A stretch of DNA of 64,000 nt from contig CALDEM010000006.1 in the NCBI GenBank assembly GCA_937942435.1, positions 84,565-148,564 on the forward strand. The letters run 5' to 3'. The DNA is from an uncultured Saprospiraceae bacterium. Lineage in GTDB: Bacteria > Bacteroidota > Bacteroidia > Chitinophagales > Saprospiraceae. Made by a program: the position numbers and the translations under genes. Below, piece by piece: positions 1-64,000 of this stretch; position 1 is the stretch's first letter, and the number at the start of each line of letters is the position of its first letter. The notes under the pieces were generated by a model, which was not told the DNA's origin, made no database searches, and was given only the letters and a program-made list of their open reading frames with translations.

Positions 1-1
1 T

Positions 2-808
2 GGCAAAGGTGTTTTGATATTGGAAGACCAAGCAACTGCGATAACGGAGCTTAAGGCGATGCTCAGTGGCAAATTTGGAGAAGCCAGCAAGAAAGTAGTT
101 ATAGAAGAGTTTTTAGACGGTATAGAGTTTTCAGTATTTGTCCTGACAGATGGGCAGTACTACATCCTACTACCAGAGGCTAAAGACTACAAGCGCATAG
201 GAGAAGGAGACACTGGACTCAACACTGGTGGTATGGGAGCAGTCAGCCCTGTGCCATTTGTTGATCAAGATATGATTGCTAAGGTGAGAGACAGAGTGAT
301 CTTGCCTACGTTGAGTGGTCTCCAGGATCGTCAGATAGACTACAAGGGATTCATATTCTTTGGATTGATCAGTGTAAACGATGAGCCATATGTCATCGAG
401 TACAACTGTAGGATGGGAGATCCTGAGACAGAAGTTGTCCTACCAAGAGTCAAGAATGACTTCGCTAAGTTATGTACGGCTCTGTTTGAACAAGACCTTT
501 ATGAGATTGGTTTGGATAAAGATCCAAGGACAGCAGCAACCGTGATGACTGTATCTGCTGGCTATCCAGGCAGCTATGAAAAAGGTAAGAAGATCACTAT
601 AGGAGAAGCGGGTACAGCGGAAAGTATTGTATTTCATGCAGGAACTAAAGTTGAAGACAATCAAGTTGTAACCAATGGTGGTCGCGTTATAGCGGTAACT
701 TCATTGGATACGGATCATCATAAGGCAATAGCTAAATCTATGTTAAGTATAGAAAGTATTGACTTCGAAGGAAAATATTTTAGAGGAGACATAGGTTTTG
801 ATCTTTAG
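2..808 (+). CDS. purD: Phosphoribosylamine-glycine ligase (GAR synthetase), C-terminal part
   Basis: PurD joins phosphoribosylamine and glycine with ATP in the second step of purine synthesis in the cytoplasm. The frame is open to the left edge, where it reads GKGVLILED, so the gene starts outside the window and the TTG at 14 in the ORF track is not a true start. About 268 residues of a protein usually near 425 are visible. Family marks are EEFLDGIEFSVF, the loop GEGDTGLNTGGMGAVSP, and YNCRMGDPETEVVLPR, which carries metal- and ATP-binding residues of the ATP-grasp fold. The C-terminal domain follows with 'VMTVSAGYPG'. A folding-factor operon starts about 80 bases downstream; no hairpin terminator is evident between them. 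Confidence 0.95.
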   Translation, partial: GKGVLILEDQATAITELKAMLSGKFGEASKKVVIEEFLDGIEFSVFVLTDGQYYILLPEAKDYKRIGEGDTGLNTGGMGAVSPVPFVDQDMIAKVRDRVILPTLSGLQDRQIDYKGFIFFGLISVNDEPYVIEYNCRMGDPETEVVLPRVKNDFAKLCTALFEQDLYEIGLDKDPRTAATVMTVSAGYPGSYEKGKKITIGEAGTAESIVFHAGTKVEDNQVVTNGGRVIAVTSLDTDHHKAIAKSMLSIESIDFEGKYFRGDIGFDL

Positions 809-886
809 CAACTGAATTAACAATTAAGTAAAAGAGCAATGAACACAGGTGTTCATCATAGTTATAGGGCTTTCAATTATAAGTAC

Positions 887-2842
887 ATGAATCAGATTAA
901 GCTGACATTAATCCTTCTTTTGATCGGCACGACCATTGTGGCGCAAGACGATGCTCTATTTCATATAGAGAAAGATCCAGTTTCAGTATCTGAGTTTAAG
1001 TACATCTATGAGAAAAACAATCGCGATAAGGCAGACTATAGTAAGCCTAGTGTAGATGAATATCTCGATCTCTATATCAACTTCAAGCTCAAGGTACATA
1101 AGGCTCGTGAGTTAGGTTATCATAAGTCTGAGACATACCAACGAGAGTTACAGGGTTATCGATCCCAATTAGCAGACTCATATATCATCGATAAAGAAGT
1201 GATATCTCGTATGGTTGACGAGGTCTACGATAGACAAAAGCAAGACGTAGAATTAAAGCATATCCTTATATCTGTAGATCGAAAGACTTCTCCTGAACAA
1301 GAGGAACAAGCTTACAAGCATGTCTTAAAAGTAAAGAAAGCGATAGATGATGGTTTGGGTTTCGGTCGTGCAGTACTACAGTATTCTCAGGACCGTAATA
1401 GTGCAGCAGAAGGTGGAGATATAGGATTTGTTAATGCGCCACTACCTGACGGCTATATAGAGATCGAAGATGTAGCTTATGGCTTAGAGGTAGGTGATGT
1501 ATCAGATCCCATCAGAACGGATCTTGGTTATCACATCATCAAAGTGATCAGTAAAAGACCGGCACGAGGGACAATGGAAGCACAACATTTGCTCATAAGA
1601 AACAAAAGTGCAAGTGGCATCCGTCTTGCTGGAGCAAAACCAAAAGCTCAAAAAATCTATGAAAGCATCGCCAAAGGAGAGCGATCATTTGATGAGGCTA
1701 CGATTATATCATCAGAAGACAAGGACACAAAAGGCAACAAGGGCAACCTTGGCTTCTTTACAATTGGTCAGTATGAGCGCAGCTTTGAAGATGCGGCATT
1801 TGCATTAGCTAAAGATGGTGATATCTCAGAACCCGTTGAGACATCTATCGGTTGGCATATTATAAAAAGAGTAAGTAAGCGCCCTTTAGACACAAAAGAC
1901 ATCATAAGAGAGCGATTAAAAAACTCTCCAAAAAAAGGAGATAGATTTGAAAGAATAAGAGGCGATGTGGTGGACGAAATTAAAAAAGAAGCTTCATTCA
2001 AAGAAGATAAAAAACTTCTATCAGAATTTACAAATGCACTTTCATCCGACTATTATAATTATAACTGGCAGATCCCTGAGATTGAAGATAAGGCCTTAGT
2101 AACATTTGGCTCAGACCAACACATGATCAGTGACTTTATAGGTTTTGTAAAAAAGAATAGTAAAGAGAGAATGCGCGCCAAGGGTCAACTTCCTATAGAG
2201 CAATCTGTGCAAAGCATTTATAATTCTTATGTGACATCCAAGGCTATCGCATTTGCAGAAAGCAGGTTAGAAGAACGCTATCCTGAGTTTAACAATCTCA
2301 TGAGAGAGTACAAAGAAGGGATCTTGCTATTTGATATAGCTAAGGATATGATCTGGGATAAAGCATCTAAAGACACTGCTGCCATCGCAACTTTTTTCCA
2401 ATCAAATAGTGATAACTACAAATGGAAAACCCGAGCTCAACTGACAAAGTACTCCGTAAGAACGACCGAACCAGCTCAAGTAACTACAATGGTTACATAT
2501 GCAAAGGATAATAGTTCGGAGGATGTATTGGCCTTATTTAATAAAGGAAAGGAGCTTTTGATAACCAATGAGGAGACATTAGAAGAGGGCCATAAAAACT
2601 TAGAAGGCATACCAATGCAAACAGGCTATGTCTCTAAGCCTGTATATAATGACAAATTGCAAGTGACGACATTTGTGAAAATTGAAGAAGTAATACCTTC
2701 AAGAAATAAGACGCTCAAAGAAGCGAAGGGATACGTCATATCTGATTATCAAGATCAACTAGACAAAGATTGGATCGAAGAACTGAAAAAAGAATACAAA
2801 GTCAAGATCCATAATAAGCAGTTAAAACGACTATACAAGTAA
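887..2842 (+). CDS. Periplasmic peptidyl-prolyl isomerase with two PpiC (parvulin) domains
   Basis: A secreted folding factor that should catalyse prolyl isomerisation and hold unfolded outer-membrane proteins. I place the start at 887 because MNQIKLTLILLLIGTTIVAQ is a clean signal peptide; the longer ORF from 839 puts 16 polar residues in front of it. Two parvulin domains are visible: about residues 120-224 (VELKHILISVD to YHIIKVISKRP) and 229-334 (MEAQHLLIRNK to WHIIKRVSKRP), each with the GxxGF and GYHII/GWHII signatures. The rest is charged, helical and lacks a recognised domain; it may be the chaperone part. It is first of five genes packed head to tail, the next two also SurA/PpiC-like, so the operon appears dedicated to envelope protein folding. 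Client proteins are unknown. Confidence 0.88.
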   Translation: MNQIKLTLILLLIGTTIVAQDDALFHIEKDPVSVSEFKYIYEKNNRDKADYSKPSVDEYLDLYINFKLKVHKARELGYHKSETYQRELQGYRSQLADSYIIDKEVISRMVDEVYDRQKQDVELKHILISVDRKTSPEQEEQAYKHVLKVKKAIDDGLGFGRAVLQYSQDRNSAAEGGDIGFVNAPLPDGYIEIEDVAYGLEVGDVSDPIRTDLGYHIIKVISKRPARGTMEAQHLLIRNKSASGIRLAGAKPKAQKIYESIAKGERSFDEATIISSEDKDTKGNKGNLGFFTIGQYERSFEDAAFALAKDGDISEPVETSIGWHIIKRVSKRPLDTKDIIRERLKNSPKKGDRFERIRGDVVDEIKKEASFKEDKKLLSEFTNALSSDYYNYNWQIPEIEDKALVTFGSDQHMISDFIGFVKKNSKERMRAKGQLPIEQSVQSIYNSYVTSKAIAFAESRLEERYPEFNNLMREYKEGILLFDIAKDMIWDKASKDTAAIATFFQSNSDNYKWKTRAQLTKYSVRTTEPAQVTTMVTYAKDNSSEDVLALFNKGKELLITNEETLEEGHKNLEGIPMQTGYVSKPVYNDKLQVTTFVKIEEVIPSRNKTLKEAKGYVISDYQDQLDKDWIEELKKEYKVKIHNKQLKRLYK

Positions 2843-2851
2843 TAGGCACGT

Positions 2852-3709
2852 ATGACTTTATGCTCAAGCATATGGAATCGTAAAACAGCAGCTTACTTCT
2901 TCATAATTACATCACTGTTTATGAGTTGTAAGCAGCAAGAACATGTACCTGCTGATCAAGGTCGCGTATTAGCTGTAGTCGGAGAACAATCTCTCTATGA
3001 CTCAGATATAAGTCACCTGATCCATCCTAATACTAAAAATCAAGACAGTGCCTCCCTCGCCACAGCATTTATAGATCAATGGCTAAGGGATGAGCTCATG
3101 ACTAGGGAGGCCGCGAAGTACTTTACATCTGACGCTGAGATAGATCGTCTTGTAGAGGACTACAAAGCCAAGTTATTAAAGTTTAATCTAGAGGAAAAAA
3201 TCCTTAACGAAAGATATGACACGCTTGTATCCGAGGATGAATTAGCTGGTTTTTATGAGCAAATGAAAGAGCAGTTCATACTTAAAGAAAATGTGTATCG
3301 ATGCTTGTATGTGAAAATGGATAAAGGCACAGCGGGCTTAAAAGACTTTACTAATAAGTGGAAGAAAGATGATTATGGCCCAATAAAGATTTTTGCTCGT
3401 GCCTTCTCAACCGAAAGTCACATGGACACCACTCAGTGGAAGTCTTGGAGCGAGGTCGATGGATGGTATAACAAGTGGTCGACAAGTCGTATCAATCAAC
3501 AGATTAAGCAGCGACAAAATGACTCGGAGTATGAATACTTTCTTAAAATTGTGGATTCGGTGGACAAAGGAGACTTTTCTCCGTTAGAGTATATAAGACC
3601 TCAGCTTAATCGCATGTTTCTTCATAAGAGAAAACAAGAGATCATAGAAAACTATAAACAAGAGCTCTACGAAAATGCGCTCAACAATAACATCATAAAA
3701 ATATCATAG
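2852..3709 (+). CDS. SurA-N-like lipoprotein lacking a parvulin domain
   Basis: A predicted lipoprotein: the N-terminus is hydrophobic and ends in LFMSC, so Cys26 would be lipidated. The mature part opens with VLAVVGEQSLYDSDI, matching the start of SurA-type chaperone domains ('vVg...it..di'), followed by charged helices. No PpiC signature (GGxLGW or GYH) can be found, so it is likely a chaperone-only relative rather than an active isomerase. It lies nine bases after one PPIase gene and its stop overlaps by one base the GTG start of the next, implying translational coupling and joint function. The exact role is inferred from sequence style and position; no named family is certain. Confidence 0.75.
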   Translation: MTLCSSIWNRKTAAYFFIITSLFMSCKQQEHVPADQGRVLAVVGEQSLYDSDISHLIHPNTKNQDSASLATAFIDQWLRDELMTREAAKYFTSDAEIDRLVEDYKAKLLKFNLEEKILNERYDTLVSEDELAGFYEQMKEQFILKENVYRCLYVKMDKGTAGLKDFTNKWKKDDYGPIKIFARAFSTESHMDTTQWKSWSEVDGWYNKWSTSRINQQIKQRQNDSEYEYFLKIVDSVDKGDFSPLEYIRPQLNRMFLHKRKQEIIENYKQELYENALNNNIIKIS

Positions 3710-5058
3710 TGAAGAGATTATTCTATATAGCCATCATTGTAAGTCTACACATCACTTGTATGGGACAAGGCATCATACTTGAGAAAGTAGTCGCCCAAGT
3801 GGGTAGTGAAGAGATATTTTACTCTGAGGTTCAGGAGCTCTATGGATATGCAAAAGCGCAAAATCCGGAATATGATGAGAGTTTTCAGTGTCAGATTCTT
3901 GATCAACTCATATCCTCCAAGCTATTAGTCGACCAAGCTAAGATCGATAGTATATTTGTCACTGATGAAGAGCTCAACGCTCAAGTTGATAGAAGGTTAG
4001 AGTATATCTTAGGTCAGATGGGCGGAGATGAAGAGAGATTTTTAGAATACTATGGCAAGACACCTCTCGAACAAAGAGAAGAGATGCGTGAGCCAATGCG
4101 AGAGAAGTTAATCCAAGAGCGCATACAAGGTGAACTCATCCGAGATGTAGACATCACACCCAACGAAGTGATTGCATTTTATGAACAAATACCATCTGAT
4201 AGCTTGCCATTTTTACCGGCGGAAGTTGAGATAGCTGAGGTCTCGATAAAGACAATAATAAGCACTGAAGCTAAAGAGGCTGCGCTTACTAAGCTTCAAA
4301 AAGTTAGAACACGAATCATAGATGACGGAGAGAGTTTTGCTGAGTTAGCATCTTTGTTTTCAGATGATCCTGGATCAGCCCGAAACGGTGGCGAACTTGG
4401 TTGGGCTAAAAGAGGGTCTTATGTCCCAGAATTTGAAGCAATGGGATATAGCTTGAAACCTGGTGAAATATCAGAAATTATTGAAACCCAATTTGGTTAT
4501 CACTTGATGGAGCTGTTGGAAAGAAGAGGTAATAGCATCAAGCTCAGACACATACTGGTTAAGCCAGAAATAACTCAAGAGGATATAGACTATACTAAAA
4601 GACATCTTGATACTGTAAAGATGAAAATCGCAGAAGATAGTCTTGCATTTGAGCTAGCTGTCAAGAGATATGGTGATGACGATTCTCAAAGTTATTCTAA
4701 TGCTGGAAGATTATTGAATCCAGAGACTGGTGACACATTCTGGGAGACAGGACAGCTTCCTTATCAGATATACTTTGCCATTGAAAGTCTTGAAGAAGGT
4801 GGTTTGTCGGAAATAGTTGAGTTAGAAGAGCGCGGAGAAAAGCTTTTCAAATTGCTCCAACTACAAACCAGAACCAAACCACATAAAGCGAGCTTAGAAA
4901 CAGATTTTACAAAAATCAAACAATACGCAAAAGAGAGTAAGAAGAATGTCTACTTTAACAATTGGATGGAGAATAAAATAAAATCAACATTGATTGAAGT
5001 TTCTCCTAAGTACAGTACTTGTCCTAATATAACTAAGTATCAAGACGTCAAGCCTTGA
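3709..5058 (+). CDS. surA: SurA-like periplasmic chaperone/peptidyl-prolyl isomerase
   Basis: Best SurA candidate of the cluster, a periplasmic chaperone for outer-membrane beta-barrel proteins. It starts at a GTG that overlaps the previous TAG by one base. The signal peptide is MKRLFYIAIIVSLHITCMGQ, followed by the SurA N-domain (IILEKVVAQVGSEEIFYSEV). A first parvulin domain spans about residues 172-273 with NGGELGWAKRGSYVPEFE and FGYHLMEL. A second, more divergent one spans about 277-385, starting IKLRHILVKPE. The length, 449 residues, is close to E. coli SurA (428), with the same N-domain plus two parvulin domains. The second domain is probably weakly active or inactive, as in many SurA proteins; this is inference. 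A small membrane-protein gene overlaps its stop codon. Confidence 0.88.
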   Translation: MKRLFYIAIIVSLHITCMGQGIILEKVVAQVGSEEIFYSEVQELYGYAKAQNPEYDESFQCQILDQLISSKLLVDQAKIDSIFVTDEELNAQVDRRLEYILGQMGGDEERFLEYYGKTPLEQREEMREPMREKLIQERIQGELIRDVDITPNEVIAFYEQIPSDSLPFLPAEVEIAEVSIKTIISTEAKEAALTKLQKVRTRIIDDGESFAELASLFSDDPGSARNGGELGWAKRGSYVPEFEAMGYSLKPGEISEIIETQFGYHLMELLERRGNSIKLRHILVKPEITQEDIDYTKRHLDTVKMKIAEDSLAFELAVKRYGDDDSQSYSNAGRLLNPETGDTFWETGQLPYQIYFAIESLEEGGLSEIVELEERGEKLFKLLQLQTRTKPHKASLETDFTKIKQYAKESKKNVYFNNWMENKIKSTLIEVSPKYSTCPNITKYQDVKP

Positions 5059-5348
5059 CTTCTTTTAGATTGGCTGCTGCAATTATAGTTACAGTTCTAA
5101 TCATACTTTATTGGTATTTTGATGATAGCCTAAGGCCAGGTTATTCATCTATACCATCAATATCGATTGACTCAGAAGCCATAAGTGATGATCCTCTCAT
5201 CACTACTTATATACATAACTCACTGCTCAATGAAACTGGGCTCTACGGGTATTGTAATATCAATGGTCCTACCCCTCACCAAAGTACTGACTTGGATAGA
5301 GTTTCATTAGACAACATCGGAATTAAGAAAATAACTATCAACATATAA
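5055..5348 (+). CDS. Small single-pass membrane protein of unknown function
   Basis: I do not recognise this 97-residue protein. It starts with a TTG that overlaps the surA-like TGA by three bases and ends one base before the next ATG, so the spacing itself argues that it is translated. Residues about 5-21 (LAAAIIVTVLIILYWYF) form a membrane segment. The remaining 75 residues are polar, without cysteine pairs apart from one Cys near residue 67 and without charged repeats, and would face the periplasm if the N-terminus is inside. It may work with the folding factors or be an orphan. Confidence is moderate because it rests on position and the TM segment only. Confidence 0.55.
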   Translation: MTSFRLAAAIIVTVLIILYWYFDDSLRPGYSSIPSISIDSEAISDDPLITTYIHNSLLNETGLYGYCNINGPTPHQSTDLDRVSLDNIGIKKITINI

Positions 5349-5349
5349 C

Positions 5350-6093
5350 ATGAAAGGTAAAGTAGTATTTGTATCAGGAGCAGGAAGTGGAATAGGAAAA
5401 TCTACGGCACTAAAACTAGGGCAACTGGGAGCCACCCTTATTCTGACAGATATCAATGATGATAATGGAAGCAAGGTTACCCAAGAAATAATCGACAATG
5501 GAGGAGCGGCACACTACTACCACCTTGATGTTTCTAATAGAGAAGCAGTTCAGAGTTTATTTAACATTATTTCAAAAGAGCATAAGGAACTTGATATGGC
5601 TGTCAATAACGCGGGTATAGGTGGAGTGCTCGCACCAATCCACGAAGTGGATATCAAGGACTGGAACCAGATGATGGATATAAACCTGTCAGGTGTGTTT
5701 CACTGTTTGCAAGCGGAGATCCAGTTGATGTTAGCTAATCAAACTCCCGGCGCTATAGTAAATGTTGCTTCACTTGCAGGTGTCAATGGTATGCCTGCTG
5801 GCAGCCCTTACTCAGCAGCAAAACATGCAGTAATAGGACTAACAAAAAGTGTTGCCAGAGAATATGCAAAAGTTGGAATTAGAGTAAACTCAGTCTGCCC
5901 AGGATTTACAGAAACAGCCATCCTCAATGGCATTCCTGAAAGATTCTTAGACGTCAATTTGAAATATTACGTCCCGATGAATAGATTAGGCAAACCTGAA
6001 GAGATTGCAGACGCTATCGCTTGGTTACTGAGTGATCAGTCTTCATTTGTGACAGGTCATTCATTATACTTGGATGGTGGTCTTATGGCCTAA
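5350..6093 (+). CDS. Short-chain dehydrogenase/reductase (SDR)
   Basis: A cytoplasmic NAD(P)-dependent oxidoreductase of the classical SDR family (247 residues). The cofactor loop SGAGSGIG lies near residue 9, NNAG near residue 90, and the catalytic Ser-Tyr-Lys set is in NVASLAG and SPYSAAKHA. The C-terminal SFVTGHSLYLDGG is typical of FabG-like and glucose-dehydrogenase-like members. Asp at the end of strand 2 (LTDIND) suggests NAD rather than NADP. The substrate cannot be told. The gene starts one base after the small membrane protein, the last of the five-gene operon, and converges with pntB with three bases between the stops. The metabolic link to the folding factors is unclear. Confidence 0.88.
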   Translation: MKGKVVFVSGAGSGIGKSTALKLGQLGATLILTDINDDNGSKVTQEIIDNGGAAHYYHLDVSNREAVQSLFNIISKEHKELDMAVNNAGIGGVLAPIHEVDIKDWNQMMDINLSGVFHCLQAEIQLMLANQTPGAIVNVASLAGVNGMPAGSPYSAAKHAVIGLTKSVAREYAKVGIRVNSVCPGFTETAILNGIPERFLDVNLKYYVPMNRLGKPEEIADAIAWLLSDQSSFVTGHSLYLDGGLMA

Positions 6094-6096
6094 GAC

Positions 6097-7479
6097 TTAT
6101 AGATTTTTAACTTCAGACGTTAACTTCTGAATACTATCCTTAGCATCTCCAAAAAACATCTTGGTCTTCTCATGGAAGAATAGTTGATTTTGGATACCTG
6201 CATACCCAGGACTCATACTTCTTTTCATCACGATGACATGCTTAGCTTCCCAGACATTGAGTACAGGCATACCATAGATAGAACTTGAAGGGTCATCATT
6301 AGCTGCCGGGTTGACCACATCGTTGGCACCTACGATCACTACTACATCGGTACTTGGCAATGCTGCATTAGCATCATCAAGGTCGAGGAGTTTTGGATAA
6401 GGTACATCTGCTTCTGCCAATAGGACATTCATGTGTCCTGGCATCCGACCTGCAACAGGGTGTATCGCGTACTTAACATCCACTCCATTGGACTCCAAGA
6501 GATCATCGAGCTCTTTGAGGGCTTTCTGTGCCTGCGCTACAGCCAACCCATAACCAGGGACAAACATCACTGAACTAGAATAATTCAACAATATCGCTGA
6601 GTCAATTGCATTTGTGGACTTGGCCACTTGATCTCCATCGGCAGCGGCAGCTCCACCTGCAGCAGAAAATCCACCAATCAACACGTTGAATAGGGACCTA
6701 TTCATGGCTTGGCACATCAAAACCGTAAGTATAGTCCCCGATGCCCCAACTAGGATGCCACCAACCAACATAAAGTTACTTCCGTAAATAAGCCCTGCAG
6801 CTGCAGCCGATATACCCGTAAATGAGTTAAGCAAAGAAATCACAACTGGCATATCTGCACCCCCGATAGGGGCAACAAAACTCCAACCGTAAAAAAGCGA
6901 TAAGACTAAGAATCCTATTAGTAATCCAGTTGTATGACCAGCGATCACGAGATATATGAAGAACGCAACGGTCAATAATAATAGAACTTGATTTATGATA
7001 TTGTGCTTGGGCCAAGTAACCTGACTATCCCATATCTTACCATCCAGTTTTAGATAAGCAAGCATACTTCCTGTAAACGCAATAGCTCCGATCAGTAGCG
7101 CAAATAATGAGATAACTAAACCTCCTTTGTCAAGATCTTGAGTCATGATCTCTACAATGGATAATATAGCAGCACAGGCACCTCCAAGTCCATTGAATAT
7201 AGACACCATCTGAGGCATCGCTGTCATCTGAATCTTCTTAGCCGCTAACCAACCTATGATAGATCCAACGGCCATGCCTCCAACGATCCACAAATAATTG
7301 CCATCTCCTATGATGCGAGCATCTAATAAAACAGCTATTATACCCAAGCCCATCCCAAATGCAGCATAAGTATTACCCTTACGAGCTGTATCAGGAGAGC
7401 CTAACAATCTCAATCCCCATACAAACGAAACTGCTCCTATAAGATAGGCTATATCGACTAGTGTGTTTTGAATAATCAT
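6097..7479 (-). CDS. pntB: NAD(P)+ transhydrogenase, beta subunit
   Basis: Inner-membrane subunit of the proton-translocating transhydrogenase, which uses the proton gradient to make NADPH from NADH and NADP. The 460 residues match the family length. About nine membrane segments fill residues 1-270, beginning IIQNTLVDIAYLIGAVSFVWG. The C-terminal domain III binds NADP, with AVAQAQKALKELDDLLE, HPVAGRMPGHMNVLLAEA and VIVGANDVVNPAANDDP. It is the last gene of the pntAA-pntAB-pntB operon. The three-subunit split differs from the two-gene form in E. coli but is common in other bacteria. NADPH from this enzyme would support the many reductases and monooxygenases in the window. Confidence 0.96.
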   Translation of the reverse strand: MIIQNTLVDIAYLIGAVSFVWGLRLLGSPDTARKGNTYAAFGMGLGIIAVLLDARIIGDGNYLWIVGGMAVGSIIGWLAAKKIQMTAMPQMVSIFNGLGGACAAILSIVEIMTQDLDKGGLVISLFALLIGAIAFTGSMLAYLKLDGKIWDSQVTWPKHNIINQVLLLLTVAFFIYLVIAGHTTGLLIGFLVLSLFYGWSFVAPIGGADMPVVISLLNSFTGISAAAAGLIYGSNFMLVGGILVGASGTILTVLMCQAMNRSLFNVLIGGFSAAGGAAAADGDQVAKSTNAIDSAILLNYSSSVMFVPGYGLAVAQAQKALKELDDLLESNGVDVKYAIHPVAGRMPGHMNVLLAEADVPYPKLLDLDDANAALPSTDVVVIVGANDVVNPAANDDPSSSIYGMPVLNVWEAKHVIVMKRSMSPGYAGIQNQLFFHEKTKMFFGDAKDSIQKLTSEVKNL

Positions 7480-7503
7480 GATAAGTTGATTTGTGCGATG
7501 AGC

Positions 7504-7815
7504 CTACTTCTTTTTCTTCTTAAACATCTCTAACATCCGATCTGTAACTGCAAATCCTCCGACCACATTGATCATCCCTAAGGTAATCGCTATGGATCCG
7601 AGTATCAATGAAAACATATCATCAGAGGCCGATCTTCTAATTAGAATAATCGCTCCGACAATGATCACACCACTGATAGCGTTTGCTCCAGACATTAATG
7701 GCGTATGAAGTACAGTGGGCACTTTGGATATAACTTCAAATCCCAAAATAACTGTAAATATCAGAAGATAAATCATCAGCAAGTTGTCACTGATGAACTG
7801 CATAAATGACTCCAT
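7504..7815 (-). CDS. pntAB: NAD(P)+ transhydrogenase, alpha subunit membrane part
   Basis: A 103-residue protein with three to four membrane segments equal to the C-terminal membrane part of E. coli PntA. Visible marks are LLMIYLLIFTVILGFEVISKVPTVLHTPLMSGANAISGV, a strongly conserved stretch of transhydrogenase domain II, and the ending KKKK. It follows pntAA by two bases and precedes pntB by 24 bases on the minus strand. It completes the membrane domain with PntB. Confidence 0.95.
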   Translation of the reverse strand: MESFMQFISDNLLMIYLLIFTVILGFEVISKVPTVLHTPLMSGANAISGVIIVGAIILIRRSASDDMFSLILGSIAITLGMINVVGGFAVTDRMLEMFKKKKK

Positions 7816-7817
7816 AA

Positions 7818-8897
7818 CTATGCTTTTTTAGATATCAAAGATTTACTCAAGATCTCATCTTCAGAATTAAGATTGATCTTACCATCTTTTGCGATATGCT
7901 TTAGAAAATTTAAGATGTTGTTACTATATAAAGTGCTCGCATCTTGTGGCATCAGATTAGGGAGATTAGAATCTCCAATAATTGTAACGCCGTTATGATT
8001 GACTATTTTTTCATTTTGCGAAAGCGCACAGTTTCCTCCTGTAGAGGCTGCAAGATCAACGATGACTGCACCCGGCTTCATATTGTTGACTGTATCTTCT
8101 GAAACCAAGGTGGGTGCGGGTCGTCCTCTTAATTGTGCAGTTGTAATGACAATATCAGCACCTCTTGCTTTTTCTTGGATGAGCTCCGCTTGTCTTTTTT
8201 TATAATCATCTGATTGTTCAACTGCATACCCTCCTGCTCCTTTGTCGTCAGTTGCACCTTCGACTTCTACAAACTTTGCTCCCAAGCTCTGCACTTCTTC
8301 TTTAACCGCTGACCGTGTGTCAAAGGCTTCTACTATAGCACCATTACGCCGTGCCGTTGCTATGGCTTGAAGACCAGCAACACCTGCTCCAAGCACTAAT
8401 ACTTTGGATGGCTTTATGCTTCCTGCTGCTGTGATCATCATCGGAGCATATCTCGGCAATCGAGCGAGCGCACTCAGTACTGCTTGATAACCTGCTATCG
8501 ACGCCATGCTTGATAGCACATCCATGGATTGAGCAAGTGATGTCCTTGGTATCATGTCCAAGCTAAAGGCATTGACGCCTTTAGCTTCTAATCCTTTTGC
8601 GATTCGCTCATCAGTAAAAGGAGCATATTGGCAAACGAATATAGACTCTCCTTTGGCCTGTGCATATTCTTCATCAGTAATGTCTGGAGATATCTGAACG
8701 ATGACATCAGCTTTGCTTATGATCGAGGCTCTATCTGATAAGACTGTATCCTGAAAATCTTCATCACTATAAAAGGCTCCTTTAGCGATGTCAGATTCGA
8801 TCCAAACTTCGCTAAATATGGCTTTGAGTTTCGCAATATTCCCTGGTACTACAGGTGAAATATTAGTGTTCCCTTCTTTCAAAAAACCAATAACCAT
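7818..8897 (-). CDS. pntAA: NAD(P)+ transhydrogenase, alpha subunit NAD-binding part
   Basis: Cytoplasmic NAD(H)-binding domain I of transhydrogenase, related to alanine dehydrogenase. The Rossmann motif is VLVLGAGVAGLQAIATARRNGAIVEAFDTR, followed by VQSLGAKFVEVE and the mobile-loop region ITTAQLRGRPAPTLVSEDTV. Length is 359 residues, usual for the split form. It starts the operon; a TATATTTG element on the minus strand about 60 bases upstream could be its -7 box. PntAB and PntB follow at two and 24 bases. Confidence 0.95.
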   Translation of the reverse strand: MVIGFLKEGNTNISPVVPGNIAKLKAIFSEVWIESDIAKGAFYSDEDFQDTVLSDRASIISKADVIVQISPDITDEEYAQAKGESIFVCQYAPFTDERIAKGLEAKGVNAFSLDMIPRTSLAQSMDVLSSMASIAGYQAVLSALARLPRYAPMMITAAGSIKPSKVLVLGAGVAGLQAIATARRNGAIVEAFDTRSAVKEEVQSLGAKFVEVEGATDDKGAGGYAVEQSDDYKKRQAELIQEKARGADIVITTAQLRGRPAPTLVSEDTVNNMKPGAVIVDLAASTGGNCALSQNEKIVNHNGVTIIGDSNLPNLMPQDASTLYSNNILNFLKHIAKDGKINLNSEDEILSKSLISKKA

Positions 8898-8957
8898 GGT
8901 TGATCTATTAGGTTAGTTAATCAGCTAAAAATTATAATCTATTCTGCTAAAAGTGCG

Positions 8958-8965
8958 CAAATATA
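8958..8965 (-). promoter_or_regulatory. Putative -7 promoter element of the pnt operon
   Basis: On the minus strand the bases read TATATTTG, an exact match to the Bacteroidota -7 consensus TAnnTTTG. The pntAA ATG lies about 60 bases downstream. No TTG is found at the proper -33 distance, so the call rests on one element. Confidence 0.4.
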
Positions 8966-9083
8966 GACACTAAACCCAAACAGCATCATCCTCATATCAA
9001 TCAATAGTGAATCTTCGCTTTGATCAAGTTCGATAAAATAACTTAAAAATGATAAGAATAGAACTATAAAGAATCTTAAAACA

Positions 9084-9121
9084 ATAAAGCGGATCATCGT
9101 AGACTCGATGATCCGCTTTAT
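9084..9121 (-). terminator. Strong hairpin terminator after the TonB/OmpA fusion gene
   Basis: A perfect 16-bp inverted repeat (ATAAAGCGGATCATCG and its complement) with a six-base loop lies about 65 bases past the minus-strand stop at 9187. On the minus strand it is followed by TGTTTTAAG, a modest T-run. It insulates the fusion gene from the pnt operon. Confidence 0.75.
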
Positions 9122-9186
9122 AAAGCAAAGTTGGTTTATAGATCGTTGTCTAAAAAACTAGACAACATATATTCATTCTACATTAA

Positions 9187-12100
9187 TTAGAAAGATCCAA
9201 TTAATGCTACTCTTCTATTTTGAGCACGCCCAGCACTAGTATCATTAGTAGCTATCGGCACAAGTTCTCCAAATCCTACAGATCTCAAACGAGTCGCACT
9301 CACGCCTTTCTCAGTTAGATATGTCATAACTGCTTGAGCACGTGTCTGAGATAAAGTCATGTTTTTATCATCGTTTCCTCTGCTATCAGTATGACCTTCG
9401 ATGCTCACAGTAAGCGCAGGGAACTCTGCCATGATACCTACTACTTCATCAAGGATACCATATGAAGCACGAGTGATCGTACCACGTCCTGTCTCAAACT
9501 TAACTTCTGTTAGTGCTCTTCTAAATACTTCAGTTGCTTTAGCAGGAACTGCTTTGATACAACCATCAGGGCCTACATTACCTCCAACGTCTGGACATTT
9601 GTCATCGTTATCAACAACTCCATCTCCGTCGCTATCCTTAGGACAACCGTTAGCATCTACGATACCTCCTTCGTTAGGACATCTGTCTGCAGAACCTGCA
9701 ACACCGTCACCATCAGGATCAGAAGGACAACCATCAGCTGTTCTTGCTGCAACAGTAGGACACTTATCATCCTTATCAGCTACTCCGTCGCCGTCACCAT
9801 CTGGACATCCATTAACTGGACCAGCTGCGTTAGGACAAGCATCATCTCTATCAGCAACTCCGTCTCCATCACCATCTGGGCAACCGCTCAATGTACCTGC
9901 TGCGTTAGGACAAGAGTCATCTTTATCAGCAACTCCGTCTCCATCAGCATCTGGACATCCACCAAGTGGGCCAGCTGCGTTAGGACAAGCATCGTCTTTG
10001 TCGATCACACCGTCACCATCACTATCAGGACATCCTCCGTATAAGATATCTCCAGCCGCCAGTGGGCAGTTATCTTCACTATCGATGATACCGTCACCAT
10101 CTGAATCAGCACAACCGTCAAACTCTTTCAACCCTGGCTCATTAGGACAAGCATCTTTCTTATCTTTTACACCGTCACCATCTACATCAGATGGCCCTTC
10201 GGCTCCAAAAGTATAAGTAAGATTTCCTAAGACTCTTCTACCAATCGTAGGGAAGTTAGGGAAGGTTCTATACTCACTATCAAACAAGTTTTGAGCTGTG
10301 AGCGATAATGATAATCCATTATCAAACTTATATCCAACACCTGCATCTACAAGGTTTTTAACATCAGTATCACCTGAGTACTGCTGACCTAAAAATACTG
10401 GGAATGTTGGATCATGTTGGAACGCCATATTAGCTCTCCATCCATATTCTGGAGTAAGATTCCAACCGATTCTATATCTATTAGTAGGCTGAGAAATCGA
10501 AGTTCGTTCTGTACCATCAACACCAGCGATCTGCGGGTTGAAAATGTTTTCAGACGTCAATGATAGGTTTGCAAAAAACGACAAGTCGTTGTTAACAAAG
10601 TAGTTCAACCCAATATCAGATCCCCAGTAACTGTACTCCTCAAAAGTTCTATAACCCGCAGCTAAGTGAGTTACACCATTTTGTGGCACCTGATCTGTAG
10701 GAGTAGTAGCATGAAATGGAAGCGCTGCAAATACTTGTGCTAATGAAGCACCGCCAAATGCAGCAGATGGAGTGTTGATTGCAAGTCCACCTCCACCTGT
10801 ATAGGCTCCGTTGATAGCCGCACCTAATTGACCAGCAGTTGCAGCAGCGGTAGCTGCGTCTAACCCTAAGCCTAATAAAGCCGCTTCAATCTGTGGTTGA
10901 GCGAAGTTTTGAACAGCAGATCCCAATTGGCCATCGATGCCTCCAATTCCAGGAGCACCATCAGCACCAAATAAAATGTATGTCGGACTTATACCAGTAA
11001 ATAAAGTCGCGCCATCAATATTTCTGTTATACACATCAATAGACAAACCGAGTTTATCTCCTATTAATCCCTTATAGCCAATCTCCCATGTATCTTCTAC
11101 TCTCAAGCTCGCTGCTGGAGCATTTAATGTTCCTAAAGGTTGTCCATTAAATATGTTGAAGCCAGGTGATAGCTGACCTCCAACTCCAAGTCCGAGTGCA
11201 GCATTAGGGTCGTTAAGTTGTCCTAATATATCTCCTACAAGGCCTGCTGCCCCTGCTGTTGCAGGGTTAGCCGCAAGTCCTGCTACTAATTGACCAATGA
11301 CAGCCTGATTTAATGTTACTCCTGGTGCCGCCTCAGCACCCAGTAGGACAGCTAAAGGTAACCCATTCACTGCTCCAAGCGGCGTTGATGGTATCGCTCC
11401 TGTAAACCACTGTAGGATTGGATCATTAAATGTTTGCTCATTCTTGTTTCCTACCAACCAAACATCAAATGACCCAGGTATGATATTATTTACTGGGAAG
11501 TCAATGTTAACTTGTAGTTGTGAAGGAGCTGCTACGGCTCTATTGAAACCAGCTCTAAAGGTATGCTTTGGACTTGGTTTGTATACAAATACTGCTCTTG
11601 GTGAAAACGCTGTCTGATCCAAGAAGTTAAATCGATCGGCTCTACCTGCAACTACTAGATCAAGCTTATCGCCTAATGCAAGCTTTGTTTGGATATACCC
11701 TCCGATTATCCCGAAATCATCATCATCTTCTTCACGGCCATATACTGTGTTTTCAGTATCTGCAACTGATAATCTATAGTCAAATCCTGCAGTCCAATTA
11801 GCATTTAAAAAAGATGGTGTATCAAAGTTATATTGCAATTGCGCTTCTAACTGAGTTCTATCTATCCCAGTTGTATTACCTGTCTGATATAAGAAAGTGG
11901 GATTCTCATCCGTACCACCATTGTTTCTCAACCAAAATGCCTGTGCAAAAAGTCCACCTTTCTGAACTCTACCTTGAACCCACGTCTCTGTAGCTTGGCT
12001 TAAACCAACTCCTTGCGAATTATAAAACACTGCAGATCCATTGTTAGTACCACCTGATAATACAAGCGAGAGATCATCCTGTGGTCTAAATTCAAGTGTA

Positions 12101-13146
12101 CCATTCAATACAAATGATCTCCAATGATCCTGTATTGGGTTACCATTACCATCAGGATCTAAGTCTTCATTAGTGAGCAAAACTCTACCTGCTTGTGTTG
12201 CATCAACAATACCATTAGTAATTGCTGGTGCTGATATTGTTGTCTGAACGAGTCCTATTTGTGATGCACCTATAGGGTTGTTAAGATCATATTGAAACTC
12301 TCCACCTCTTTTTAAAACAGCATTGATCTTATAACCAAATTTGTCTGAGACCTTAGTCGCATGTCTTAATGAACCACCAAATGTACTCAACTCACCTCCT
12401 ATTAATTCAATCGTTGTTCCAGGCTTATCTATAGGTGACTTACTGATAAAGTGAACCACACCAGCTGTTACCCCAGGACCATATAGTGCAGATCCAGGAC
12501 CTCTTACCACCTCGATTCTTTCTATATCGATATTATTAAGAGGAGAGTTGATGTTATCAAATGTACCTAGCCCAGGACCAGATAATGATCTATAATCTAA
12601 GATCGGGAAAGTGGCAGAACCAAATATCCCGCCATCACCTCTAAGTTGGATATTTACTCTTCCTGCGCCTTGCTGTTGCACATAGACACCTGGTTCGTTG
12701 ATGATAGCTCTTGCAGCATTATCATTAGGCGTTGCTTCCAGCTTACGAGCTGTAAGAACTGAAACAGAAGCTGGTGCCTCCTGTATCTTCTCTCGTCTTC
12801 TCGATGCAGATATCACTACGTCATCTCCTAATAAAACTCCTTCAGACAATGTAATATCCATATTAGAAGTAGGGCCCGTAAGCGCTATATCTTGAGATGT
12901 ATACCCAGTGAAAGAAACCACAACCGTCAATGGGAATGACTGTGTTGTGTTAAAGCTAAAAGTCCCATCAAAGTCCGTTACCGTTCCTTCAGTGGTTCCT
13001 TGGACAATGATGTTGGCACCAATCAAGGCCTCTCCTGTCTCGTCGACAACAGTACCACCTATCTGTCCTTGAGCTATCATCGCAACACTAGCCATTAGGC
13101 AGATGCATAGAGATAGCAACTTAGTTACATAATTCAGATTTTTCAT
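9187..13146 (-). CDS. TonB-dependent receptor fused to thrombospondin type 3 repeats and an OmpA domain
   Basis: An outer-membrane protein of 1319 residues with an unusual multi-domain order. Residues 1-26 are a signal peptide. About 27-110 is a carboxypeptidase-regulatory domain (GGTVVDETGEALIGANIIVQG). About 115-245 is the TonB plug (APASVSVLTARKLE to IERIEVVRGPGSALYGPG), then a beta-barrel to about residue 980 (ends VLGNLTYTFG). Instead of stopping there the chain continues with eight DxDGDG calcium-binding repeats (about 983-1195) and an OmpA-type peptidoglycan-binding domain (about 1205-1319; SIEGHTDSRG, TLSQTRAQAVMTYL, SAGRAQNRRVAL). The barrel holds two long Ala/Gly-rich insertions. 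No SusD partner is adjacent. Barrel, spacer and OmpA are all well known separately; the fused order suggests a receptor tethered to the cell wall. The ligand is unknown. The plus-strand ORF 9401-10216 is its shadow. Confidence 0.93.
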   Translation of the reverse strand: MKNLNYVTKLLSLCICLMASVAMIAQGQIGGTVVDETGEALIGANIIVQGTTEGTVTDFDGTFSFNTTQSFPLTVVVSFTGYTSQDIALTGPTSNMDITLSEGVLLGDDVVISASRRREKIQEAPASVSVLTARKLEATPNDNAARAIINEPGVYVQQQGAGRVNIQLRGDGGIFGSATFPILDYRSLSGPGLGTFDNINSPLNNIDIERIEVVRGPGSALYGPGVTAGVVHFISKSPIDKPGTTIELIGGELSTFGGSLRHATKVSDKFGYKINAVLKRGGEFQYDLNNPIGASQIGLVQTTISAPAITNGIVDATQAGRVLLTNEDLDPDGNGNPIQDHWRSFVLNGTLEFRPQDDLSLVLSGGTNNGSAVFYNSQGVGLSQATETWVQGRVQKGGLFAQAFWLRNNGGTDENPTFLYQTGNTTGIDRTQLEAQLQYNFDTPSFLNANWTAGFDYRLSVADTENTVYGREEDDDDFGIIGGYIQTKLALGDKLDLVVAGRADRFNFLDQTAFSPRAVFVYKPSPKHTFRAGFNRAVAAPSQLQVNIDFPVNNIIPGSFDVWLVGNKNEQTFNDPILQWFTGAIPSTPLGAVNGLPLAVLLGAEAAPGVTLNQAVIGQLVAGLAANPATAGAAGLVGDILGQLNDPNAALGLGVGGQLSPGFNIFNGQPLGTLNAPAASLRVEDTWEIGYKGLIGDKLGLSIDVYNRNIDGATLFTGISPTYILFGADGAPGIGGIDGQLGSAVQNFAQPQIEAALLGLGLDAATAAATAGQLGAAINGAYTGGGGLAINTPSAAFGGASLAQVFAALPFHATTPTDQVPQNGVTHLAAGYRTFEEYSYWGSDIGLNYFVNNDLSFFANLSLTSENIFNPQIAGVDGTERTSISQPTNRYRIGWNLTPEYGWRANMAFQHDPTFPVFLGQQYSGDTDVKNLVDAGVGYKFDNGLSLSLTAQNLFDSEYRTFPNFPTIGRRVLGNLTYTFGAEGPSDVDGDGVKDKKDACPNEPGLKEFDGCADSDGDGIIDSEDNCPLAAGDILYGGCPDSDGDGVIDKDDACPNAAGPLGGCPDADGDGVADKDDSCPNAAGTLSGCPDGDGDGVADRDDACPNAAGPVNGCPDGDGDGVADKDDKCPTVAARTADGCPSDPDGDGVAGSADRCPNEGGIVDANGCPKDSDGDGVVDNDDKCPDVGGNVGPDGCIKAVPAKATEVFRRALTEVKFETGRGTITRASYGILDEVVGIMAEFPALTVSIEGHTDSRGNDDKNMTLSQTRAQAVMTYLTEKGVSATRLRSVGFGELVPIATNDTSAGRAQNRRVALIGSF
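9560..10195 (-). repeat. Eight thrombospondin type 3 repeat units inside the fusion gene
   Basis: Eight in-frame units follow the pattern D-x-D-G-D-G-[VI]-x-[DG]...C-P...G-C-P. The middle four are nearly identical at DNA level (units ending AAGPLGGCPD, AAGTLSGCPD, AAGPVNGCPD), pointing to recent duplication or gene conversion. Each Asp-rich loop should bind calcium and stiffen the linker. Confidence 0.88.
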
Positions 13147-13520
13147 ACAAGTTATTTGTTAGTGAATAAGCGGCGAACTACTCCAACCGCGATTAAAAGT
13201 ATGGTTTTGGCTTCTATCCAGAAAATCTTATACAGATTTATTTAACACAGAGTAAAGCCTGCCCATATTTTGATTGTACAAGTGATGTCTTAGCGCAATT
13301 ATAGTAATATTTATTAAGACTAAATCCTAAGCGGGAAATTTGCTTTCGCCGTAAATTGGCTTATCCATATTTTATTCGTCTTATGATGAACTTTAGCACC
13401 ATTTATCTGCATAGTCTTTGCCATATTCAAAGATTTTTATAGGTGCAAAAAGGTAGAGAATCTCCTCTTGCTTCGAACAAGCAATATTTTTCTAAATTCA
13501 CCGCAGCTCAATCGTTATAT
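13147..13520. other. Divergent intergenic region, no gene seen
   Basis: About 370 bases separate the divergent receptor-fusion gene and the symporter gene. The sequence is AT-rich and must hold both promoters, but I find no exact TAnnTTTG element, no long inverted repeat and no convincing ORF. A near match (TATTTTG, one base short) lies near 13267 on the plus strand. Confidence 0.5.
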
Positions 13521-15122
13521 ATGAACTTTACTACAACTGATTACGCTTTTTTCATCGGATACATCCTACTAGTTATAGGATTTGGTATCTGGATATCGAG
13601 GAGAAAGGGGGGCAATGAGACTTCTAAAGATTATTTCCTTGCCGGCAAATCACTTCCTTGGTGGATCATCGGTGGATCACTCATAGCATCTAATATATCA
13701 GCAGAACAGTTCATCGGCATGTCCGGTGATGGCTTTAGGTTTGGGCTCGCGATTGCAACATATGAGTTCATGGCAGCAGCTACCCTACTTCTTGTAGCTT
13801 GGCTGATGATACCTGTCTTCTTAAAGAAGAACATATATACGATGCCACAATTTGTGGAACAGCGCTTTGATAGTAATGTCAAAACAGGATTGGCGATCTT
13901 CTGGTTACTCATCATTGTCTTTGTTAACATCACATCGGTTCTTTACCTCGGAGCACTTACCCTCCAGACTACATTGGGTGTTAACATATTTATAGGTGTC
14001 ATAGGATTGGCTATATATTCTGCCACCTTCTCGATATTTGGAGGCTTAAAAACTGTCGTGTGGACAGATCTTATCCAAGTCTTCTTTTTGGTAGCGGGTG
14101 GATTGGCAACCACTTACTTTGCTCTTGATGCATATAGTGGCGGCACAGGATTTATGTCTGGGCTATCACAGCTATATAATGATGTAGGTGATAGGTTTAA
14201 CATGGTTCTCTTCAAGGGAGAGTTGATGTATACTAATGACTCTGGTCAGACTGTTGATGCATGGGAAAAACTACCAGGTCTGAGTGTATTAATCGGTGGT
14301 ATGTGGATTGCCAATATATACTATTGGGGAACCAACCAGTATATCATACAAAGAGCGCTTGCAGCAAAAAATCTAAAGGAGGCCCGCAACGGTATTGCAT
14401 TTGCAGCAGCGATGAAGTTGATTTTGCCACTCATAGTTGTGATCCCGGGTATAGTAGCCTATGCCATGAAGGTCAACTTGGACAAAGGAGATCAAGTATA
14501 TTCTTTTGTATTAAATGAATTTATAGGGACAGGATTTAAAGGTATTTGTTTTGCCGCCGTGATCGCCGCCGTGGGATCTTCTATCAGCTCTATGGTCAAC
14601 AGTGCATCGACGATTTTCACCTTAGATCTTTACAAGCAATATGCTAAAGGGGAAATCTCAGAGCAAAAATTAGTCAAAGTTGGAAAAACGACTGCGGCAG
14701 TATGCTTGCTCATTGGAGTTATTATCGCTCCACAGTTTACAGCACTGGAGTCAGCCTTTTCGTTTATTCAAAAGTATACGGGTTACTTCAGTCCTGGCAT
14801 CTTGGTGATCTTCTTGTTCGGTATGTTCTGGAAGCGGACTTCTACCAAAGCAGCTTTATGGGTTGTTCTTTTATCTCTACCTCTCTCTTTTGGTATCGAT
14901 GTAGCGTTCCCTGAGTCGGTTCTGCCGTTTATGAATAAGATGGGCGTTAGCTTTATTATCCTCTCGATTGTCTTGATAGCCATCTCGATGATGCAAAATA
15001 AAGGAGATGACAAAAAAGCGATACATTTTGAAAAAGGGCTCTTTGATACCAACGGTGTTTTCAAAATAGCATCGATACTTATCATAGGGGTGTTAATTGC
15101 TATCTATACACTTCTGTGGTAA
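13521..15122 (+). CDS. Sodium/sugar symporter, vSGLT-like (SSS family)
   Basis: An inner-membrane sodium:solute symporter, probably for glucose or galactose. I start it at ATG 13521 (MNFTTTDYAFFIGYILLVIG), because the GTG at 13443 only adds 26 polar residues before the first membrane helix. The resulting 533 residues match Vibrio vSGLT (about 540). Signatures are SNISAEQFIGMSG, GGLKTVVWTDLIQ, YYWGTNQYIIQRALAAK and AAVGSSISSMVNSASTIFTLDLYK, each close to the vSGLT equivalents, including the sodium-site helix 8 serines (SSISS). About 14 membrane helices are expected. A glycosyltransferase follows 16 bases downstream. Sugar preference is inferred from vSGLT similarity and is not certain. Confidence 0.9.
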   Translation: MNFTTTDYAFFIGYILLVIGFGIWISRRKGGNETSKDYFLAGKSLPWWIIGGSLIASNISAEQFIGMSGDGFRFGLAIATYEFMAAATLLLVAWLMIPVFLKKNIYTMPQFVEQRFDSNVKTGLAIFWLLIIVFVNITSVLYLGALTLQTTLGVNIFIGVIGLAIYSATFSIFGGLKTVVWTDLIQVFFLVAGGLATTYFALDAYSGGTGFMSGLSQLYNDVGDRFNMVLFKGELMYTNDSGQTVDAWEKLPGLSVLIGGMWIANIYYWGTNQYIIQRALAAKNLKEARNGIAFAAAMKLILPLIVVIPGIVAYAMKVNLDKGDQVYSFVLNEFIGTGFKGICFAAVIAAVGSSISSMVNSASTIFTLDLYKQYAKGEISEQKLVKVGKTTAAVCLLIGVIIAPQFTALESAFSFIQKYTGYFSPGILVIFLFGMFWKRTSTKAALWVVLLSLPLSFGIDVAFPESVLPFMNKMGVSFIILSIVLIAISMMQNKGDDKKAIHFEKGLFDTNGVFKIASILIIGVLIAIYTLLW

Positions 15123-15138
15123 TTAGAAAGACCAGTGT

Positions 15139-16032
15139 ATGAGCAAGCTCCTTGATATCGTCATCTGTACATATCAGCGTGAGGAGTTACTTCTGGATTG
15201 CATATCCGCCCTGGACATTCAAAGTATATATCCTCATGATTGGGGAGTCGTAGTTGTCAATAATGCATCTGCTACTTTGAGTTCGAAAACACTCGATACT
15301 CTTAGCCAGCATGACTATATCACTGTTGTAAATGAAACATCGGCTGGACTTAGCAATGCACGAAACTGTGGCATAGCAAATAGTAAGGCCCGATGGCTCG
15401 CATTCTTAGATGATGATGCCAAAGCACCTGTTGATTATATAGATCAAATCTTTAAGATTATAAAAGAGGAATCTTGGGATTGCTTCGGCGGACATATCCG
15501 ATCGTGGTGGCGTTACGGAAAGCCGAGATGGTTATCGGATGACTATGGATCAAAACCTTTTCTAAGTAAAGATAGAATCAACCTCACCCAAAAACACAAT
15601 TGGGGAAGTAATATAATAATTAGAAAAAGTAGCTTGGATGCAATTGGGCATTTCCCAACTGAGATAGGCATGCGCGGTTACAAACTTGGGTATGCAGCTG
15701 AAAATATCGTCCAAGATAGAATTAGAGAAAAAGGATTGAGCATCGGCTATGACCCTAACCTATATATAGATCATGTTGTCATGGCGCATAAGCTCAAACT
15801 ACAATGGCATTTAAAATCAGCTTATGCTACAGGTAGAGATGGGAAAAAAGTATACCCAGATCAGTACGGATTGAAAGGCATGTTGCTTTCATTTAAGAAT
15901 TGTATATCTCGACCTTTAAAATCTTTGATGTTTTTAGTTACTCATAAAGAGTTCTACTGGGAGCAAGCTTATTTAGAATCAGTGAAGCCATACTATCTAA
16001 TGGCAGGTAAGATACGTTCCTTATTTATATAA
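15139..16032 (+). CDS. Family 2 glycosyltransferase
   Basis: A GT-A fold glycosyltransferase of family 2 that should transfer a sugar from a nucleotide donor to a glycan or lipid acceptor. It opens with LDIVICTYQREELLLDCISAL, then NNASA, GLSNARNCGIANSKARWLAFLDDD, where LDDD supplies the metal-binding DxD. The acceptor half holds the conserved ED-like region YAAENIVQDRI. The 297 residues contain no clear membrane segment, although the C-terminus is basic and aromatic and could associate with the membrane. It stands 16 bases after the symporter but has no surface-polysaccharide cluster around it. Its last eight bases overlap the convergent crotonase gene. The product is unknown. Confidence 0.88.
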   Translation: MSKLLDIVICTYQREELLLDCISALDIQSIYPHDWGVVVVNNASATLSSKTLDTLSQHDYITVVNETSAGLSNARNCGIANSKARWLAFLDDDAKAPVDYIDQIFKIIKEESWDCFGGHIRSWWRYGKPRWLSDDYGSKPFLSKDRINLTQKHNWGSNIIIRKSSLDAIGHFPTEIGMRGYKLGYAAENIVQDRIREKGLSIGYDPNLYIDHVVMAHKLKLQWHLKSAYATGRDGKKVYPDQYGLKGMLLSFKNCISRPLKSLMFLVTHKEFYWEQAYLESVKPYYLMAGKIRSLFI

Positions 16033-16816
16033 ACTTTGGTTTTCTCTTTTCAGAAAATGCCTTTACCCCTTCTTTCCCATTGGCAGTTGTCAGGCGATTG
16101 GATATAGCTTGTCCTTCTAGTTCCATCTGCGCCTCTAATGAGTTTTCAAAAGTAGCATACATCAATTTTTTAATCTCACCATAGGCATCTATGGGTCCTT
16201 CTGAGAGCTTAATAGCAAGGCCCATAACTGTACTCATGAGTTGGTTGTCAGGGACTACTTGATTGACCATGTGCCATGCTTGTGCTTCTTGTGCAGACAA
16301 CTTACGATTAGTCAGTATCAACTCCATCGTTTTTCTAATGCCAATGATCCGTGGCAGAAAATAAGTAGAACTACCATCGGGTGTTAATCCGGCAGCAGTA
16401 TAAGCCATCGTAAATGATGCCGACTCTGCCGATATCACAACATCACCTATCATAGCCAGACTTAGACCTCCACCCGCAGCCATACCATTGACAGCAACGA
16501 TCAACGGCTTGGACATCCGCGCAAAATTAGAAATAGCACTATGCAAATTATCAGCCATATCCTTTAACAATTGTGGACCATCATCGCCGCCTTGGGCCAT
16601 CGCTTTAACATCACCACCAGCGCTAAAAAAAGCACCTGCTCCAGTTAAGATAACTACTCTAACAGAATGATCTTGTATGCAAGCTTCAGAAACCCGGACC
16701 AGCTCCTTGACCATTGCTATGTTCATACCATTGACCTTAGGACGATCTAGCGTAATGGTAGCGATGTTATCCAATATTGTTAAGCTAAGCGTAGTATAAT
16801 CTGGAGTAGTGATCAT
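16025..16816 (-). CDS. Enoyl-CoA hydratase/isomerase family protein (crotonase)
   Basis: A crotonase-fold enzyme acting on acyl-CoA. The first oxyanion loop is GAGAFFSAGGDVKAMAQGG and the second is VNGMAAGGGLSLAMIGDVVI. The catalytic region reads AGLTPDGSSTYFLPRIIG: an Asp stands where classical hydratases carry the second Glu, and the first Glu position (GGGLSLA) is also not acidic. This resembles PaaG-type isomerases more than hydratases, so isomerisation of an unsaturated acyl-CoA is more likely than hydration. It is divergent from an MDR oxidoreductase, with an 18-base palindrome between the two, and lies in a region of CoA-related genes. Substrate is unknown. Confidence 0.88.
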   Translation of the reverse strand: MITTPDYTTLSLTILDNIATITLDRPKVNGMNIAMVKELVRVSEACIQDHSVRVVILTGAGAFFSAGGDVKAMAQGGDDGPQLLKDMADNLHSAISNFARMSKPLIVAVNGMAAGGGLSLAMIGDVVISAESASFTMAYTAAGLTPDGSSTYFLPRIIGIRKTMELILTNRKLSAQEAQAWHMVNQVVPDNQLMSTVMGLAIKLSEGPIDAYGEIKKLMYATFENSLEAQMELEGQAISNRLTTANGKEGVKAFSEKRKPKFI

Positions 16817-16860
16817 GTGATTATTATTAAAATGCTAATAATTGTATGGACTATAACTTA

Positions 16861-16878
16861 TCAAGAATAGTATCTTGA
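16861..16878. promoter_or_regulatory. Palindrome TCAAGA-N6-TCTTGA between divergent genes
   Basis: A perfect 6-6-6 inverted repeat lies in the 85-base divergent gap between the crotonase (minus) and the MDR oxidoreductase (plus), 24 bases before the latter's ATG. Size and place suit a dimeric repressor operator, but no regulator gene is adjacent. AACT/AGTT half-sites lie just outside. Confidence 0.4.
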
Positions 16879-16901
16879 GTTGTTATAAAATATCAATATA
16901 G

Positions 16902-17903
16902 ATGAAAGCCGTAGTAGTTGTACAACTTGGAGGACTTAATAATTTGCAGATAGTAGAAAGACCAGATCCTACACCTGGCGACCATGAGGTTTTGGTGAGA
17001 TGGCATGCTACCTCTTTAAACTATCATGATTATCTCGTTGCTATAGGAGCCATCCCAGTACCTGAAGGTCGGATACCCATGTCTGACGGTGCTGGTGAGA
17101 TCTTATCAGTAGGAAAAGAAGTCAATAACTGGAAAGCTGGAGACAAGGTGATGTCGATGTTTTTCCCAGGTTGGGTGGAGGGTGCTCCAGCATTTAGAAA
17201 GATAGTTGGGGTCAGTGGCGAAACTATCGACGGCTATATCACAGAGATGTCTTGCGTCCCAGAGTCTGGGGTCACTCGGATACCTGAAGGATATACATAT
17301 GCAGAAGCAGCTACTCTACCTTGCGCAGGGCTCACTGCATGGAATGGCTTGATGCACTCTGGAGGATTGGTGGCTGGTCAAAAAGTACTCATAGAGGGTA
17401 CTGGAGGCATGTCTCTCATGGGATTACAATTTGCAAAAGCGGCAGGAGCCAAAATATATGCTACAACATCATCATCAGAAAAAGCAGAAAGATTGATGGC
17501 CTTGGGATGTGAGGCCGTCGTTAATTATAAAGAAGATGAGCGATGGGGAAAAACAATTTTTAAAAAATCAGGTGGTATAGACCTAACCCTTGATGTAGGA
17601 GGAGGATCTACTATGGGGCAATCCATCGAAGCTTCTAAAATCGGAGGCACTATCATATCGATAGGTATCCTGGGTAACGGACGCAAAGGGTCAATCACCT
17701 TCCCAAAACTGTTTTTTAAGTTTATAAACATGAAAGGTATAGCTGTAGGTAGTCGTGTCATGCAAGAAGATATGATCAATGCGATCGAGACGAACTCTAT
17801 CAAACCCAATGTTGATAAAAGTTTTTCCTTCGATCAATTAGCAGACGCTTTTAAATATCAAGAGAGTGGACAGCATTTTGGCAAGATTGTGTTGGAGTGG
17901 TAA
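16902..17903 (+). CDS. Zinc-independent MDR oxidoreductase (quinone-oxidoreductase-like)
   Basis: A medium-chain dehydrogenase/reductase of 333 residues. The GroES-like half runs from KAVVVVQLGGLNNLQIVE to about residue 130. The NADPH-binding Rossmann motif is LIEGTGGMSLMGLQFAKAAGAKIYATTSS, with an SSSEKAERL stretch suiting the NADP phosphate. The Cys and His ligands of catalytic zinc are missing (the usual Cys position reads NYHDYL), so it is a reductase-type member such as a quinone or enoyl reductase. It diverges from a crotonase gene and converges with a carboxymuconolactone decarboxylase-like gene 25 bases away. The substrate cannot be told from sequence. Confidence 0.87.
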   Translation: MKAVVVVQLGGLNNLQIVERPDPTPGDHEVLVRWHATSLNYHDYLVAIGAIPVPEGRIPMSDGAGEILSVGKEVNNWKAGDKVMSMFFPGWVEGAPAFRKIVGVSGETIDGYITEMSCVPESGVTRIPEGYTYAEAATLPCAGLTAWNGLMHSGGLVAGQKVLIEGTGGMSLMGLQFAKAAGAKIYATTSSSEKAERLMALGCEAVVNYKEDERWGKTIFKKSGGIDLTLDVGGGSTMGQSIEASKIGGTIISIGILGNGRKGSITFPKLFFKFINMKGIAVGSRVMQEDMINAIETNSIKPNVDKSFSFDQLADAFKYQESGQHFGKIVLEW

Positions 17904-17928
17904 AAAACACTATTCTATAAAATGGAAC

Positions 17929-18600
17929 TCACAACTTATGCTTACCTACAGTCCACCCACTTGGACTAAGATACTTTTGAGCATTAGCTATTGGTTTGTC
18001 TTCTAATTGGGTTGCAAAAGTATCGTTCCATCGATTGAGAAATCCAAATAATGCAATAGTAGCGCCTAACTCAACTATTTGATTTTCTGAAAAGTGTTTT
18101 CTTAATTCTACAAAGTGGTCTTCTGTTACAGCATTGGGTACAGAACCGGCGGCATATCCAAAACGAAGTGCAGCTTTTTCTGCATCACTAAAGAGTGGAC
18201 TGGTTTCAAACTCCCAAACAGCTTTTAATTTTTCATCAGAAACACCATTGTGCTTTGCTTCACCGATCGTATGTGCTTGACAATAGCGGCAGCCTGAAGC
18301 GTTACTGGACACATGTGATACGAGGTTGCGCAAGTAGAGAGGCACCCTATCTTTTCGCTTCATAAACTTAGAAGACCAACCTATATTCTTCCATAATAAC
18401 TTTAAAAATAACTTGGGTGATGTTTTTTCAGGATTGCCTAAAAGAATCCCAGACAAACTCGTAAAGGCTGCTAATATAGCGGGCTCACGAACCATAGTCT
18501 TCATAGAGTTGGGTACAAAGCCCATATTCTTCTCTACAGCTGAAAAAAGAAAAGAATATTTCTTCAGTTGATCATCCTTTATTGGCGTTAGTGTGCTCAT
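17929..18600 (-). CDS. Carboxymuconolactone decarboxylase/AhpD-like protein
   Basis: A helical protein of the AhpD/CMD superfamily, 223 residues. The core motif CRYCQAHTIGEAKHNG carries the CxxC redox pair and the conserved His of alkylhydroperoxidase-type members, so a peroxidase or disulfide-handling role is more likely than lactone decarboxylation. A second helical block follows (FGFLNRWNDTFATQLE), typical of the longer members of the family. It converges with the MDR gene and diverges from the CoA-transferase family gene, with 78 bases in the latter gap. Function in this setting, perhaps peroxide protection during lipid oxidation, is inference. Confidence 0.85.
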   Translation of the reverse strand: MSTLTPIKDDQLKKYSFLFSAVEKNMGFVPNSMKTMVREPAILAAFTSLSGILLGNPEKTSPKLFLKLLWKNIGWSSKFMKRKDRVPLYLRNLVSHVSSNASGCRYCQAHTIGEAKHNGVSDEKLKAVWEFETSPLFSDAEKAALRFGYAAGSVPNAVTEDHFVELRKHFSENQIVELGATIALFGFLNRWNDTFATQLEDKPIANAQKYLSPSGWTVGKHKL

Positions 18601-18678
18601 GGATCTAATTTACACAATTCAATTTTTTATACTCAAGAGAAAGAATGATATTAACCCAATAGTTAAAAATAGATAATC

Positions 18679-19767
18679 ATGGGTCCATTAAAGGGTATTA
18701 AGGTTATAGAGATAGGAGGTATCGGGCCTGGCCCTTTTGCAGGTATGCTACTTGCTGATATGGGTGCAGAAGTCGTCGTTGTAGAACGTAAAGCGATGCC
18801 AGGATTAAAACTTCCTGATTGCAGCAGACGCGGCAAAAAGTCGATCGTTCTTAATCTCAAATCTCATGAAGGAGTAGAGACCCTTCTTAAGATGGTCGAT
18901 CAGGCAGATATTTTATTTGAAGGATTCAGACCAGGTGTTATGGAAAAGCTTGGACTTGGACCTGAAGTATGCTTACAGCGAAATCCTAAAATCATATATG
19001 GCAGGATGACTGGTTGGGGGCAGACTGGCCCGTTAGCGCATGCTGCAGGTCATGACATTAATTATATATCGCTGAGTGGAGCGTTATATGCGGTGGGTCG
19101 CAAATCTGAAAAACCTTCTCCCCCTCTTAATCTAGTAGGAGACTATGGTGGAGGTAGCATGTTTTTAGTGATGGGCATACTCGCAGCGCTACATGAGAGA
19201 ACACAATCTGGCAAAGGCCAAGTCATTGATGCAGCGATGACTGAAGGGTCTGCAAATCTCATGGCTATGTTTAATTCGCTTCATGCTATGGGCATGTGGA
19301 AAAACGAAAGAGGGGCTAATCTATTAGATACCGGCGCCCACTTTTATGATACATACGAAACCAAAGACAAAAAGTATGTCTCAATCGGTTCTATAGAACC
19401 GCAATTCTATGCACTACTTATAGAAAAAGCAGAGCTTGATAGTAGCACCTTTGGTGGGCAAAATGACCAATCAAAGTGGCCAGATCTCAAAGACAAATTG
19501 ACTGAAGTTTTCAAATCAAAAACGCGAGATGAATGGTGCGAAATAATGGAAGGAACAGATGTTTGTTTTGCTCCCGTCTTAGACTTTATGGAAGCACAAA
19601 GACATCCACATATGGTTGCTAGAGAAGCATATATAGATGTAGAAGGTATGACACAACCAGCGCCAGCGCCAAGGTTTAGCAGAACGCCATCTGAAGTAAG
19701 TCAAGGAGCGCCTGCACCTGGGCAAGATCAAGACGACGTATTGCGTGACTGGGGGGTAACTGTATAA
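18679..19767 (+). CDS. CaiB/BaiF family protein, alpha-methylacyl-CoA racemase-like
   Basis: A family III CoA-transferase fold protein, closest in style to alpha-methylacyl-CoA racemase (AMACR), which epimerises 2-methyl branched acyl-CoA so it can enter beta-oxidation. It begins GPLKGIKVIEIGGIGPGPFAGMLLADMGAEVVVVER, then FRPGVMEKLGLGPEVCLQRNPKIIYGRMTGWGQTGP and HDINYISLSGAL, all near-identical in style to AMACR, where the His-Asp pair is catalytic (GHDINY). Length 362 matches the racemase (about 360-380). It lies among crotonase and redox genes and is followed eight bases later by a metallo-hydrolase. A racemase is favoured over a transferase, based on these motifs. Confidence 0.88.
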   Translation: MGPLKGIKVIEIGGIGPGPFAGMLLADMGAEVVVVERKAMPGLKLPDCSRRGKKSIVLNLKSHEGVETLLKMVDQADILFEGFRPGVMEKLGLGPEVCLQRNPKIIYGRMTGWGQTGPLAHAAGHDINYISLSGALYAVGRKSEKPSPPLNLVGDYGGGSMFLVMGILAALHERTQSGKGQVIDAAMTEGSANLMAMFNSLHAMGMWKNERGANLLDTGAHFYDTYETKDKKYVSIGSIEPQFYALLIEKAELDSSTFGGQNDQSKWPDLKDKLTEVFKSKTRDEWCEIMEGTDVCFAPVLDFMEAQRHPHMVAREAYIDVEGMTQPAPAPRFSRTPSEVSQGAPAPGQDQDDVLRDWGVTV

Positions 19768-19775
19768 ATCTACTT

Positions 19776-20588
19776 GTGAACTTTATAAAAAAATCAAATC
19801 TTGAAGGTGTTACTCTCTACAAGTTAGGTAGCGCTCTATTTGGCAGGCCTAAAGTAAGTGTCTATAGCTTCTTAGTAGATAATCTTTTGATTGATACAGG
19901 TCATCCAAAGATTGGGAAAGACTTTGCTCAAGCCTTAAAAAGTGAGGTCATAGATCGAATCATACTTACACATCATCACGAAGATCACAGTGGCAATGTT
20001 GAAGCGTTGAAAAAAGCTAAAGGTGTTCCTGTTTATGCATCGCCGCTCTGTTGCAGACTTATCGAAAATCCCAAGCGAATCGAGCCTGCCAGAATAATGT
20101 CTTGGGGCCAACCAAAAAAGGCAACAGCACAGGCTTTAGATCTCACAGAAGACATTGTAACTTCTAATTATAGATTCAAAATACTTGAAACACCAGGTCA
20201 CGCCATCGACCAGATCAGTCTTTATGAAGCAGACAAAGGATGGTTATTCTCGGGAGACATATTTGTACATCATTACATCAAGGCATTCATGAAGGATGAG
20301 GACATGCTTGAGCAAATCAACTCAATCAAGAAGCTCTTACAATTAGATTTTGATGTGCTATTCTGTAATCACCAACCCGTATTTAAAAACGGAAAAGCAA
20401 GATTAGCAAGTAAGCTCGATTTTTTAGAAAGCTTTTATCATTCTGTAAAAACAGAGTATACCAAAGGACAGTCTCCAAAGCAAATCATGAAATCCCTACA
20501 ACTCAAAGAGCAGCGTATCCTTAAGTTTCTTTCTTTGGGTCAACTAAGTCAACTCAACATGGTCACTTCTGCAATCAGATCATTTTAG
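19776..20588 (+). CDS. Metallo-beta-lactamase fold hydrolase
   Basis: An MBL-fold hydrolase of 270 residues starting at GTG eight bases after the AMACR-like gene. The metal-binding motif is LTHHHEDHSGN (HxHxDH). Further ligands are in ETPGHAIDQISLY and FSGDIFVHH. The C-terminal LFCNHQPVFKNGK supplies the last His. It resembles the glyoxalase II/LACTB2-like group. Co-transcription with a CoA-linked racemase suggests a thioesterase, which is inference. It converges with the ThuA-type gene across eight bases. Confidence 0.87.
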   Translation: MNFIKKSNLEGVTLYKLGSALFGRPKVSVYSFLVDNLLIDTGHPKIGKDFAQALKSEVIDRIILTHHHEDHSGNVEALKKAKGVPVYASPLCCRLIENPKRIEPARIMSWGQPKKATAQALDLTEDIVTSNYRFKILETPGHAIDQISLYEADKGWLFSGDIFVHHYIKAFMKDEDMLEQINSIKKLLQLDFDVLFCNHQPVFKNGKARLASKLDFLESFYHSVKTEYTKGQSPKQIMKSLQLKEQRILKFLSLGQLSQLNMVTSAIRSF

Positions 20589-20596
20589 ATGAGGAA

Positions 20597-21724
20597 TTAC
20601 TTCAGGCTTGAGATCACGATGTTTTTATCATCCCAGTGCTTATCATCATGAAACGCAAATCTGCTTGGGTTGTAAGAACCCACAAGACTAACATCTGCTT
20701 TAGCGGGCACTTCTTTATCTAAGGACCAGTAGACAGCATTTACCAACAGACGCCTCATAGCTTCATTAAGCAAATCAGTTGCTGCGCCCATAGTGGTTGC
20801 AAAGCACTTTCCTTTTTTACCCTGTGGCAGTTGATAAGACTTTGTCCAAGCAACAGGCATCATCGGATCATTCTGATTATAATCAGCAGCTCCTTTTTTA
20901 CCCTTAACCATACCTGGCAACTTAGTATCCGTCGGTCGCATGCCTAATCTCGGATCACTATCATCCCTTACACCTGCTCTCTCTACAACTTGACCCAGAA
21001 CGATAGGAGTAGCATCTCCCGGCAATGGCAATCTAACACCATAGACATCTGTCGGTCCCCAGATATCACCACTGGCTATACCATTGAGTAAGTCATGTGA
21101 CTCCGCGCCATCTGCAAATATGCCTCTCGTACTTTGATCCGCATGCTTCCCATGATGAGATATCCAATGTTCTCCAACTACAAGTCTTCCAAAACCATCT
21201 TTCCAATCTTGCATATCACCATTGTAATAATTACCATAGTGCTTATAACTGCTTTCTATGGTAGTGTCTTTAAACATAAATGCATGCGTCGATGTCCTCA
21301 ACGCTATCAATGGCTTACCATCTTTTAAAAACTGATCGATATGATACATCTGATCATCTGGCAATGCTCTAAAGCGCGTAAATAATATCATCATATCAGC
21401 AGATGATAACTGATCTAACCCCGGGATATTATTACCATAGTTAGGATCAACAATACCCGGCTCATCTGGCTTTTGTGCAAACAAGACCGTACAATTAAAA
21501 CCATGGCGCTCAGATAAAATCTTTGCCATCTGTGGAAGTGCTTCTTCTGATCTATACTCTTCATCACCAGATATAAGAACAATATGAGGCATATCTCTAT
21601 CACCTTCCCAATTAAGCCATTGGGTTGGAGTATCCGATTTCTCTTCAACTGCCATTGTAGTTGAATCAGATTTTTTACAACCGATCAATAAAAAGACCAA
21701 GAAGACAGCTGAGAAATATTTCAT
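20597..21724 (-). CDS. ThuA-domain lipoprotein
   Basis: Lipoprotein with a ThuA (trehalose utilisation-like, class I glutamine amidotransferase fold) domain. I start it at 21724, where MKYFSAVFLVFLLIGC gives a lipoprotein signal with Cys16; the longer ORF start lies inside the upstream gene. The domain starts PHIVLISGDEEYRSEEALPQMAKIL and continues ADMMILFTRFRALPDDQMYHIDQFL and PLIALRTSTHAF. It is the last gene of a seven-gene minus-strand sugar operon. ThuA-like proteins often accompany sugar isomerase and dehydrogenase genes in Bacteroidota; their reaction is poorly defined, and export to the envelope suggests action on an incoming carbohydrate. The mature protein is 360 residues. Confidence 0.85.
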   Translation of the reverse strand: MKYFSAVFLVFLLIGCKKSDSTTMAVEEKSDTPTQWLNWEGDRDMPHIVLISGDEEYRSEEALPQMAKILSERHGFNCTVLFAQKPDEPGIVDPNYGNNIPGLDQLSSADMMILFTRFRALPDDQMYHIDQFLKDGKPLIALRTSTHAFMFKDTTIESSYKHYGNYYNGDMQDWKDGFGRLVVGEHWISHHGKHADQSTRGIFADGAESHDLLNGIASGDIWGPTDVYGVRLPLPGDATPIVLGQVVERAGVRDDSDPRLGMRPTDTKLPGMVKGKKGAADYNQNDPMMPVAWTKSYQLPQGKKGKCFATTMGAATDLLNEAMRRLLVNAVYWSLDKEVPAKADVSLVGSYNPSRFAFHDDKHWDDKNIVISSLK

Positions 21725-21740
21725 AGTTCTGAATTTATAA

Positions 21741-22553
21741 TCATAGAAGAGGAGCAATCTTATTGTTGATAAATATACCATCTTTCAAAGTAACTCCATC
21801 GGGATCAGTGATCGCTTCATCGCACTCGTCCTCCATAATGATCCATCCATTATAATCTGTATCAACAAGGTACTCAGTTATAGATCGAAAATCTATAACT
21901 CCATCTCCTGTCTGAGCCCAGCTACCATCCGCATGCATGTCTTTATAGTGAACGAGGTTAATCAAACTTCTATATTCTTTAATAATAGATAGCGGGTCCA
22001 TACCTCCTTTTGCCATATGACCAACATCAGGGGTATATCCGATATATTTATTATTCAATCCCTCCAGTAGTATTTTATAATCATCTTCGGTACGATATAC
22101 TGATCCACTTGGAGAGTTAGGATGATAAGAAGAAGTTATACCTCGATCTGCTGCTCGTTGAGCAGCATCATTAACACAGGTTAGCAAGTTCTTTTGTCTT
22201 TCTACAAGATCACTGCGATCACTACCCGGCATCTGAACCAATAAATAGATACAATCTGGGAAATGCTTTAAATATTCGATCCACTTATCAGCATTCTTTT
22301 TTTCTTGATCTGTTTCTTTTTTATGACGCCAATCTTCCACATGGCACAAGGCTGCTAATTCTAAACCATGTTCTGCCAGCTTATCTTTCATCTTAATCGG
22401 ATCTGAAAGATCTCCAAAAAAACTAGTCTCTGGCTCTATACCTCTGAAGCCCGCTTGCTTAGCTATATTCATAATGTGTCCCAACTTTCCTTTATAAGCT
22501 TCACCTGGCATCTGCCAAGTATAAGTCTCACATCCTACTTTTATATTAGCCAT
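21741..22553 (-). CDS. Sugar phosphate isomerase/epimerase family (TIM barrel)
   Basis: A xylose-isomerase-like TIM barrel of 270 residues without a signal peptide. Starts IKVGCETYTWQMPGEAYKG; motifs include GFRGIEPETSFFG, SSYHPNSPSGSV, YIGYTPDVGHMAKGGMDP, LVHYKDMHADG and GWIIMEDECDEAITDP, whose Glu, Asp, His and Glu positions fit the metal site of this family. The order matches inosose dehydratase- and sugar-epimerase-like members, but the substrate is not recognisable. It lies between the alpha/beta hydrolase gene (10 bases) and the ThuA lipoprotein (16 bases) and is one of four such barrels in the operon. Confidence 0.87.
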   Translation of the reverse strand: MANIKVGCETYTWQMPGEAYKGKLGHIMNIAKQAGFRGIEPETSFFGDLSDPIKMKDKLAEHGLELAALCHVEDWRHKKETDQEKKNADKWIEYLKHFPDCIYLLVQMPGSDRSDLVERQKNLLTCVNDAAQRAADRGITSSYHPNSPSGSVYRTEDDYKILLEGLNNKYIGYTPDVGHMAKGGMDPLSIIKEYRSLINLVHYKDMHADGSWAQTGDGVIDFRSITEYLVDTDYNGWIIMEDECDEAITDPDGVTLKDGIFINNKIAPLL

Positions 22554-22563
22554 GGCAGGTATT

Positions 22564-23364
22564 CTAATTTTTCAAGAAGAAGTCAGTTGTAACTTTATTG
22601 AATCTTTCTAAGTCTTCCCAGTGGTGTACATGTCCCCCTTTTGGAAATGAAACATACTCAGAATCCTCTATTCCATCATGTAACATTTTAGAAAAAGCAG
22701 GAGGCGTGAAGATGTCCATATCTCCGATGGTAATCAAAGTAGGTGCCTGTATCTCACCCAGTCGTGATACAGTATCATGATGAATACAAGCATCCAGTTG
22801 GCCTTCAAATCCAAATTCAGTTTGAGGATTGTCGTTGTCTCTTGCACCTACTTGTCCTTCTTTTAAATCTGTCATACCTTCTTCATAATAAGGCGGCGCA
22901 AAAATCCATAACTGAAGCAACTCCATAAAGTCTTCAGGCTTACTGCTTACTCTAAGTTTTTTCAAGTTTTCATACACAGTCTTTGTATAATTATTGAAGA
23001 CAGGCCATGTACTGATGAGTGCGAGACTTTTAACCCTACTTGGATATTGTAATGCTAACTCTTGTGCAATCGCACCACCCATGGATATACCAGCAACTCT
23101 TACAATATCTACATCAGCATGATCCATAACGGCGATAGTATCTGCAGCCATCATAGCAGTCGTATATGGGCCTTTGGGTTGGTCAGACTTGCCGACACCT
23201 CTGTTATCAAGTACAATGCACTTGAAGTGTCGCTCATATACACTTACATGTTTCTCCCACACATCACCATCTGCACCAAAACCCATGATTAAAACTAAGG
23301 GCTCTCCTTCTCCTCTTATCTGATAGTAGATCTTCGTCCCATTAGAATCTGCATACTGCCCCAT
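22564..23364 (-). CDS. Alpha/beta hydrolase
   Basis: A 266-residue alpha/beta-hydrolase. The oxyanion region is LVLIMGFGADGDVWEKH; the nucleophile elbow is GISMGG (Ser near residue 95); the catalytic Asp is likely in TLITIGDMDIFTPP and the His in PKGGHVHHWEDL. General shape resembles 3-oxoadipate enol-lactonase and related esterases. The gene sits inside the sugar operon, between two TIM-barrel genes (spacings five and 10 bases). A lactonase role in opening an aldonolactone is one sensible idea, not shown. No signal peptide, so it is cytoplasmic. Confidence 0.88.
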   Translation of the reverse strand: MGQYADSNGTKIYYQIRGEGEPLVLIMGFGADGDVWEKHVSVYERHFKCIVLDNRGVGKSDQPKGPYTTAMMAADTIAVMDHADVDIVRVAGISMGGAIAQELALQYPSRVKSLALISTWPVFNNYTKTVYENLKKLRVSSKPEDFMELLQLWIFAPPYYEEGMTDLKEGQVGARDNDNPQTEFGFEGQLDACIHHDTVSRLGEIQAPTLITIGDMDIFTPPAFSKMLHDGIEDSEYVSFPKGGHVHHWEDLERFNKVTTDFFLKN

Positions 23365-23369
23365 AGTGA

Positions 23370-24269
23370 TTACTTAATCTTCTTGATTATATCTTCAACA
23401 AATGGAATAGCCTTCTTAGCATCAACTTCTGTTGTAGGACAAAAGCAGAAGTCAAAGCACCACCACGGTATATCCTCCACTTCATCTTTCATAGCACTGA
23501 TCACTTCTACAAAATCTATATGTCCAGTCCCAAAAGGAGCATGTGTACTCGTCTCTTCGTCATGTAAGGTGCCATCACTATCTATCAAATGAAAGTGTCC
23601 TATATGTCCCTTCAACATCTGAGCGAACTCTACTACTCCACCTTTTAAAATCTCTTTTTTGCCTACTTGTCTAGCACCCATGACGGCACACATATATGCA
23701 TGACTGGTATCAAAAAGCACTTTGAAATTTTCATGATCTACCGCTTCGACAATAGAAAGCACCTCACTGGGTTTATTTAACCAGAAACCCGGTTCAAATT
23801 CCCATACTAAACTAACCCCTGATAGATCGCATAAGTCCGCAGCTTGATGCCAAGTTGTAGCCAACTTTTCAAAGCGCATCTTATACTCATCATCATCAAA
23901 TTGTTCAGGAGGACTGATCGTATCTACACGTAGTGTATCTATCTCCATGTCATAACAAAAGTCAAGTGCCTTTTCTATAGCATCAAGATAATCGCTCATC
24001 GGTACTTCAGGTGCAGGTATATCTCTAAAATCAGGTGCATAACCTGAAATGCCCAACCCGTGATCGTCAATGATTTTTTTTAATTCTAAACACTTCTCTT
24101 TCGTATCATATACATCTGGATGTGGGTGTGGATGGAAACCATTGATCTCAATTCCATCATACCCTGCATCTACTGCATACTTCATAAACTTTTCAAATGA
24201 CCACGGATCCGACTCAAATGGTCCAAATGAAAATGCCCAGCTCCCTATTGAGAATTTAGGTCTATTCAT
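23370..24269 (-). CDS. Sugar phosphate isomerase/epimerase family (TIM barrel)
   Basis: Second cytoplasmic xylose-isomerase-like barrel of the operon, 299 residues. It begins PKFSIGSWAFSFGPFESDPWSFEKF and carries AGYDGIEINGFHPHPHPD, SLVWEFEPGFWLNKPSE, FKVLFDTSHAYMCAVMGAR, GHIGHFHLIDSDGTLHDEE and FGTGHIDF. The Glu-Asp-His-Glu metal positions are visible (EFEPG, DTSHA, HFHLID). The last is replaced by a region ending in WWCFDFCF, which is unusual for the family. Its start overlaps the stop of the ketose-epimerase-like gene by four bases, a sign of coupling. Substrate unknown. Confidence 0.86.
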   Translation of the reverse strand: MNRPKFSIGSWAFSFGPFESDPWSFEKFMKYAVDAGYDGIEINGFHPHPHPDVYDTKEKCLELKKIIDDHGLGISGYAPDFRDIPAPEVPMSDYLDAIEKALDFCYDMEIDTLRVDTISPPEQFDDDEYKMRFEKLATTWHQAADLCDLSGVSLVWEFEPGFWLNKPSEVLSIVEAVDHENFKVLFDTSHAYMCAVMGARQVGKKEILKGGVVEFAQMLKGHIGHFHLIDSDGTLHDEETSTHAPFGTGHIDFVEVISAMKDEVEDIPWWCFDFCFCPTTEVDAKKAIPFVEDIIKKIK

Positions 24270-25108
24270 GATTCATTCCATTTTCTATTTATAAATTCAA
24301 AACCTTGTTTATATATTTCTTCTGTTGGAGAAAAATCTCTCCATACATTAATTGCATTTGCAAAATCTGGAATGATAGTGCTAAATGCCTCTATGGTTAT
24401 CCAACCATCATATCCAATACTCTTCAATGCACTAAATACGTCATCCCAATTGATAGCGCCCGATCCAGGAGTGCCTCTATCATTTTCACTTACATGGACA
24501 TGCTTGAGGTGACCCTTGATGGTATAGATCGCAGTTGACTGACTCTTCTCTTCCATATTGGCATGATGCGTATCATAGATCGCTCCTACATTAGGATGAT
24601 CAACTGCATCAAGCAAATTCTTAAGTCCAGCCATTGTATTGACTAGATAACATTCAAACCTATTGAGTGCTTCAGGCGCTAGGATCACATTGGCTTGTTG
24701 TGCATATGCTCCTGCTTTTTGAAGGCCTTCTATACTCCACTTCATCTCATCTTGCGTCGGCGGCTGTCTACTGAAGTATGCAAATGCAGAATGAATAGGA
24801 CCACAGATCACTTCTGCCCCAAGGGCATGCGCTCTATCTATCGCCCACTTTAATCTATCCAATCCAGCAGCTCTAGTAGTAGAATCAGGACTTGCGATAT
24901 TAGTCTCTTCTAAAAGAGACGTAACACATGACACACCAAGCTCCATACTTTGAAGTTGACGTCCTATCTTACTATAGTGGTCCATCTCTCCATCCCCCAG
25001 CGGAATCTCAACTCCTTGAAACCCTGTCTCTTTTAAGCTTTCAAAAATACCATAATGCTCCTCTGTGACGTGGTCAGTCCAAAGCAACATATTCATCCCA
25101 ATTTTCAC
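24266..25108 (-). CDS. Ketose 3-epimerase-like protein (D-tagatose/D-allulose 3-epimerase family)
   Basis: A TIM-barrel epimerase of 280 residues. The active-site line-up closely follows D-tagatose 3-epimerase and D-allulose 3-epimerase: EALNRFECYLVNT (first Glu ligand), VGAIYDTHHANMEEKS (Asp and His), HLKHVHVSENDRGTPGSGAINW (His and Arg), and GYDGWITIEAF (last Glu), with INVWRDFSP near the end. The family epimerises free ketoses at C3. Placed directly after ribulokinase (eight bases), it could feed L- or D-ribulose to that kinase, an attractive but untested idea. It overlaps the next gene by four bases. Of the four barrels in the operon this one is best identified. Confidence 0.87.
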   Translation of the reverse strand: MKIGMNMLLWTDHVTEEHYGIFESLKETGFQGVEIPLGDGEMDHYSKIGRQLQSMELGVSCVTSLLEETNIASPDSTTRAAGLDRLKWAIDRAHALGAEVICGPIHSAFAYFSRQPPTQDEMKWSIEGLQKAGAYAQQANVILAPEALNRFECYLVNTMAGLKNLLDAVDHPNVGAIYDTHHANMEEKSQSTAIYTIKGHLKHVHVSENDRGTPGSGAINWDDVFSALKSIGYDGWITIEAFSTIIPDFANAINVWRDFSPTEEIYKQGFEFINRKWNES

Positions 25109-25116
25109 TCTACTTA

Positions 25117-26775
25117 TTAATTTAATGATTCTGCAAATGCTCCAAGCTTCACATAAGTTTTATAAATCTGGTTATACAATACTACATTTTGTTTCTGAGG
25201 AAAATAGGTTTTTTCAAATCCATTGCCCATGGCGATGATGGCCTCTCTCACATCGCTATAGATGCCTGCTGCTGTTGCGGCATACATCGCGGCGCCGAGT
25301 GCTGGGGCTTGTTCTGAATTTATAATTTTGATTGGCATATCAAGAATGTCTGATAAAGTCTGCATGATAAATGCTGACTTTTTAGCAACGCCACCTATAC
25401 CTATTACTTCATCTATCACAACCCCTTCTTCTCTAAATCTTTCTACGATAGCTCTAGATCCAAAACATATGGACTCTACAAGGGATCTAAATATCTCAGG
25501 TGCTTTTGTTCCCAAGTTGAGATTGGTAATAGCCGCTTTCAAGGATTGATCCGCATCTGGCGTTCTTCTACCATTGATCCAATCAAGAGCAACAGGCGAC
25601 GACATAGAGATAGGAGTTTGCTCCGCCTCTTCCGTAAGCTTTATAATGAGATTATCCTTTATACTTTCTAATTGATCTTCTGATAGATCAACTTGTTTAT
25701 CCAACATATTATCCAAAGGCCAAACTAAGATATCTTTGAACCAAGCAAGCACATCACCAAAAGCAGATTGCCCTGCTTCAAGTCCAATCATCCCTGGAAT
25801 AACCGATCCATCTACTTGCCCACATATCCCACGGACTGTTTTAGAACCAATAACTCTGGGATCTGCTACAATGACATCACAAGTGGAAGTCCCCATGACC
25901 CTAATTAAGGTATGTTCTTTAATCTCTGCACCAACAGCGCCAGCATGCGCATCAAATGTTCCCACAGCGACAATCGTATCTTCACTAAGGCCCAGTTTCT
26001 CTGCCCATACTTTGGATAATGTCCCTGCAGACTGATCAGAAGTATAAGTCTCTCTATAAAGTTGCTTTTTCAATTGTGGGAAGGACTCATCCAACTGAAT
26101 TAGAAAATCATCATCAGGCAACCCGCTCCAATCCTCATGCCACATCGCTTTATGACCAGCAGCACATCTACTTCTTTTAAAATTAGAAAGATCATCTAAT
26201 CCAGTCAACAAATAAGTAAGTACATCGCAATGCTCCATCCAAGAGTATGCAGCTTCTTTAACGGCTCTATCATCTCTTATGACGTGTAAGATCTTCGCCC
26301 AAAACCACTCTGAAGAGTATATACCTCCTTCATATTTTGTAAAGTCTTCACCACCCCAGGTCCTTGATAATCGATTTATTTCTTCGGCTTCATTTACGGA
26401 AGTGTGATCCTTCCATAAGATGACCATAGCGTTAGGGTTGTTTTCAAACTCTGGGTTAAGACAAAGAGGATGTCCTTTTTGATCAACTGCAATGGGTGAA
26501 GAACCCGTCGTGTCTATGCAAATACCTCTGACCGCAGCCCCATCAATATGAGCACGCTTTATAATTGTCGATATTGTAGTTTCTATACCTTCCGTATGAT
26601 CAAGTATATGTTGTCGATATTGGTTCTTAGATGGATCACAGTACGCTCCTTCTTTCCATCTCTTATACCGATGCACCTCGCTATCGATGGTTTGTCCGTG
26701 TTGGGCATTAACTAACACAGCTCTAACCGAGTCTGTACCAAAATCCAATCCCACAACATACCCTTCCAAACTCAT
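25117..26775 (-). CDS. araB: Ribulokinase (FGGY carbohydrate kinase)
   Basis: An ATP-dependent ketopentose kinase of the FGGY family, 552 residues, usual for AraB. N-terminal ATPase domain starts GLDFGTDSVRAVLV; the middle holds SGLPDDDFLIQLDESFP; the C-terminal domain carries the glycine signature VIGIGGVAKKSAFIMQTLSDIL and EQAPALGAAMYAATAAGIY. AraB phosphorylates L-ribulose and often also D-ribulose. The expected partners AraA and AraD are not in this operon, which instead has epimerases; therefore the substrate could be another ketose. It starts on the base right after the stop of the upstream barrel gene. Confidence 0.92.
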   Translation of the reverse strand: MSLEGYVVGLDFGTDSVRAVLVNAQHGQTIDSEVHRYKRWKEGAYCDPSKNQYRQHILDHTEGIETTISTIIKRAHIDGAAVRGICIDTTGSSPIAVDQKGHPLCLNPEFENNPNAMVILWKDHTSVNEAEEINRLSRTWGGEDFTKYEGGIYSSEWFWAKILHVIRDDRAVKEAAYSWMEHCDVLTYLLTGLDDLSNFKRSRCAAGHKAMWHEDWSGLPDDDFLIQLDESFPQLKKQLYRETYTSDQSAGTLSKVWAEKLGLSEDTIVAVGTFDAHAGAVGAEIKEHTLIRVMGTSTCDVIVADPRVIGSKTVRGICGQVDGSVIPGMIGLEAGQSAFGDVLAWFKDILVWPLDNMLDKQVDLSEDQLESIKDNLIIKLTEEAEQTPISMSSPVALDWINGRRTPDADQSLKAAITNLNLGTKAPEIFRSLVESICFGSRAIVERFREEGVVIDEVIGIGGVAKKSAFIMQTLSDILDMPIKIINSEQAPALGAAMYAATAAGIYSDVREAIIAMGNGFEKTYFPQKQNVVLYNQIYKTYVKLGAFAESLN

Positions 26776-27834
26776 CTACGCTAACTCTGCCCCTACTTTT
26801 TCTAATAATGCTTTGGTAGCTTTGATCCCGTCAGCTTCGCTCAATGTCTGCCCTTCGTACTCTATATCTATATAGCCAGTGTAGCCCGCATCTTTGACGA
26901 TCTGAAGCATCTTTCTATAATCTGTATGAACTTCATTGCCATCTGCATCAAAGTCATGTGTTTTAGCACTTATCCCTTTTGCATAAGGCATCAACTCAGC
27001 GGTGCCTTTATAACGATCGTATTCTATCTTACAGCTAAAGTCCTCATTGCGCTCGATACAAAAATTTCCAAAGTCTGGTAGTGTGCCACAGTTGGGATCA
27101 CCGACCTCAGCCATGACAGAAGCCAACCAAGAGCCATCTGAAGAATAACCTCCATGGTTTTCTACTATGATACTAATACCGTTTTTCTTGCCATATTCTG
27201 AAAGTGATCCAAGACCTTGCACTGCTGCTGATTTCACCTCATCTGCTGTTCCAGAACCTGCCGCATTGACGCGAATGGCATGGCAACCAAGATACTTAGC
27301 AGCGTCTACCCAAGGATGATGATTGATGACTGCTTGAGCCCTCTTCTGATCATCAAGATCACCTAGATCTCCAAGGGCATCACACATGATCAAGACAGCT
27401 TTCACTCCCTCACTATCACATCTATCTTTTAGATCTTTGAGATAAGTCATGTCTTTGGCCTTCGAATAATAGAAGGTATTTACAAACTCAACTGCATCTA
27501 CGCCATAGTCCTTCTTGGCTATAGATGGGAAGTCGATCGGATCTAAGACACCTCGTAAAAGTGAGTCGGGATCGCTCGCAAGTGCTTTGCCAAATGCACC
27601 AAATCCATCCTTTAAGGCATCTCCAAAAAATGATTTGTGTAGCGACCACTGAGCTAGAGAAATATCGAAAAAAGGCTTTTTCATCTTACTACTAAGACCA
27701 TCTTCATAACCTCGCTGCATATCTTTTGCAGCTTTCGAGTCACATGAGATAATAGATGCGGATAGGCCTAAAGCGCCTGCAGATAGCATACCTTGACTCA
27801 GATATTTGATGGTTTTCCGTCTTGTTTTGTTCAT
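26776..27834 (-). CDS. Exported sugar phosphate isomerase/epimerase-like protein (TIM barrel)
   Basis: First gene of the sugar operon, 352 residues. The N-terminus MNKTRRKTIKYLSQGMLSAGALGLSASIISC has twin arginines followed by a mild hydrophobic stretch and a Cys at residue 31, suggesting Tat export and possibly lipidation. The barrel contains KKDYGVDAVEFVNTFY, DAAKYLGCHAIRVNAAG, ISIIVENHGGYSSDGSW, CGTLPDFGNFCI, AKTHDFDADGNE and GYIDIEYEGQTLSEADG, which give Glu, Asp, His and Glu metal positions. Tat-exported isomerase-like barrels of this kind are common in Bacteroidota, yet their reaction is seldom known. Its export is odd for a pathway enzyme beside a kinase. Confidence 0.86.
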   Translation of the reverse strand: MNKTRRKTIKYLSQGMLSAGALGLSASIISCDSKAAKDMQRGYEDGLSSKMKKPFFDISLAQWSLHKSFFGDALKDGFGAFGKALASDPDSLLRGVLDPIDFPSIAKKDYGVDAVEFVNTFYYSKAKDMTYLKDLKDRCDSEGVKAVLIMCDALGDLGDLDDQKRAQAVINHHPWVDAAKYLGCHAIRVNAAGSGTADEVKSAAVQGLGSLSEYGKKNGISIIVENHGGYSSDGSWLASVMAEVGDPNCGTLPDFGNFCIERNEDFSCKIEYDRYKGTAELMPYAKGISAKTHDFDADGNEVHTDYRKMLQIVKDAGYTGYIDIEYEGQTLSEADGIKATKALLEKVGAELA

Positions 27835-27915
27835 TATTCCCCTATTAGAATGAGTAAGATAGCAAAAACTCGACTTTTTATATGCTCCACAATTCTTATC
27901 CTGATCTCACCAAGT

Positions 27916-27934
27916 GTTAAGATATAATCTTAAC
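27916..27934. promoter_or_regulatory. 19-base palindrome directly before the monooxygenase gene
   Basis: GTTAAGAT-ATA-ATCTTAAC, a perfect 8-3-8 inverted repeat, ends eight bases before the ATG at 27943 and about 80 bases before the divergent sugar operon start. It could be an operator or, in RNA, a hairpin hiding the start region. No regulator gene is adjacent. Confidence 0.45.
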
Positions 27935-27942
27935 TATGTAAG

Positions 27943-29382
27943 ATGTACAGCACTGTTATTATAGGTTCTGGCTTTTCAGGTATATGTATGGCCATATCGC
28001 TCAAAGCCAATGGAATAAATGACTTCATCATACTAGAGAAAGCAGATGGCCTGGGCGGCACTTGGCGTGAAAACACATATCCCGGAGCAGAGTGTGATAT
28101 ACCTTCCGCACTGTACAGCTACTCTTTTGAGCCTTATCCTGACTGGGAGTACAAGTGGTCTCACCAGCCTCAGATACTTGATTACATAAAGTATTGCTCT
28201 AAGAAGTACGACATCGATCAACACTTACATTTTAATAAAGAGCTGACTACAGCAAGATGGAAAAGTAATCACTGGACGATCGATACCAAAGATGGTTCTT
28301 CATATGACGCGAGGTCTTTCATCCCTGCCTTAGGTCAACTTCATCATCCTTCTACACCTAATTTTAAGGGAGGTGATAGCTTTAAAGGGCCTTCGTTTCA
28401 TTCAGCACGATGGGATCATAACATTGATCTAAAAGGAAAGACAATTGGTGTGATTGGTAACGCCGCAAGTGCTGTACAGTTCATACCGCAGATCGCCAAA
28501 GAAGCTAAAGAAGTCCTTATCTTTCAACGCTCTGCCAATTGGATGCTACCTAAGCAAGATAGGATGTATAAAGATTGGGAGAAAAACTTAGTACGCAAGT
28601 TTCCAACTTTATTAAGCATATATCGCAATCGTCTTTGGTTACTGGGAGGCGGTCTCTTCTTTTTAATGAAAACTGGAAACAACGCACTAAGAAAAATCTA
28701 TGAAAGTAAAACCAAGAAGTTTATTAGAAAGCATATCAAAGACGAAGCGTTAATACAAAATCTAATCCCAACTTATCCTCTTGGTGCGAAGCGCGTATTG
28801 TTTTCTGATGACTACTATGAAGCACTTTCTAAAGCGCATGTACATGTTGTAACTGAGTCAATAGAAGGCATAACAAGTGCTGGCCTAATTACTAAAGAGA
28901 AAACACATGAAGTAGATGTGATCGTATATGCAACTGGATTTAAAACCAATCCATTCTTGATGAATCTGGACATCACAGGCAAGGGTAATCTATCGATCCA
29001 TACGCATTGGAAAGATGGACCAAAGAACTACCTAGGGATGACAGTAGATCAATTTCCTAATATGTTTTTGATGTATGGGCCCAATACTAACCTCGGTCAC
29101 AACTCAATCATCCTCATGGCCGAAGCCCAAGCCAAGTACATCACTCAATGTATCAACCATATCGAAAGCAGCAACAAAAAAATAATGGAAGTTAAGACTG
29201 CTGCAATTGACAAATATTACGGTAAGATCCAATCAAGATTGAAAAACATGATCTGGTCAAAAATAGAAAATAGCTGGTATCAATCACCTAATGGCAACAT
29301 ACCCAACAATTGGCCTGGTAGAACAATGGAGTATACGAGAAGAACTAAGAAGGTGAACTTAGATGATTATAATCTTACTTAA
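27943..29382 (+). CDS. Flavin-dependent monooxygenase, Baeyer-Villiger type
   Basis: A class B flavoprotein monooxygenase of 479 residues. FAD motif GSGFSGICMAI, then GLGGTWRENTYPGAECDIPSALYSYSF, typical of cyclohexanone-type Baeyer-Villiger enzymes. The BVMO fingerprint FxGxxxHxxxW is present as FKGPSFHSARWDH. The NADPH motif is IGVIGNAASAVQFIPQIA, and the late ATGF motif is YATGFKTNPF. It should oxidise a ketone to an ester or a heteroatom using NADPH and oxygen. It is transcribed alone, divergent from the sugar operon and convergent with ileS 16 bases away. The substrate is unknown; the lipid-rich neighbourhood gives only weak guidance. Confidence 0.9.
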   Translation: MYSTVIIGSGFSGICMAISLKANGINDFIILEKADGLGGTWRENTYPGAECDIPSALYSYSFEPYPDWEYKWSHQPQILDYIKYCSKKYDIDQHLHFNKELTTARWKSNHWTIDTKDGSSYDARSFIPALGQLHHPSTPNFKGGDSFKGPSFHSARWDHNIDLKGKTIGVIGNAASAVQFIPQIAKEAKEVLIFQRSANWMLPKQDRMYKDWEKNLVRKFPTLLSIYRNRLWLLGGGLFFLMKTGNNALRKIYESKTKKFIRKHIKDEALIQNLIPTYPLGAKRVLFSDDYYEALSKAHVHVVTESIEGITSAGLITKEKTHEVDVIVYATGFKTNPFLMNLDITGKGNLSIHTHWKDGPKNYLGMTVDQFPNMFLMYGPNTNLGHNSIILMAEAQAKYITQCINHIESSNKKIMEVKTAAIDKYYGKIQSRLKNMIWSKIENSWYQSPNGNIPNNWPGRTMEYTRRTKKVNLDDYNLT

Positions 29383-29398
29383 TATGAGATTATAAAAA

Positions 29399-32300
29399 TC
29401 AAACTTTACTCACTCTAACTTTGATCGTCACATCATCAACTAACTCAACATCTTCTCCATCGATATTATCATCTATGCTGATCACATCCGCCAAGACCTC
29501 AGTTTTGATATAATCTCCAAATGAATCTACTGCATCTTGTACTAACTGATGCCCCGTCATTCTAACCATAATTCTATCAGTTACCTCAAAATCACTTTGC
29601 TTCCTAATGTTCTGGATTCTATTGACAAGTTCTCTTGCGACTCCTTCGCTTTTAAGTGATTCGCTAATTGTAATATCAAGTGCAACAGTGATGTCTCCAT
29701 CTGATGCTACTTGCCATCCAGGTATCTCATCTGCACTTATATCAAAATCTTCCAATGTTAATTCGTATGCCTCTCCATCTACACTGAGATTATAAATACC
29801 ACTTTTTTCAATTATCCCAATATCTTCTTGAGATAATCCACTGATCACTGCGGCTGCAGCTTTCATGTTCTTCCCAAGTTTTCTACCCAGTGTTTTAAAG
29901 TTTGGCTTGATGCGCTTGTTGATCACACCAGTGGTATCTGTGATATAATCTATCTCTTTGATATTGACTTCTGATAGGATCAGATTTTCTACAAGTTGCA
30001 CTTGCTCTTTGAATCGCTCATCCAATATCGGAAGTAAGATCTTTTGCAATGGCTGTCTTACACGTAAACTTTCTTTTTTACGCAGAGAAAGAACCAATGA
30101 AGAGATCCGTTGTGCATATGACATACGCTCTTCAAGTGCTTTGTCTATAGCTTTGTCATCAACACTAGGCATCAGTGCTAAGTGTACACTTTGATGATCT
30201 TCTCTATCACTTGCCAGATTCAAATTACGATATAACCAATCTCCAAAAAATGGGGCAATCGGAGCCATCAACTTAGACACTGTACTCAGACATTCATATA
30301 ATGTCTGATATGCTGCCACCTTATCTTGATTATAATTTCCTTTCCAGAATCTTCTTCTACAAAGCCTTACATACCAGTTACTTAAGTGGTTTTCTACAAA
30401 TGACTGTACAGCCCTACCGGCATTAGTCGGCTCATAACTTGCATAGAGTTCATCGACTTCACTTACTAAAGAATTGAGCAAAGAGATAACCCATCTATCT
30501 ATCTCTGGACGCTTCTTAAGTGGTACATAATCTTGTTCAAAAGTAAAGTCATCTATATTGGCATATAGTGCAAAGAATGAATAGGTATTATATAGAGTAC
30601 CAAAGAATTTTCTCTTCACTTCTTCTATCCCTGCGATATCAAATTTTAAATTGTCCCAAGGTTGTGCATTCGTCATCATGTACCACCTTGTCGGATCTGC
30701 ACCATACTTAGAAAGCGTCTCAAAAGGGTCCACCACATTTCCAAGACGTTTAGACATCTTGACGCCATTTTTGTCCAAGACGAGTCCAGTGCTGACTACA
30801 TTTTTAAAGGCAACACTGTCTTGTGTCATCGCTCCTATCGCATGCAGAGAGTAGAACCAACCTCTTGTTTGATCCACACCTTCGCATATAAAGTCTGCAG
30901 GGAAGTTATTTTTAAATATTTCTTTTTGCTCCATCGGATAGTGCCACTGCGCATAAGGCATCGCGCCGGAGTCAAACCATACGTCTATCAGATCACTTTC
31001 TCTTTGCATCTTCTTGCCATCATCTGATACAAGAACAACACTATCTATATAAGGCTTATGAAGATCTTGCGGCACTTCTTGAGAGAGTCCAAGTGCTTCA
31101 TTTGCCTTATTAATTTCACTTTCTAATTGTGCTATACTGCCGATGCATGTCTCCGACGTTCCATCTTCCGTTCTCCAGATAGGTAGTGGTGTGCCCCAGA
31201 ATCTACTTCTTGAGAGATTCCAGTCTTGAAGATTCTCTAACCAATTACCAAATCTCTTTTCTCCAGTATGACTTGGTTTCCAATTGATAGTATTGTTGAG
31301 CTCAACCATGCGCTCACGAGCTGCTGATGCTTTTATAAACCAACTGTCAAGCGGATAGTACAATATCGGCTTGTCAGTACGCCAGCAGTGCGGATAGTTG
31401 TGCTGATACTTCTGTACGTTGAATGCTTTGTTATCTTCTTTAAGTTTGATACAGATATCTATATTGACATCTCTATAGTCTTCTTCATCTTTATAATTCT
31501 TAACATAGCGTCCTGCAAAGTCAGTTACTTCTTCAACAAACTTTCCTTGCTTATCTACAAGTGTCAGCGATCCCATGCCATACTTCTTACCAACGCGCAT
31601 ATCATCTGCACCAAATGAAGGAGCAATATGAACAATCCCCGTACCATCCGAAGTAGAAACAAAATCTCCACACAGCACTTTAAATGCCTCACCATTATCA
31701 GGCTGCACATAAGGCATCAACTGATTATAATTTATGCCTTCAAGATCTGCACCTGTATAATGACCCATTTCTTTATATGGGATAATTTTATCAGCCGCAT
31801 CAAAAGCTTCATAGTCCGCTTCAGCTTGTTCAGGTTTGAACCATTTAGAAAGCAAGTCCTCAGCAAGGATCAAGTTAACAGGGAGCTTTGTATATGGATT
31901 ATAAGTTGCGACTTTTACATAAGTGATCTTCTTGCCTACAGCTAAAGCAACATTTGACGGAAGTGTCCATGGCGTTGTTGTCCAAGCGATGATATACAAT
32001 CCACCTGCACCGTTACCTTCAAATACTTTAGAAGAACGCTCGTCATTGATCAGTTCAAACTGAGCAACAGCGGATGTATCAGATACATCTTTATAGGCAC
32101 CTGGCATATTGAGCTCATGCGAACTCAAGCCTGTCCCAGCTGCTGGAGAGTAAGGTTGTATGGTATATCCTTTGTATAGCAACCCAGCATCATGCATCTG
32201 CTTGAGCAGATGCCAAGTTGACTCTATGTAGTTGTTTTCAAAAGTGATGTACGGATTATCAAGATCTGCCCAGTAACCCATCTTACGAGTCAAGTCATCC

Positions 32301-32695
32301 CACATCTCCTTAAAGCGCATCACTGCTGCTCTACACTCCTTATTGTAATCTTCTACCGAGATCTTAGTGCCGATGTCATCCTTTGTGATACCCAGTTCTT
32401 TTTCAACTTTGAGCTCTACAGGTAGACCATGTGTATCCCAGCCACCTTTGCGCTCTACGCGCTCACCTTTCATTGTGTGGTAGCGACAGAACAGATCTTT
32501 GACTGTTCGGGCCATAACGTGATGGATGCCAGGCTTGCCGTTAGCAGACGGAGGTCCTTCATAAAACACGAAGGGATGCTCTTTAGATCGCTCTTCGATG
32601 CTCTTCTTAAAGATGTCCTCCTCTTTCCAATAAGTCAGTATCTCTTGATCTATAGATGGAAGATCTAACTTTTGGTACTCTCTATACTTCGGCAT
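29399..32695 (-). CDS. ileS: Isoleucyl-tRNA synthetase
   Basis: Charges tRNA-Ile. At 1098 residues it is of the long, eukaryotic-like type 2 found in many Bacteroidota, not the about 940-residue E. coli type. HIGH-type motif is PSANGKPGIHHVMART near residue 50; the tRNA and editing domain follows (TPWTLPSNVALAVG); the KMSKS loop is KMSKRLGNVVDPF. The C-terminal third starts around DRWVISLLNSL, an anticodon-binding region. Type 2 enzymes often have low mupirocin sensitivity, known for the family and not testable here. A short 5' leader is likely, with a -7-like box 18-25 bases upstream. There is no T-box-like leader. Confidence 0.97.
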   Translation of the reverse strand: MPKYREYQKLDLPSIDQEILTYWKEEDIFKKSIEERSKEHPFVFYEGPPSANGKPGIHHVMARTVKDLFCRYHTMKGERVERKGGWDTHGLPVELKVEKELGITKDDIGTKISVEDYNKECRAAVMRFKEMWDDLTRKMGYWADLDNPYITFENNYIESTWHLLKQMHDAGLLYKGYTIQPYSPAAGTGLSSHELNMPGAYKDVSDTSAVAQFELINDERSSKVFEGNGAGGLYIIAWTTTPWTLPSNVALAVGKKITYVKVATYNPYTKLPVNLILAEDLLSKWFKPEQAEADYEAFDAADKIIPYKEMGHYTGADLEGINYNQLMPYVQPDNGEAFKVLCGDFVSTSDGTGIVHIAPSFGADDMRVGKKYGMGSLTLVDKQGKFVEEVTDFAGRYVKNYKDEEDYRDVNIDICIKLKEDNKAFNVQKYQHNYPHCWRTDKPILYYPLDSWFIKASAARERMVELNNTINWKPSHTGEKRFGNWLENLQDWNLSRSRFWGTPLPIWRTEDGTSETCIGSIAQLESEINKANEALGLSQEVPQDLHKPYIDSVVLVSDDGKKMQRESDLIDVWFDSGAMPYAQWHYPMEQKEIFKNNFPADFICEGVDQTRGWFYSLHAIGAMTQDSVAFKNVVSTGLVLDKNGVKMSKRLGNVVDPFETLSKYGADPTRWYMMTNAQPWDNLKFDIAGIEEVKRKFFGTLYNTYSFFALYANIDDFTFEQDYVPLKKRPEIDRWVISLLNSLVSEVDELYASYEPTNAGRAVQSFVENHLSNWYVRLCRRRFWKGNYNQDKVAAYQTLYECLSTVSKLMAPIAPFFGDWLYRNLNLASDREDHQSVHLALMPSVDDKAIDKALEERMSYAQRISSLVLSLRKKESLRVRQPLQKILLPILDERFKEQVQLVENLILSEVNIKEIDYITDTTGVINKRIKPNFKTLGRKLGKNMKAAAAVISGLSQEDIGIIEKSGIYNLSVDGEAYELTLEDFDISADEIPGWQVASDGDITVALDITISESLKSEGVARELVNRIQNIRKQSDFEVTDRIMVRMTGHQLVQDAVDSFGDYIKTEVLADVISIDDNIDGEDVELVDDVTIKVRVSKV

Positions 32696-32712
32696 ATATC
32701 CTGATTAGGCCG

Positions 32713-32743
32713 CAAATATCCGAATAAGTAGACAGGTGTGCAA
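32713..32743 (-). promoter_or_regulatory. Putative ileS promoter
   Basis: On the minus strand TTTG (-33 type) is followed after 20 bases by GATATTTG, one base off the TAnnTTTG consensus, and the ileS ATG lies about 18 bases beyond. Spacing fits Bacteroidota primary sigma promoters, giving a very short leader. Confidence 0.45.
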
Positions 32744-32819
32744 AGGACGGCTATCTCATCGAGACTTTGGTATCACTTTTCCCTTAGCTTAGAGCGCAAC
32801 ATCCTCTTTAAATGGGAGC

Positions 32820-32852
32820 AAAAAAAATAGATGCCACGACACAATCGCGGCA
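32820..32852 (-). terminator. Rho-independent terminator on the minus strand
   Basis: In minus-strand RNA, TGCCGCGA pairs with TCGTGGCA (eight pairs, one G-U) around a five-base loop and is followed three bases later by eight T. The G-U pair would be an A-C mismatch on the other strand, which supports minus direction. It ends transcription coming from mscS or from a small RNA 170-200 bases after the mscS stop. Confidence 0.72.
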
Positions 32853-33022
32853 CCTAGATAGTGGCCAGTTGTCCAACCTGACCAAAAGGTTATGCTGTCA
32901 TCGGAGATATATCTCGTTAAACAGGACTTTTGATCTGTCTTTCGACAAATATTATTTTTAGACTGAGCTATGTGCAGTCAGTCACACAATCCAGCACTTT
33001 TTAACATTTGAACTTCGATATA
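32853..33022 (-). other. Long mscS 3' region or small RNA gene
   Basis: Between the mscS stop and the terminator lie about 170 bases without an ORF. On the minus strand they contain a palindrome GAGATATATCTC and a hairpin GGTCAG...CTGGCC directly before the terminator. I looked for SRP RNA and 6S RNA marks and found none. A structured 3' tail or independent small RNA are both possible. Confidence 0.4.
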
Positions 33023-33838
33023 CTAGTTTGAACTGATCATATTGATATCCATAGTTGGATATGGTATGCCGATACCTTCTGCATCAAAAGCCTTCTTGAC
33101 GTTCTCTTGCATGTAAAAAAGTGTATCCCAGTAGTGCTCACTCTTACAGAATGGTCTTGTAGCTAAGTTAACTGAACTATCGCCCAACTCTGCCACTACT
33201 ACACCTTGCGCAGGTGCATCCAAGATGTGAGGACACTCCTTTCCAACTCTAAGTATGATATCTCGAGCCTTGTCTATATCATCACCATATCCTATCCCAA
33301 ATGTTAGTTCAACTCCTACTTGTCCTTGACCGCTGATATTAGTGATAGTATTACCTGTTACATTGCTATTAGCAACTATGATGCGTTGATTGTCAAGTGT
33401 AGCTAGAGTGGTGTTAAATGCATTGATAGCCTCAACGGTTCCTTTATGACCTCCGCCTATATCAACAAGATCTCCAACCTTAAATGGTTTGAATATCATC
33501 AACATCACACCACTTGCAAAGTGACCGATAGTACCATTGAGTGCCATACCTACACCCACCATCAATGCAGCAATAATTGCAACGAAGGACGTCGTGTCAA
33601 TCCCAACCTTTGAGGCAATCGAGAAGAATAGCATGACCTTCAAGGCGATACTCAATATAGAGCTCAAGAAGTTAGTTAGAGTCGAATCAAAGTGATTACC
33701 AAGCATCTTCCTAACAAATCCAACGAGTTTCCCTATGATCCAAAGACCAATGATCAGTGATAAAATAGCAATGAGAATATTGGGCGCATACTCGACCGCC
33801 ATGTTAATCCCCTTGTCCACATAAGTTCCTACTTCCAT
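33023..33838 (-). CDS. Small-conductance mechanosensitive channel, MscS family
   Basis: Inner-membrane tension-gated channel that releases solutes on hypo-osmotic shock. The 271 residues match E. coli MscS (286). Three membrane helices: about 18-40 (ILIAILSLIIGLWIIGKLVGF), 60-80, and the pore helix with SFVAIIAALMVGVGMALNGTIGHFASGVMLMIFKPF, rich in Gly/Ala as required for packing. The beta domain follows (FKVGDLVDIGGGHKGTVEAINAFNTTLATLDNQRIIVANS), then the cytoplasmic alpha/beta cage. A paralogue lies at 48778. The gene stands alone on the minus strand, divergent from a repeat lipoprotein. Confidence 0.93.
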   Translation of the reverse strand: MEVGTYVDKGINMAVEYAPNILIAILSLIIGLWIIGKLVGFVRKMLGNHFDSTLTNFLSSILSIALKVMLFFSIASKVGIDTTSFVAIIAALMVGVGMALNGTIGHFASGVMLMIFKPFKVGDLVDIGGGHKGTVEAINAFNTTLATLDNQRIIVANSNVTGNTITNISGQGQVGVELTFGIGYGDDIDKARDIILRVGKECPHILDAPAQGVVVAELGDSSVNLATRPFCKSEHYWDTLFYMQENVKKAFDAEGIGIPYPTMDINMISSN

Positions 33839-34096
33839 AAAATTTTTATTTAGCTAATTAATTGATGTTTTTAAGACCCGATATTATGCCCATCGTCACT
33901 AATATCACATTATAATTTTAACATTTACAACCGAAAAAATATTTGTTACTTCTGACACAAATCTCGTCTTAACCCTACGCAAGACCATTACTTTGTTCAT
34001 CTTGCGCACTTATACACTTTATGACTGACCTGAGAAAAAGCAATGAGGTAGTGGGGTGTATAAATTCAAATTCATCTTTTTAAAAGAAAACTACAA

Positions 34097-34636
34097 ATGA
34101 AGAATTTTACATTGTTATTGATTTTAGGAATCATCACATCGATGAGTAATGTGGCATGTACACAAGGAGGCTCATCAGCATCATCTGGAGACCTAGTATT
34201 TGTAACTAAGTTGAGACCTGCTGGGTCCTCATTCTATGCGATGGATAGCGAATCCGGACAGATGCACTTTATGCTTGACTTCGGTGAAGTTAGAGGACAA
34301 TGGAAGGCTTTTGGTCCTGCACTGAGAAATGGCGGAGGCAATCCACTATTATTTGATGCTGTTGAGAGAGCGCAAGCAAGATCTTTCTATGCACTAGATA
34401 GTAAGACTGGACAATTATACTTCTTCAATGATGGAGCAGAGATATCAACGGAATGGACAAAATATGGTTCTCAGCTTAGATCTAATGGCGTAAACTTACT
34501 TCAGTTTACAGCTATCGGAAGAGTAGGAGGAAACTCATTCTACGCTTTTGACAGTCTCTCTGGTCAGATGTATTACATGAATGACTTTGATGAAGATGCA
34601 GGAACATGGAAGCCTTATGGCGACAAGTTAAAATAA
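34097..34636 (+). CDS. Lipoprotein with three 51-residue repeats, unknown function
   Basis: I do not recognise the family. MKNFTLLLILGIITSMSNVAC is a lipoprotein signal with Cys21. The whole mature part is a threefold repeat with a period of exactly 51 residues: SFYAMDSESGQMHFM at 45, SFYALDSKTGQLYFF at 96, SFYAFDSLSGQMYYM at 147, each followed after about 15 residues by W-K/T-x-F/Y-G-x-x-L. Each unit looks like a four-strand beta element, similar in style to propeller or lectin-like blades, though three blades would be too few for a closed propeller. The gene is alone, with its own promoter region upstream and a strong hairpin terminator downstream. A surface binding role is possible. Confidence 0.75.
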   Translation: MKNFTLLLILGIITSMSNVACTQGGSSASSGDLVFVTKLRPAGSSFYAMDSESGQMHFMLDFGEVRGQWKAFGPALRNGGGNPLLFDAVERAQARSFYALDSKTGQLYFFNDGAEISTEWTKYGSQLRSNGVNLLQFTAIGRVGGNSFYAFDSLSGQMYYMNDFDEDAGTWKPYGDKLK

Positions 34637-34676
34637 TAGAGTACTTAATCCCTACTCGATTTTGTGTGTAAAGCAA

Positions 34677-34706
34677 AAAGGGTTGCCGTGATTACGGCAA
34701 CCCTTT
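34677..34706. terminator. Bidirectional hairpin terminator
   Basis: A perfect 13-bp stem (AAAGGGTTGCCGT) with a four-base loop GATT is flanked by A-rich bases on the left and TTATTATT on the right. It lies between convergent genes, 40 bases after the repeat lipoprotein and 23 bases after the metalloprotease stop, so it can serve both. Confidence 0.78.
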
Positions 34707-34728
34707 ATTATTACTTTAATATCCCATG

Positions 34729-37110
34729 CTATAGGCCTGCATCACAACCAATAGGAGAACCTGGCGGAAGATCAAGCAGTTTTGGCATCTCTATATCACT
34801 AGGATTTTCTAGTCCTTTGTTAATTACATAATTAAGATAATTAGAAAACGAAGTGTCATCAGATAGATACTTTTTCTTAATAACATCAAGACAGCTTCTT
34901 GCTTCTGCCGCAACGAGTGGGTCAACACTCTGTCCATGTGAAGACATCAGTAAGTGATGTACTAAGGCATTTTTCACTATGTCTTCAAGTGAGCTATGAT
35001 ATGGGTCTACAGATTTTTGCAGAAAGACTACTGAAGATACTTGCTCGAGATACTCTGAAAGCTTCATAGGATGCCCATGGGCTACATTATGTCTTTGGAT
35101 TCTAGCTAACCTATCTTTCTGTAGCAACATAGAGAATACCATATGGCTATATGACTCAGCAGGAGCTAACACATCAAATGCAAGGTGCGTCCTTCCCTTA
35201 AATGTTTCTCTATTGCGTCTATAGCCAAATGCAGGTGGGGGTATCAACTCAACGATGTGATCAGGAAGAGCCAACTCAGAGGCCAATACTGTATTTAAGA
35301 TAGAGCGAGTCGCTTGGCCTTGTATATTGAGTGCTACTGGCTTTACTTTATGATCATGTGCATCTCCTTTTACATTGTACTGGTAGGTCAACCCTCCGAT
35401 TAACTTAGCCGCACCCTCCATCTGATATCTATGCATGAGGTATAATGGCACTAAAACATTTTCTAATTGTGAAAGCGGCATCCCAGAAGGTATAGATGAT
35501 TCGCCAAATCTCTTTAAAGCATTTCCCCTGAGGGTCATCATACGATTGAGCTCAGCAGTAATATCAGAACCATTATCCCATAAGTGTGCATCAGGATGTG
35601 CACCTCCCAAAGGTCTTGAGTCAGAATCAGATATAAACTGAAATCCGTCACGCTGCGCATCATTGACTATTTTGATTAAGCTTGATTGCTCATCTGTACC
35701 ATCAGGAAACTGTGCATACCCGTATGTGATCGTTATCTTATCCCAATCCCCAATCTTTGTATCATAAGCATTGGAAAAATCAAGATCTCCTGAACTCGTC
35801 AACTCGATATAAGGATGAGGGTAATCCATAACTGAGGCTCGATTTTTTACGCTCGAAGCAAAATTATGTGCCAGCCCTATGGTATGTCCTACCTCATGGG
35901 CAGCTAGTTGTCTCAGTCTTGCAAGCGCCAGTTCTTTCATCACTTGAGTGTTATCATCGCTGTCGCCAAATGGTGATAAAATCCCTTGTGCGATCAGGTA
36001 ATCTTGTCTTACTCTAAGTGAACCTAGTGATACATGACCTTTCATGATCTCACCTGTGCGTGGATCAATCACAGATGCACCATAAGACCAGCCTCTGGTA
36101 CTTCTATGCACCCACTGGATGACGTTATAACGGACATCCATCATGTCAGCACCTGCCGGTAGTTCTTTCACTTGAAAAGTACCGGGAGCAAACCCCGCTG
36201 CTTGATATGCTTGATCCCACCATCTTGCTCCTTCCATGAGTGCAGACTTCACTGGATCTGGACAACCTGGATCCATATAATAGATGATTGGCTCTACTGC
36301 TTCACTAACCGCAGCATTCTTGTTTTTCTTTTCTAATCTATGTCTGACGATATATCTCTTCTCCAAAGATGACTCTATAGGTGTTGCATAGTCGGCATAT
36401 GATATAGAGTTTAGCCCTGAGAAAGGGTGAAATACTCTTGGTTTATAATTATCGTCTGGCAGTCGTATAAAGCTATGATGTTGACGCACAGATACGGCAT
36501 CAGGGTTAGGCGCTACGCTTCTTATATAACCTCCTTTAGCCTCGCCAACAAAAGTCAACATCGCATCAAACTCTGTATTGTCAGGAAATGACTTTGTCCT
36601 TGGCATCCAAACCGCACTTCTACTTTTTTCTAATTTGTAACTACCCTGATTACTTGACTTGAGTCTTCTGGCAACGCCATGCATATCATTCATCAAGAAT
36701 GGCGTCAAGTCTATCTTATGGACACTGTTATCATCTGACTTTATTACCTCAAATCCCCATATCACTGACTGAGCAAAAGCTTCTTCTACAGATCTACGCT
36801 CCAGCTCATTGTCACTTACTGCTCGATAATCAAGATTTGGCTGGACCAATAAAACCTTAGGCCCTATCTTTTCAAATCTTACAACTCGTTCTTGGCCTAA
36901 CTGTCCTCTATCAAGACCTATATCATTGGACCCGATACCCGCCGAGAGTGAACCCACATAGAGAAAATCTTGACCAAGACGATCTGCAGGTATCTCTAAT
37001 GTGATCTTGCCTGTGTCTTCGTCCCAGTTAAAATTAAAATACCCAGATTGATTTTGTCCTACCAACCATGTGGAAAAGGTGAAGCAAATAATAAAAATCA
37101 GATTTCTCAT
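34729..37110 (-). CDS. Secreted zinc metalloprotease (DUF5117/DUF4953 type)
   Basis: A 793-residue secreted protein of the zincin clan. The signal peptide is MRNLIFIICFTFSTWLVGQ. The zinc motif is HEVGHTIGLAHNF (HExxHxxGxxH), followed by the Met-turn SVMDYPHPY, as in metzincins. The N-terminal third (DRLGQDFLYVGSLSAGIGSNDIGLDRGQLG) is typical of the DUF5117 region and the C-terminal third of DUF4953-type proteins, common in Bacteroidota. No T9SS tag is visible, so it probably stays in the periplasm or leaves by other means. The start overlaps by four bases the stop of the TMEM220-like gene, implying co-translation. Substrate unknown. Confidence 0.88.
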   Translation of the reverse strand: MRNLIFIICFTFSTWLVGQNQSGYFNFNWDEDTGKITLEIPADRLGQDFLYVGSLSAGIGSNDIGLDRGQLGQERVVRFEKIGPKVLLVQPNLDYRAVSDNELERRSVEEAFAQSVIWGFEVIKSDDNSVHKIDLTPFLMNDMHGVARRLKSSNQGSYKLEKSRSAVWMPRTKSFPDNTEFDAMLTFVGEAKGGYIRSVAPNPDAVSVRQHHSFIRLPDDNYKPRVFHPFSGLNSISYADYATPIESSLEKRYIVRHRLEKKNKNAAVSEAVEPIIYYMDPGCPDPVKSALMEGARWWDQAYQAAGFAPGTFQVKELPAGADMMDVRYNVIQWVHRSTRGWSYGASVIDPRTGEIMKGHVSLGSLRVRQDYLIAQGILSPFGDSDDNTQVMKELALARLRQLAAHEVGHTIGLAHNFASSVKNRASVMDYPHPYIELTSSGDLDFSNAYDTKIGDWDKITITYGYAQFPDGTDEQSSLIKIVNDAQRDGFQFISDSDSRPLGGAHPDAHLWDNGSDITAELNRMMTLRGNALKRFGESSIPSGMPLSQLENVLVPLYLMHRYQMEGAAKLIGGLTYQYNVKGDAHDHKVKPVALNIQGQATRSILNTVLASELALPDHIVELIPPPAFGYRRNRETFKGRTHLAFDVLAPAESYSHMVFSMLLQKDRLARIQRHNVAHGHPMKLSEYLEQVSSVVFLQKSVDPYHSSLEDIVKNALVHHLLMSSHGQSVDPLVAAEARSCLDVIKKKYLSDDTSFSNYLNYVINKGLENPSDIEMPKLLDLPPGSPIGCDAGL

Positions 37111-37469
37111 GATAGATTCTTTTTTGAAATAACAAGATAGAAGGTCATAGCAACAAGTGAGATCAATAACCCAAAAAACTCTCTTACCAACTCAATATAT
37201 GGTGATGAGGCCTGCATAGAGTCAGCTATGTTAGGCATACCATCTCCAAACCAATCCATCACATCAGGTATATAAAAGAGTAAAGAGACAATCAATATCG
37301 CCATGATACCAGCATTGAGCCATAAGTAGTGTTGCCCTTTATACGCTAAGAATGCAATAGCAGAAACAACCATGTACATCAAAATCCAAATAAAGGCATC
37401 AGGGTCGTTCCACTGGACGATTGCAAAAACCAGAAAAAGAATGCTGATAGAAAGATGAGCCCACTTCAT
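37107..37469 (-). CDS. TMEM220-like small membrane protein
   Basis: A 120-residue protein with four predicted helices, beginning KWAHLSISILFLVFAIVQWNDPDAFIWILMYMVVSAIAFLAY. The QWNDPD motif after the first helix is the mark of the transmembrane 220 family shared by animals and bacteria; the biochemical role is unknown. Its stop overlaps the metalloprotease start by four bases, so the two form one transcription unit, the membrane protein first. Confidence 0.8.
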   Translation of the reverse strand: MKWAHLSISILFLVFAIVQWNDPDAFIWILMYMVVSAIAFLAYKGQHYLWLNAGIMAILIVSLLFYIPDVMDWFGDGMPNIADSMQASSPYIELVREFFGLLISLVAMTFYLVISKKNLS

Positions 37470-37487
37470 ATAGGCCCAAAATACAAA

Positions 37488-37516
37488 AGCCCACGCATGA
37501 TTTATATGCGTGGGCT
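37488..37516 (-). terminator. Hairpin terminator after the double-repeat lipoprotein
   Basis: AGCCCACGCAT and its complement form a perfect 11-bp stem with a seven-base loop. On the minus strand the stem is followed by TTTTGTATTTT. It lies 45 bases after the lipoprotein stop and just before the TMEM220-like gene start. Confidence 0.78.
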
Positions 37517-37560
37517 AATCAACATCAATTCAGGACTAACTCTTATCCGTAGATGGCGTC

Positions 37561-38250
37561 TTACGCTCCATCAGCGCATTGGTCTTTTAATTCTTTTAGT
37601 GCTTCTTTATTTGCTGCTTCAACTTGCGTCCCATCTTCATATCCTACCGTTATAGGAAATACTACTCTTGGATGATCCTCAACAGGTCGTGCGACACTTT
37701 GTCTCCAAGCTCTAATCGCTGTCTTTAGCGCTCCTGGTGTTGCTGCATCAAGCGTTGAGCCATTAGGAAACTCTAATGTCACTGGAAAAACTACGTCAAA
37801 ACATGCCGTGCGAAAGAAGTTTCTTACCCTTCTTGGATTATCAAAATGTGCTCTTCGACACTCTCGTCTTAGCTCTTTAAGTTCATCTTTACTAGCCACT
37901 GAGATGACACTGCCATCCTCAGACATTACTTCTACTGGAAAGGATAAAGTAGGCCTGTTCTCTGAGTCTGGATTGTTCTCCTTCCAAGTCTTAAGCACGA
38001 TTCTCAATGAAGAATAATCCGCTAACTCGGCCGTACTTCCGTCTGCAAAGTTGATAGAAATCGGAAAGATAAACTCATAACAACCTCCCCTACCGATCTT
38101 ACCTTCAGCTTCGATACCATCTATAGATGCACCTACGAAGTCCTCTGTGGATAACAATTGTGAGTCATCACTATCTCCACAAGAAGTGACCAGTCCAAAC
38201 ATAACAAATGCTACAGCAGCAAAATTCAAAAATCTTAATACATAATTCAT
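37561..38250 (-). CDS. Lipoprotein with paired cysteine-bounded repeats, unknown function
   Basis: Start placed at 38250, where MNYVLRFLNFAAVAFVMFGLVTSC gives a lipoprotein signal with Cys24; the longer ORF adds 40 residues without a signal. The mature part holds two tandem units of about 75 residues, Cys57-Cys131 and Cys150-Cys225. Each unit splits into two halves with the pattern FP[IV]-x-[VIL]...[DN]G[ST]...A...L(K), with FP at residues 62, 104, 155 and 198. The outer cysteines may pair in each unit. I know no function; proteins in this style occur in Bacteroidota. The gene is monocistronic, with its own terminator. Confidence 0.75.
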   Translation of the reverse strand: MNYVLRFLNFAAVAFVMFGLVTSCGDSDDSQLLSTEDFVGASIDGIEAEGKIGRGGCYEFIFPISINFADGSTAELADYSSLRIVLKTWKENNPDSENRPTLSFPVEVMSEDGSVISVASKDELKELRRECRRAHFDNPRRVRNFFRTACFDVVFPVTLEFPNGSTLDAATPGALKTAIRAWRQSVARPVEDHPRVVFPITVGYEDGTQVEAANKEALKELKDQCADGA

Positions 38251-38516
38251 GTCTAAAAAAGTTTTGCAAGAAGCTTTAGCCTGAGTTATGCCATCTAAAC
38301 TTGAGAATGTCGAATCTCTTTTAACAGAACTGGTCAATGTTTGTATTGAAAATACTCGGCATAGCTCCAACTATGACTGCGTTTTTCGCTTTAACCTTGA
38401 CAACTTCTTTTTAAAATCTTCTCCGACACATTCACATTTAGATGGTATTGATGTGATGAAGATGGCTCCTTGCTGTTGTTTAATATTTGATTTACAAACC
38501 TTAAAGTGTTGCATAG

Positions 38517-38524
38517 TATCTTTG
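38517..38524 (+). promoter_or_regulatory. Putative -7 element of the globin gene
   Basis: TATCTTTG matches TAnnTTTG exactly and lies 22 bases before the TTG start of the globin gene. No proper -33 TTG is found at 17-23 bases. Confidence 0.42.
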
Positions 38525-38546
38525 TACTCAGTCTAAGAGAATTAAT

Positions 38547-38939
38547 TTGAAAAAAAAACTTGATGACGTTGCTACTGTTGCAGATGTTGAGAGGCTCGTA
38601 ACCTTCTTTTATGCGCGAGCGATGCAAGATGAGCACATAGGTTTGTTCTTTACAGAAGCAGTGCCTCTAAATCTTGAAGAGCACTTACCGAAGATTGTTA
38701 AGTTTTGGACATCAATACTCTTAGACACTAACGATTATAAAGATAATCCTATGCTCAAGCACATAGCACTCAGTCAAAAGGTGAACATCAATAAATCACA
38801 CATGTCACGATGGCTTTCTCTTTGGAAAGGCTCTATAGATAAACTTTATAACGGCCCAAAGGCAGATCTTGCTAAATCAAGAGCTGAACAAATCGGCATT
38901 CTAATGCTTAGAAAAATTAGAGAAAGCGAGCAGTACTAA
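38547..38939 (+). CDS. Truncated hemoglobin, group III-like
   Basis: A 130-residue small globin that starts at TTG 38547, preceded by an exact -7 box. The first helix region is DVERLVTFFYARAMQDEHIGLFF, the E-helix area EEHLPKIVKFWTSILLD, and the F-helix area INKSHMSRWLSLWKGSID. The HMSRWL motif resembles group III truncated hemoglobins, with His85 or His72 as the proximal haem ligand. Oxygen or NO chemistry is likely, but no assay-type evidence can be read here. Its stop overlaps the stop of the convergent dienoyl-CoA isomerase gene by four bases. Confidence 0.78.
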   Translation: MKKKLDDVATVADVERLVTFFYARAMQDEHIGLFFTEAVPLNLEEHLPKIVKFWTSILLDTNDYKDNPMLKHIALSQKVNINKSHMSRWLSLWKGSIDKLYNGPKADLAKSRAEQIGILMLRKIRESEQY

Positions 38940-39748
38940 TTTTGATAATCAGGTTTTCTCTTGGCCATCTGAGCCATAAATGACTCTTTAAGATCATCTG
39001 ACATCAAGTAAGCCGCGTTAAATGTTCCCATATATTTCAACGACTCATCAACCGTATGGTCTCTTGTGTATAGGAGCATCTCTTTTGTACCCCTGATTAC
39101 CAGGGGTGACTTAGCAGCGATCGTTTCTGCTATCTCAGTTACACCAGTTATCATATCTTCTTTAGATGCATAAGATTTGTTAGACAGGCCGATCTCTTTG
39201 GCCTCAGGACCATAAACATTACGTCCAGTATATGACATCTCTGCCATCATACCTGCACCTATAATTTTAGGAAGTCTTTGCATCGTTCCTATATCGGCAA
39301 CCAAACCCATATCTACTTCTTTGATACAAAAGTATGCATCGTCAGTACAATATCTTATATCACATGCAGATACGATATCTACACCGCCGCCTATACATGC
39401 TCTATGCACAGCTGCGATCACAGGCTTTCTACACTTTTCTATGGCAGTGATGCAATCCTGGAGGTGATAAATCACCTTTCTCATCTCTTCTCTCTTACGA
39501 CCTTCGCACTTGATATGATCATGCTTGCTTATATCCATTAGCATAGACAGGTCGATCCCAGCACAAAAGTTTTTACCAACTCCGCCTAGTACAACTACAC
39601 GCGCTTCAGGATTGTCATCCAAATGTTCAAAGACAGCTTTCATCTCCTTCCAAGCTTCCTCATGCAATGAGTTAGACTTTTCAGGTCTATTAAAATTTAG
39701 ATGAGCAACGTGATTTCTAATTTCTAAAGAAAAGCTATGAAGTTCCAT
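38936..39748 (-). CDS. Delta(3,5)-delta(2,4)-dienoyl-CoA isomerase-like crotonase
   Basis: A crotonase-fold enzyme for unsaturated fatty acids with odd-numbered double bonds. The segment SACDIRYCTDDAYFCIKEVDMGLVADIGTMQRLPKIIG closely follows animal ECH1, keeping the Asp and Glu used for proton shuffling (KEVDMGLVAD). Oxyanion loops are KNFCAGIDLSML and HRACIGGGVDIVSA. Length is 270 residues. The C-terminal ending is basic (AKRKPDYQN). It follows an SDR gene at 68 bases on the same strand and belongs to the beta-oxidation block. This is a stronger identification than most crotonases allow. Confidence 0.88.
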   Translation of the reverse strand: MELHSFSLEIRNHVAHLNFNRPEKSNSLHEEAWKEMKAVFEHLDDNPEARVVVLGGVGKNFCAGIDLSMLMDISKHDHIKCEGRKREEMRKVIYHLQDCITAIEKCRKPVIAAVHRACIGGGVDIVSACDIRYCTDDAYFCIKEVDMGLVADIGTMQRLPKIIGAGMMAEMSYTGRNVYGPEAKEIGLSNKSYASKEDMITGVTEIAETIAAKSPLVIRGTKEMLLYTRDHTVDESLKYMGTFNAAYLMSDDLKESFMAQMAKRKPDYQN

Positions 39749-39816
39749 TATACAATTTGTAAATTTTAAAAACCCAATCTCGTTTAATTGAGATGGCTTC
39801 TATATTGTTATTCTAA

Positions 39817-40602
39817 TTAAGTTAGTACTGGTGCATGAAGTATACCACCATCATTGACCAATACTGAGCCGGTCATATATGAAGAAGCTTCACTTGCCAA
39901 AAACACAGCAAGTCCTGCCATCTCATCTGGCATAGCCATTCTGCCCAAGGGGATGTTCTTTTTGAATTTTTTCAAGTTTTCTTCATCTGCCCATAGAGCT
40001 GTACTCAACTTTGTTTTTACCAATCCTGGGCAGATTACATTGACTCGGATATTATCCTTGCCCCATTCTGCAGCTTGGTTTTGAGCCAACATAACGAGAC
40101 CTGCTTTACTAAGATTGTATGCAGCAAATCCTGCAGTTGCATGTAGTCCTTCAATCGAGCTAATGTGGATCACACTTCCTCCCCCAACAGCCTTCATATG
40201 AGGATACGCCAACTTGCTCAACTCCATCGGAGCATTGAGGTTGATGTCCATCGTTTTTTGATATGCTGCTGCTGGCATCTGTTCTATTGGGCCAAAGTAT
40301 GGGTTGGTACCCGCATTGTTAATGATACAATCTATACGACCATATTTTTCAATTGTCTTTTCGATTAGATTAACGCGTTGTTCCTCTTGAGCAACATGAC
40401 ATGCTATACCAACAGCTTCAAGTCCATCTGACTTAAATCCTTCTGCTACTTCCTCTACAGCTTCTTGTTTCCTACTACTGATCACTACACTTGCACCATG
40501 TTCGGCTAAACCTCTCGCCATTGCCTCTCCTATACCTTTACTTGCACCTGTTATAATCGCAACCTTTCCCTCCAGGTTAAATAATGATTTGATCCTTGTC
40601 AT
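39817..40602 (-). CDS. Short-chain dehydrogenase/reductase (SDR)
   Basis: Classical SDR of 261 residues. Cofactor loop TGASKGIGEAMARGLAEHGASVVISSRK, with Ser-Arg-Lys after strand 2 suggesting NADP(H). NNAGTNP and the active site SSIEG...AAYNLSKAGL follow. The family includes DHRS4-like carbonyl reductases and 2,4-dienoyl-CoA reductase relatives; the position next to a dienoyl-CoA isomerase makes a lipid substrate plausible, but it is not proven. It follows the MBL-fold gene by 18 bases. Confidence 0.87.
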   Translation of the reverse strand: MTRIKSLFNLEGKVAIITGASKGIGEAMARGLAEHGASVVISSRKQEAVEEVAEGFKSDGLEAVGIACHVAQEEQRVNLIEKTIEKYGRIDCIINNAGTNPYFGPIEQMPAAAYQKTMDINLNAPMELSKLAYPHMKAVGGGSVIHISSIEGLHATAGFAAYNLSKAGLVMLAQNQAAEWGKDNIRVNVICPGLVKTKLSTALWADEENLKKFKKNIPLGRMAMPDEMAGLAVFLASEASSYMTGSVLVNDGGILHAPVLT

Positions 40603-40620
40603 GTTATCTTCTTTTTATAA

Positions 40621-41658
40621 TTATTCTATAATGTAAAGGTCTCCGTCTTCAGCTAGAAGCACAGAACCTTCATAAACTTCATCAAGATCTGGAGCATAGA
40701 ATCTTCTACTGATCGGATTTTCTGGTGCTGGACCTAGATGTGTTAATATCAACTTTTTCGCTCCAGCTGCAGCAGCTACTTCCGCCGCCTCTCTTGGACT
40801 GGTATGATAATCTAATATGTCAGTGAGGATAGTGGTTCCTCTTCTATTATTATTTTCTTTTTGGATCGCAATAGCTCTTTTTATTAAGTCAAATGCTAAA
40901 GCTTCATGAAGAAGTATATCAGCGTCCTTAGCATACTTGACAACTTGGTCTGATCGCTTAGTGTCACCACTGATGACAAGGGACTTTCCTTTATACTTGA
41001 TTCTATAGCCTAAAGCAGGGCTGATGGGTTCGTGATCTACTGCAAATGCCTCTACAGTCACTCCTCCTTGATCATAAACTTTTTGATAACCCATGGCATC
41101 GAGTGTTATCGTATGACTCACTGGCAAAGCCATGGCGATATCAAAAAACTCATCTCCATGATGGTCCACTCGAAATTGATTTTCAATCCCCATAAACTGT
41201 GACATGCCTTGGACGATTGTATCCAACGGATCTGGACCGTGGAGATGTATAGGATTTGTCCTTCCTATTAACCAACTTCGATTGATCAACTCTGGTAAGT
41301 CTATATAGTGGTCCGCATGCCAATGAGTTATAAAGATTCTTTCTAATTGATCCATCGGAAGCCTTAAGCTCTCTATCGCTCTTGATGCACCTGGCCCTAC
41401 ATCAAATACAAAGAACTTGCCTCCGACAAAAACAGCGTTGCACGATCTAACTCTTTCACCTGGCAAAGGAGATCCTGTCCCAACCGTCACTAACTTGATA
41501 TCGTCGTTATCCTCAAGCAGGTCTGTTCTAAAGCTCAACGCGTCAGATTGTCTACTGATAAATCGGTCGACTAGTTTCTCCTGATTTATAAATGCAAATA
41601 CTCCGACAAATATTAAAAGGAGAAATAGGACCAAAAGTATATAGGATAATTTCTTCAT
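40621..41658 (-). CDS. Membrane-anchored metallo-beta-lactamase fold hydrolase (RNase Z-like)
   Basis: A 345-residue MBL-fold protein with an N-terminal signal anchor (LSYILLVLFLLLIFVGVFAFI). The metal motif is THWHADHYIDLPEL, with GTGSPLPGERVRSCNAVFVGG at the start of the domain, FDVGPGASRA, LVISGDTKRSDQVV and LILTHLGPAPENPISR, an order shared with RNase Z and the arylsulfatase-like MBL group. The membrane anchor and probable extracytoplasmic location argue against tRNA processing and for a hydrolase of small esters or lactones. It begins right after the terminator of the fad operon, so it heads a separate unit with the SDR and isomerase genes. Confidence 0.85.
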   Translation of the reverse strand: MKKLSYILLVLFLLLIFVGVFAFINQEKLVDRFISRQSDALSFRTDLLEDNDDIKLVTVGTGSPLPGERVRSCNAVFVGGKFFVFDVGPGASRAIESLRLPMDQLERIFITHWHADHYIDLPELINRSWLIGRTNPIHLHGPDPLDTIVQGMSQFMGIENQFRVDHHGDEFFDIAMALPVSHTITLDAMGYQKVYDQGGVTVEAFAVDHEPISPALGYRIKYKGKSLVISGDTKRSDQVVKYAKDADILLHEALAFDLIKRAIAIQKENNNRRGTTILTDILDYHTSPREAAEVAAAAGAKKLILTHLGPAPENPISRRFYAPDLDEVYEGSVLLAEDGDLYIIE

Positions 41659-41677
41659 ATAACTTTTTACAAAATAA

Positions 41678-41706
41678 AAAGGCCTGTAATGATACTACAG
41701 GCCTTT
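41678..41706 (-). terminator. Hairpin terminator of the thiolase-hydratase operon
   Basis: AAAGGCCTGTA and its complement form a perfect 11-bp stem with a seven-base loop; on the minus strand TTATTTTG follows. It lies 20 bases after the stop of the fused beta-oxidation gene and before the MBL gene start. Confidence 0.8.
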
Positions 41707-41725
41707 CAATTTTTCATATTAAGTT

Positions 41726-44014
41726 TTAATAACCTAACTGAGCATACACTTTAGCAAGTGTATCTTTTTTAAGGTCATCTACTGTTGCTTCTATACCTAT
41801 AGAGTTTGCATAAGCGACTAACTCAGGTTCTAACATAGACCCAATCTCAGATTTGCTCTTAGCGCTCTTACCATATTCGTGGATAGACTTCCCATCTTTT
41901 GCAAAAGCTCTAAGGCTATCAGGCACTGAGAATCTGTTGCCAAATCTCTTAGTAAAATCATCACACTCTGATATGAATGTGTCCATACCTACATAGTCGA
42001 TATAGGACAAGGCTCCACCTGTGTAGATTGGAAATCCAAATCCCATAATACTTCCGATATCTCCATCCTTAGTTGAAGTCAATACACCTTCATCAAGACA
42101 TCTAAATGTCTCCAAAGCCATACGATGTAGCATACGCTTTCCTACTGTCTCTTTGTCCAAAGTCTCAACATCTGACTTAAATATAGTCTTGAGTTCAGGC
42201 CACAATCTCTTCTTACCTTTCTCTGGATAATCGTAGAAGCCTTTGCTATTCTTCTTGCCATGACGACCGTGATCATCTACAAGCATCTTGCCGATTTTAT
42301 AAAATCTATCTTGCTCAGGAAGCTTGTTAGGACTCGGATCACTTTCGTAAACGAGGATACCTAATGTCAGTGATACTTCATCAGTCACTGCAAGAGGACC
42401 AACTGGCATACCCTTCGTCTTAGCAACGTTTTCTATCATAGCAGGTGGCACTCCTTCTTCCAGCATAAACACGCCTTCAGAACAATATGTACCAAACGTC
42501 CTTGAAGTAAAGAACCCTCTACTATCATTAACAACGATCGGTGTCTTTCTAATTGAAACAACATAATCAATTGCTGCTGCTATAGCTCTATCATTTGTTT
42601 TTTCACCAACGATGATCTCTACAAGAGGCATCTTATCTACTGGTGAGAAAAAGTGAATACCGATAAAATTTTCTGGTCTATCTGAAGCCTTCGCCAAAAG
42701 CGTAATTGGAATAGTCGACGTGTTAGATGCGTATACCTTGTCAGCTTCAAGAACAGCTTCTGTCTGGGCTGTAACTTTTGCCTTCAATTCTGGATTTTCA
42801 AATACCGCTTCTATCACCATATCACAACCTTTAACCGCATTGGGATCGTCAGTTGCATGGATTCTGGCAAGTACAGCATCCGCTTTTTCTTGCGTCATCT
42901 TACCTCTACTCACTCTCTTTTTGAGTAGAGCTGTACTATAAGATTTTCCTTTCTCAGCACCTTCCATCGTTACATCTTTCAGTACGACATCCATACCTGA
43001 TAGTGCAGATACATAAGCGATCCCCGCTCCCATCATACCCGCGCCAAGGATTCCTAATTTCTTGATTTCATACTTGTCAAAACCAGCTGGTTTTGCTTTT
43101 CCTTTGCTTGCATCTTGGATCGCGAAGAAGCCTGTACGGATCATGTTTTTAGCTTCTTTAGACATGATCACTTTCGTGAAATATCTAGCCTCAATCTCCA
43201 ACGCTCTGTCAAACTTCACTTGGATGCCATCGTGGATAACACTCAATATCGCGCCTGCTGCTGGATAGTTACCATGTGTTAGTTTACGCACGTTGCCAAT
43301 TCCTCCAACCATCGTCTGAACTCCGTTAGGTGTAAACAATCCACCACCTGGTATTTTATGCTTTCTGTCATCCCAAGGCTGCACAGCGCTAGGTGTCTCC
43401 ATCAACCACTTCTTAGCAGCTGGTATCAACTCCTCTTGGGTATCAATAGTCGCATGGATCAGTCCAGCAGACTTTGCTTTAGCCGGTGTGTAGTTGGTTC
43501 CTTGAAGGATAGCCATCATCGCTGGCTGCAGTCCCATCAAGTAAGGTGCTTTGGCGGTACCTCCACCACCTGGGAAAAGTCCAACTTTTATCTCTGGAAA
43601 TCCAATCTTAGTCTTTGGATTATCCACCGCTATTCTGTGGTGACAACAAAGACAAACTTCTAATCCACCACCAAGAGCATGACCATTGATCGCTGCGACA
43701 AATGGCTTGCCACCTGTCTCTATGTCCCTCATATGCTTGTGCATCATAAGTGAGTTCTGATAAAAGGCTTCTGCATCCGTAACCTCTTTTTCTAACATCT
43801 TTAGATCAGCTCCAGCCATAAACATACGACGCGAAGAAGTGACGATGACACCTTTAACTTTATCGTCTGCAATCGCTTGTTTCGTTACGTCAAAGAATGT
43901 TTCCATGAAGTCCGGGCTAAAAAGATTAGCCGGATGGTCTTCCATATTGATTGTGATCAGTCCGATACCATCGGCATCTATGTCGTATGAAAGGATTTTA
44001 TTTTTAAATGACAT
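41726..44014 (-). CDS. fadJ: Bifunctional enoyl-CoA hydratase/3-hydroxyacyl-CoA dehydrogenase
   Basis: Two steps of beta-oxidation on one chain (762 residues; FadB/FadJ about 715-730). The hydratase part, residues about 1-200, has SRRMFMAGADLKML, GHALGGGLEVCLCCHHRIA and FPEIKVGLFPGGGGTAKAPYLMG, with both catalytic Glu present (GLEV, FPEI). The dehydrogenase part starts near residue 318, KLGILGAGMMGAGIAYVSAL, with IHFFSPVDKMPLVEIIVG and the C-terminal domain pair. It follows the thiolase gene by 49 bases, forming the alpha and beta subunits of a fatty-acid oxidation complex. The symbol is by similarity: fadB versus fadJ cannot be told apart. Divergent TetR upstream probably controls the pair. 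Confidence 0.92.
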   Translation of the reverse strand: MSFKNKILSYDIDADGIGLITINMEDHPANLFSPDFMETFFDVTKQAIADDKVKGVIVTSSRRMFMAGADLKMLEKEVTDAEAFYQNSLMMHKHMRDIETGGKPFVAAINGHALGGGLEVCLCCHHRIAVDNPKTKIGFPEIKVGLFPGGGGTAKAPYLMGLQPAMMAILQGTNYTPAKAKSAGLIHATIDTQEELIPAAKKWLMETPSAVQPWDDRKHKIPGGGLFTPNGVQTMVGGIGNVRKLTHGNYPAAGAILSVIHDGIQVKFDRALEIEARYFTKVIMSKEAKNMIRTGFFAIQDASKGKAKPAGFDKYEIKKLGILGAGMMGAGIAYVSALSGMDVVLKDVTMEGAEKGKSYSTALLKKRVSRGKMTQEKADAVLARIHATDDPNAVKGCDMVIEAVFENPELKAKVTAQTEAVLEADKVYASNTSTIPITLLAKASDRPENFIGIHFFSPVDKMPLVEIIVGEKTNDRAIAAAIDYVVSIRKTPIVVNDSRGFFTSRTFGTYCSEGVFMLEEGVPPAMIENVAKTKGMPVGPLAVTDEVSLTLGILVYESDPSPNKLPEQDRFYKIGKMLVDDHGRHGKKNSKGFYDYPEKGKKRLWPELKTIFKSDVETLDKETVGKRMLHRMALETFRCLDEGVLTSTKDGDIGSIMGFGFPIYTGGALSYIDYVGMDTFISECDDFTKRFGNRFSVPDSLRAFAKDGKSIHEYGKSAKSKSEIGSMLEPELVAYANSIGIEATVDDLKKDTLAKVYAQLGY

Positions 44015-44063
44015 TTATAATTTCTCTTTTCTTATTTTCTAATTAGGATATTCTAATCGTAGA

Positions 44064-45266
44064 TTATACTCTTTCGATAATTGTAGCGATACCCATACCA
44101 CCACCGATACAAAGTGTCACAAGTCCTGTGCCCTTACCTTGTCTCTCCATCTCATCAATCACTGTACCCATCAACATACATCCAGTTGATCCAAGTGGGT
44201 GCCCTAAAGCGATAGCTCCACCATTAACATTGACCTTATCATGAGGAACACCAAGATCTTGCATCGCTCTCAATGGTACTACTGCGAATGCTTCATTGAT
44301 CTCCCACAAGTCAATATCTCCTACTTCCATGCCTACTTTCTTCAGAGCCTTACGACATGCAGGTGCTATACCTGTTAACATCATAGTTGGGTCTGTACCC
44401 ATCACACCGACTGACTTTATCCTTGCTCTTGGCTTCAACCCAAGTTTCTTTCCAACAGCTTCACTACCAACAAGAGCAAGTGATGCTCCATCAACTATGG
44501 CAGATGAGTTACCTGCGTGATGTACGTGATCTATAAACTCAACTTCTGGGTATTTATCTAATGCAACTGCGTCAAAACCACCCATCTCGCCGATCATGGC
44601 AAATGAAGGCTGAAGTCCTGAAAGAGTTTCTACAGTGGTACCAGGTCTTACATTCTCATCTTTCGTGAGCATGGTGATACCATTTACGTCAGTGACATTG
44701 ATTCTTGACTTAAACAAGCCAGCTTGCTCAGCCGCTAAAGCCCTTCTCTGTGATTCTGCAGCAAATGTGTCAACATCGTTTCTGCTAAACCCATATCGAG
44801 ACGCGATCAAATCAGCTGATACACCTTGTGGTATAGCATGACCTGGAAGCGCCACAGCTGGATCCATCATAAGTGCTCCTCCGTCAGAGCCCATCTTCAC
44901 ACGGGACATACTCTCTACTCCGCCAGCAATCAAAAGCTCTGAGAAGCCTGACTTGACATAAGCGGCCGCTTGATTAATTGATTCTAACCCTGATCCACAA
45001 AATCGATTGAGTGTTACGCCACATAGGTGGTCTCCATATCCAGATTGCTGCGCCGCTGTCTTTGCGATGTTGGCTCCTTGGTCCATCACTTGAGTAACAC
45101 AACCTAAGATGACGTCCTCTACCAACTCAGGATCAAAACCATGCTTAGCTCTTAGTTCTTTTAAGACTTGAGTTACAAGATGTGTCGGAGTCACGGTGTT
45201 AAGCGCTCCTTTCTTATTGCCCTTTCCTCTTACAGTTCTAATGGCATCATAGATATAGGCTTCCAT
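44064..45266 (-). CDS. fadA: Acetyl-CoA C-acyltransferase (3-ketoacyl-CoA thiolase)
   Basis: Last step of beta-oxidation: cleavage of 3-ketoacyl-CoA by CoA. At 400 residues it has the catalytic Cys in NRFCGSGLESINQAAAYVKSG, the His in NVNGGAIALGHPLGSTGCML and the second Cys in LVTLCIGGGMG. INEAFAVVPLRAMQDLG is also typical. FadI is an equally possible name. It is first in a two-gene unit with the bifunctional enzyme, transcribed from a promoter whose start is followed by a perfect 20-base palindrome, probably the TetR operator. Confidence 0.93.
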   Translation of the reverse strand: MEAYIYDAIRTVRGKGNKKGALNTVTPTHLVTQVLKELRAKHGFDPELVEDVILGCVTQVMDQGANIAKTAAQQSGYGDHLCGVTLNRFCGSGLESINQAAAYVKSGFSELLIAGGVESMSRVKMGSDGGALMMDPAVALPGHAIPQGVSADLIASRYGFSRNDVDTFAAESQRRALAAEQAGLFKSRINVTDVNGITMLTKDENVRPGTTVETLSGLQPSFAMIGEMGGFDAVALDKYPEVEFIDHVHHAGNSSAIVDGASLALVGSEAVGKKLGLKPRARIKSVGVMGTDPTMMLTGIAPACRKALKKVGMEVGDIDLWEINEAFAVVPLRAMQDLGVPHDKVNVNGGAIALGHPLGSTGCMLMGTVIDEMERQGKGTGLVTLCIGGGMGIATIIERV

Positions 45267-45368
45267 AATTATAATTTTTGTTCTTTCTTAATTATTTAGT
45301 CAGGTGTGTTAATTACACGAGTCTTGTAAGTAACAAGATTCGCAACCGATGGTTTTTGTGTTTTGCCT

Positions 45369-45388
45369 TATTGGCACATTTGCCAATA
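45369..45388. promoter_or_regulatory. Palindromic operator 1 (TATTGGC-N6-GCCAATA)
   Basis: A perfect 7-6-7 inverted repeat. It lies just downstream of the predicted thiolase transcription start (-7 box at 45400-45407), where a bound dimer would block initiation or elongation. A second copy of the same core precedes the divergent TetR gene, so the regulator is probably that TetR protein. Confidence 0.7.
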
Positions 45389-45399
45389 GATCAAGTCAT

Positions 45400-45431
45400 C
45401 AAATGTAAAGCATTAAAGTGACTATGCGCAA
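45400..45431 (-). promoter_or_regulatory. Predicted promoter of the thiolase operon
   Basis: Minus strand reads TTG, 21 bases, TACATTTG, an exact fit to the Bacteroidota -33/-7 consensus. Initiation is expected near 45393, about 130 bases before the thiolase ATG, immediately ahead of operator 1. Confidence 0.6.
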
Positions 45432-45521
45432 GACTTTATTGTGTTTTGTGCTTATCAATCAAAACATTATTAAAGATTGAAAGTTGGGTTATTGTCACAA
45501 ATGCTGCATATTGCGCATTAT

Positions 45522-45537
45522 TTGGCATTTTCGCCAA
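45522..45537. promoter_or_regulatory. Palindromic operator 2 (TTGGC-N6-GCCAA)
   Basis: Second copy of the operator core, ending 18 bases before the TetR ATG. It overlaps a weak -7-like TTATTTG at 45518-45524, so binding here would repress the regulator's own gene. Spacer length (six) equals that of operator 1. Confidence 0.68.
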
Positions 45538-45555
45538 TAACCTGAATAGATAAGT

Positions 45556-46248
45556 ATGGAAACGACACTTACCTCTAACACAACAAAAAATCCTCGTCAA
45601 GGAAACAACAATATTAAGAGGAAGCCAGGAAGACCTACGGCAGATGCGGAGATCAACATCGAGCACTTGTGTGATGTAGCAGTTAATATATTTGCTGAGA
45701 AAGGATATTCAGGTACAACGACCACTGAGATCACTAAGAAGGCAGGTGTAGCCAGATCTTTGATTCACTATTACTTTGGGAACAAAGAAGAGCTTTGGAA
45801 GGCTTCAATCAAGAGATTAGCCAATGAGTTCATCACACAATTTGAGCAATCAAAGAAGATTCACAAGGATCTTGATGGCGTGCAGATGATCAAAGTTGTC
45901 ATCAGACAGTTGGTTCACTTTTACGCTAAGTACCCTGCATTTCCTAAGATAGTTGCTCAAGAGATGGATGAGCATTCTGAAAGAAGTGAGTGGATCATCA
46001 CTAACTTAATCTATCCATTATTCAACTTAACTGGAGAGCTCTTCAAAAAGCAGAGGAAGATTGGCAATGTCAAAAGAATCAATAAGGAGTTTCAACCCAG
46101 CCTACTAATGGGTATGGCCAGCAGTTTTTTTTCAAACCCTTACTTGATAAAGCATCTATACGATGTCGATACTAATGATGAAGAAGTGATAGAGCGATAT
46201 GCCGATGCGGTGGTGGAGATATTCTGTCATGGGTTTGTGGCTCGATAG
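45556..46248 (+). CDS. TetR family transcriptional regulator of the beta-oxidation operon
   Basis: A 230-residue TetR regulator with a basic N-terminal extension of about 30 residues. The DNA-binding domain is about residues 35-80: CDVAVNIFAEKGYSGTTTTEITKKAGVARSLIHYYFGNKEELW, with helix-turn-helix TTTEITKKAGVARSLIHYYF. The ligand domain (residues 90-230) is helical and could bind an acyl-CoA, as FadR-type TetR proteins do. It is divergent from the thiolase operon with two identical palindromic cores in the 289-base gap. I infer repression of fad genes and itself, relieved by acyl-CoA. No other regulator lies nearby. Confidence 0.88.
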   Translation: METTLTSNTTKNPRQGNNNIKRKPGRPTADAEINIEHLCDVAVNIFAEKGYSGTTTTEITKKAGVARSLIHYYFGNKEELWKASIKRLANEFITQFEQSKKIHKDLDGVQMIKVVIRQLVHFYAKYPAFPKIVAQEMDEHSERSEWIITNLIYPLFNLTGELFKKQRKIGNVKRINKEFQPSLLMGMASSFFSNPYLIKHLYDVDTNDEEVIERYADAVVEIFCHGFVAR

Positions 46249-46296
46249 ATTATAAACAATTAGCGCTCCCTTTAAATCCAGGCTCATCTGAGTTGT

Positions 46297-46304
46297 TAAC
46301 TTTG
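46297..46304 (+). promoter_or_regulatory. Putative -7 element of the epimerase operon
   Basis: TAACTTTG fits TAnnTTTG exactly and lies 16 bases before the ATG of the methylmalonyl-CoA epimerase gene, so the leader would be about 10 bases. No TTG at the -33 distance. Confidence 0.4.
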
Positions 46305-46320
46305 CGCCACAATCATACAT

Positions 46321-46734
46321 ATGCGCAAAATCGAACACATAGGCATAGCAGTTAAAGATCTGTCCAACGCAGATCAAGTCTATGAGCAACTACTAGGTGT
46401 AGCTCCTTATAAGCACGAAGAGGTCAAGAGCGAACACGTAACCACATCTTTTTTTAGAGTAGGCCCTAATAAAATCGAGTTGGTACAATCTGATCATCCC
46501 GATAGCGCCATATCCAAGTTTATTGAGAAGAGAGGCGAAGGATTACATCATATTGCATTTGACGTTCCCGATATCCGCGCAGAGATGAGTCGACTCAGAG
46601 AGCTTGGATTTCGATTGCTCAGTGAGGAGCCAAAGAAAGGTGCAGACAACAAACTCATATGCTTTGTACACCCCAAATCTGCCAATGGCGTCTTGATAGA
46701 ACTTTGCCAGGAGATCCCTACAGATGCAGCTTGA
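46321..46734 (+). CDS. mce: Methylmalonyl-CoA epimerase
   Basis: Glyoxalase-fold enzyme that interconverts (R)- and (S)-methylmalonyl-CoA, linking propionyl-CoA to succinyl-CoA. The 137 residues are usual. It starts RKIEHIGIAVKDLSNADQVYEQLLG with the first metal His; EGLHHIAFDVPDI has the second, and GVLIELCQE the final Glu. It is the first of a plus-strand operon; the next gene overlaps by 11 bases. The place next to the beta-oxidation region fits breakdown of odd or branched chains. Confidence 0.93.
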   Translation: MRKIEHIGIAVKDLSNADQVYEQLLGVAPYKHEEVKSEHVTTSFFRVGPNKIELVQSDHPDSAISKFIEKRGEGLHHIAFDVPDIRAEMSRLRELGFRLLSEEPKKGADNKLICFVHPKSANGVLIELCQEIPTDAA

Positions 46735-47494
46735 CACATCGACGATCATTATAGCGATCTTGGGTGGCTTATTAGCAGGTGTTGTTAACACACTCGCAGG
46801 AAACGGTTCAGCCATCACCTTGAGCATCATGACTGAGATCATCGGGCTTCCGCCAAATGTGGCCAACGGCACCAATCGAGTCGGAGTGTTATTGCAATCC
46901 TGGTCATCGAGTTACTCATTCTACAAGAATAAAAAGATTGATTTGGCTCAAGCCAAATGGCCGATCATATCTGCAACCATTGGGGCAGTCAGTGGTGTAA
47001 TAGTAGCAATCAATGTATCCAATGAAGCCTTTCAGACAGTATTCAAGTACTTGCTAGTGGTGATGTTCTTCGTGATTCTGATCAAGCCAAAACGCTGGCT
47101 AAAGAATCAGGACATTACCATCATCAATCATCCACTTGCCTTACCCATGTTCTTCTTGCTTGGCTTTTATGGCGGATTTATACAAATGGGTATGGGCATA
47201 GTATTCTTGGTGGTAACAGTGCTCATACTCAAGTACGACCTTATCTCAGCTAATGCCTTAAAGACAATCATAGTCGCAGTATACACTTGCATAGCTGTTG
47301 CGATGTTTCATAACAGTGGATTGATAGACTGGAAGGTAGGTCTTACTATAGGCGCGGGCCAAGCAGTTGGAGGCTATCTTACAGCAGAGTTCGCTTCTAA
47401 ATATCCTTCTGCCCAATATTGGGCCTATGGACTACTTATTGTTATGGTGCTTCTTGCCATATTAAGCACCTTTGGTATCTTAGAGCATAGCTGA
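46724..47494 (+). CDS. TauE/SafE family membrane transporter
   Basis: An eight-helix inner-membrane protein of 256 residues in the TauE/SafE (sulfite exporter-like) family. Two related halves are visible: ILGGLLAGVVNTLAGNGSAITLSIM near the start and LPMFFLLGFYGGFIQMGMGIVFLVV in the second half, each with the Gly-rich signature. Family members export sulfite, sulfoacetate or other organic anions; the substrate here is unknown. Overlaps the epimerase gene by 11 bases, so it is translated with it; an exporter for a carboxylate is an idea only. Confidence 0.87.
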   Translation: MQLDTSTIIIAILGGLLAGVVNTLAGNGSAITLSIMTEIIGLPPNVANGTNRVGVLLQSWSSSYSFYKNKKIDLAQAKWPIISATIGAVSGVIVAINVSNEAFQTVFKYLLVVMFFVILIKPKRWLKNQDITIINHPLALPMFFLLGFYGGFIQMGMGIVFLVVTVLILKYDLISANALKTIIVAVYTCIAVAMFHNSGLIDWKVGLTIGAGQAVGGYLTAEFASKYPSAQYWAYGLLIVMVLLAILSTFGILEHS

Positions 47495-47515
47495 CTAAAT
47501 GAGGACTGAACTAAC

Positions 47516-48775
47516 ATGAAAAAGGAGCTGATCTTTCTATCCCTACTTTTTTTGCTTTTGATTCATTCTTGTAAAGAGGAAGTGATAGTCTTAGATCCTC
47601 TCTTAGAAGTGCTTGATCAAGCACCGCCGATGGTAAAGGATATGATTGACAGTGCAGTGTATGAGATCCAGATCATCTACACACAAGTAGATCGAGATCA
47701 AGAAGGAAACCCACATCTACAATCATTTTATATCAACAGAGATGATGAACGATACTTTTATCCGGCCAGCACGGTTAAGATGCCAGTAGCTTTTTTAGCG
47801 TTACAAAAGATTAATGAACTGCGAAGAGAAAACCCTGAGATCAACAGATATTCTAGATTAGAGCACGGCGTAGGCCATCCTCCTCAACAAGCCGTAAGTG
47901 TTGATAGCAGCTCTAGTACGCTGTATCCAAACGTAGCCCACTATGTAGAGCAAATATTTAGCGTAAGCGACAATGACGCCTACAATCGCCTCTATGAGTT
48001 TTTAGGACAAGACTACATCAATGAAGAACTTAGAGACAAAGGAGTATTTAGATCTTCTCGCATAAGGACTCGGGTTGGGATCAGTGGATTTGATACAGAA
48101 AGCAATCGCTTTACTAATCCAATCAAGATTAAAAATAATGATGGGGTTGTACTCTACGAACAAGAAGAGTATGAAGCTATCTATAATCAGTTTGTAGACT
48201 TAAAAGAATCTATAAAAGGCGTGGGGTTTTATGATGATGAGACTGAAAGCGTTATTGAAGAACCATTTGACTTGTCCGAAAAGAACTTTATCAATCTCGT
48301 AGATCTTGAAAACTCGCTTCGTAGGATTATTTTTCCAGAACAGTATGACCCTTCAGAGCAGTTTGATCTTTCTAAGCAGCAATATGAGTTTCTCTACGAA
48401 GTGATGCCCAAGACACCTCTTGACTTTAGCTTTCATAAAGATCATACGGATGAGTACTATGATAGCTATGTTAAGTTTTTCTATAACGTTGATAGCAAAG
48501 AACCTATCCCAGATCATGTAAAAATATTTAACAAAGTAGGCTGGGCATATGGCACCTTGACAGATTGTTCTTATATAGCAGATGTCAAAAACAATATAGA
48601 GTACTTTCTAACTGCTACTATCCTTGTTAACAGAAATGGCATCTTTAATGATGGCAACTATGAATATGAAGAAAAAGGTCTTCCATTCTTCAGTAAACTG
48701 GGAGAAGCTGTTTATAATTACGAATTAAAACGAAAAAGGCACAACACACCTGATTTATCAAAATACAATCAGTAA
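47516..48775 (+). CDS. Class A beta-lactamase-fold serine hydrolase lipoprotein
   Basis: A 419-residue lipoprotein (signal MKKELIFLSLLFLLLIHSC, Cys19). Fold marks of class A beta-lactamases are present: Ser85-Thr-Val-Lys88 (SxxK), Ser151-Asp-Asn153 (SDN), and KVGWAYGTLTDCSYIAD at 340, which takes the place of the KTG box. Thr-to-Val in that box and a long insertion between SDN and KTG (about 190 residues, with an acidic middle) argue against a true antibiotic-degrading enzyme. It is more probably a D,D-peptidase or an esterase-like relative. It lies two bases before mscS and 21 after the TauE gene. Confidence 0.83.
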   Translation: MKKELIFLSLLFLLLIHSCKEEVIVLDPLLEVLDQAPPMVKDMIDSAVYEIQIIYTQVDRDQEGNPHLQSFYINRDDERYFYPASTVKMPVAFLALQKINELRRENPEINRYSRLEHGVGHPPQQAVSVDSSSSTLYPNVAHYVEQIFSVSDNDAYNRLYEFLGQDYINEELRDKGVFRSSRIRTRVGISGFDTESNRFTNPIKIKNNDGVVLYEQEEYEAIYNQFVDLKESIKGVGFYDDETESVIEEPFDLSEKNFINLVDLENSLRRIIFPEQYDPSEQFDLSKQQYEFLYEVMPKTPLDFSFHKDHTDEYYDSYVKFFYNVDSKEPIPDHVKIFNKVGWAYGTLTDCSYIADVKNNIEYFLTATILVNRNGIFNDGNYEYEEKGLPFFSKLGEAVYNYELKRKRHNTPDLSKYNQ

Positions 48776-48777
48776 TA

Positions 48778-49599
48778 ATGGAAATGGATTGGCAAGCAAC
48801 ACTTACAAAATATACAGTCTCATTAATAGACTTTGCACCTAAGCTTTTAGGTTTTATCGCTGTCTTGATCATAGGCATGTGGATAGCAAAGCGACTAACT
48901 AACCTTATCGAAAAACTATTAACCAAGTCCAATCTAGGTCCTGAGCTTAATGGTTTTTTCTTGAGTATGGCCTCCTTAGCACTCAAGTTCATTGTCATTC
49001 TTATAGCTCTTGGTATACTAGGGTTTGAGGTATCGGCTGTTTTGGGAATTCTAGCAGGTGTTGTATTCGCAGTTGGTTTGGCCTTGCAAGGGTTTATGGG
49101 CAATTTTGCTTCAGGTATTACCATTGTGTTTTTCAAGCCATATAGAGTTGGTGATTGGGTACAGATAGCTGACTTTTTTGGAAAAGTAGAAAGTATCCAA
49201 ATCTTCAATACCACACTGATCACTCCCGGCGATAAAACCCTCATCATCCCTAATGGTAAAGTGACAGACGATGTCATCACCAACTTTTCTATGAAAGGTC
49301 ATATGAGATTAGAGCTATCCGTAACGATGCCATATGCGGAGAGTTTTCCTAAAGTAAAAGAGACGATACAGACTGCACTTAAAGACTACCCGCTGATCCT
49401 AAGCGACCCAGAGCCTATCATAGGTATTGAAACGTTTGATAGTCACAATATCATAGTGACAGTACGACCTTATATACATCCTGATAATTATTGGGATGTG
49501 ACGTTTGATCTCAATGGCAGAATCAAAGAAGCCTTCCACAAACAACAAATCAAAGTAGCTTACTCAGAAGGAGTAGAACTTGGTACTATCGGCGATTAG
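48778..49599 (+). CDS. Small-conductance mechanosensitive channel, MscS family (second copy)
   Basis: Second MscS channel, 273 residues. Three helices, with the pore region EVSAVLGILAGVVFAVGLALQGFMGNFASGITIVFFKPYRVGDWVQIADFFGKVESIQIFNT. FKPYRVGD and IIPNGKV are family landmarks; the NQ/GNFASG turn at the end of TM3 is closer to E. coli MscS than the copy at 33023. It starts two bases after the beta-lactamase-like gene. Its stop codon overlaps that of proB by four bases in convergent orientation. Confidence 0.93.
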   Translation: MEMDWQATLTKYTVSLIDFAPKLLGFIAVLIIGMWIAKRLTNLIEKLLTKSNLGPELNGFFLSMASLALKFIVILIALGILGFEVSAVLGILAGVVFAVGLALQGFMGNFASGITIVFFKPYRVGDWVQIADFFGKVESIQIFNTTLITPGDKTLIIPNGKVTDDVITNFSMKGHMRLELSVTMPYAESFPKVKETIQTALKDYPLILSDPEPIIGIETFDSHNIIVTVRPYIHPDNYWDVTFDLNGRIKEAFHKQQIKVAYSEGVELGTIGD

Positions 49600-50360
49600 A
49601 CTACAACCTTGGTAAATTGGCTTTTTTGGGCAAGTGCGTTCAATAGAAAGTTAGACGGGTTGCCATTTAAAATCCAGGTAGGGACAGATGCCTCTTGAGC
49701 AATCTGACCAGCAACAAGTTTAGACTTCATACCGCCAGAGCCCTGATCTGACTTGCTTTCTCCGACCTGCTCGATATGCACTTGGAGATCTTTGACTTCT
49801 TCAATTAACATGGCGTCAGGATTGATCTTAGGGTCAGAGTCATACAAACCATCTGTATCAGTGGCCAGCACCAACAGATCAGCTTTGCAAAGTACAGCAG
49901 TCAAGGCTGCTAACTTATCATTATCGCCAAACATGATCTCATCCGTAGCCACAGTATCATTTTCATTTATAATCGGGAGAAAGTTAAACTTGAGTAAAGC
50001 CTCGATTGTATTTATAATATTCTCTTTAGAATCTTGATTTTTAAAATCATAATAAGTCAGCAAACATTGCGAAACTGGAAGATCATAATCACCAAACACT
50101 TCTTGATATATCTTCATCAATTGCACTTGACCTATAGAGGCTAAAGCTTGCTTTACTTTTATAGAACCCGAGTTACGCATCTTAACAACTTGCCTAGCTG
50201 CCGCTATCGCTCCACTCGATACTAGTATCACTTGTTGTCCTGACTCTGTAAGTTGCTGGATCTGATGAGCGATATCTTCTATCTTACCACGTGAGATTCT
50301 TGTTGTCCCTTGAGTTAAGGTGGAAGTGCCGATCTTAAGTACAATTCTATTATACATCAT
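49596..50360 (-). CDS. proB: Glutamate 5-kinase (catalytic domain only)
   Basis: First enzyme of proline synthesis, phosphorylating glutamate. At 254 residues it holds only the amino acid kinase domain; the C-terminal PUA domain found in E. coli ProB (367 residues) is absent, as in some other bacteria. Motifs: IVLKIGTSTLTQG, VSSGAIAAARQVV, INENDTVATDEIMFGDNDKLAALTAVLC, and DQGSGGMKSKLVAGQIA. It follows proA with a four-base overlap. Feedback control by proline may differ without the PUA domain; this is inference. Confidence 0.93.
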   Translation of the reverse strand: MMYNRIVLKIGTSTLTQGTTRISRGKIEDIAHQIQQLTESGQQVILVSSGAIAAARQVVKMRNSGSIKVKQALASIGQVQLMKIYQEVFGDYDLPVSQCLLTYYDFKNQDSKENIINTIEALLKFNFLPIINENDTVATDEIMFGDNDKLAALTAVLCKADLLVLATDTDGLYDSDPKINPDAMLIEEVKDLQVHIEQVGESKSDQGSGGMKSKLVAGQIAQEASVPTWILNGNPSNFLLNALAQKSQFTKVVV

Positions 50361-51559
50361 CTTATCTGACCATTACCAAATACGTACCATTTGTTAGTGA
50401 CAAGTTGATGTAGCCCAAGTGGTCCCCGGTGATGCAACTTGTCCGTACTGATAGCCAACTCTGCGCCCAAACCAAACTGTCCGCCATCTGTAAATCTTGT
50501 GGACGCATTGTGATAGACAGCCGCAGCATCTACACTATCCATAAAGCCCCTTGCCTCTTTATTACTCTCCGTCATAATAGCAGCAGAGTGTCCTCCAGAA
50601 TGTTGATTAATCAAAGCAACAGCGGCTTCTTGATCGTCCACCAGTCCAATTGCGATCTTCATGGCGAGATATTCTTCACTCCATTCTGATGATAGATCTT
50701 GACCGCCTTGCTCTTGGCTCTTAAGCGCATCACTTACAGAGTGATCAATTAGAATATCAACATTGGCTTCTTTTAATTTTTCAATTAAGTGATCCAAGCG
50801 TTGACCCAACTGAGGTAAGTTTTTATTGATCAAGACTTTATCAAGCGCATTGCATGCTGATATCTTATCGGTTTTAGCATTGACTACAACAGACATTGTT
50901 GTTTCCCAAGATGCATCGTCATGGACATATAAAAAGTTGTTGCCTCTACCACTGATTAACACTGGGCATTTGGCATGATTTTTTACGAACGAGATCAGTC
51001 CTTCACCTCCTCTTGGTACGATTAAGTCAAGGGGTCTATCTGGGTTTTTCAAGAAAGCTTGAGTCTCGTCTCTTCTAAGTTCTAAGAGATGAACCCACTC
51101 TGTAGAAAGATTATTCTGCGCAAGCGCTTGATGCCAACAATCAACAAGAATTCGATTAGAATATATCGCTTCTTTACCTCCCTTAAGTAATATCTTATTG
51201 TTAGACTTAAAAGCCACCATAGCAGCTTCGATTGTCACATCTGGGCGCGACTCATAGATAATCATAACTGATCCAAAAGGGGCAGTTCTATTCTCTATTT
51301 TAAGTCCATTGGGATGAGTATGCGTATAGATTACGCTTCCGACTGGGTCGCTATCAGCTATAATATCTTCAACAGCTTTCACCATCAGATCTACCTTCTT
51401 ATCATTGACAACGAGACGATCATACATCGCTTGATCATCACCTTGCCAAGCAGCAAGATCTCGAGCGTTAGCTGCGATGATCTCCTCTCTTCTTTCTAAG
51501 AGCTGAGTCTTTACAGCACCCAATACTTTATCCTTGATATCTGTTGCGAGCAGAACCAT
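50357..51559 (-). CDS. proA: Glutamate-5-semialdehyde dehydrogenase (gamma-glutamyl phosphate reductase)
   Basis: Second step of proline synthesis. 400 residues of the aldehyde dehydrogenase fold: RTAPFGSVMIIYESRPDVTIEAAMVAFKSNNKILLKGGKEA, then VPRGGEGLISFVKNHA, KTDKISACNALDKVLI with the catalytic Cys, and FTDGGQFGLGAELAISTDKLHHRGPLGLHQL. It is the first gene of proA-proB with overlapping ends. A TAATTTTG element about 70 bases upstream could be its -7 box. Confidence 0.95.
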   Translation of the reverse strand: MVLLATDIKDKVLGAVKTQLLERREEIIAANARDLAAWQGDDQAMYDRLVVNDKKVDLMVKAVEDIIADSDPVGSVIYTHTHPNGLKIENRTAPFGSVMIIYESRPDVTIEAAMVAFKSNNKILLKGGKEAIYSNRILVDCWHQALAQNNLSTEWVHLLELRRDETQAFLKNPDRPLDLIVPRGGEGLISFVKNHAKCPVLISGRGNNFLYVHDDASWETTMSVVVNAKTDKISACNALDKVLINKNLPQLGQRLDHLIEKLKEANVDILIDHSVSDALKSQEQGGQDLSSEWSEEYLAMKIAIGLVDDQEAAVALINQHSGGHSAAIMTESNKEARGFMDSVDAAAVYHNASTRFTDGGQFGLGAELAISTDKLHHRGPLGLHQLVTNKWYVFGNGQIR

Positions 51560-51626
51560 ACTTTCATTAATGACACTACAATATTAAGAAAGTATCCACA
51601 GATGAATGAGATTAGCATGCTCAAGG

Positions 51627-51634
51627 CAAAATTA
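51627..51634 (-). promoter_or_regulatory. Putative -7 element of proAB
   Basis: Minus strand TAATTTTG fits TAnnTTTG exactly, about 70 bases before the proA ATG. No matching -33 TTG is seen. Confidence 0.35.
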
Positions 51635-51711
51635 TATACATAGATTTTTAATAGACTACGGATCTCTTTTATAGTTCAGCTTGTCTATTTAGAGCTCAAT
51701 AGATCAATCCC

Positions 51712-52245
51712 TTAGGGTACTAAATATTGTCCTTCCCACCTGTCACCAATCTTTTTGAATGATATCCTAACATGGTACTCTTTACCTAATTTGACATAGT
51801 CTATAGCTGACAACACAATTGTCACTATCGCAAAGTATACTTTATCATGATTGTAACTAATATATTCTGGGCTTGTTATCACGCTTCCTGGAGGCAGCGT
51901 AGTCGTATAGTCCTTAACTGATCTAAGATTATAATTTGATATTTGAGAAGAATCAACGTCGACGCTCCGAGCATATCCTTTACAAGCAACTTGTACTTTT
52001 TCTTCAGCATCATAAAACAAAAGGCTTACCTGATCATTCTCATTGATCACCCTCAGCTTTTCACTTCTTTGATCTGTATAAAATGTAATCGATCGATCTC
52101 TTTCAACTGCTCTAAGAACGACAGAACGTTGGCTAACACTATCTTCTTTATCGCATGTTGCAAGCACCATAATCCTGAAAGGACTATTCTTATCTAAAAG
52201 TGAATTTTCTAATTTTGACCAGACTTGATCTAAGACAACTTTCAA
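51712..52245 (-). CDS. Pyridoxamine 5'-phosphate oxidase family flavoprotein
   Basis: A split-barrel FMN-binding protein of 177 residues. The region FRIMVLATCDKEDSVSQRSVVLRAVERDRSITFYTDQRSEKLRVI resembles the FMN-binding half of PNPOx, in the same order as Pyridox_oxase_2-type proteins, with the TDxRSxK signature. The C-terminal DRWEGQYLVP replaces the PNPOx C-terminus that binds pyridoxine phosphate, so a role outside vitamin B6 synthesis is more likely. It stands five bases after an MDR oxidoreductase gene and would be translated last of a three-gene redox unit. Confidence 0.83.
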   Translation of the reverse strand: MKVVLDQVWSKLENSLLDKNSPFRIMVLATCDKEDSVSQRSVVLRAVERDRSITFYTDQRSEKLRVINENDQVSLLFYDAEEKVQVACKGYARSVDVDSSQISNYNLRSVKDYTTTLPPGSVITSPEYISYNHDKVYFAIVTIVLSAIDYVKLGKEYHVRISFKKIGDRWEGQYLVP

Positions 52246-52250
52246 AATTG

Positions 52251-53255
52251 TTATACGTCTTCACCAATCTGTAATACGAGCTTTCCTTGCTTTTCTCCAG
52301 AGAATAATCTCTTAAAAGTAGGATAGAAGTTTTCTATACCTTTTTCTACATGCTCTCTTGATTTGATGGCACCTTGTGCTACCCATTGGCCAAGTTGCTG
52401 AGCCGCCTCTCCATAACGTTGTGTAAACTGTATCACAACAAAACCTTCCATCCGAGCACCATTTACCAACAATGAAAGATAGTTAGCGGGTCCTTTTACA
52501 TTCTCTTTATTATTGTACTGTGATATAGCTCCACAGATCGGTATACGCGCACCTTGGTTGATACGGGTTAAAGCGATATCAAGTATCTCTCCTCCTACGT
52601 TATCAAAGTAGATATCGATACCTTTTGGGCAGTGTTCTTTGATACCAGTATAGACATTATCATTTTTATAATCGATACATGCATCAAAGCCTAACTCCTC
52701 GACAACATATCTGCATTTCTCAGCGCCTCCCGCGATACCTACTGCACGACATCCCTTTATTTTAGCGATCTGCCCAACTACACTTCCTACAGCACCAGCA
52801 GCACCTGAGACTAGTACCGTCTCTCCTTCTTTTGGTTGTCCGATATCCAATAAACCAAAGTATGCAGTGAATCCTGGCATGCCAAGAGTGCCAAGATATC
52901 TGGGCAATGGCATCAGTTCTGGATCCACCTTAACCCATCCATATCCATCGGTCACACAATACTCTTGGATATTGCTCATACCATAGACATAATCTCCTAC
53001 TTGAAACTTACCGTGCTTACTTTTTACAACCTTTCCTACTCCGCCACTTCTCATCACTTCATTCAGCTGAACTGGAGGTACATATGATCGAGCGTCATTG
53101 ATCCATCCTCTCATAGCAGGATCTAAGGATACGTAGAGCACTTTTACTAATAACTGACCATCAGCCAAAGTTGGGATTTCTGTTTTTTCTAATTTCCATA
53201 CTTGTTCTGAGGGGAAACCTACAGGTCTTTCATTGAGTAAAAGTTGCGTATTCAT
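52251..53255 (-). CDS. NADP-dependent MDR oxidoreductase (LTB4DH/CurA-like)
   Basis: A 334-residue medium-chain reductase without zinc ligands, of the leukotriene B4 dehydrogenase/curcumin reductase type. Early marks VSLDPAMRGWINDARSYVPPVQLNEVMRSGGVG; cofactor motif VLVSGAAGAVGSVVGQIAKIKGCRAVGIAGG; then FDACIDYKNDNV and GIDIYFDNVGGEILDIAL, all classical for the group. These enzymes reduce alpha,beta-unsaturated ketones or aldehydes with NADPH. Its ATG overlaps the stop of the flavin monooxygenase gene by one base, so the pair is probably coupled. Confidence 0.92.
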   Translation of the reverse strand: MNTQLLLNERPVGFPSEQVWKLEKTEIPTLADGQLLVKVLYVSLDPAMRGWINDARSYVPPVQLNEVMRSGGVGKVVKSKHGKFQVGDYVYGMSNIQEYCVTDGYGWVKVDPELMPLPRYLGTLGMPGFTAYFGLLDIGQPKEGETVLVSGAAGAVGSVVGQIAKIKGCRAVGIAGGAEKCRYVVEELGFDACIDYKNDNVYTGIKEHCPKGIDIYFDNVGGEILDIALTRINQGARIPICGAISQYNNKENVKGPANYLSLLVNGARMEGFVVIQFTQRYGEAAQQLGQWVAQGAIKSREHVEKGIENFYPTFKRLFSGEKQGKLVLQIGEDV

Positions 53256-54394
53256 TATGTTTGTTTTTCTAATTTAGATTGGATTTGCTCCGCGATGACT
53301 TCACTGTCATTATATATTGTACCCAGGATACCTCCCAGTTTATAATTATCAAATCCTAAAAAGTATGAGCCTTCTAGTGCTTCCGTTCCAATGATGCGAT
53401 TAGGTAGGTTATGACTATCAAATATAGTCTCAACGTTAGACATCATCTTTTCGATTTCTGCTTTATAACCTGTAGCGAGTATGACTCGACTTACTTCTAT
53501 CTGCTCACCATCTGTCGTGATTACTCCATCTTTATAAAACGATTGGATATCAGGGAGTACTTTTATCTTACCTTTTTTAATCATATCTATCGTCCCAAGA
53601 TCTATAACAGGCGTTTTACCTGTTTTGGTAAGTTGAACTGTAGGGTGCATTTTAGAAATCCTCAATCCATACTTTTCTACATTACCGAAGTAGATTTTTC
53701 TAATCTGAGATCCCAACCAATCACCCAAGCCAAAAGGTATCTTAGCCAATATCTTAGCGGTCTCTTGCACTGGTCGACCATTAAGATCTCTTGGTACCAG
53801 ACTAATCGGACTACGGACACTAAGATGCACTGGCACATCATGATTTGCAAGATCCAGTGCCACTTCTGAGCCTGTATTGCCCATACCTACGATCAGTACC
53901 TTTTGATTTTTATAGGGTTCAGGATTTTTATAATATTTACTATGAGTGATCTCTCCAGTATATGTATCTTGACCAGGCCAAGTTGGCACATTAGGAATCT
54001 TGTTGATACCAGTAGCTACTACGACTTGATCAGTTAGATATTCTTCTTTTGACGTTTTTACCTTCCATTTTGTTCCATCTTTCTCTATATGTGTTACTGA
54101 CTCATTAAGTCGGGGCTTTATATTAAACTTGACAGCATAAGCGTCTAAGTAATCTACAACTTGTTGGCGTGAGACATATGTAGGATAAGCTTCTGGAAAT
54201 GGAAAGTGCGGTAGATGGGACCACTTCTTGACAGTGTGTAAGTGCAATCTATCGTAGTGGTTACGCCAAGAAGAACCTATGTTATTTGCAGATTCTATAA
54301 TGATATAGTCTTCTATATCAAGTTGGTCTAGTCGACCAGCTATCGCTAAGCCCGCTGGGCCTGCTCCAATGATAATAATGGGTACTCGAGTCAC
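53255..54394 (-). CDS. Flavin-containing monooxygenase-like (YUCCA-type) oxidoreductase
   Basis: A flavin enzyme of 379 residues with FAD motif IIGAGPAGLAIAGRLDQL, the GSSWRNHYDRLHLHTVKKWSHLPHFPFP stretch, NADPH motif VLIVGMGNTGSEVALDLANHDVPVHLSVRS and the ATG motif VILATGYKAEI. In order and wording this follows plant YUCCA and related FMOs rather than Baeyer-Villiger enzymes. Unlike the 27943 gene it lacks the BVMO fingerprint. It begins the three-gene redox unit (FMO, reductase, PNPOx-like). Substrate unknown; the similarity to YUCCA does not show auxin synthesis. Confidence 0.9.
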   Translation of the reverse strand: MTRVPIIIIGAGPAGLAIAGRLDQLDIEDYIIIESANNIGSSWRNHYDRLHLHTVKKWSHLPHFPFPEAYPTYVSRQQVVDYLDAYAVKFNIKPRLNESVTHIEKDGTKWKVKTSKEEYLTDQVVVATGINKIPNVPTWPGQDTYTGEITHSKYYKNPEPYKNQKVLIVGMGNTGSEVALDLANHDVPVHLSVRSPISLVPRDLNGRPVQETAKILAKIPFGLGDWLGSQIRKIYFGNVEKYGLRISKMHPTVQLTKTGKTPVIDLGTIDMIKKGKIKVLPDIQSFYKDGVITTDGEQIEVSRVILATGYKAEIEKMMSNVETIFDSHNLPNRIIGTEALEGSYFLGFDNYKLGGILGTIYNDSEVIAEQIQSKLEKQT

Positions 54395-54445
54395 TCTTGC
54401 AATATATCTCTTTACAAGTGACGATAGATCAAAATAATTAGCAAA

Positions 54446-55831
54446 CTAGAATAAGAATTTTACGCCACCTTCTATACTTAAGGTATTGACTCTATCAACT
54501 ATCTGGTTGATCTGTCCTGTGAATGAATGCTGATATTGCGGTTGTAGATACCAGTTGACTTCTGGTGTAAGCGCAGATTGTATACCAAAACCTATGACAC
54601 CTGTCACAAATAAGTTGTCCTTAAGTGATCCTCCTCTTATGAGTCCTTGCGGAAGCTCTTGGAGATTCACGATATCACTTGTCGGTGCTGTCGATAGTCT
54701 TGCTTTGGTTTGTATCGTTCTATTGATCTGATATTGGTTGTGCGCTATGGCATTGATCCCCACACCAAGCATACCATAAAGAGAAGTGTTTCTCACAGGT
54801 GCCGCATAAAACTTAAATAGTAGTGGTACCTCTACTTGCTTGATAACCATATTATCAAGGCGATTTTCTAAAAAACTTACTTCACTCGTCTGAGTGTAAC
54901 TCGTTAATCTCCCAGGGACAAATGTCTTTTCAGAATATCTCAAGCCTGACTCTACTTCTATGTTTTTTAGACGATAACCCAGTGAAACGCCATATGATCT
55001 ACCACCCAGTCCAGACTCTATCTGATTGCTCAGGTATCCGAGATTTAGATTAGTATTGATAAAGTTAACATCATACGATATCGGTAAGCCAATCGACCAG
55101 CCTTGATCAGTATAAACTTTAGTATCTTCTGTCTCTGCCATTACTAGATAAGGCAGTTCCGGATCTACATTTAATGGTTCTATATCAAGACTTATAACCG
55201 CCTTTGCTGAAGATCTAAGTCGATCAACATTGATATCTTCCAAGGGTGAGACTTTAACAGTACTAGTGTATTGTTCTGCTAAGGATGCAGGAGATACAGT
55301 CATATCAAGCTGCAGTTCTAACCCTCCTATAGTACTTGGTGGGGCAATTAGAGGACGTAGACTCGTAACAACTTTGTCGAGACCAATCGTCAACTCCTTA
55401 TCTCTTTGAACATCTGAAAACCCAAGCATAGCACTGACCTTAGTTGGGTCTTCGCTGCTTGTTTTGATATCTTCTATGTAAGCCATGTCCATCTCAACCG
55501 CTGGACCATACCATGTGTAATGAAAGTACGTAAATACCAGCAACAGAATAATCGCGGCTTCTAAGAACTTCACGATGTATAAACGACGTCTTCGCTCTTC
55601 TATATAGTCTAATTCTGAGCTCATCATAGACCAGTGTTCCTCAGGTACACTTGCCTTTTGATTTTCTAACTTCTCTTTTATTATAGGGATAAAGTCTTCG
55701 GAAGAAGCGTCTATTAAGTCGCTATCGTTGTCGAGGCGTTGGGACAACTTATCCCAAGATGAGGTATCATAGTCCTCTTGGGTGTTATTAAGTAGTTCTT
55801 TTATTTTATCGTCTAATCTATCGTTTCGCAT
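54446..55831 (-). CDS. Putative sigma-factor partner with one membrane helix and barrel-like C-terminus
   Basis: A 461-residue protein coupled by a 14-base overlap to an ECF sigma gene. The N-terminal 80 residues are polar and acidic (DDKIKELLNNTQEDYDTSSWDKLSQRL), fitting a cytoplasmic anti-sigma region, although no ZAS zinc motif is visible. One membrane segment follows near residues 83-108 (LYIVKFLEAAIILLLVFTYFHYTWYG). A linker of about 130 residues leads to a region with alternating patterns (LGGRSYGVSLGYRLKNIEVESGLRYSEKTFV, VEVPLLFKFYAAPV) ending in EGGVKFLF, like porin-family beta-barrels with a terminal Phe. It might span the envelope. The arrangement of a TM helix plus barrel on one chain is unusual. 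Confidence 0.72.
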   Translation of the reverse strand: MRNDRLDDKIKELLNNTQEDYDTSSWDKLSQRLDNDSDLIDASSEDFIPIIKEKLENQKASVPEEHWSMMSSELDYIEERRRRLYIVKFLEAAIILLLVFTYFHYTWYGPAVEMDMAYIEDIKTSSEDPTKVSAMLGFSDVQRDKELTIGLDKVVTSLRPLIAPPSTIGGLELQLDMTVSPASLAEQYTSTVKVSPLEDINVDRLRSSAKAVISLDIEPLNVDPELPYLVMAETEDTKVYTDQGWSIGLPISYDVNFINTNLNLGYLSNQIESGLGGRSYGVSLGYRLKNIEVESGLRYSEKTFVPGRLTSYTQTSEVSFLENRLDNMVIKQVEVPLLFKFYAAPVRNTSLYGMLGVGINAIAHNQYQINRTIQTKARLSTAPTSDIVNLQELPQGLIRGGSLKDNLFVTGVIGFGIQSALTPEVNWYLQPQYQHSFTGQINQIVDRVNTLSIEGGVKFLF

Positions 55832-56381
55832 AATCTGCGCTCTTCGCTATCAACAATGCTCTTAGTTTTGCCCGAGCTTTTACAAGGTTAGACCTTGACG
55901 TACTTTCAGAGATATTTAGCCGTGCTGCTATCTCTTTGTGCGAGAACCCTTCCATTATGTAAAGGTTAAAGATCGCACGATACGAAGGTGATAATTCTCG
56001 TAAACACTCAATGATCTCTTCCGCAGCTAAAAAATTAATCGCGTTAGGATCATTGCTCTTTACTGAATAGGCAGTATCCAGATCTTCCGTCCTTCGACGT
56101 ACAGCTTTTCGATAGTAATCAATAGCTGTATTGATCATGATACGTTTAATCCATGCATTGAGAGATGTACCCATTTGGTATTTATGAACGTGCTTAAACA
56201 CCTTGATAAATCCTTCATGCATTATATCTAAAGCATCCTCTTTGTTGGTAGCATAGCGTTGACAGAGTGGCATCATAGATGAGTAGAAATCCTTATAAAG
56301 GAGTTCTTGTGCCCATCTCTCGTTACGCATACACGCTTCAAGATATCCCAGATCTTTATCAACCCTAATTACAAAGCTCAT
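55818..56381 (-). CDS. ECF-type RNA polymerase sigma factor
   Basis: Sigma-70 family factor of 187 residues. Region 2 is YKDFYSSMMPLCQRYATNKEDALDIMHEGFIKVFKHVHKYQMGTSLNAWIKRIMINTAIDYYRK, and region 4 is LSPSYRAIFNLYIMEGFSHKEIAARLNISESTSRSNLVKARAKL. There is a short linker in between, as in ECF factors. The next gene overlaps by 14 bases and encodes a membrane protein that is a plausible anti-sigma factor. Divergent ruvC lies 317 bases away with an inverted repeat in the gap. Confidence 0.92.
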   Translation of the reverse strand: MSFVIRVDKDLGYLEACMRNERWAQELLYKDFYSSMMPLCQRYATNKEDALDIMHEGFIKVFKHVHKYQMGTSLNAWIKRIMINTAIDYYRKAVRRRTEDLDTAYSVKSNDPNAINFLAAEEIIECLRELSPSYRAIFNLYIMEGFSHKEIAARLNISESTSRSNLVKARAKLRALLIAKSADYAKR

Positions 56382-56698
56382 GCTTAAATGTAATAAATAA
56401 GTAGCCTATCGGCAAAAAAGTCTTCTCTTATTTAACGCTCTGTTAAGGACATTTGCTGCCTAAATCACGTCATAATTAGAACTTATATTTTAACGCTTGA
56501 TTGGCCTTAGCAAAATTTAATACTGATATATCTTATCTTCTATGTTCATTCAACCTTCGATTTGGTAGTATACCATGACTACCAAAATATTAATCTGAGT
56601 TAATCCCATTAGAAAGATGAGACCAATCAAACACTCGCTCATTTATATTTCAGATATCTTAACAAACAACTGAATGGGCATTCTGTCGTTTATAAGTC
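56382..56698. other. Divergent gap between sigma gene and ruvC
   Basis: About 317 bases, AT-rich, no ORF. It holds one inverted repeat (listed separately). No exact TAnnTTTG box was found on either strand, so the sigma gene may use an ECF-type promoter, possibly its own. Confidence 0.45.
56561..56586. promoter_or_regulatory. Inverted repeat TTTGGTAGT-N8-ACTACCAAA
   Basis: Perfect 9-bp arms with an eight-base spacer that itself overlaps a smaller palindrome GGTA-GTA-TACC, so two alternative pairings exist. It lies 180 bases upstream of the sigma start and 113 upstream of ruvC. An operator is more likely than a terminator since no gene ends here. Confidence 0.4.
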
Positions 56699-57262
56699 AT
56701 GCTATCACATCCTATCAAAATCCTTGGCGTAGATCCAGGCACAAATATCACCGGTTATAGCATCATAGTATCAGAAGGGCGTGACTGTAAGATGATTACT
56801 TCAGGCATATTCGATTTACGGAAGTGTGCAGATCATCAGACAAAACTTAAGGAGATCTTTCTTCAACTTCAGGAGGTGATAGAGACATACTTGCCTGCTC
56901 ATCTGGCCATAGAGGCACCTTTTTATGGCAAGAATGTCCAGTCGATGCTCAAACTCGGAAGGGCACAAGGTGTAGCTATGGCGGCAGCCATGACGATGGG
57001 TCTAGAGATACATGAGTACGCGCCAAAGAAGATCAAGCAAGCTATAACAGGAAGTGGCAACGCATCTAAAGAACAAGTAGCGGCCATGTTAAAAAGTAGG
57101 ATGAACATCGTCCTTGATGACAAATATCTAGATGCTACTGATGCATTAGCTACTGCTGTATGTCACTTCCAACGATTGTCAAGACCTGGAGGATTGTCCA
57201 ATCAAACAAAACATAAAGACTGGAAGAGCTTTGTTAGTGCCAACAAAGATCGGCTCGCTTAA
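56699..57262 (+). CDS. ruvC: Holliday junction resolvase RuvC
   Basis: Crossover junction endonuclease that cuts Holliday junctions during recombinational repair. 187 residues, near the usual 170-185. Catalytic acidic residues are in LGVDPGTNITGYSI, LAIEAPFYGKNVQSMLKLGRAQGVAMAAA and DDKYLDATDALATAVCH. KIKQAITGSGNASKEQVA is also typical. ruvA and ruvB are not near, as is common in Bacteroidota. Its stop codon overlaps that of the convergent second sigma gene. Confidence 0.95.
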   Translation: MLSHPIKILGVDPGTNITGYSIIVSEGRDCKMITSGIFDLRKCADHQTKLKEIFLQLQEVIETYLPAHLAIEAPFYGKNVQSMLKLGRAQGVAMAAAMTMGLEIHEYAPKKIKQAITGSGNASKEQVAAMLKSRMNIVLDDKYLDATDALATAVCHFQRLSRPGGLSNQTKHKDWKSFVSANKDRLA

Positions 57263-57813
57263 TGTATTGGCGTGTTTTTTTCTAAGCAGATCTTGAGATT
57301 GCGCCTCCCATTTTGGATACGAGATCTCACTTGACCAATCTTTAGGTTGAGATGCTCCGCTATCTCAGCATAAGCCAACTTTTTAAAATAAAAGAGATCA
57401 ACACAGGTCTTTTGCAAAGACTCTAACTGATTGATACAGTCATGAAGGACATTGACCTGCTCATCCTTTTGTTTGCCTACATCATAGGCATCTGGATGAA
57501 AACTATCTTCATAAAACATGCTTTCGGCTTGCGCTTTTTTAGGTGCATGAGTCCCTATCTTTCTAAGTTTTTCTAGACAGTGATTACGTGTTACAGTATA
57601 CAGCCATGACTTAAAGTAGCTCACATCAGATGTCAGTGTTTTAACTACTATCTTCTCGTATATATCCATTACCGCATCTTCTGCATCAGATTCATTTTTA
57701 TAGTACTTCATAGCACTACCAAAGACAAGGTGCATATAGCGTTTGTACAACTGAGAGATGTACTTTTGATCTTTTGTAGATCTATACTTTGCTAGTAATT
57801 GTTTGTCTTCCAA
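57259..57813 (-). CDS. Second sigma-70 family (ECF-like) factor
   Basis: A 184-residue sigma factor. Region 2 includes YKRYMHLVFGSAMKYYKNESDAEDAVMDIYEKIVVKTLTSDVSYFKSWLYTVTRNHCLEKLRK, and region 4 includes CINQLESLQKTCVDLFYFKKLAYAEIAEHLNLKIGQVRSRIQNGRRNL. No anti-sigma gene follows; the convergent ruvC overlaps its stop. The divergent VWA/T9SS protein begins 134 bases upstream and could be a target, which is inference. Confidence 0.9.
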   Translation of the reverse strand: MEDKQLLAKYRSTKDQKYISQLYKRYMHLVFGSAMKYYKNESDAEDAVMDIYEKIVVKTLTSDVSYFKSWLYTVTRNHCLEKLRKIGTHAPKKAQAESMFYEDSFHPDAYDVGKQKDEQVNVLHDCINQLESLQKTCVDLFYFKKLAYAEIAEHLNLKIGQVRSRIQNGRRNLKICLEKNTPIH

Positions 57814-57947
57814 TATCTTTTTCTAAAGTCGATTATGCATTTGTATAAAAATAGCGTCTTAATGGTAACGGCATGCTCGAGTAGGTGTGTCTTTCAATTT
57901 TAAAATATACTCGTATTCATTAATCCACATTGCAATTATAGTCTTTT

Positions 57948-59822
57948 ATGAGAAATATCATCATAGCCCTTCAGATGCTTACTTTACTCGGCATGCTATC
58001 ATTTGTTACATGTTGCAAATCTGCAGAACAAGCAGTTTTAGTTGAAGAAGATAATATCGCTGTCGCAAATGAAGTAAGTGAAACAGCAGGAGAAGCTGAT
58101 CTTACTTTGTCAGGGGTTGTACGCTTTCCTTCTGGTGACCCATTCGTAGGTGCAGAAGTGTCGGTCTCTGGTACAACCAGCATGGTTGTTACTAAAGAGG
58201 ATGGATCTTTCTCTATAACCACAGAGTCAACCTTGCCAGTTACTTTAGACATCAATGGTATCGGATATGTATCTCAAAAGATATCAGTTAATGAGATAAA
58301 AGAGATTGAAGTTTTATTAGAACTATCGCCTATCTTATTAGATGAAGAAATGTCAACCCACACTCGAGCACCAGCCCGTGATGATAGGATCGTATCTAAA
58401 TCTGCCGAGATTGCAGTGATGGATAGCAGAGTAGGTATGAGTAGGTCAACTCCTAAAAGACGTGGAGAACCAGCAACTATGGAGAGTATGCCGGCACCAC
58501 CAAGAAGAGTTAAAGATGAAGCGGTTAACACTTCTGCAGGCCAACTTACTGCTGCCGAATGGAATGACCTCAACAACTGGCAAGATTGGAAAGACCTTCT
58601 TGCCAACCAAGATTATAACGACATGCAGTCTCACTGGCAGTTGTATCCACGTACTAGGTATTCAGTCTTTTTAAGAAACAGCTATGAGCTGCCTATACAA
58701 GATGCAGAAGTAGAACTATTGGCTCAAAATGGGACTGTACTATGGTCTTCCAAAACAGACAACAGTGGTAGAACAGAGCTATGGGCTGATATGAATAGCC
58801 GAGAAAAATCTTTTGAAACTGTGGACGCACGAATCACGGTTGGAAAAAAGGTAAAAACTATAAAAGATCTAAAGACAACAGCACAAGGAGTGAACCACAT
58901 CGATATAGATATAGAATGCAGAACCTCTCCTAATGTCGATATTGTCTTTGCAGTAGATGCGACTGGATCGATGGGTGATGAGATAAAGTACCTTCAATCA
59001 GAACTTAAAGATGTCATCAACAGAAGCCTTACTTCTAATACTAGTCTCAATGTACGTATGGGAGCGGTCTTCTATAGAGACTCAACAGATGACTATGTAA
59101 CTCGAGTACAACCTTTAGACGCAGATGCAACCAAAACAATCAACTTCATAAGCGAGCAAAGTGCAAAAGGTGGAGGTGATTATCCAGAAGCTGTAGATGC
59201 TGCACTTGGAGAAGCACTGGTGCAAGACTGGAGTGAAGAAGCGGTAGCAAGAATTGTATTTTTGTTGCTCGATGCTCCTCCACATCATGATGCTCAAGTC
59301 ATCAGCAAACTGCAAAAGCAGATCTCAGATGCTGCAAAACAAGGGATTAAGATTATCCCTATCACAGCAAGTGGGATCAATAGGCAGACTGAGTTCTTGA
59401 TGAAGTTTATGGCCATAGCAACTAACGGTACCTATGTGTTCATAACTGATCATAGTGGTATCGGCAACCCACATCTTGATCCAGTAGTTCAAGATTTTGA
59501 AGTTGAAAAACTCAATGATCTCTTGGTTAGGCTACTTTATAATTATACAAAATCGAATGGTTGTAATGCCAACGAACCACTGGCCAGCGGGATATCGCTC
59601 TACCCTAACCCAGCGAGAGACTTTGTAAATATCAAAAGTGACAAACCTATAAAGACACTCAAAGTCTTAAGTAATACTGGAAAACTCATCAGTACTCAAT
59701 CAGATGTCGCTCAAGGCGAAACACGAATAGAGTTAAGTGGGCTTATAGATGGTATGTATACGATACAATGCGAGGGTGACGATATTAACTTCGTACAACC
59801 CATCATAGTAGTAAACAGATAA
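57948..59822 (+). CDS. VWA-domain protein with carboxypeptidase-like domain and T9SS sorting tag
   Basis: A 624-residue exported protein. The N-terminus MRNIIIALQMLTLLGMLSFVTCCKS is a signal peptide with Cys22/23 but without a good lipobox. About 54-125 is a carboxypeptidase-regulatory domain (LSGVVRFPSGDPFVGAEVSVSG). About 329-510 is a von Willebrand factor A domain whose MIDAS motif is Asp337-Ala-Thr-Gly-Ser-Met. The last 80 residues (ISLYPNPARDFVNIKSDKPIKTLKVLSNTGKLI) are a type A T9SS sorting domain, so it should cross the outer membrane and end on the surface or outside. It is alone, divergent from a sigma factor. Adhesion or metal-dependent binding is plausible. Confidence 0.87.
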   Translation: MRNIIIALQMLTLLGMLSFVTCCKSAEQAVLVEEDNIAVANEVSETAGEADLTLSGVVRFPSGDPFVGAEVSVSGTTSMVVTKEDGSFSITTESTLPVTLDINGIGYVSQKISVNEIKEIEVLLELSPILLDEEMSTHTRAPARDDRIVSKSAEIAVMDSRVGMSRSTPKRRGEPATMESMPAPPRRVKDEAVNTSAGQLTAAEWNDLNNWQDWKDLLANQDYNDMQSHWQLYPRTRYSVFLRNSYELPIQDAEVELLAQNGTVLWSSKTDNSGRTELWADMNSREKSFETVDARITVGKKVKTIKDLKTTAQGVNHIDIDIECRTSPNVDIVFAVDATGSMGDEIKYLQSELKDVINRSLTSNTSLNVRMGAVFYRDSTDDYVTRVQPLDADATKTINFISEQSAKGGGDYPEAVDAALGEALVQDWSEEAVARIVFLLLDAPPHHDAQVISKLQKQISDAAKQGIKIIPITASGINRQTEFLMKFMAIATNGTYVFITDHSGIGNPHLDPVVQDFEVEKLNDLLVRLLYNYTKSNGCNANEPLASGISLYPNPARDFVNIKSDKPIKTLKVLSNTGKLISTQSDVAQGETRIELSGLIDGMYTIQCEGDDINFVQPIIVVNR

Positions 59823-59839
59823 GGCGATAAGGGACACCT

Positions 59840-61111
59840 CTATTTTAGCCTTATCTTTTGACCTTGTTGTGGTGGTAGATTAGGATCTATGTCATTAAGC
59901 TTCAGTAGTGTAGAGAGCTTGATATCATATTGCTCTGCAACATCCATCAGTGACTCCTGAGGTCTTAACTGATAGAGGTCATCTCTTTCTTGAGATAATA
60001 CAGCTAATGATGACATCTCCACAGTCATAGGTTGTGGTAGGTCAACAGGACTGCTACCTGTCGAAGTGATATGCAAACTATAAGGAGATTTGTCCAATCT
60101 AGTTATCTCAGATAACTTTCTCTTCATCGCTCCATAAAGCATGTACCTCCCTCTCAAAGTAGAAGAATCATATCCGAGGTCCAATAAGTTTTCAAATCCT
60201 CCTACTTGAGATAAGTAGTAATAAAGGTCCCCTTGTGGCAAGGTCAAATAATATCCTTCTGTGGATCTCGGTATATACCACTTTGTAAAAGCTGGGTTAA
60301 ACTTCGCAATTGTCGCTTTGTCAATGCCTGTGATCTTACTAATGTCAGTGAATGATGTATAATCATAAACCTTAACAGTTGCTAGATTATTGATCTCATC
60401 ATATTCTGGATAAAGATTGTGTGTATGCGAGTAGTTCATCAAGTAGCTCATCGCTACATACTTAGGTATATATCTGCGTGTTTCTTTCGGTAGATATCCT
60501 CTACCCTTCATAGACCAAAACTCTTCTTCTTGACTTCTTCTTAGCGCTTTGCGTACGTTACCGGGACCACAGTTATAGGCAGCCAGTGCTAATGTCCAAT
60601 CACCAAATTGTTGATATAAGTCTTTGAGGTATTCTGAAGCAGCCTGAGTAGATTTGATAGGATCTCGTCTTTCATCCACAGTACTATTGATCCGTAGACC
60701 ATATAATCTACCTGTAGGTTTCATAAACTGCCATAGTCCTGCGGCACCAGATGTAGATAATGCATTTGGCTTTAAGCCTGACTCAATAACTGATAGGTAC
60801 TTTAATTCTGCTGGTAATCCTTGCTTTTGAAACTCAGCCTCATATAAAGGAAAAAACTGCTCACTTAAGCCCAGTAACCGCTCACTCCCGCGTCGGTACT
60901 TCTTTATATATGTGTTGATGATCTGGTGTACTTCATCAGTATAGCGTAGATCTACCTCCGAGTGAAGGCTTTCTATGCGTTGTTTCAATTCAATTTTGCT
61001 AACCTCAGTGTAGGAAGACATATCTCCATTGGAGATGGCTGATGGTGCAAAAAGAGCAAACAATGACGTTATTATCACAGCTCTCACTGTGATAAACAAT
61101 GTTTTGTTCAT
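59840..61111 (-). CDS. Membrane-bound lytic murein transglycosylase, MltD-like, with LysM
   Basis: Peptidoglycan-cleaving enzyme of 423 residues with a signal peptide (LFITVRAVIITSLFALFAPSAIS). The SLT catalytic domain is about residues 90-230: GLPAELKYLSVIESGLKPNALSTSGAAGLWQFMKPTGRLYGL holds the catalytic Glu (IESG), and WTLALAAYNCGPGNVRKAL the second motif. A LysM domain at residues 378-423 (YQLRPQESLMDVAEQYDIKLSTLLKLNDIDPNLPPQQGQKI) binds glycan strands. MltD has the same order with two LysM. It is transcribed alone; a TATATTTG box lies 133 bases upstream. Confidence 0.92.
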   Translation of the reverse strand: MNKTLFITVRAVIITSLFALFAPSAISNGDMSSYTEVSKIELKQRIESLHSEVDLRYTDEVHQIINTYIKKYRRGSERLLGLSEQFFPLYEAEFQKQGLPAELKYLSVIESGLKPNALSTSGAAGLWQFMKPTGRLYGLRINSTVDERRDPIKSTQAASEYLKDLYQQFGDWTLALAAYNCGPGNVRKALRRSQEEEFWSMKGRGYLPKETRRYIPKYVAMSYLMNYSHTHNLYPEYDEINNLATVKVYDYTSFTDISKITGIDKATIAKFNPAFTKWYIPRSTEGYYLTLPQGDLYYYLSQVGGFENLLDLGYDSSTLRGRYMLYGAMKRKLSEITRLDKSPYSLHITSTGSSPVDLPQPMTVEMSSLAVLSQERDDLYQLRPQESLMDVAEQYDIKLSTLLKLNDIDPNLPPQQGQKIRLK

Positions 61112-61531
61112 GGGTAAATATTTATTTCAATCGGCTTTTATAATGCCTATATGGAGAAGATAATTCTGGAAAACGGGGATTATATCTCCCAAATATTCTT
61201 CTTCATATAAATTTAGATATACATATGTTAACTAAATCGTGTGCAAATATAGAGTATTCCCTAGTGTGATTCTCCATTTAACACATATTAATAATTCATA
61301 ATATATATCGTACTCTAACTGAGTTGCAAACTCCATACCAAGACCTCTTAAAGGGTTAAGATTTAGCTTATTTGTGGGGTTAACTCCTATGAAAATCAGT
61401 ATAAATCATAGTCAAACACTTCTAAACCTTACTACTTCAAAAGAAATTGAACCATTAAACGACTGGGATAGATGGTATTAGTATGTGATAGATGTCTTAG
61501 GCTCAGAGTAAGCAAGCCACTTTACAATACC
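61112..61531. other. Intergenic region upstream of the lytic transglycosylase
   Basis: About 420 AT-rich bases without an ORF worth naming. Besides the -7 box at 61244-61251, I see only a GGGTTAA repeated twice near 61354-61385. No strong terminator follows gatA. Confidence 0.45.
61244..61251 (-). promoter_or_regulatory. Putative -7 element of the lytic transglycosylase gene
   Basis: Minus strand TATATTTG, an exact TAnnTTTG match in a context (TATATTTGCACAC) close to the pnt box (TATATTTGCGCAC). The leader would be about 125 bases. No -33 TTG at usual spacing. Confidence 0.4.
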
Positions 61532-62956
61532 CTAACTGATTGAGAGCTGCTTCGCAAAACTCAAAAGTTGTGCTTCAGTACACTTGTCACTCATCACTTG
61601 GATACCAAAAGGCATATCTAAGCCCTCTGAAGACTTAGGAATCGAAATAGCCGGATATCCCCCGAGATTAGCGAGCACGGTATATACATCTGCCAAGTAC
61701 ATCGATACTGGATCTTTAATCATCTCACCAATCGGCCATGCTATATCTGTTGTTGTAGGCATCACGATAAAATCAAACTTGCTAAATACCTCAGTCAATC
61801 TTTGGATGATCAACGTCCTTACTTGTTGCGCTTTGGTGAAGTAGGCATCAAAGTAGCCAACACTTAAAACAAATGTACCCATCATGATCCTTCTCTTTAC
61901 TTCAGTTCCAAAACCTTCAGATCGGCTTCTCTCATAGAGCTCTTCCAAGTCCTCGACATCATCAGCCCGAAGGCCATATCTGATACCATCATATCGGCTT
62001 AAATTAGAGGAGGCTTCAGCAGTGGTTAGTACATAATAAGTTGGCACCAAATATGATAACAGATCAAAGTCAATCGCTTCGCAGCCATGTCCTTGCTCTT
62101 TTAGATTTTCTATAACCTCTTCACAACCCTTTTTGATTTCTGGTTTTAAACCTGGATGATTCAGCACTTCAGGTATATATGCGATCTTATATTTTGACGC
62201 TTGATCAGCGCTTGCTATAGCTGGGGCTTCTATACTCAAGCAAGTTGCATCCATGGGATCTGGACCTGACATAACAGTCAATGCTCTGGACAACGTATCT
62301 ACATCTTTAGTAAGCAAACCAATCTGATCAAATGAAGACCCATAAGCAATCAAGCCATATCTACTGATCCTACCATAGGTGGGTTTCATGCCATAGATCC
62401 CGCAAAATGCCGCAGGCTGCCTTACACTTCCGCCTGTATCACTTCCCACTCCTATCAGACAAGTATCTCGCTCTACACTCACAGCCGCTGCCCCACTCGA
62501 TCCGCCTGGCACTCTCGACTCATCTAAACCATTGAGTGTCGGACCATATCTCGTATGTTCGTTAGTACTACCCATAGCAAACTCGTCACAGTTGGTTCTT
62601 CCTATGATGATCACGTCTTCATCCAAGAGCCTCTGCACAGCAGTTGCTGTAAACTGTGATGTAAATGAACCAAGGATATTAGAAGCTGCCGTGAGCTTAT
62701 GGTCCTTATAGCAAAGAACATCCTTTATACTGGCAACAGCCCCAAAGAGTCCTCCTACACATGAAGGGTCTTTTTCTAATTTTCGATCAAGTTCTTTGGC
62801 TTTCGCAAATGCTTCTTCTTCATAGACCTCCACATATATATTAAGATGGTTAGTCTCTTTGATCCTTTGTAGATAAGACTGAACTACATCTACCATAGTG
62901 GTAGAGCCATCTTTCAAAGCTGCTTGGATATCTGATAGCGAAGTGTACTTACTCAT
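61532..62956 (-). CDS. gatA: Aspartyl/glutamyl-tRNA amidotransferase subunit A
   Basis: GatA releases ammonia from glutamine so that misacylated Glu-tRNA-Gln or Asp-tRNA-Asn becomes amidated. The start is set at ATG 62956, two bases after the hisS stop; the GTG at 62968 would overlap hisS. The amidase signature is complete: SIKDVLC (Lys), VPGGSSGAAAVSVERDTCLIGVGSDTGGSVRQPAAFCGIYGMKPT with both catalytic Ser. The length is 474 residues. gatB and gatC are not adjacent. The close coupling with hisS suggests one aminoacylation operon. Confidence 0.94.
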   Translation of the reverse strand: MSKYTSLSDIQAALKDGSTTMVDVVQSYLQRIKETNHLNIYVEVYEEEAFAKAKELDRKLEKDPSCVGGLFGAVASIKDVLCYKDHKLTAASNILGSFTSQFTATAVQRLLDEDVIIIGRTNCDEFAMGSTNEHTRYGPTLNGLDESRVPGGSSGAAAVSVERDTCLIGVGSDTGGSVRQPAAFCGIYGMKPTYGRISRYGLIAYGSSFDQIGLLTKDVDTLSRALTVMSGPDPMDATCLSIEAPAIASADQASKYKIAYIPEVLNHPGLKPEIKKGCEEVIENLKEQGHGCEAIDFDLLSYLVPTYYVLTTAEASSNLSRYDGIRYGLRADDVEDLEELYERSRSEGFGTEVKRRIMMGTFVLSVGYFDAYFTKAQQVRTLIIQRLTEVFSKFDFIVMPTTTDIAWPIGEMIKDPVSMYLADVYTVLANLGGYPAISIPKSSEGLDMPFGIQVMSDKCTEAQLLSFAKQLSIS

Positions 62957-62958
62957 GA

Positions 62959-63999
62959 TTACATCCACTTTTCTATCACTTGATCAGTGGTCAACTTTGA
63001 CTGATCCCCAGTGATCATATCTTTAACAGTCATCTCTCCACTACTTACTTCTTCATCGCCGATTATAATTGCAAATGGATATCCACCTTGATTAGCAAAC
63101 TTCATCTGCTTTTTAAACTTGGCAGGTTCTGGATAAAGATCGATGTTGATGCCTGCTGTCCTCATTTTAGAAACTTGAGTAAAGGCATATTTATGTGCTT
63201 CGTCATCCATCGCAAGGACAATTGCTTTTGCTTTTTGCAATTGATCAGTTGGAAAAAGATCCAACTCTTCCATAACGTCATAGATGCGCTCAGCACCAAA
63301 TGATATCCCAACTCCTGACACATCCTTCAATCCAAACACACCTGTTAAGTCATCGTATCTCCCTCCTCCAGTGATACTACCCATCTCAACATTGTTAGCC
63401 TTGACTTCTATGATGCATCCCGTGTAATAATTCAATCCTCGAGCTAACGTAACATCCAACTCTATATCATTTTTTAGACCTACTGGATCGAGATAATTAT
63501 GAAAGGCTCTGAGCTCTGCTATCCCTTGCATACCTATATCAGAACCTTTTAATGAAGATTCTAATTCTGATAAGCTCTTTGCTTCGATCAGTTCTAATGC
63601 TTTATTAACTGAACCTTCTTCTAAGCCCCTCCCAATCAAGTCTTCTGTTACTTTTTGTTTTCCAATCTTATCTAGTTTATCTATAGCAACTGTAAAGTTC
63701 ACAAAGTGATCAGATAATCCACATACCTCAGTAATGCCTGAAAGCACTTTGCGATTATTAATCTTTATCGTAACAGGGAATCCAAGTTTTGTAAACACTT
63801 CATCGATCAGCAAGATCAACTCAGCCTCACACATTAAACTGTTAGTGCCTACAAAGTCTGCATCACACTGATAGAACTCTTGATACCTTCCTTTCTGTGG
63901 ACGATCTGCTCTCCACACGGGTTCTATAGCATAGCGCTTAAAAGGCAGTTGTATGTCATTCTGATGCATGACGACATACCGTGCAAATGGCACAGTCAG
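62959..63999 (-). CDS. hisS: Histidyl-tRNA synthetase, C-terminal part
   Basis: Charges tRNA-His. The 5' end lies beyond the right edge; the frame stays open to the edge reading LTVPFARYVVMHQNDIQLPFKRYAIEPVWRADRPQKGRYQEFYQCDADFVG. The histidine-binding motifs (ARGLNYYTGCIIEV; GGGRYDDL) and class II motif 3 (GVGISFGAERIYD) are clear, followed by the anticodon-binding domain (GINIDLYPEPAKFKKQMKFANQGGYPFAIIIGDEE). Roughly 346 of about 450 residues are visible. gatA follows two bases after its stop. Confidence 0.96.
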   Translation of the reverse strand: MTVPFARYVVMHQNDIQLPFKRYAIEPVWRADRPQKGRYQEFYQCDADFVGTNSLMCEAELILLIDEVFTKLGFPVTIKINNRKVLSGITEVCGLSDHFVNFTVAIDKLDKIGKQKVTEDLIGRGLEEGSVNKALELIEAKSLSELESSLKGSDIGMQGIAELRAFHNYLDPVGLKNDIELDVTLARGLNYYTGCIIEVKANNVEMGSITGGGRYDDLTGVFGLKDVSGVGISFGAERIYDVMEELDLFPTDQLQKAKAIVLAMDDEAHKYAFTQVSKMRTAGINIDLYPEPAKFKKQMKFANQGGYPFAIIIGDEEVSSGEMTVKDMITGDQSKLTTDQVIEKWM

Positions 64000-64000
64000 A

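Follow-up and report, generated by a model that had tools for sequence, protein, structure and literature searches.

Two matched palindromes in the intergenic spacer between a tetR gene and a divergent thiolase operon of an uncultured Saprospiraceae bacterium are most likely operators of the adjacent TetR protein, which would act as an autoregulated repressor of beta-oxidation with a regulon of three promoters and with acyl-CoA as the most likely release signal (a probability of roughly 0.87). The sites, their conservation, a third site at an acyl-CoA dehydrogenase gene and, in sister genera, an operator and a recognition helix that have changed together were observed, and from these we infer binding, the sign of repression and the ligand.

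The analyzed DNA, called the window below, is the whole 64,000-nt stretch between positions 84,565 and 148,564 of the forward strand of contig CALDEM010000006.1 (assembly GCA_937942435.1; own genome, G000, 3.74 Mb). A spacer of 289 bp (45267–45555) separates the leftward thiolase gene from the rightward tetR (45556–46248, + strand), the gene of the proposed repressor, a 230-aa TetR-family regulator recognized by Pfam TetR_N (4e-15) and TetR_C_9 (9e-10). The first gene of the divergent operon encodes an acetyl-CoA C-acetyltransferase (thiolase; 44064–45266, − strand), scoring 622 bits with NCBIfam PRK08242 (cut-off 514), and is followed by a fused FadJ/FadB-like enoyl-CoA hydratase/3-hydroxyacyl-CoA dehydrogenase (41726–44014, − strand), whose best model, FadJ, gives 552 bits, under its cut-off. 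Further genes on the − strand encode an MBL-fold hydrolase (40621–41658) and an SDR-family oxidoreductase (39817–40602), both also linked in the genomes G083 and G042, and a second crotonase-type ECH is also present downstream. On the other side, downstream of tetR, the window harbors a TauE-family-like permease gene (46724–47494).

The earlier note had described matched palindromes with the same core and spacer about 150 bases apart, and their sequences and coordinates proved exact. The putative operator 1 (op1), TATTGGCACATTTGCCAATA (45369–45388), was given as TATTGGC-N6-GCCAATA and is more aptly seen as two perfect 8-bp arms flanking four bases, TATTGGCA-CATT-TGCCAATA; the putative operator 2 (op2), TTGGCATTTTCGCCAA (45522–45537), conforms to TTGGC-N6-GCCAA and starts 151 bp from the start of op1. 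No other match to TTGGC-N6-GCCAA, whether exact or with one mismatch, exists in the window, where 1.53 one-mismatch matches are expected, so this loose count is not significant window-wide; both, however, are exact and reside within one 289-bp spacer. Upon dinucleotide shuffling of the spacer, a repeated 5+5 palindrome with the same arm and the same gap arose in 84 of 5000 shuffles, and one with a G+C-rich arm in none of 5000. Genome-wide, the exact motif is encountered nine times in G000 (about one per 400 kb), including the two copies in the tetR/thiolase spacer; of the others, six are situated inside ORFs and one in a terminator-like hairpin (L006), which argues against a chance origin of op1 and op2.

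Conservation in related genomes, named beforehand as the test on which the proposal might fail, strongly bore it out. Eight genomes were compared, i.e., six species of the home genus together with G042 and G147 of a second genus, and all six as well as both of the latter carry op1 and op2 in matching positions; the TetR of G042 is 77% identical to that of the window. When the six genus members are compared, all 20 arm positions are invariant, as opposed to 35 of the 269 positions in the rest of the spacer (Fisher p = 1.5e-16). Further exact copies of the motif looked at in G083 and G042 fall in coding sequence, in terminator-like sequences or at the edge of a gene, and they are not shared.

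As read from the sequence, the thiolase operon possesses a Bacteroidota-type promoter on the − strand (45400–45431) composed of TTG (45431–45429), a spacer of 21 nt and TACATTTG (45407–45400); its −7 box is kept in all six genus members and its −33 TTG, with the same spacing, in four of them. The TAnnTTTG type of −7 box represents the sigma-A pattern reported for flavobacteria (PMC9723704). Op1 is located about 12 nt downstream of this box, which starts 20–22 nt ahead of the operator core in the six genus members; if transcription is assumed to start about 7 nt past the −7 box, op1 would lie a few bases into the thiolase transcript, in agreement with its described position right after the predicted start of the operon. 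The tetR promoter is weak (45492–45524, + strand), being formed by TTG (45492–45494), 22 nt and ATTATTTG (45517–45524); a sigma-70-like match is listed at this promoter, and its spacing recurs in G083. Op2 overlaps the −7-like ATTATTTG, as anticipated, and terminates 18 nt before the tetR ATG (across the eight genomes, the distance to the start codon is 13–19 nt). Hence, the description of both sites as adjoining an excellent −33/−7 promoter holds for op1 but not for op2, which overlaps the weak one.

A genome-wide search for the motif, suggested as a check, revealed a new beta-oxidation target. Allowing one mismatch, few sites were retrieved from the eight genomes and one of them was recurrent: a slightly imperfect AATTGTCACANACGCCAAWT-like sequence about 45–120 bp upstream of an unlinked gene for a 605-aa protein with all acyl-CoA dehydrogenase domains, present in 8/8 genomes (the six genus members, G042 and G147). 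Each of the six genus members also has a half-site GCCAAT about 25 bp ahead of it. The third site overlaps the −33 region of the dehydrogenase promoter, the −33 element of which is poor. It is absent at the dehydrogenase of the sister genera where the promoter is readable; thus, this part of the regulon appears to be lineage-limited. A weight matrix built from 22 sites was also run over 206 kb from 57 loci that contain acyl-CoA dehydrogenase or AMP-binding genes, and its sole match was the third site at the 605-aa dehydrogenase; nothing above 12 bits was detected at promoters of AMP-binding (fadD-like) or other acyl-CoA dehydrogenase genes within the 1.5-kb flanks scanned, a range that distant operon promoters could escape.

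Other candidates for membership in the regulon were rejected. In three genomes, the other exact copies of the motif that were inspected occur in ORFs, terminator-like hairpins or unconserved places, and the additional exact or one-mismatch sites near genes of a PlsC-like acyltransferase (L113), a DoxX-like protein (L114), a TauE-family protein (L115) and an aspartokinase-like protein (L111) were each confined to one genome. The L115 site, in G121, is a perfect intergenic copy, ATTTGGCAAAAATGCCAATA (L115:2985–3004), upstream of an ORF followed by the TauE-family permease gene.

The region between the third site and the dehydrogenase start codon bears another palindrome, TTTACTC-NN-AGTAAAG or ACTCAGAGT (L106:2967–2984, with counterparts in L107, L110, L122 and L127 and, in clade B, in L130, L132 and L133), which is kept more widely than the TTGGC site. 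A different TetR gene is situated close by in the genus (L106:3832–4521, recognition helix GITKVTLYSYFDSKENL) and its product may bind this palindrome; if so, the acyl-CoA dehydrogenase gene would be under two regulators.

The linkage of tetR, thiolase and FadJ extends to more distant TetR orthologues within the family. In three species of g51 and one of g20, a TetR of 38–43% identity is encoded divergently from thiolase-FadJ, and these loci carry a single TTGACA-N4-TGTCAA palindrome of the same geometry with one base changed per arm. Their recognition helices read GITRSS, NITRST or GISRTS followed by NYHFG, and that of the home clade reads GVARSLIHYYFG; ARSLIH and TRSSIN are corresponding helix residues of the two clades. 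The helices of both clades have an Arg in common (ARS, TRS, SRT), which is lacking from the other homologues tabulated (ADS, ANS, ATS, etc.), and those other homologues also lack both operator motifs. Since the operator and the recognition helix have changed jointly in the sister genera, the operator can be tied to the adjacent TetR, and this joint change constitutes the best sequence evidence that this protein is the likely binder. Two TTGAC sites from other places in the sister-genus genomes were looked at; that of L124 falls within an ORF and that of L125 at the edge of one, and neither site is near beta-oxidation genes. Where further Saprospiraceae have a TetR close to thiolase-FadJ, long A+T-rich palindromes were encountered, namely TTAATTGAATTTAAATTCAATTAA, TTAATTAAGTGAATACTTAATTAA and TTTTATTAAGTTACTGCTTAATAAAA (L033:5372–5395, L037:5656–5679 and L039:6193–6218), suggestive of further operator types at the same position.

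The protein belongs to the TetR family by both of its domains (TetR_N 55.6 bits, cut-off 24; TetR_C_9 39.2 bits, cut-off 25.3), its predicted fold (pLDDT 84, ten helices) is close to the RutR and FadR structures, and the palindromic operator in the own and the divergent promoter, a trait of this family, is represented by two conserved putative sites in 8/8 genomes. The top structure matches of the model are an uncharacterized Novosphingobium protein and RutR. Comparison with Bacillus FadR, including the stearoyl-CoA complex 3whc, yielded TM 0.65/0.77; this fold is common to many TetR proteins whose ligands differ. The self-regulating switch proposed in the earlier note is supported by the conserved sites and the dehydrogenase target, and the protein is FadR-like in fold and proposed role, but it does not qualify as a Bacillus FadR equivalog (NF053878, 41.8 bits vs. 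a cut-off of 200).

A TetR dimer would bind each TTGGCA-N4-TGCCAA-like site. On op1, just past the thiolase-fadJ transcript start, it would block RNA polymerase; on op2, it would cover the tetR −7 box, providing autoregulation; and the third site would place the first step of beta-oxidation under common control with the operon. The repressor would be released by an intermediate of the pathway, for which an acyl-CoA is the most likely candidate. Operators at beta-oxidation promoters are a trait of acyl-CoA-responsive repressors, and putative sites are present at thiolase-FadJ and acyl-CoA dehydrogenase in 8/8 genomes. An alternative, rather unlikely though the strongest of those considered, is that the TetR does bind these sites, with a different thioester as its signal (branched-chain, aromatic or dicarboxylic acyl-CoA), and serves as a switch for another CoA pathway instead of general fatty-acid degradation. 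The downstream MBL hydrolase, SDR oxidoreductase and second ECH would fit such a role, as would a TetR that is not a FadR equivalog; on the other hand, the conserved targets, the fused FadJ-type protein and the acyl-CoA dehydrogenase, are the core of beta-oxidation.

Activating TetR proteins exist, and the poor −33 element overlapped by the third site could hint at an activator, or a dual regulator, at some of the sites. This is improbable, given that op1 follows a good promoter and op2 overlaps a −7 box, placements typical of repression. Joint action of op1 and op2 via DNA looping, raised in the earlier note, seems similarly improbable: the start-to-start distance is 149–153 bp in the six genus members, but it amounts to 250 and 254 bp in the second genus, out of helical phase with the first, and the sister genera have one site only, so a conserved, helically phased spacing was not found in this set. 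Finally, an origin of the palindromes by chance or from mobile repeats, to which the abundance of one-mismatch matches might point, is hardly credible for exact sites whose position is kept in eight genomes within an otherwise diverged spacer and with no family of dispersed intergenic copies.

Compared with known systems, the putative repressor resembles Bacillus FadR (PDB 3whb, 3whc, 5gpc) in its TetR-family fold and its role beside beta-oxidation genes, and differs from it in sequence (about 20% identity, and a score well below the equivalog cut-off) and in the divergence of tetR from thiolase-fadJ. FadR of Sulfolobus acidocaldarius, a TetR-family beta-oxidation repressor released by acyl-CoA, has only four sites in the genome, and its own promoter carries an operator (PMC6449355); the family, the beta-oxidation targets and the (here putative) own-promoter operator are shared, whereas the archaeal protein governs one clustered 30-kb region (PMC6449355) and the acyl-CoA dehydrogenase target found here is unlinked. 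In Proteobacteria, the TetR-family proteins PsrA and FadP, whose role in regulating fatty-acid degradation was reconstructed from comparative genomics, control on average about 11 and about 18 genes per genome (PMC5343134), i.e., larger regulons in a different phylum, and the Vibrio PsrA model gives 42 of 300 bits here, far under its cut-off. Most commonly, TetR regulators are encoded near their target and in divergent orientation (PMC3511530); the present locus shares this arrangement, albeit with a 289-bp spacer instead of one under 200 bp and with two sites, one per promoter.

Beta-oxidation genes have been reported as regulated in Flavobacterium psychrophilum (PMC9723704). In the open-access literature searched (subscription papers being outside the scope), no TetR-type regulator of fatty-acid degradation has been described for Bacteroidota, in keeping with the view that such regulators are poorly known in this phylum. 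Overall, judging from the sequence, a real, conserved and self-regulating TetR operator system for beta-oxidation, of a known kind but in a poorly studied phylum, seems to be at hand. It offers a specific regulator with a precise motif and three target promoters, and also a series of naturally occurring operator/helix variants. The odds are about even for a broader reading: the protein would be a Bacteroidota regulator of fatty-acid degradation non-orthologous to FadR, PsrA and FadP, whose operator (TTGACA-N4-TGTCAA vs. TTGGCA-N4-TGCCAA) changed, in either direction, together with the helix, with the operon neighbor retained, and one branch of which gained a second local operator and the unlinked dehydrogenase. 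If true, this would make it a traceable case of joint operator–regulator change and of regulon growth.
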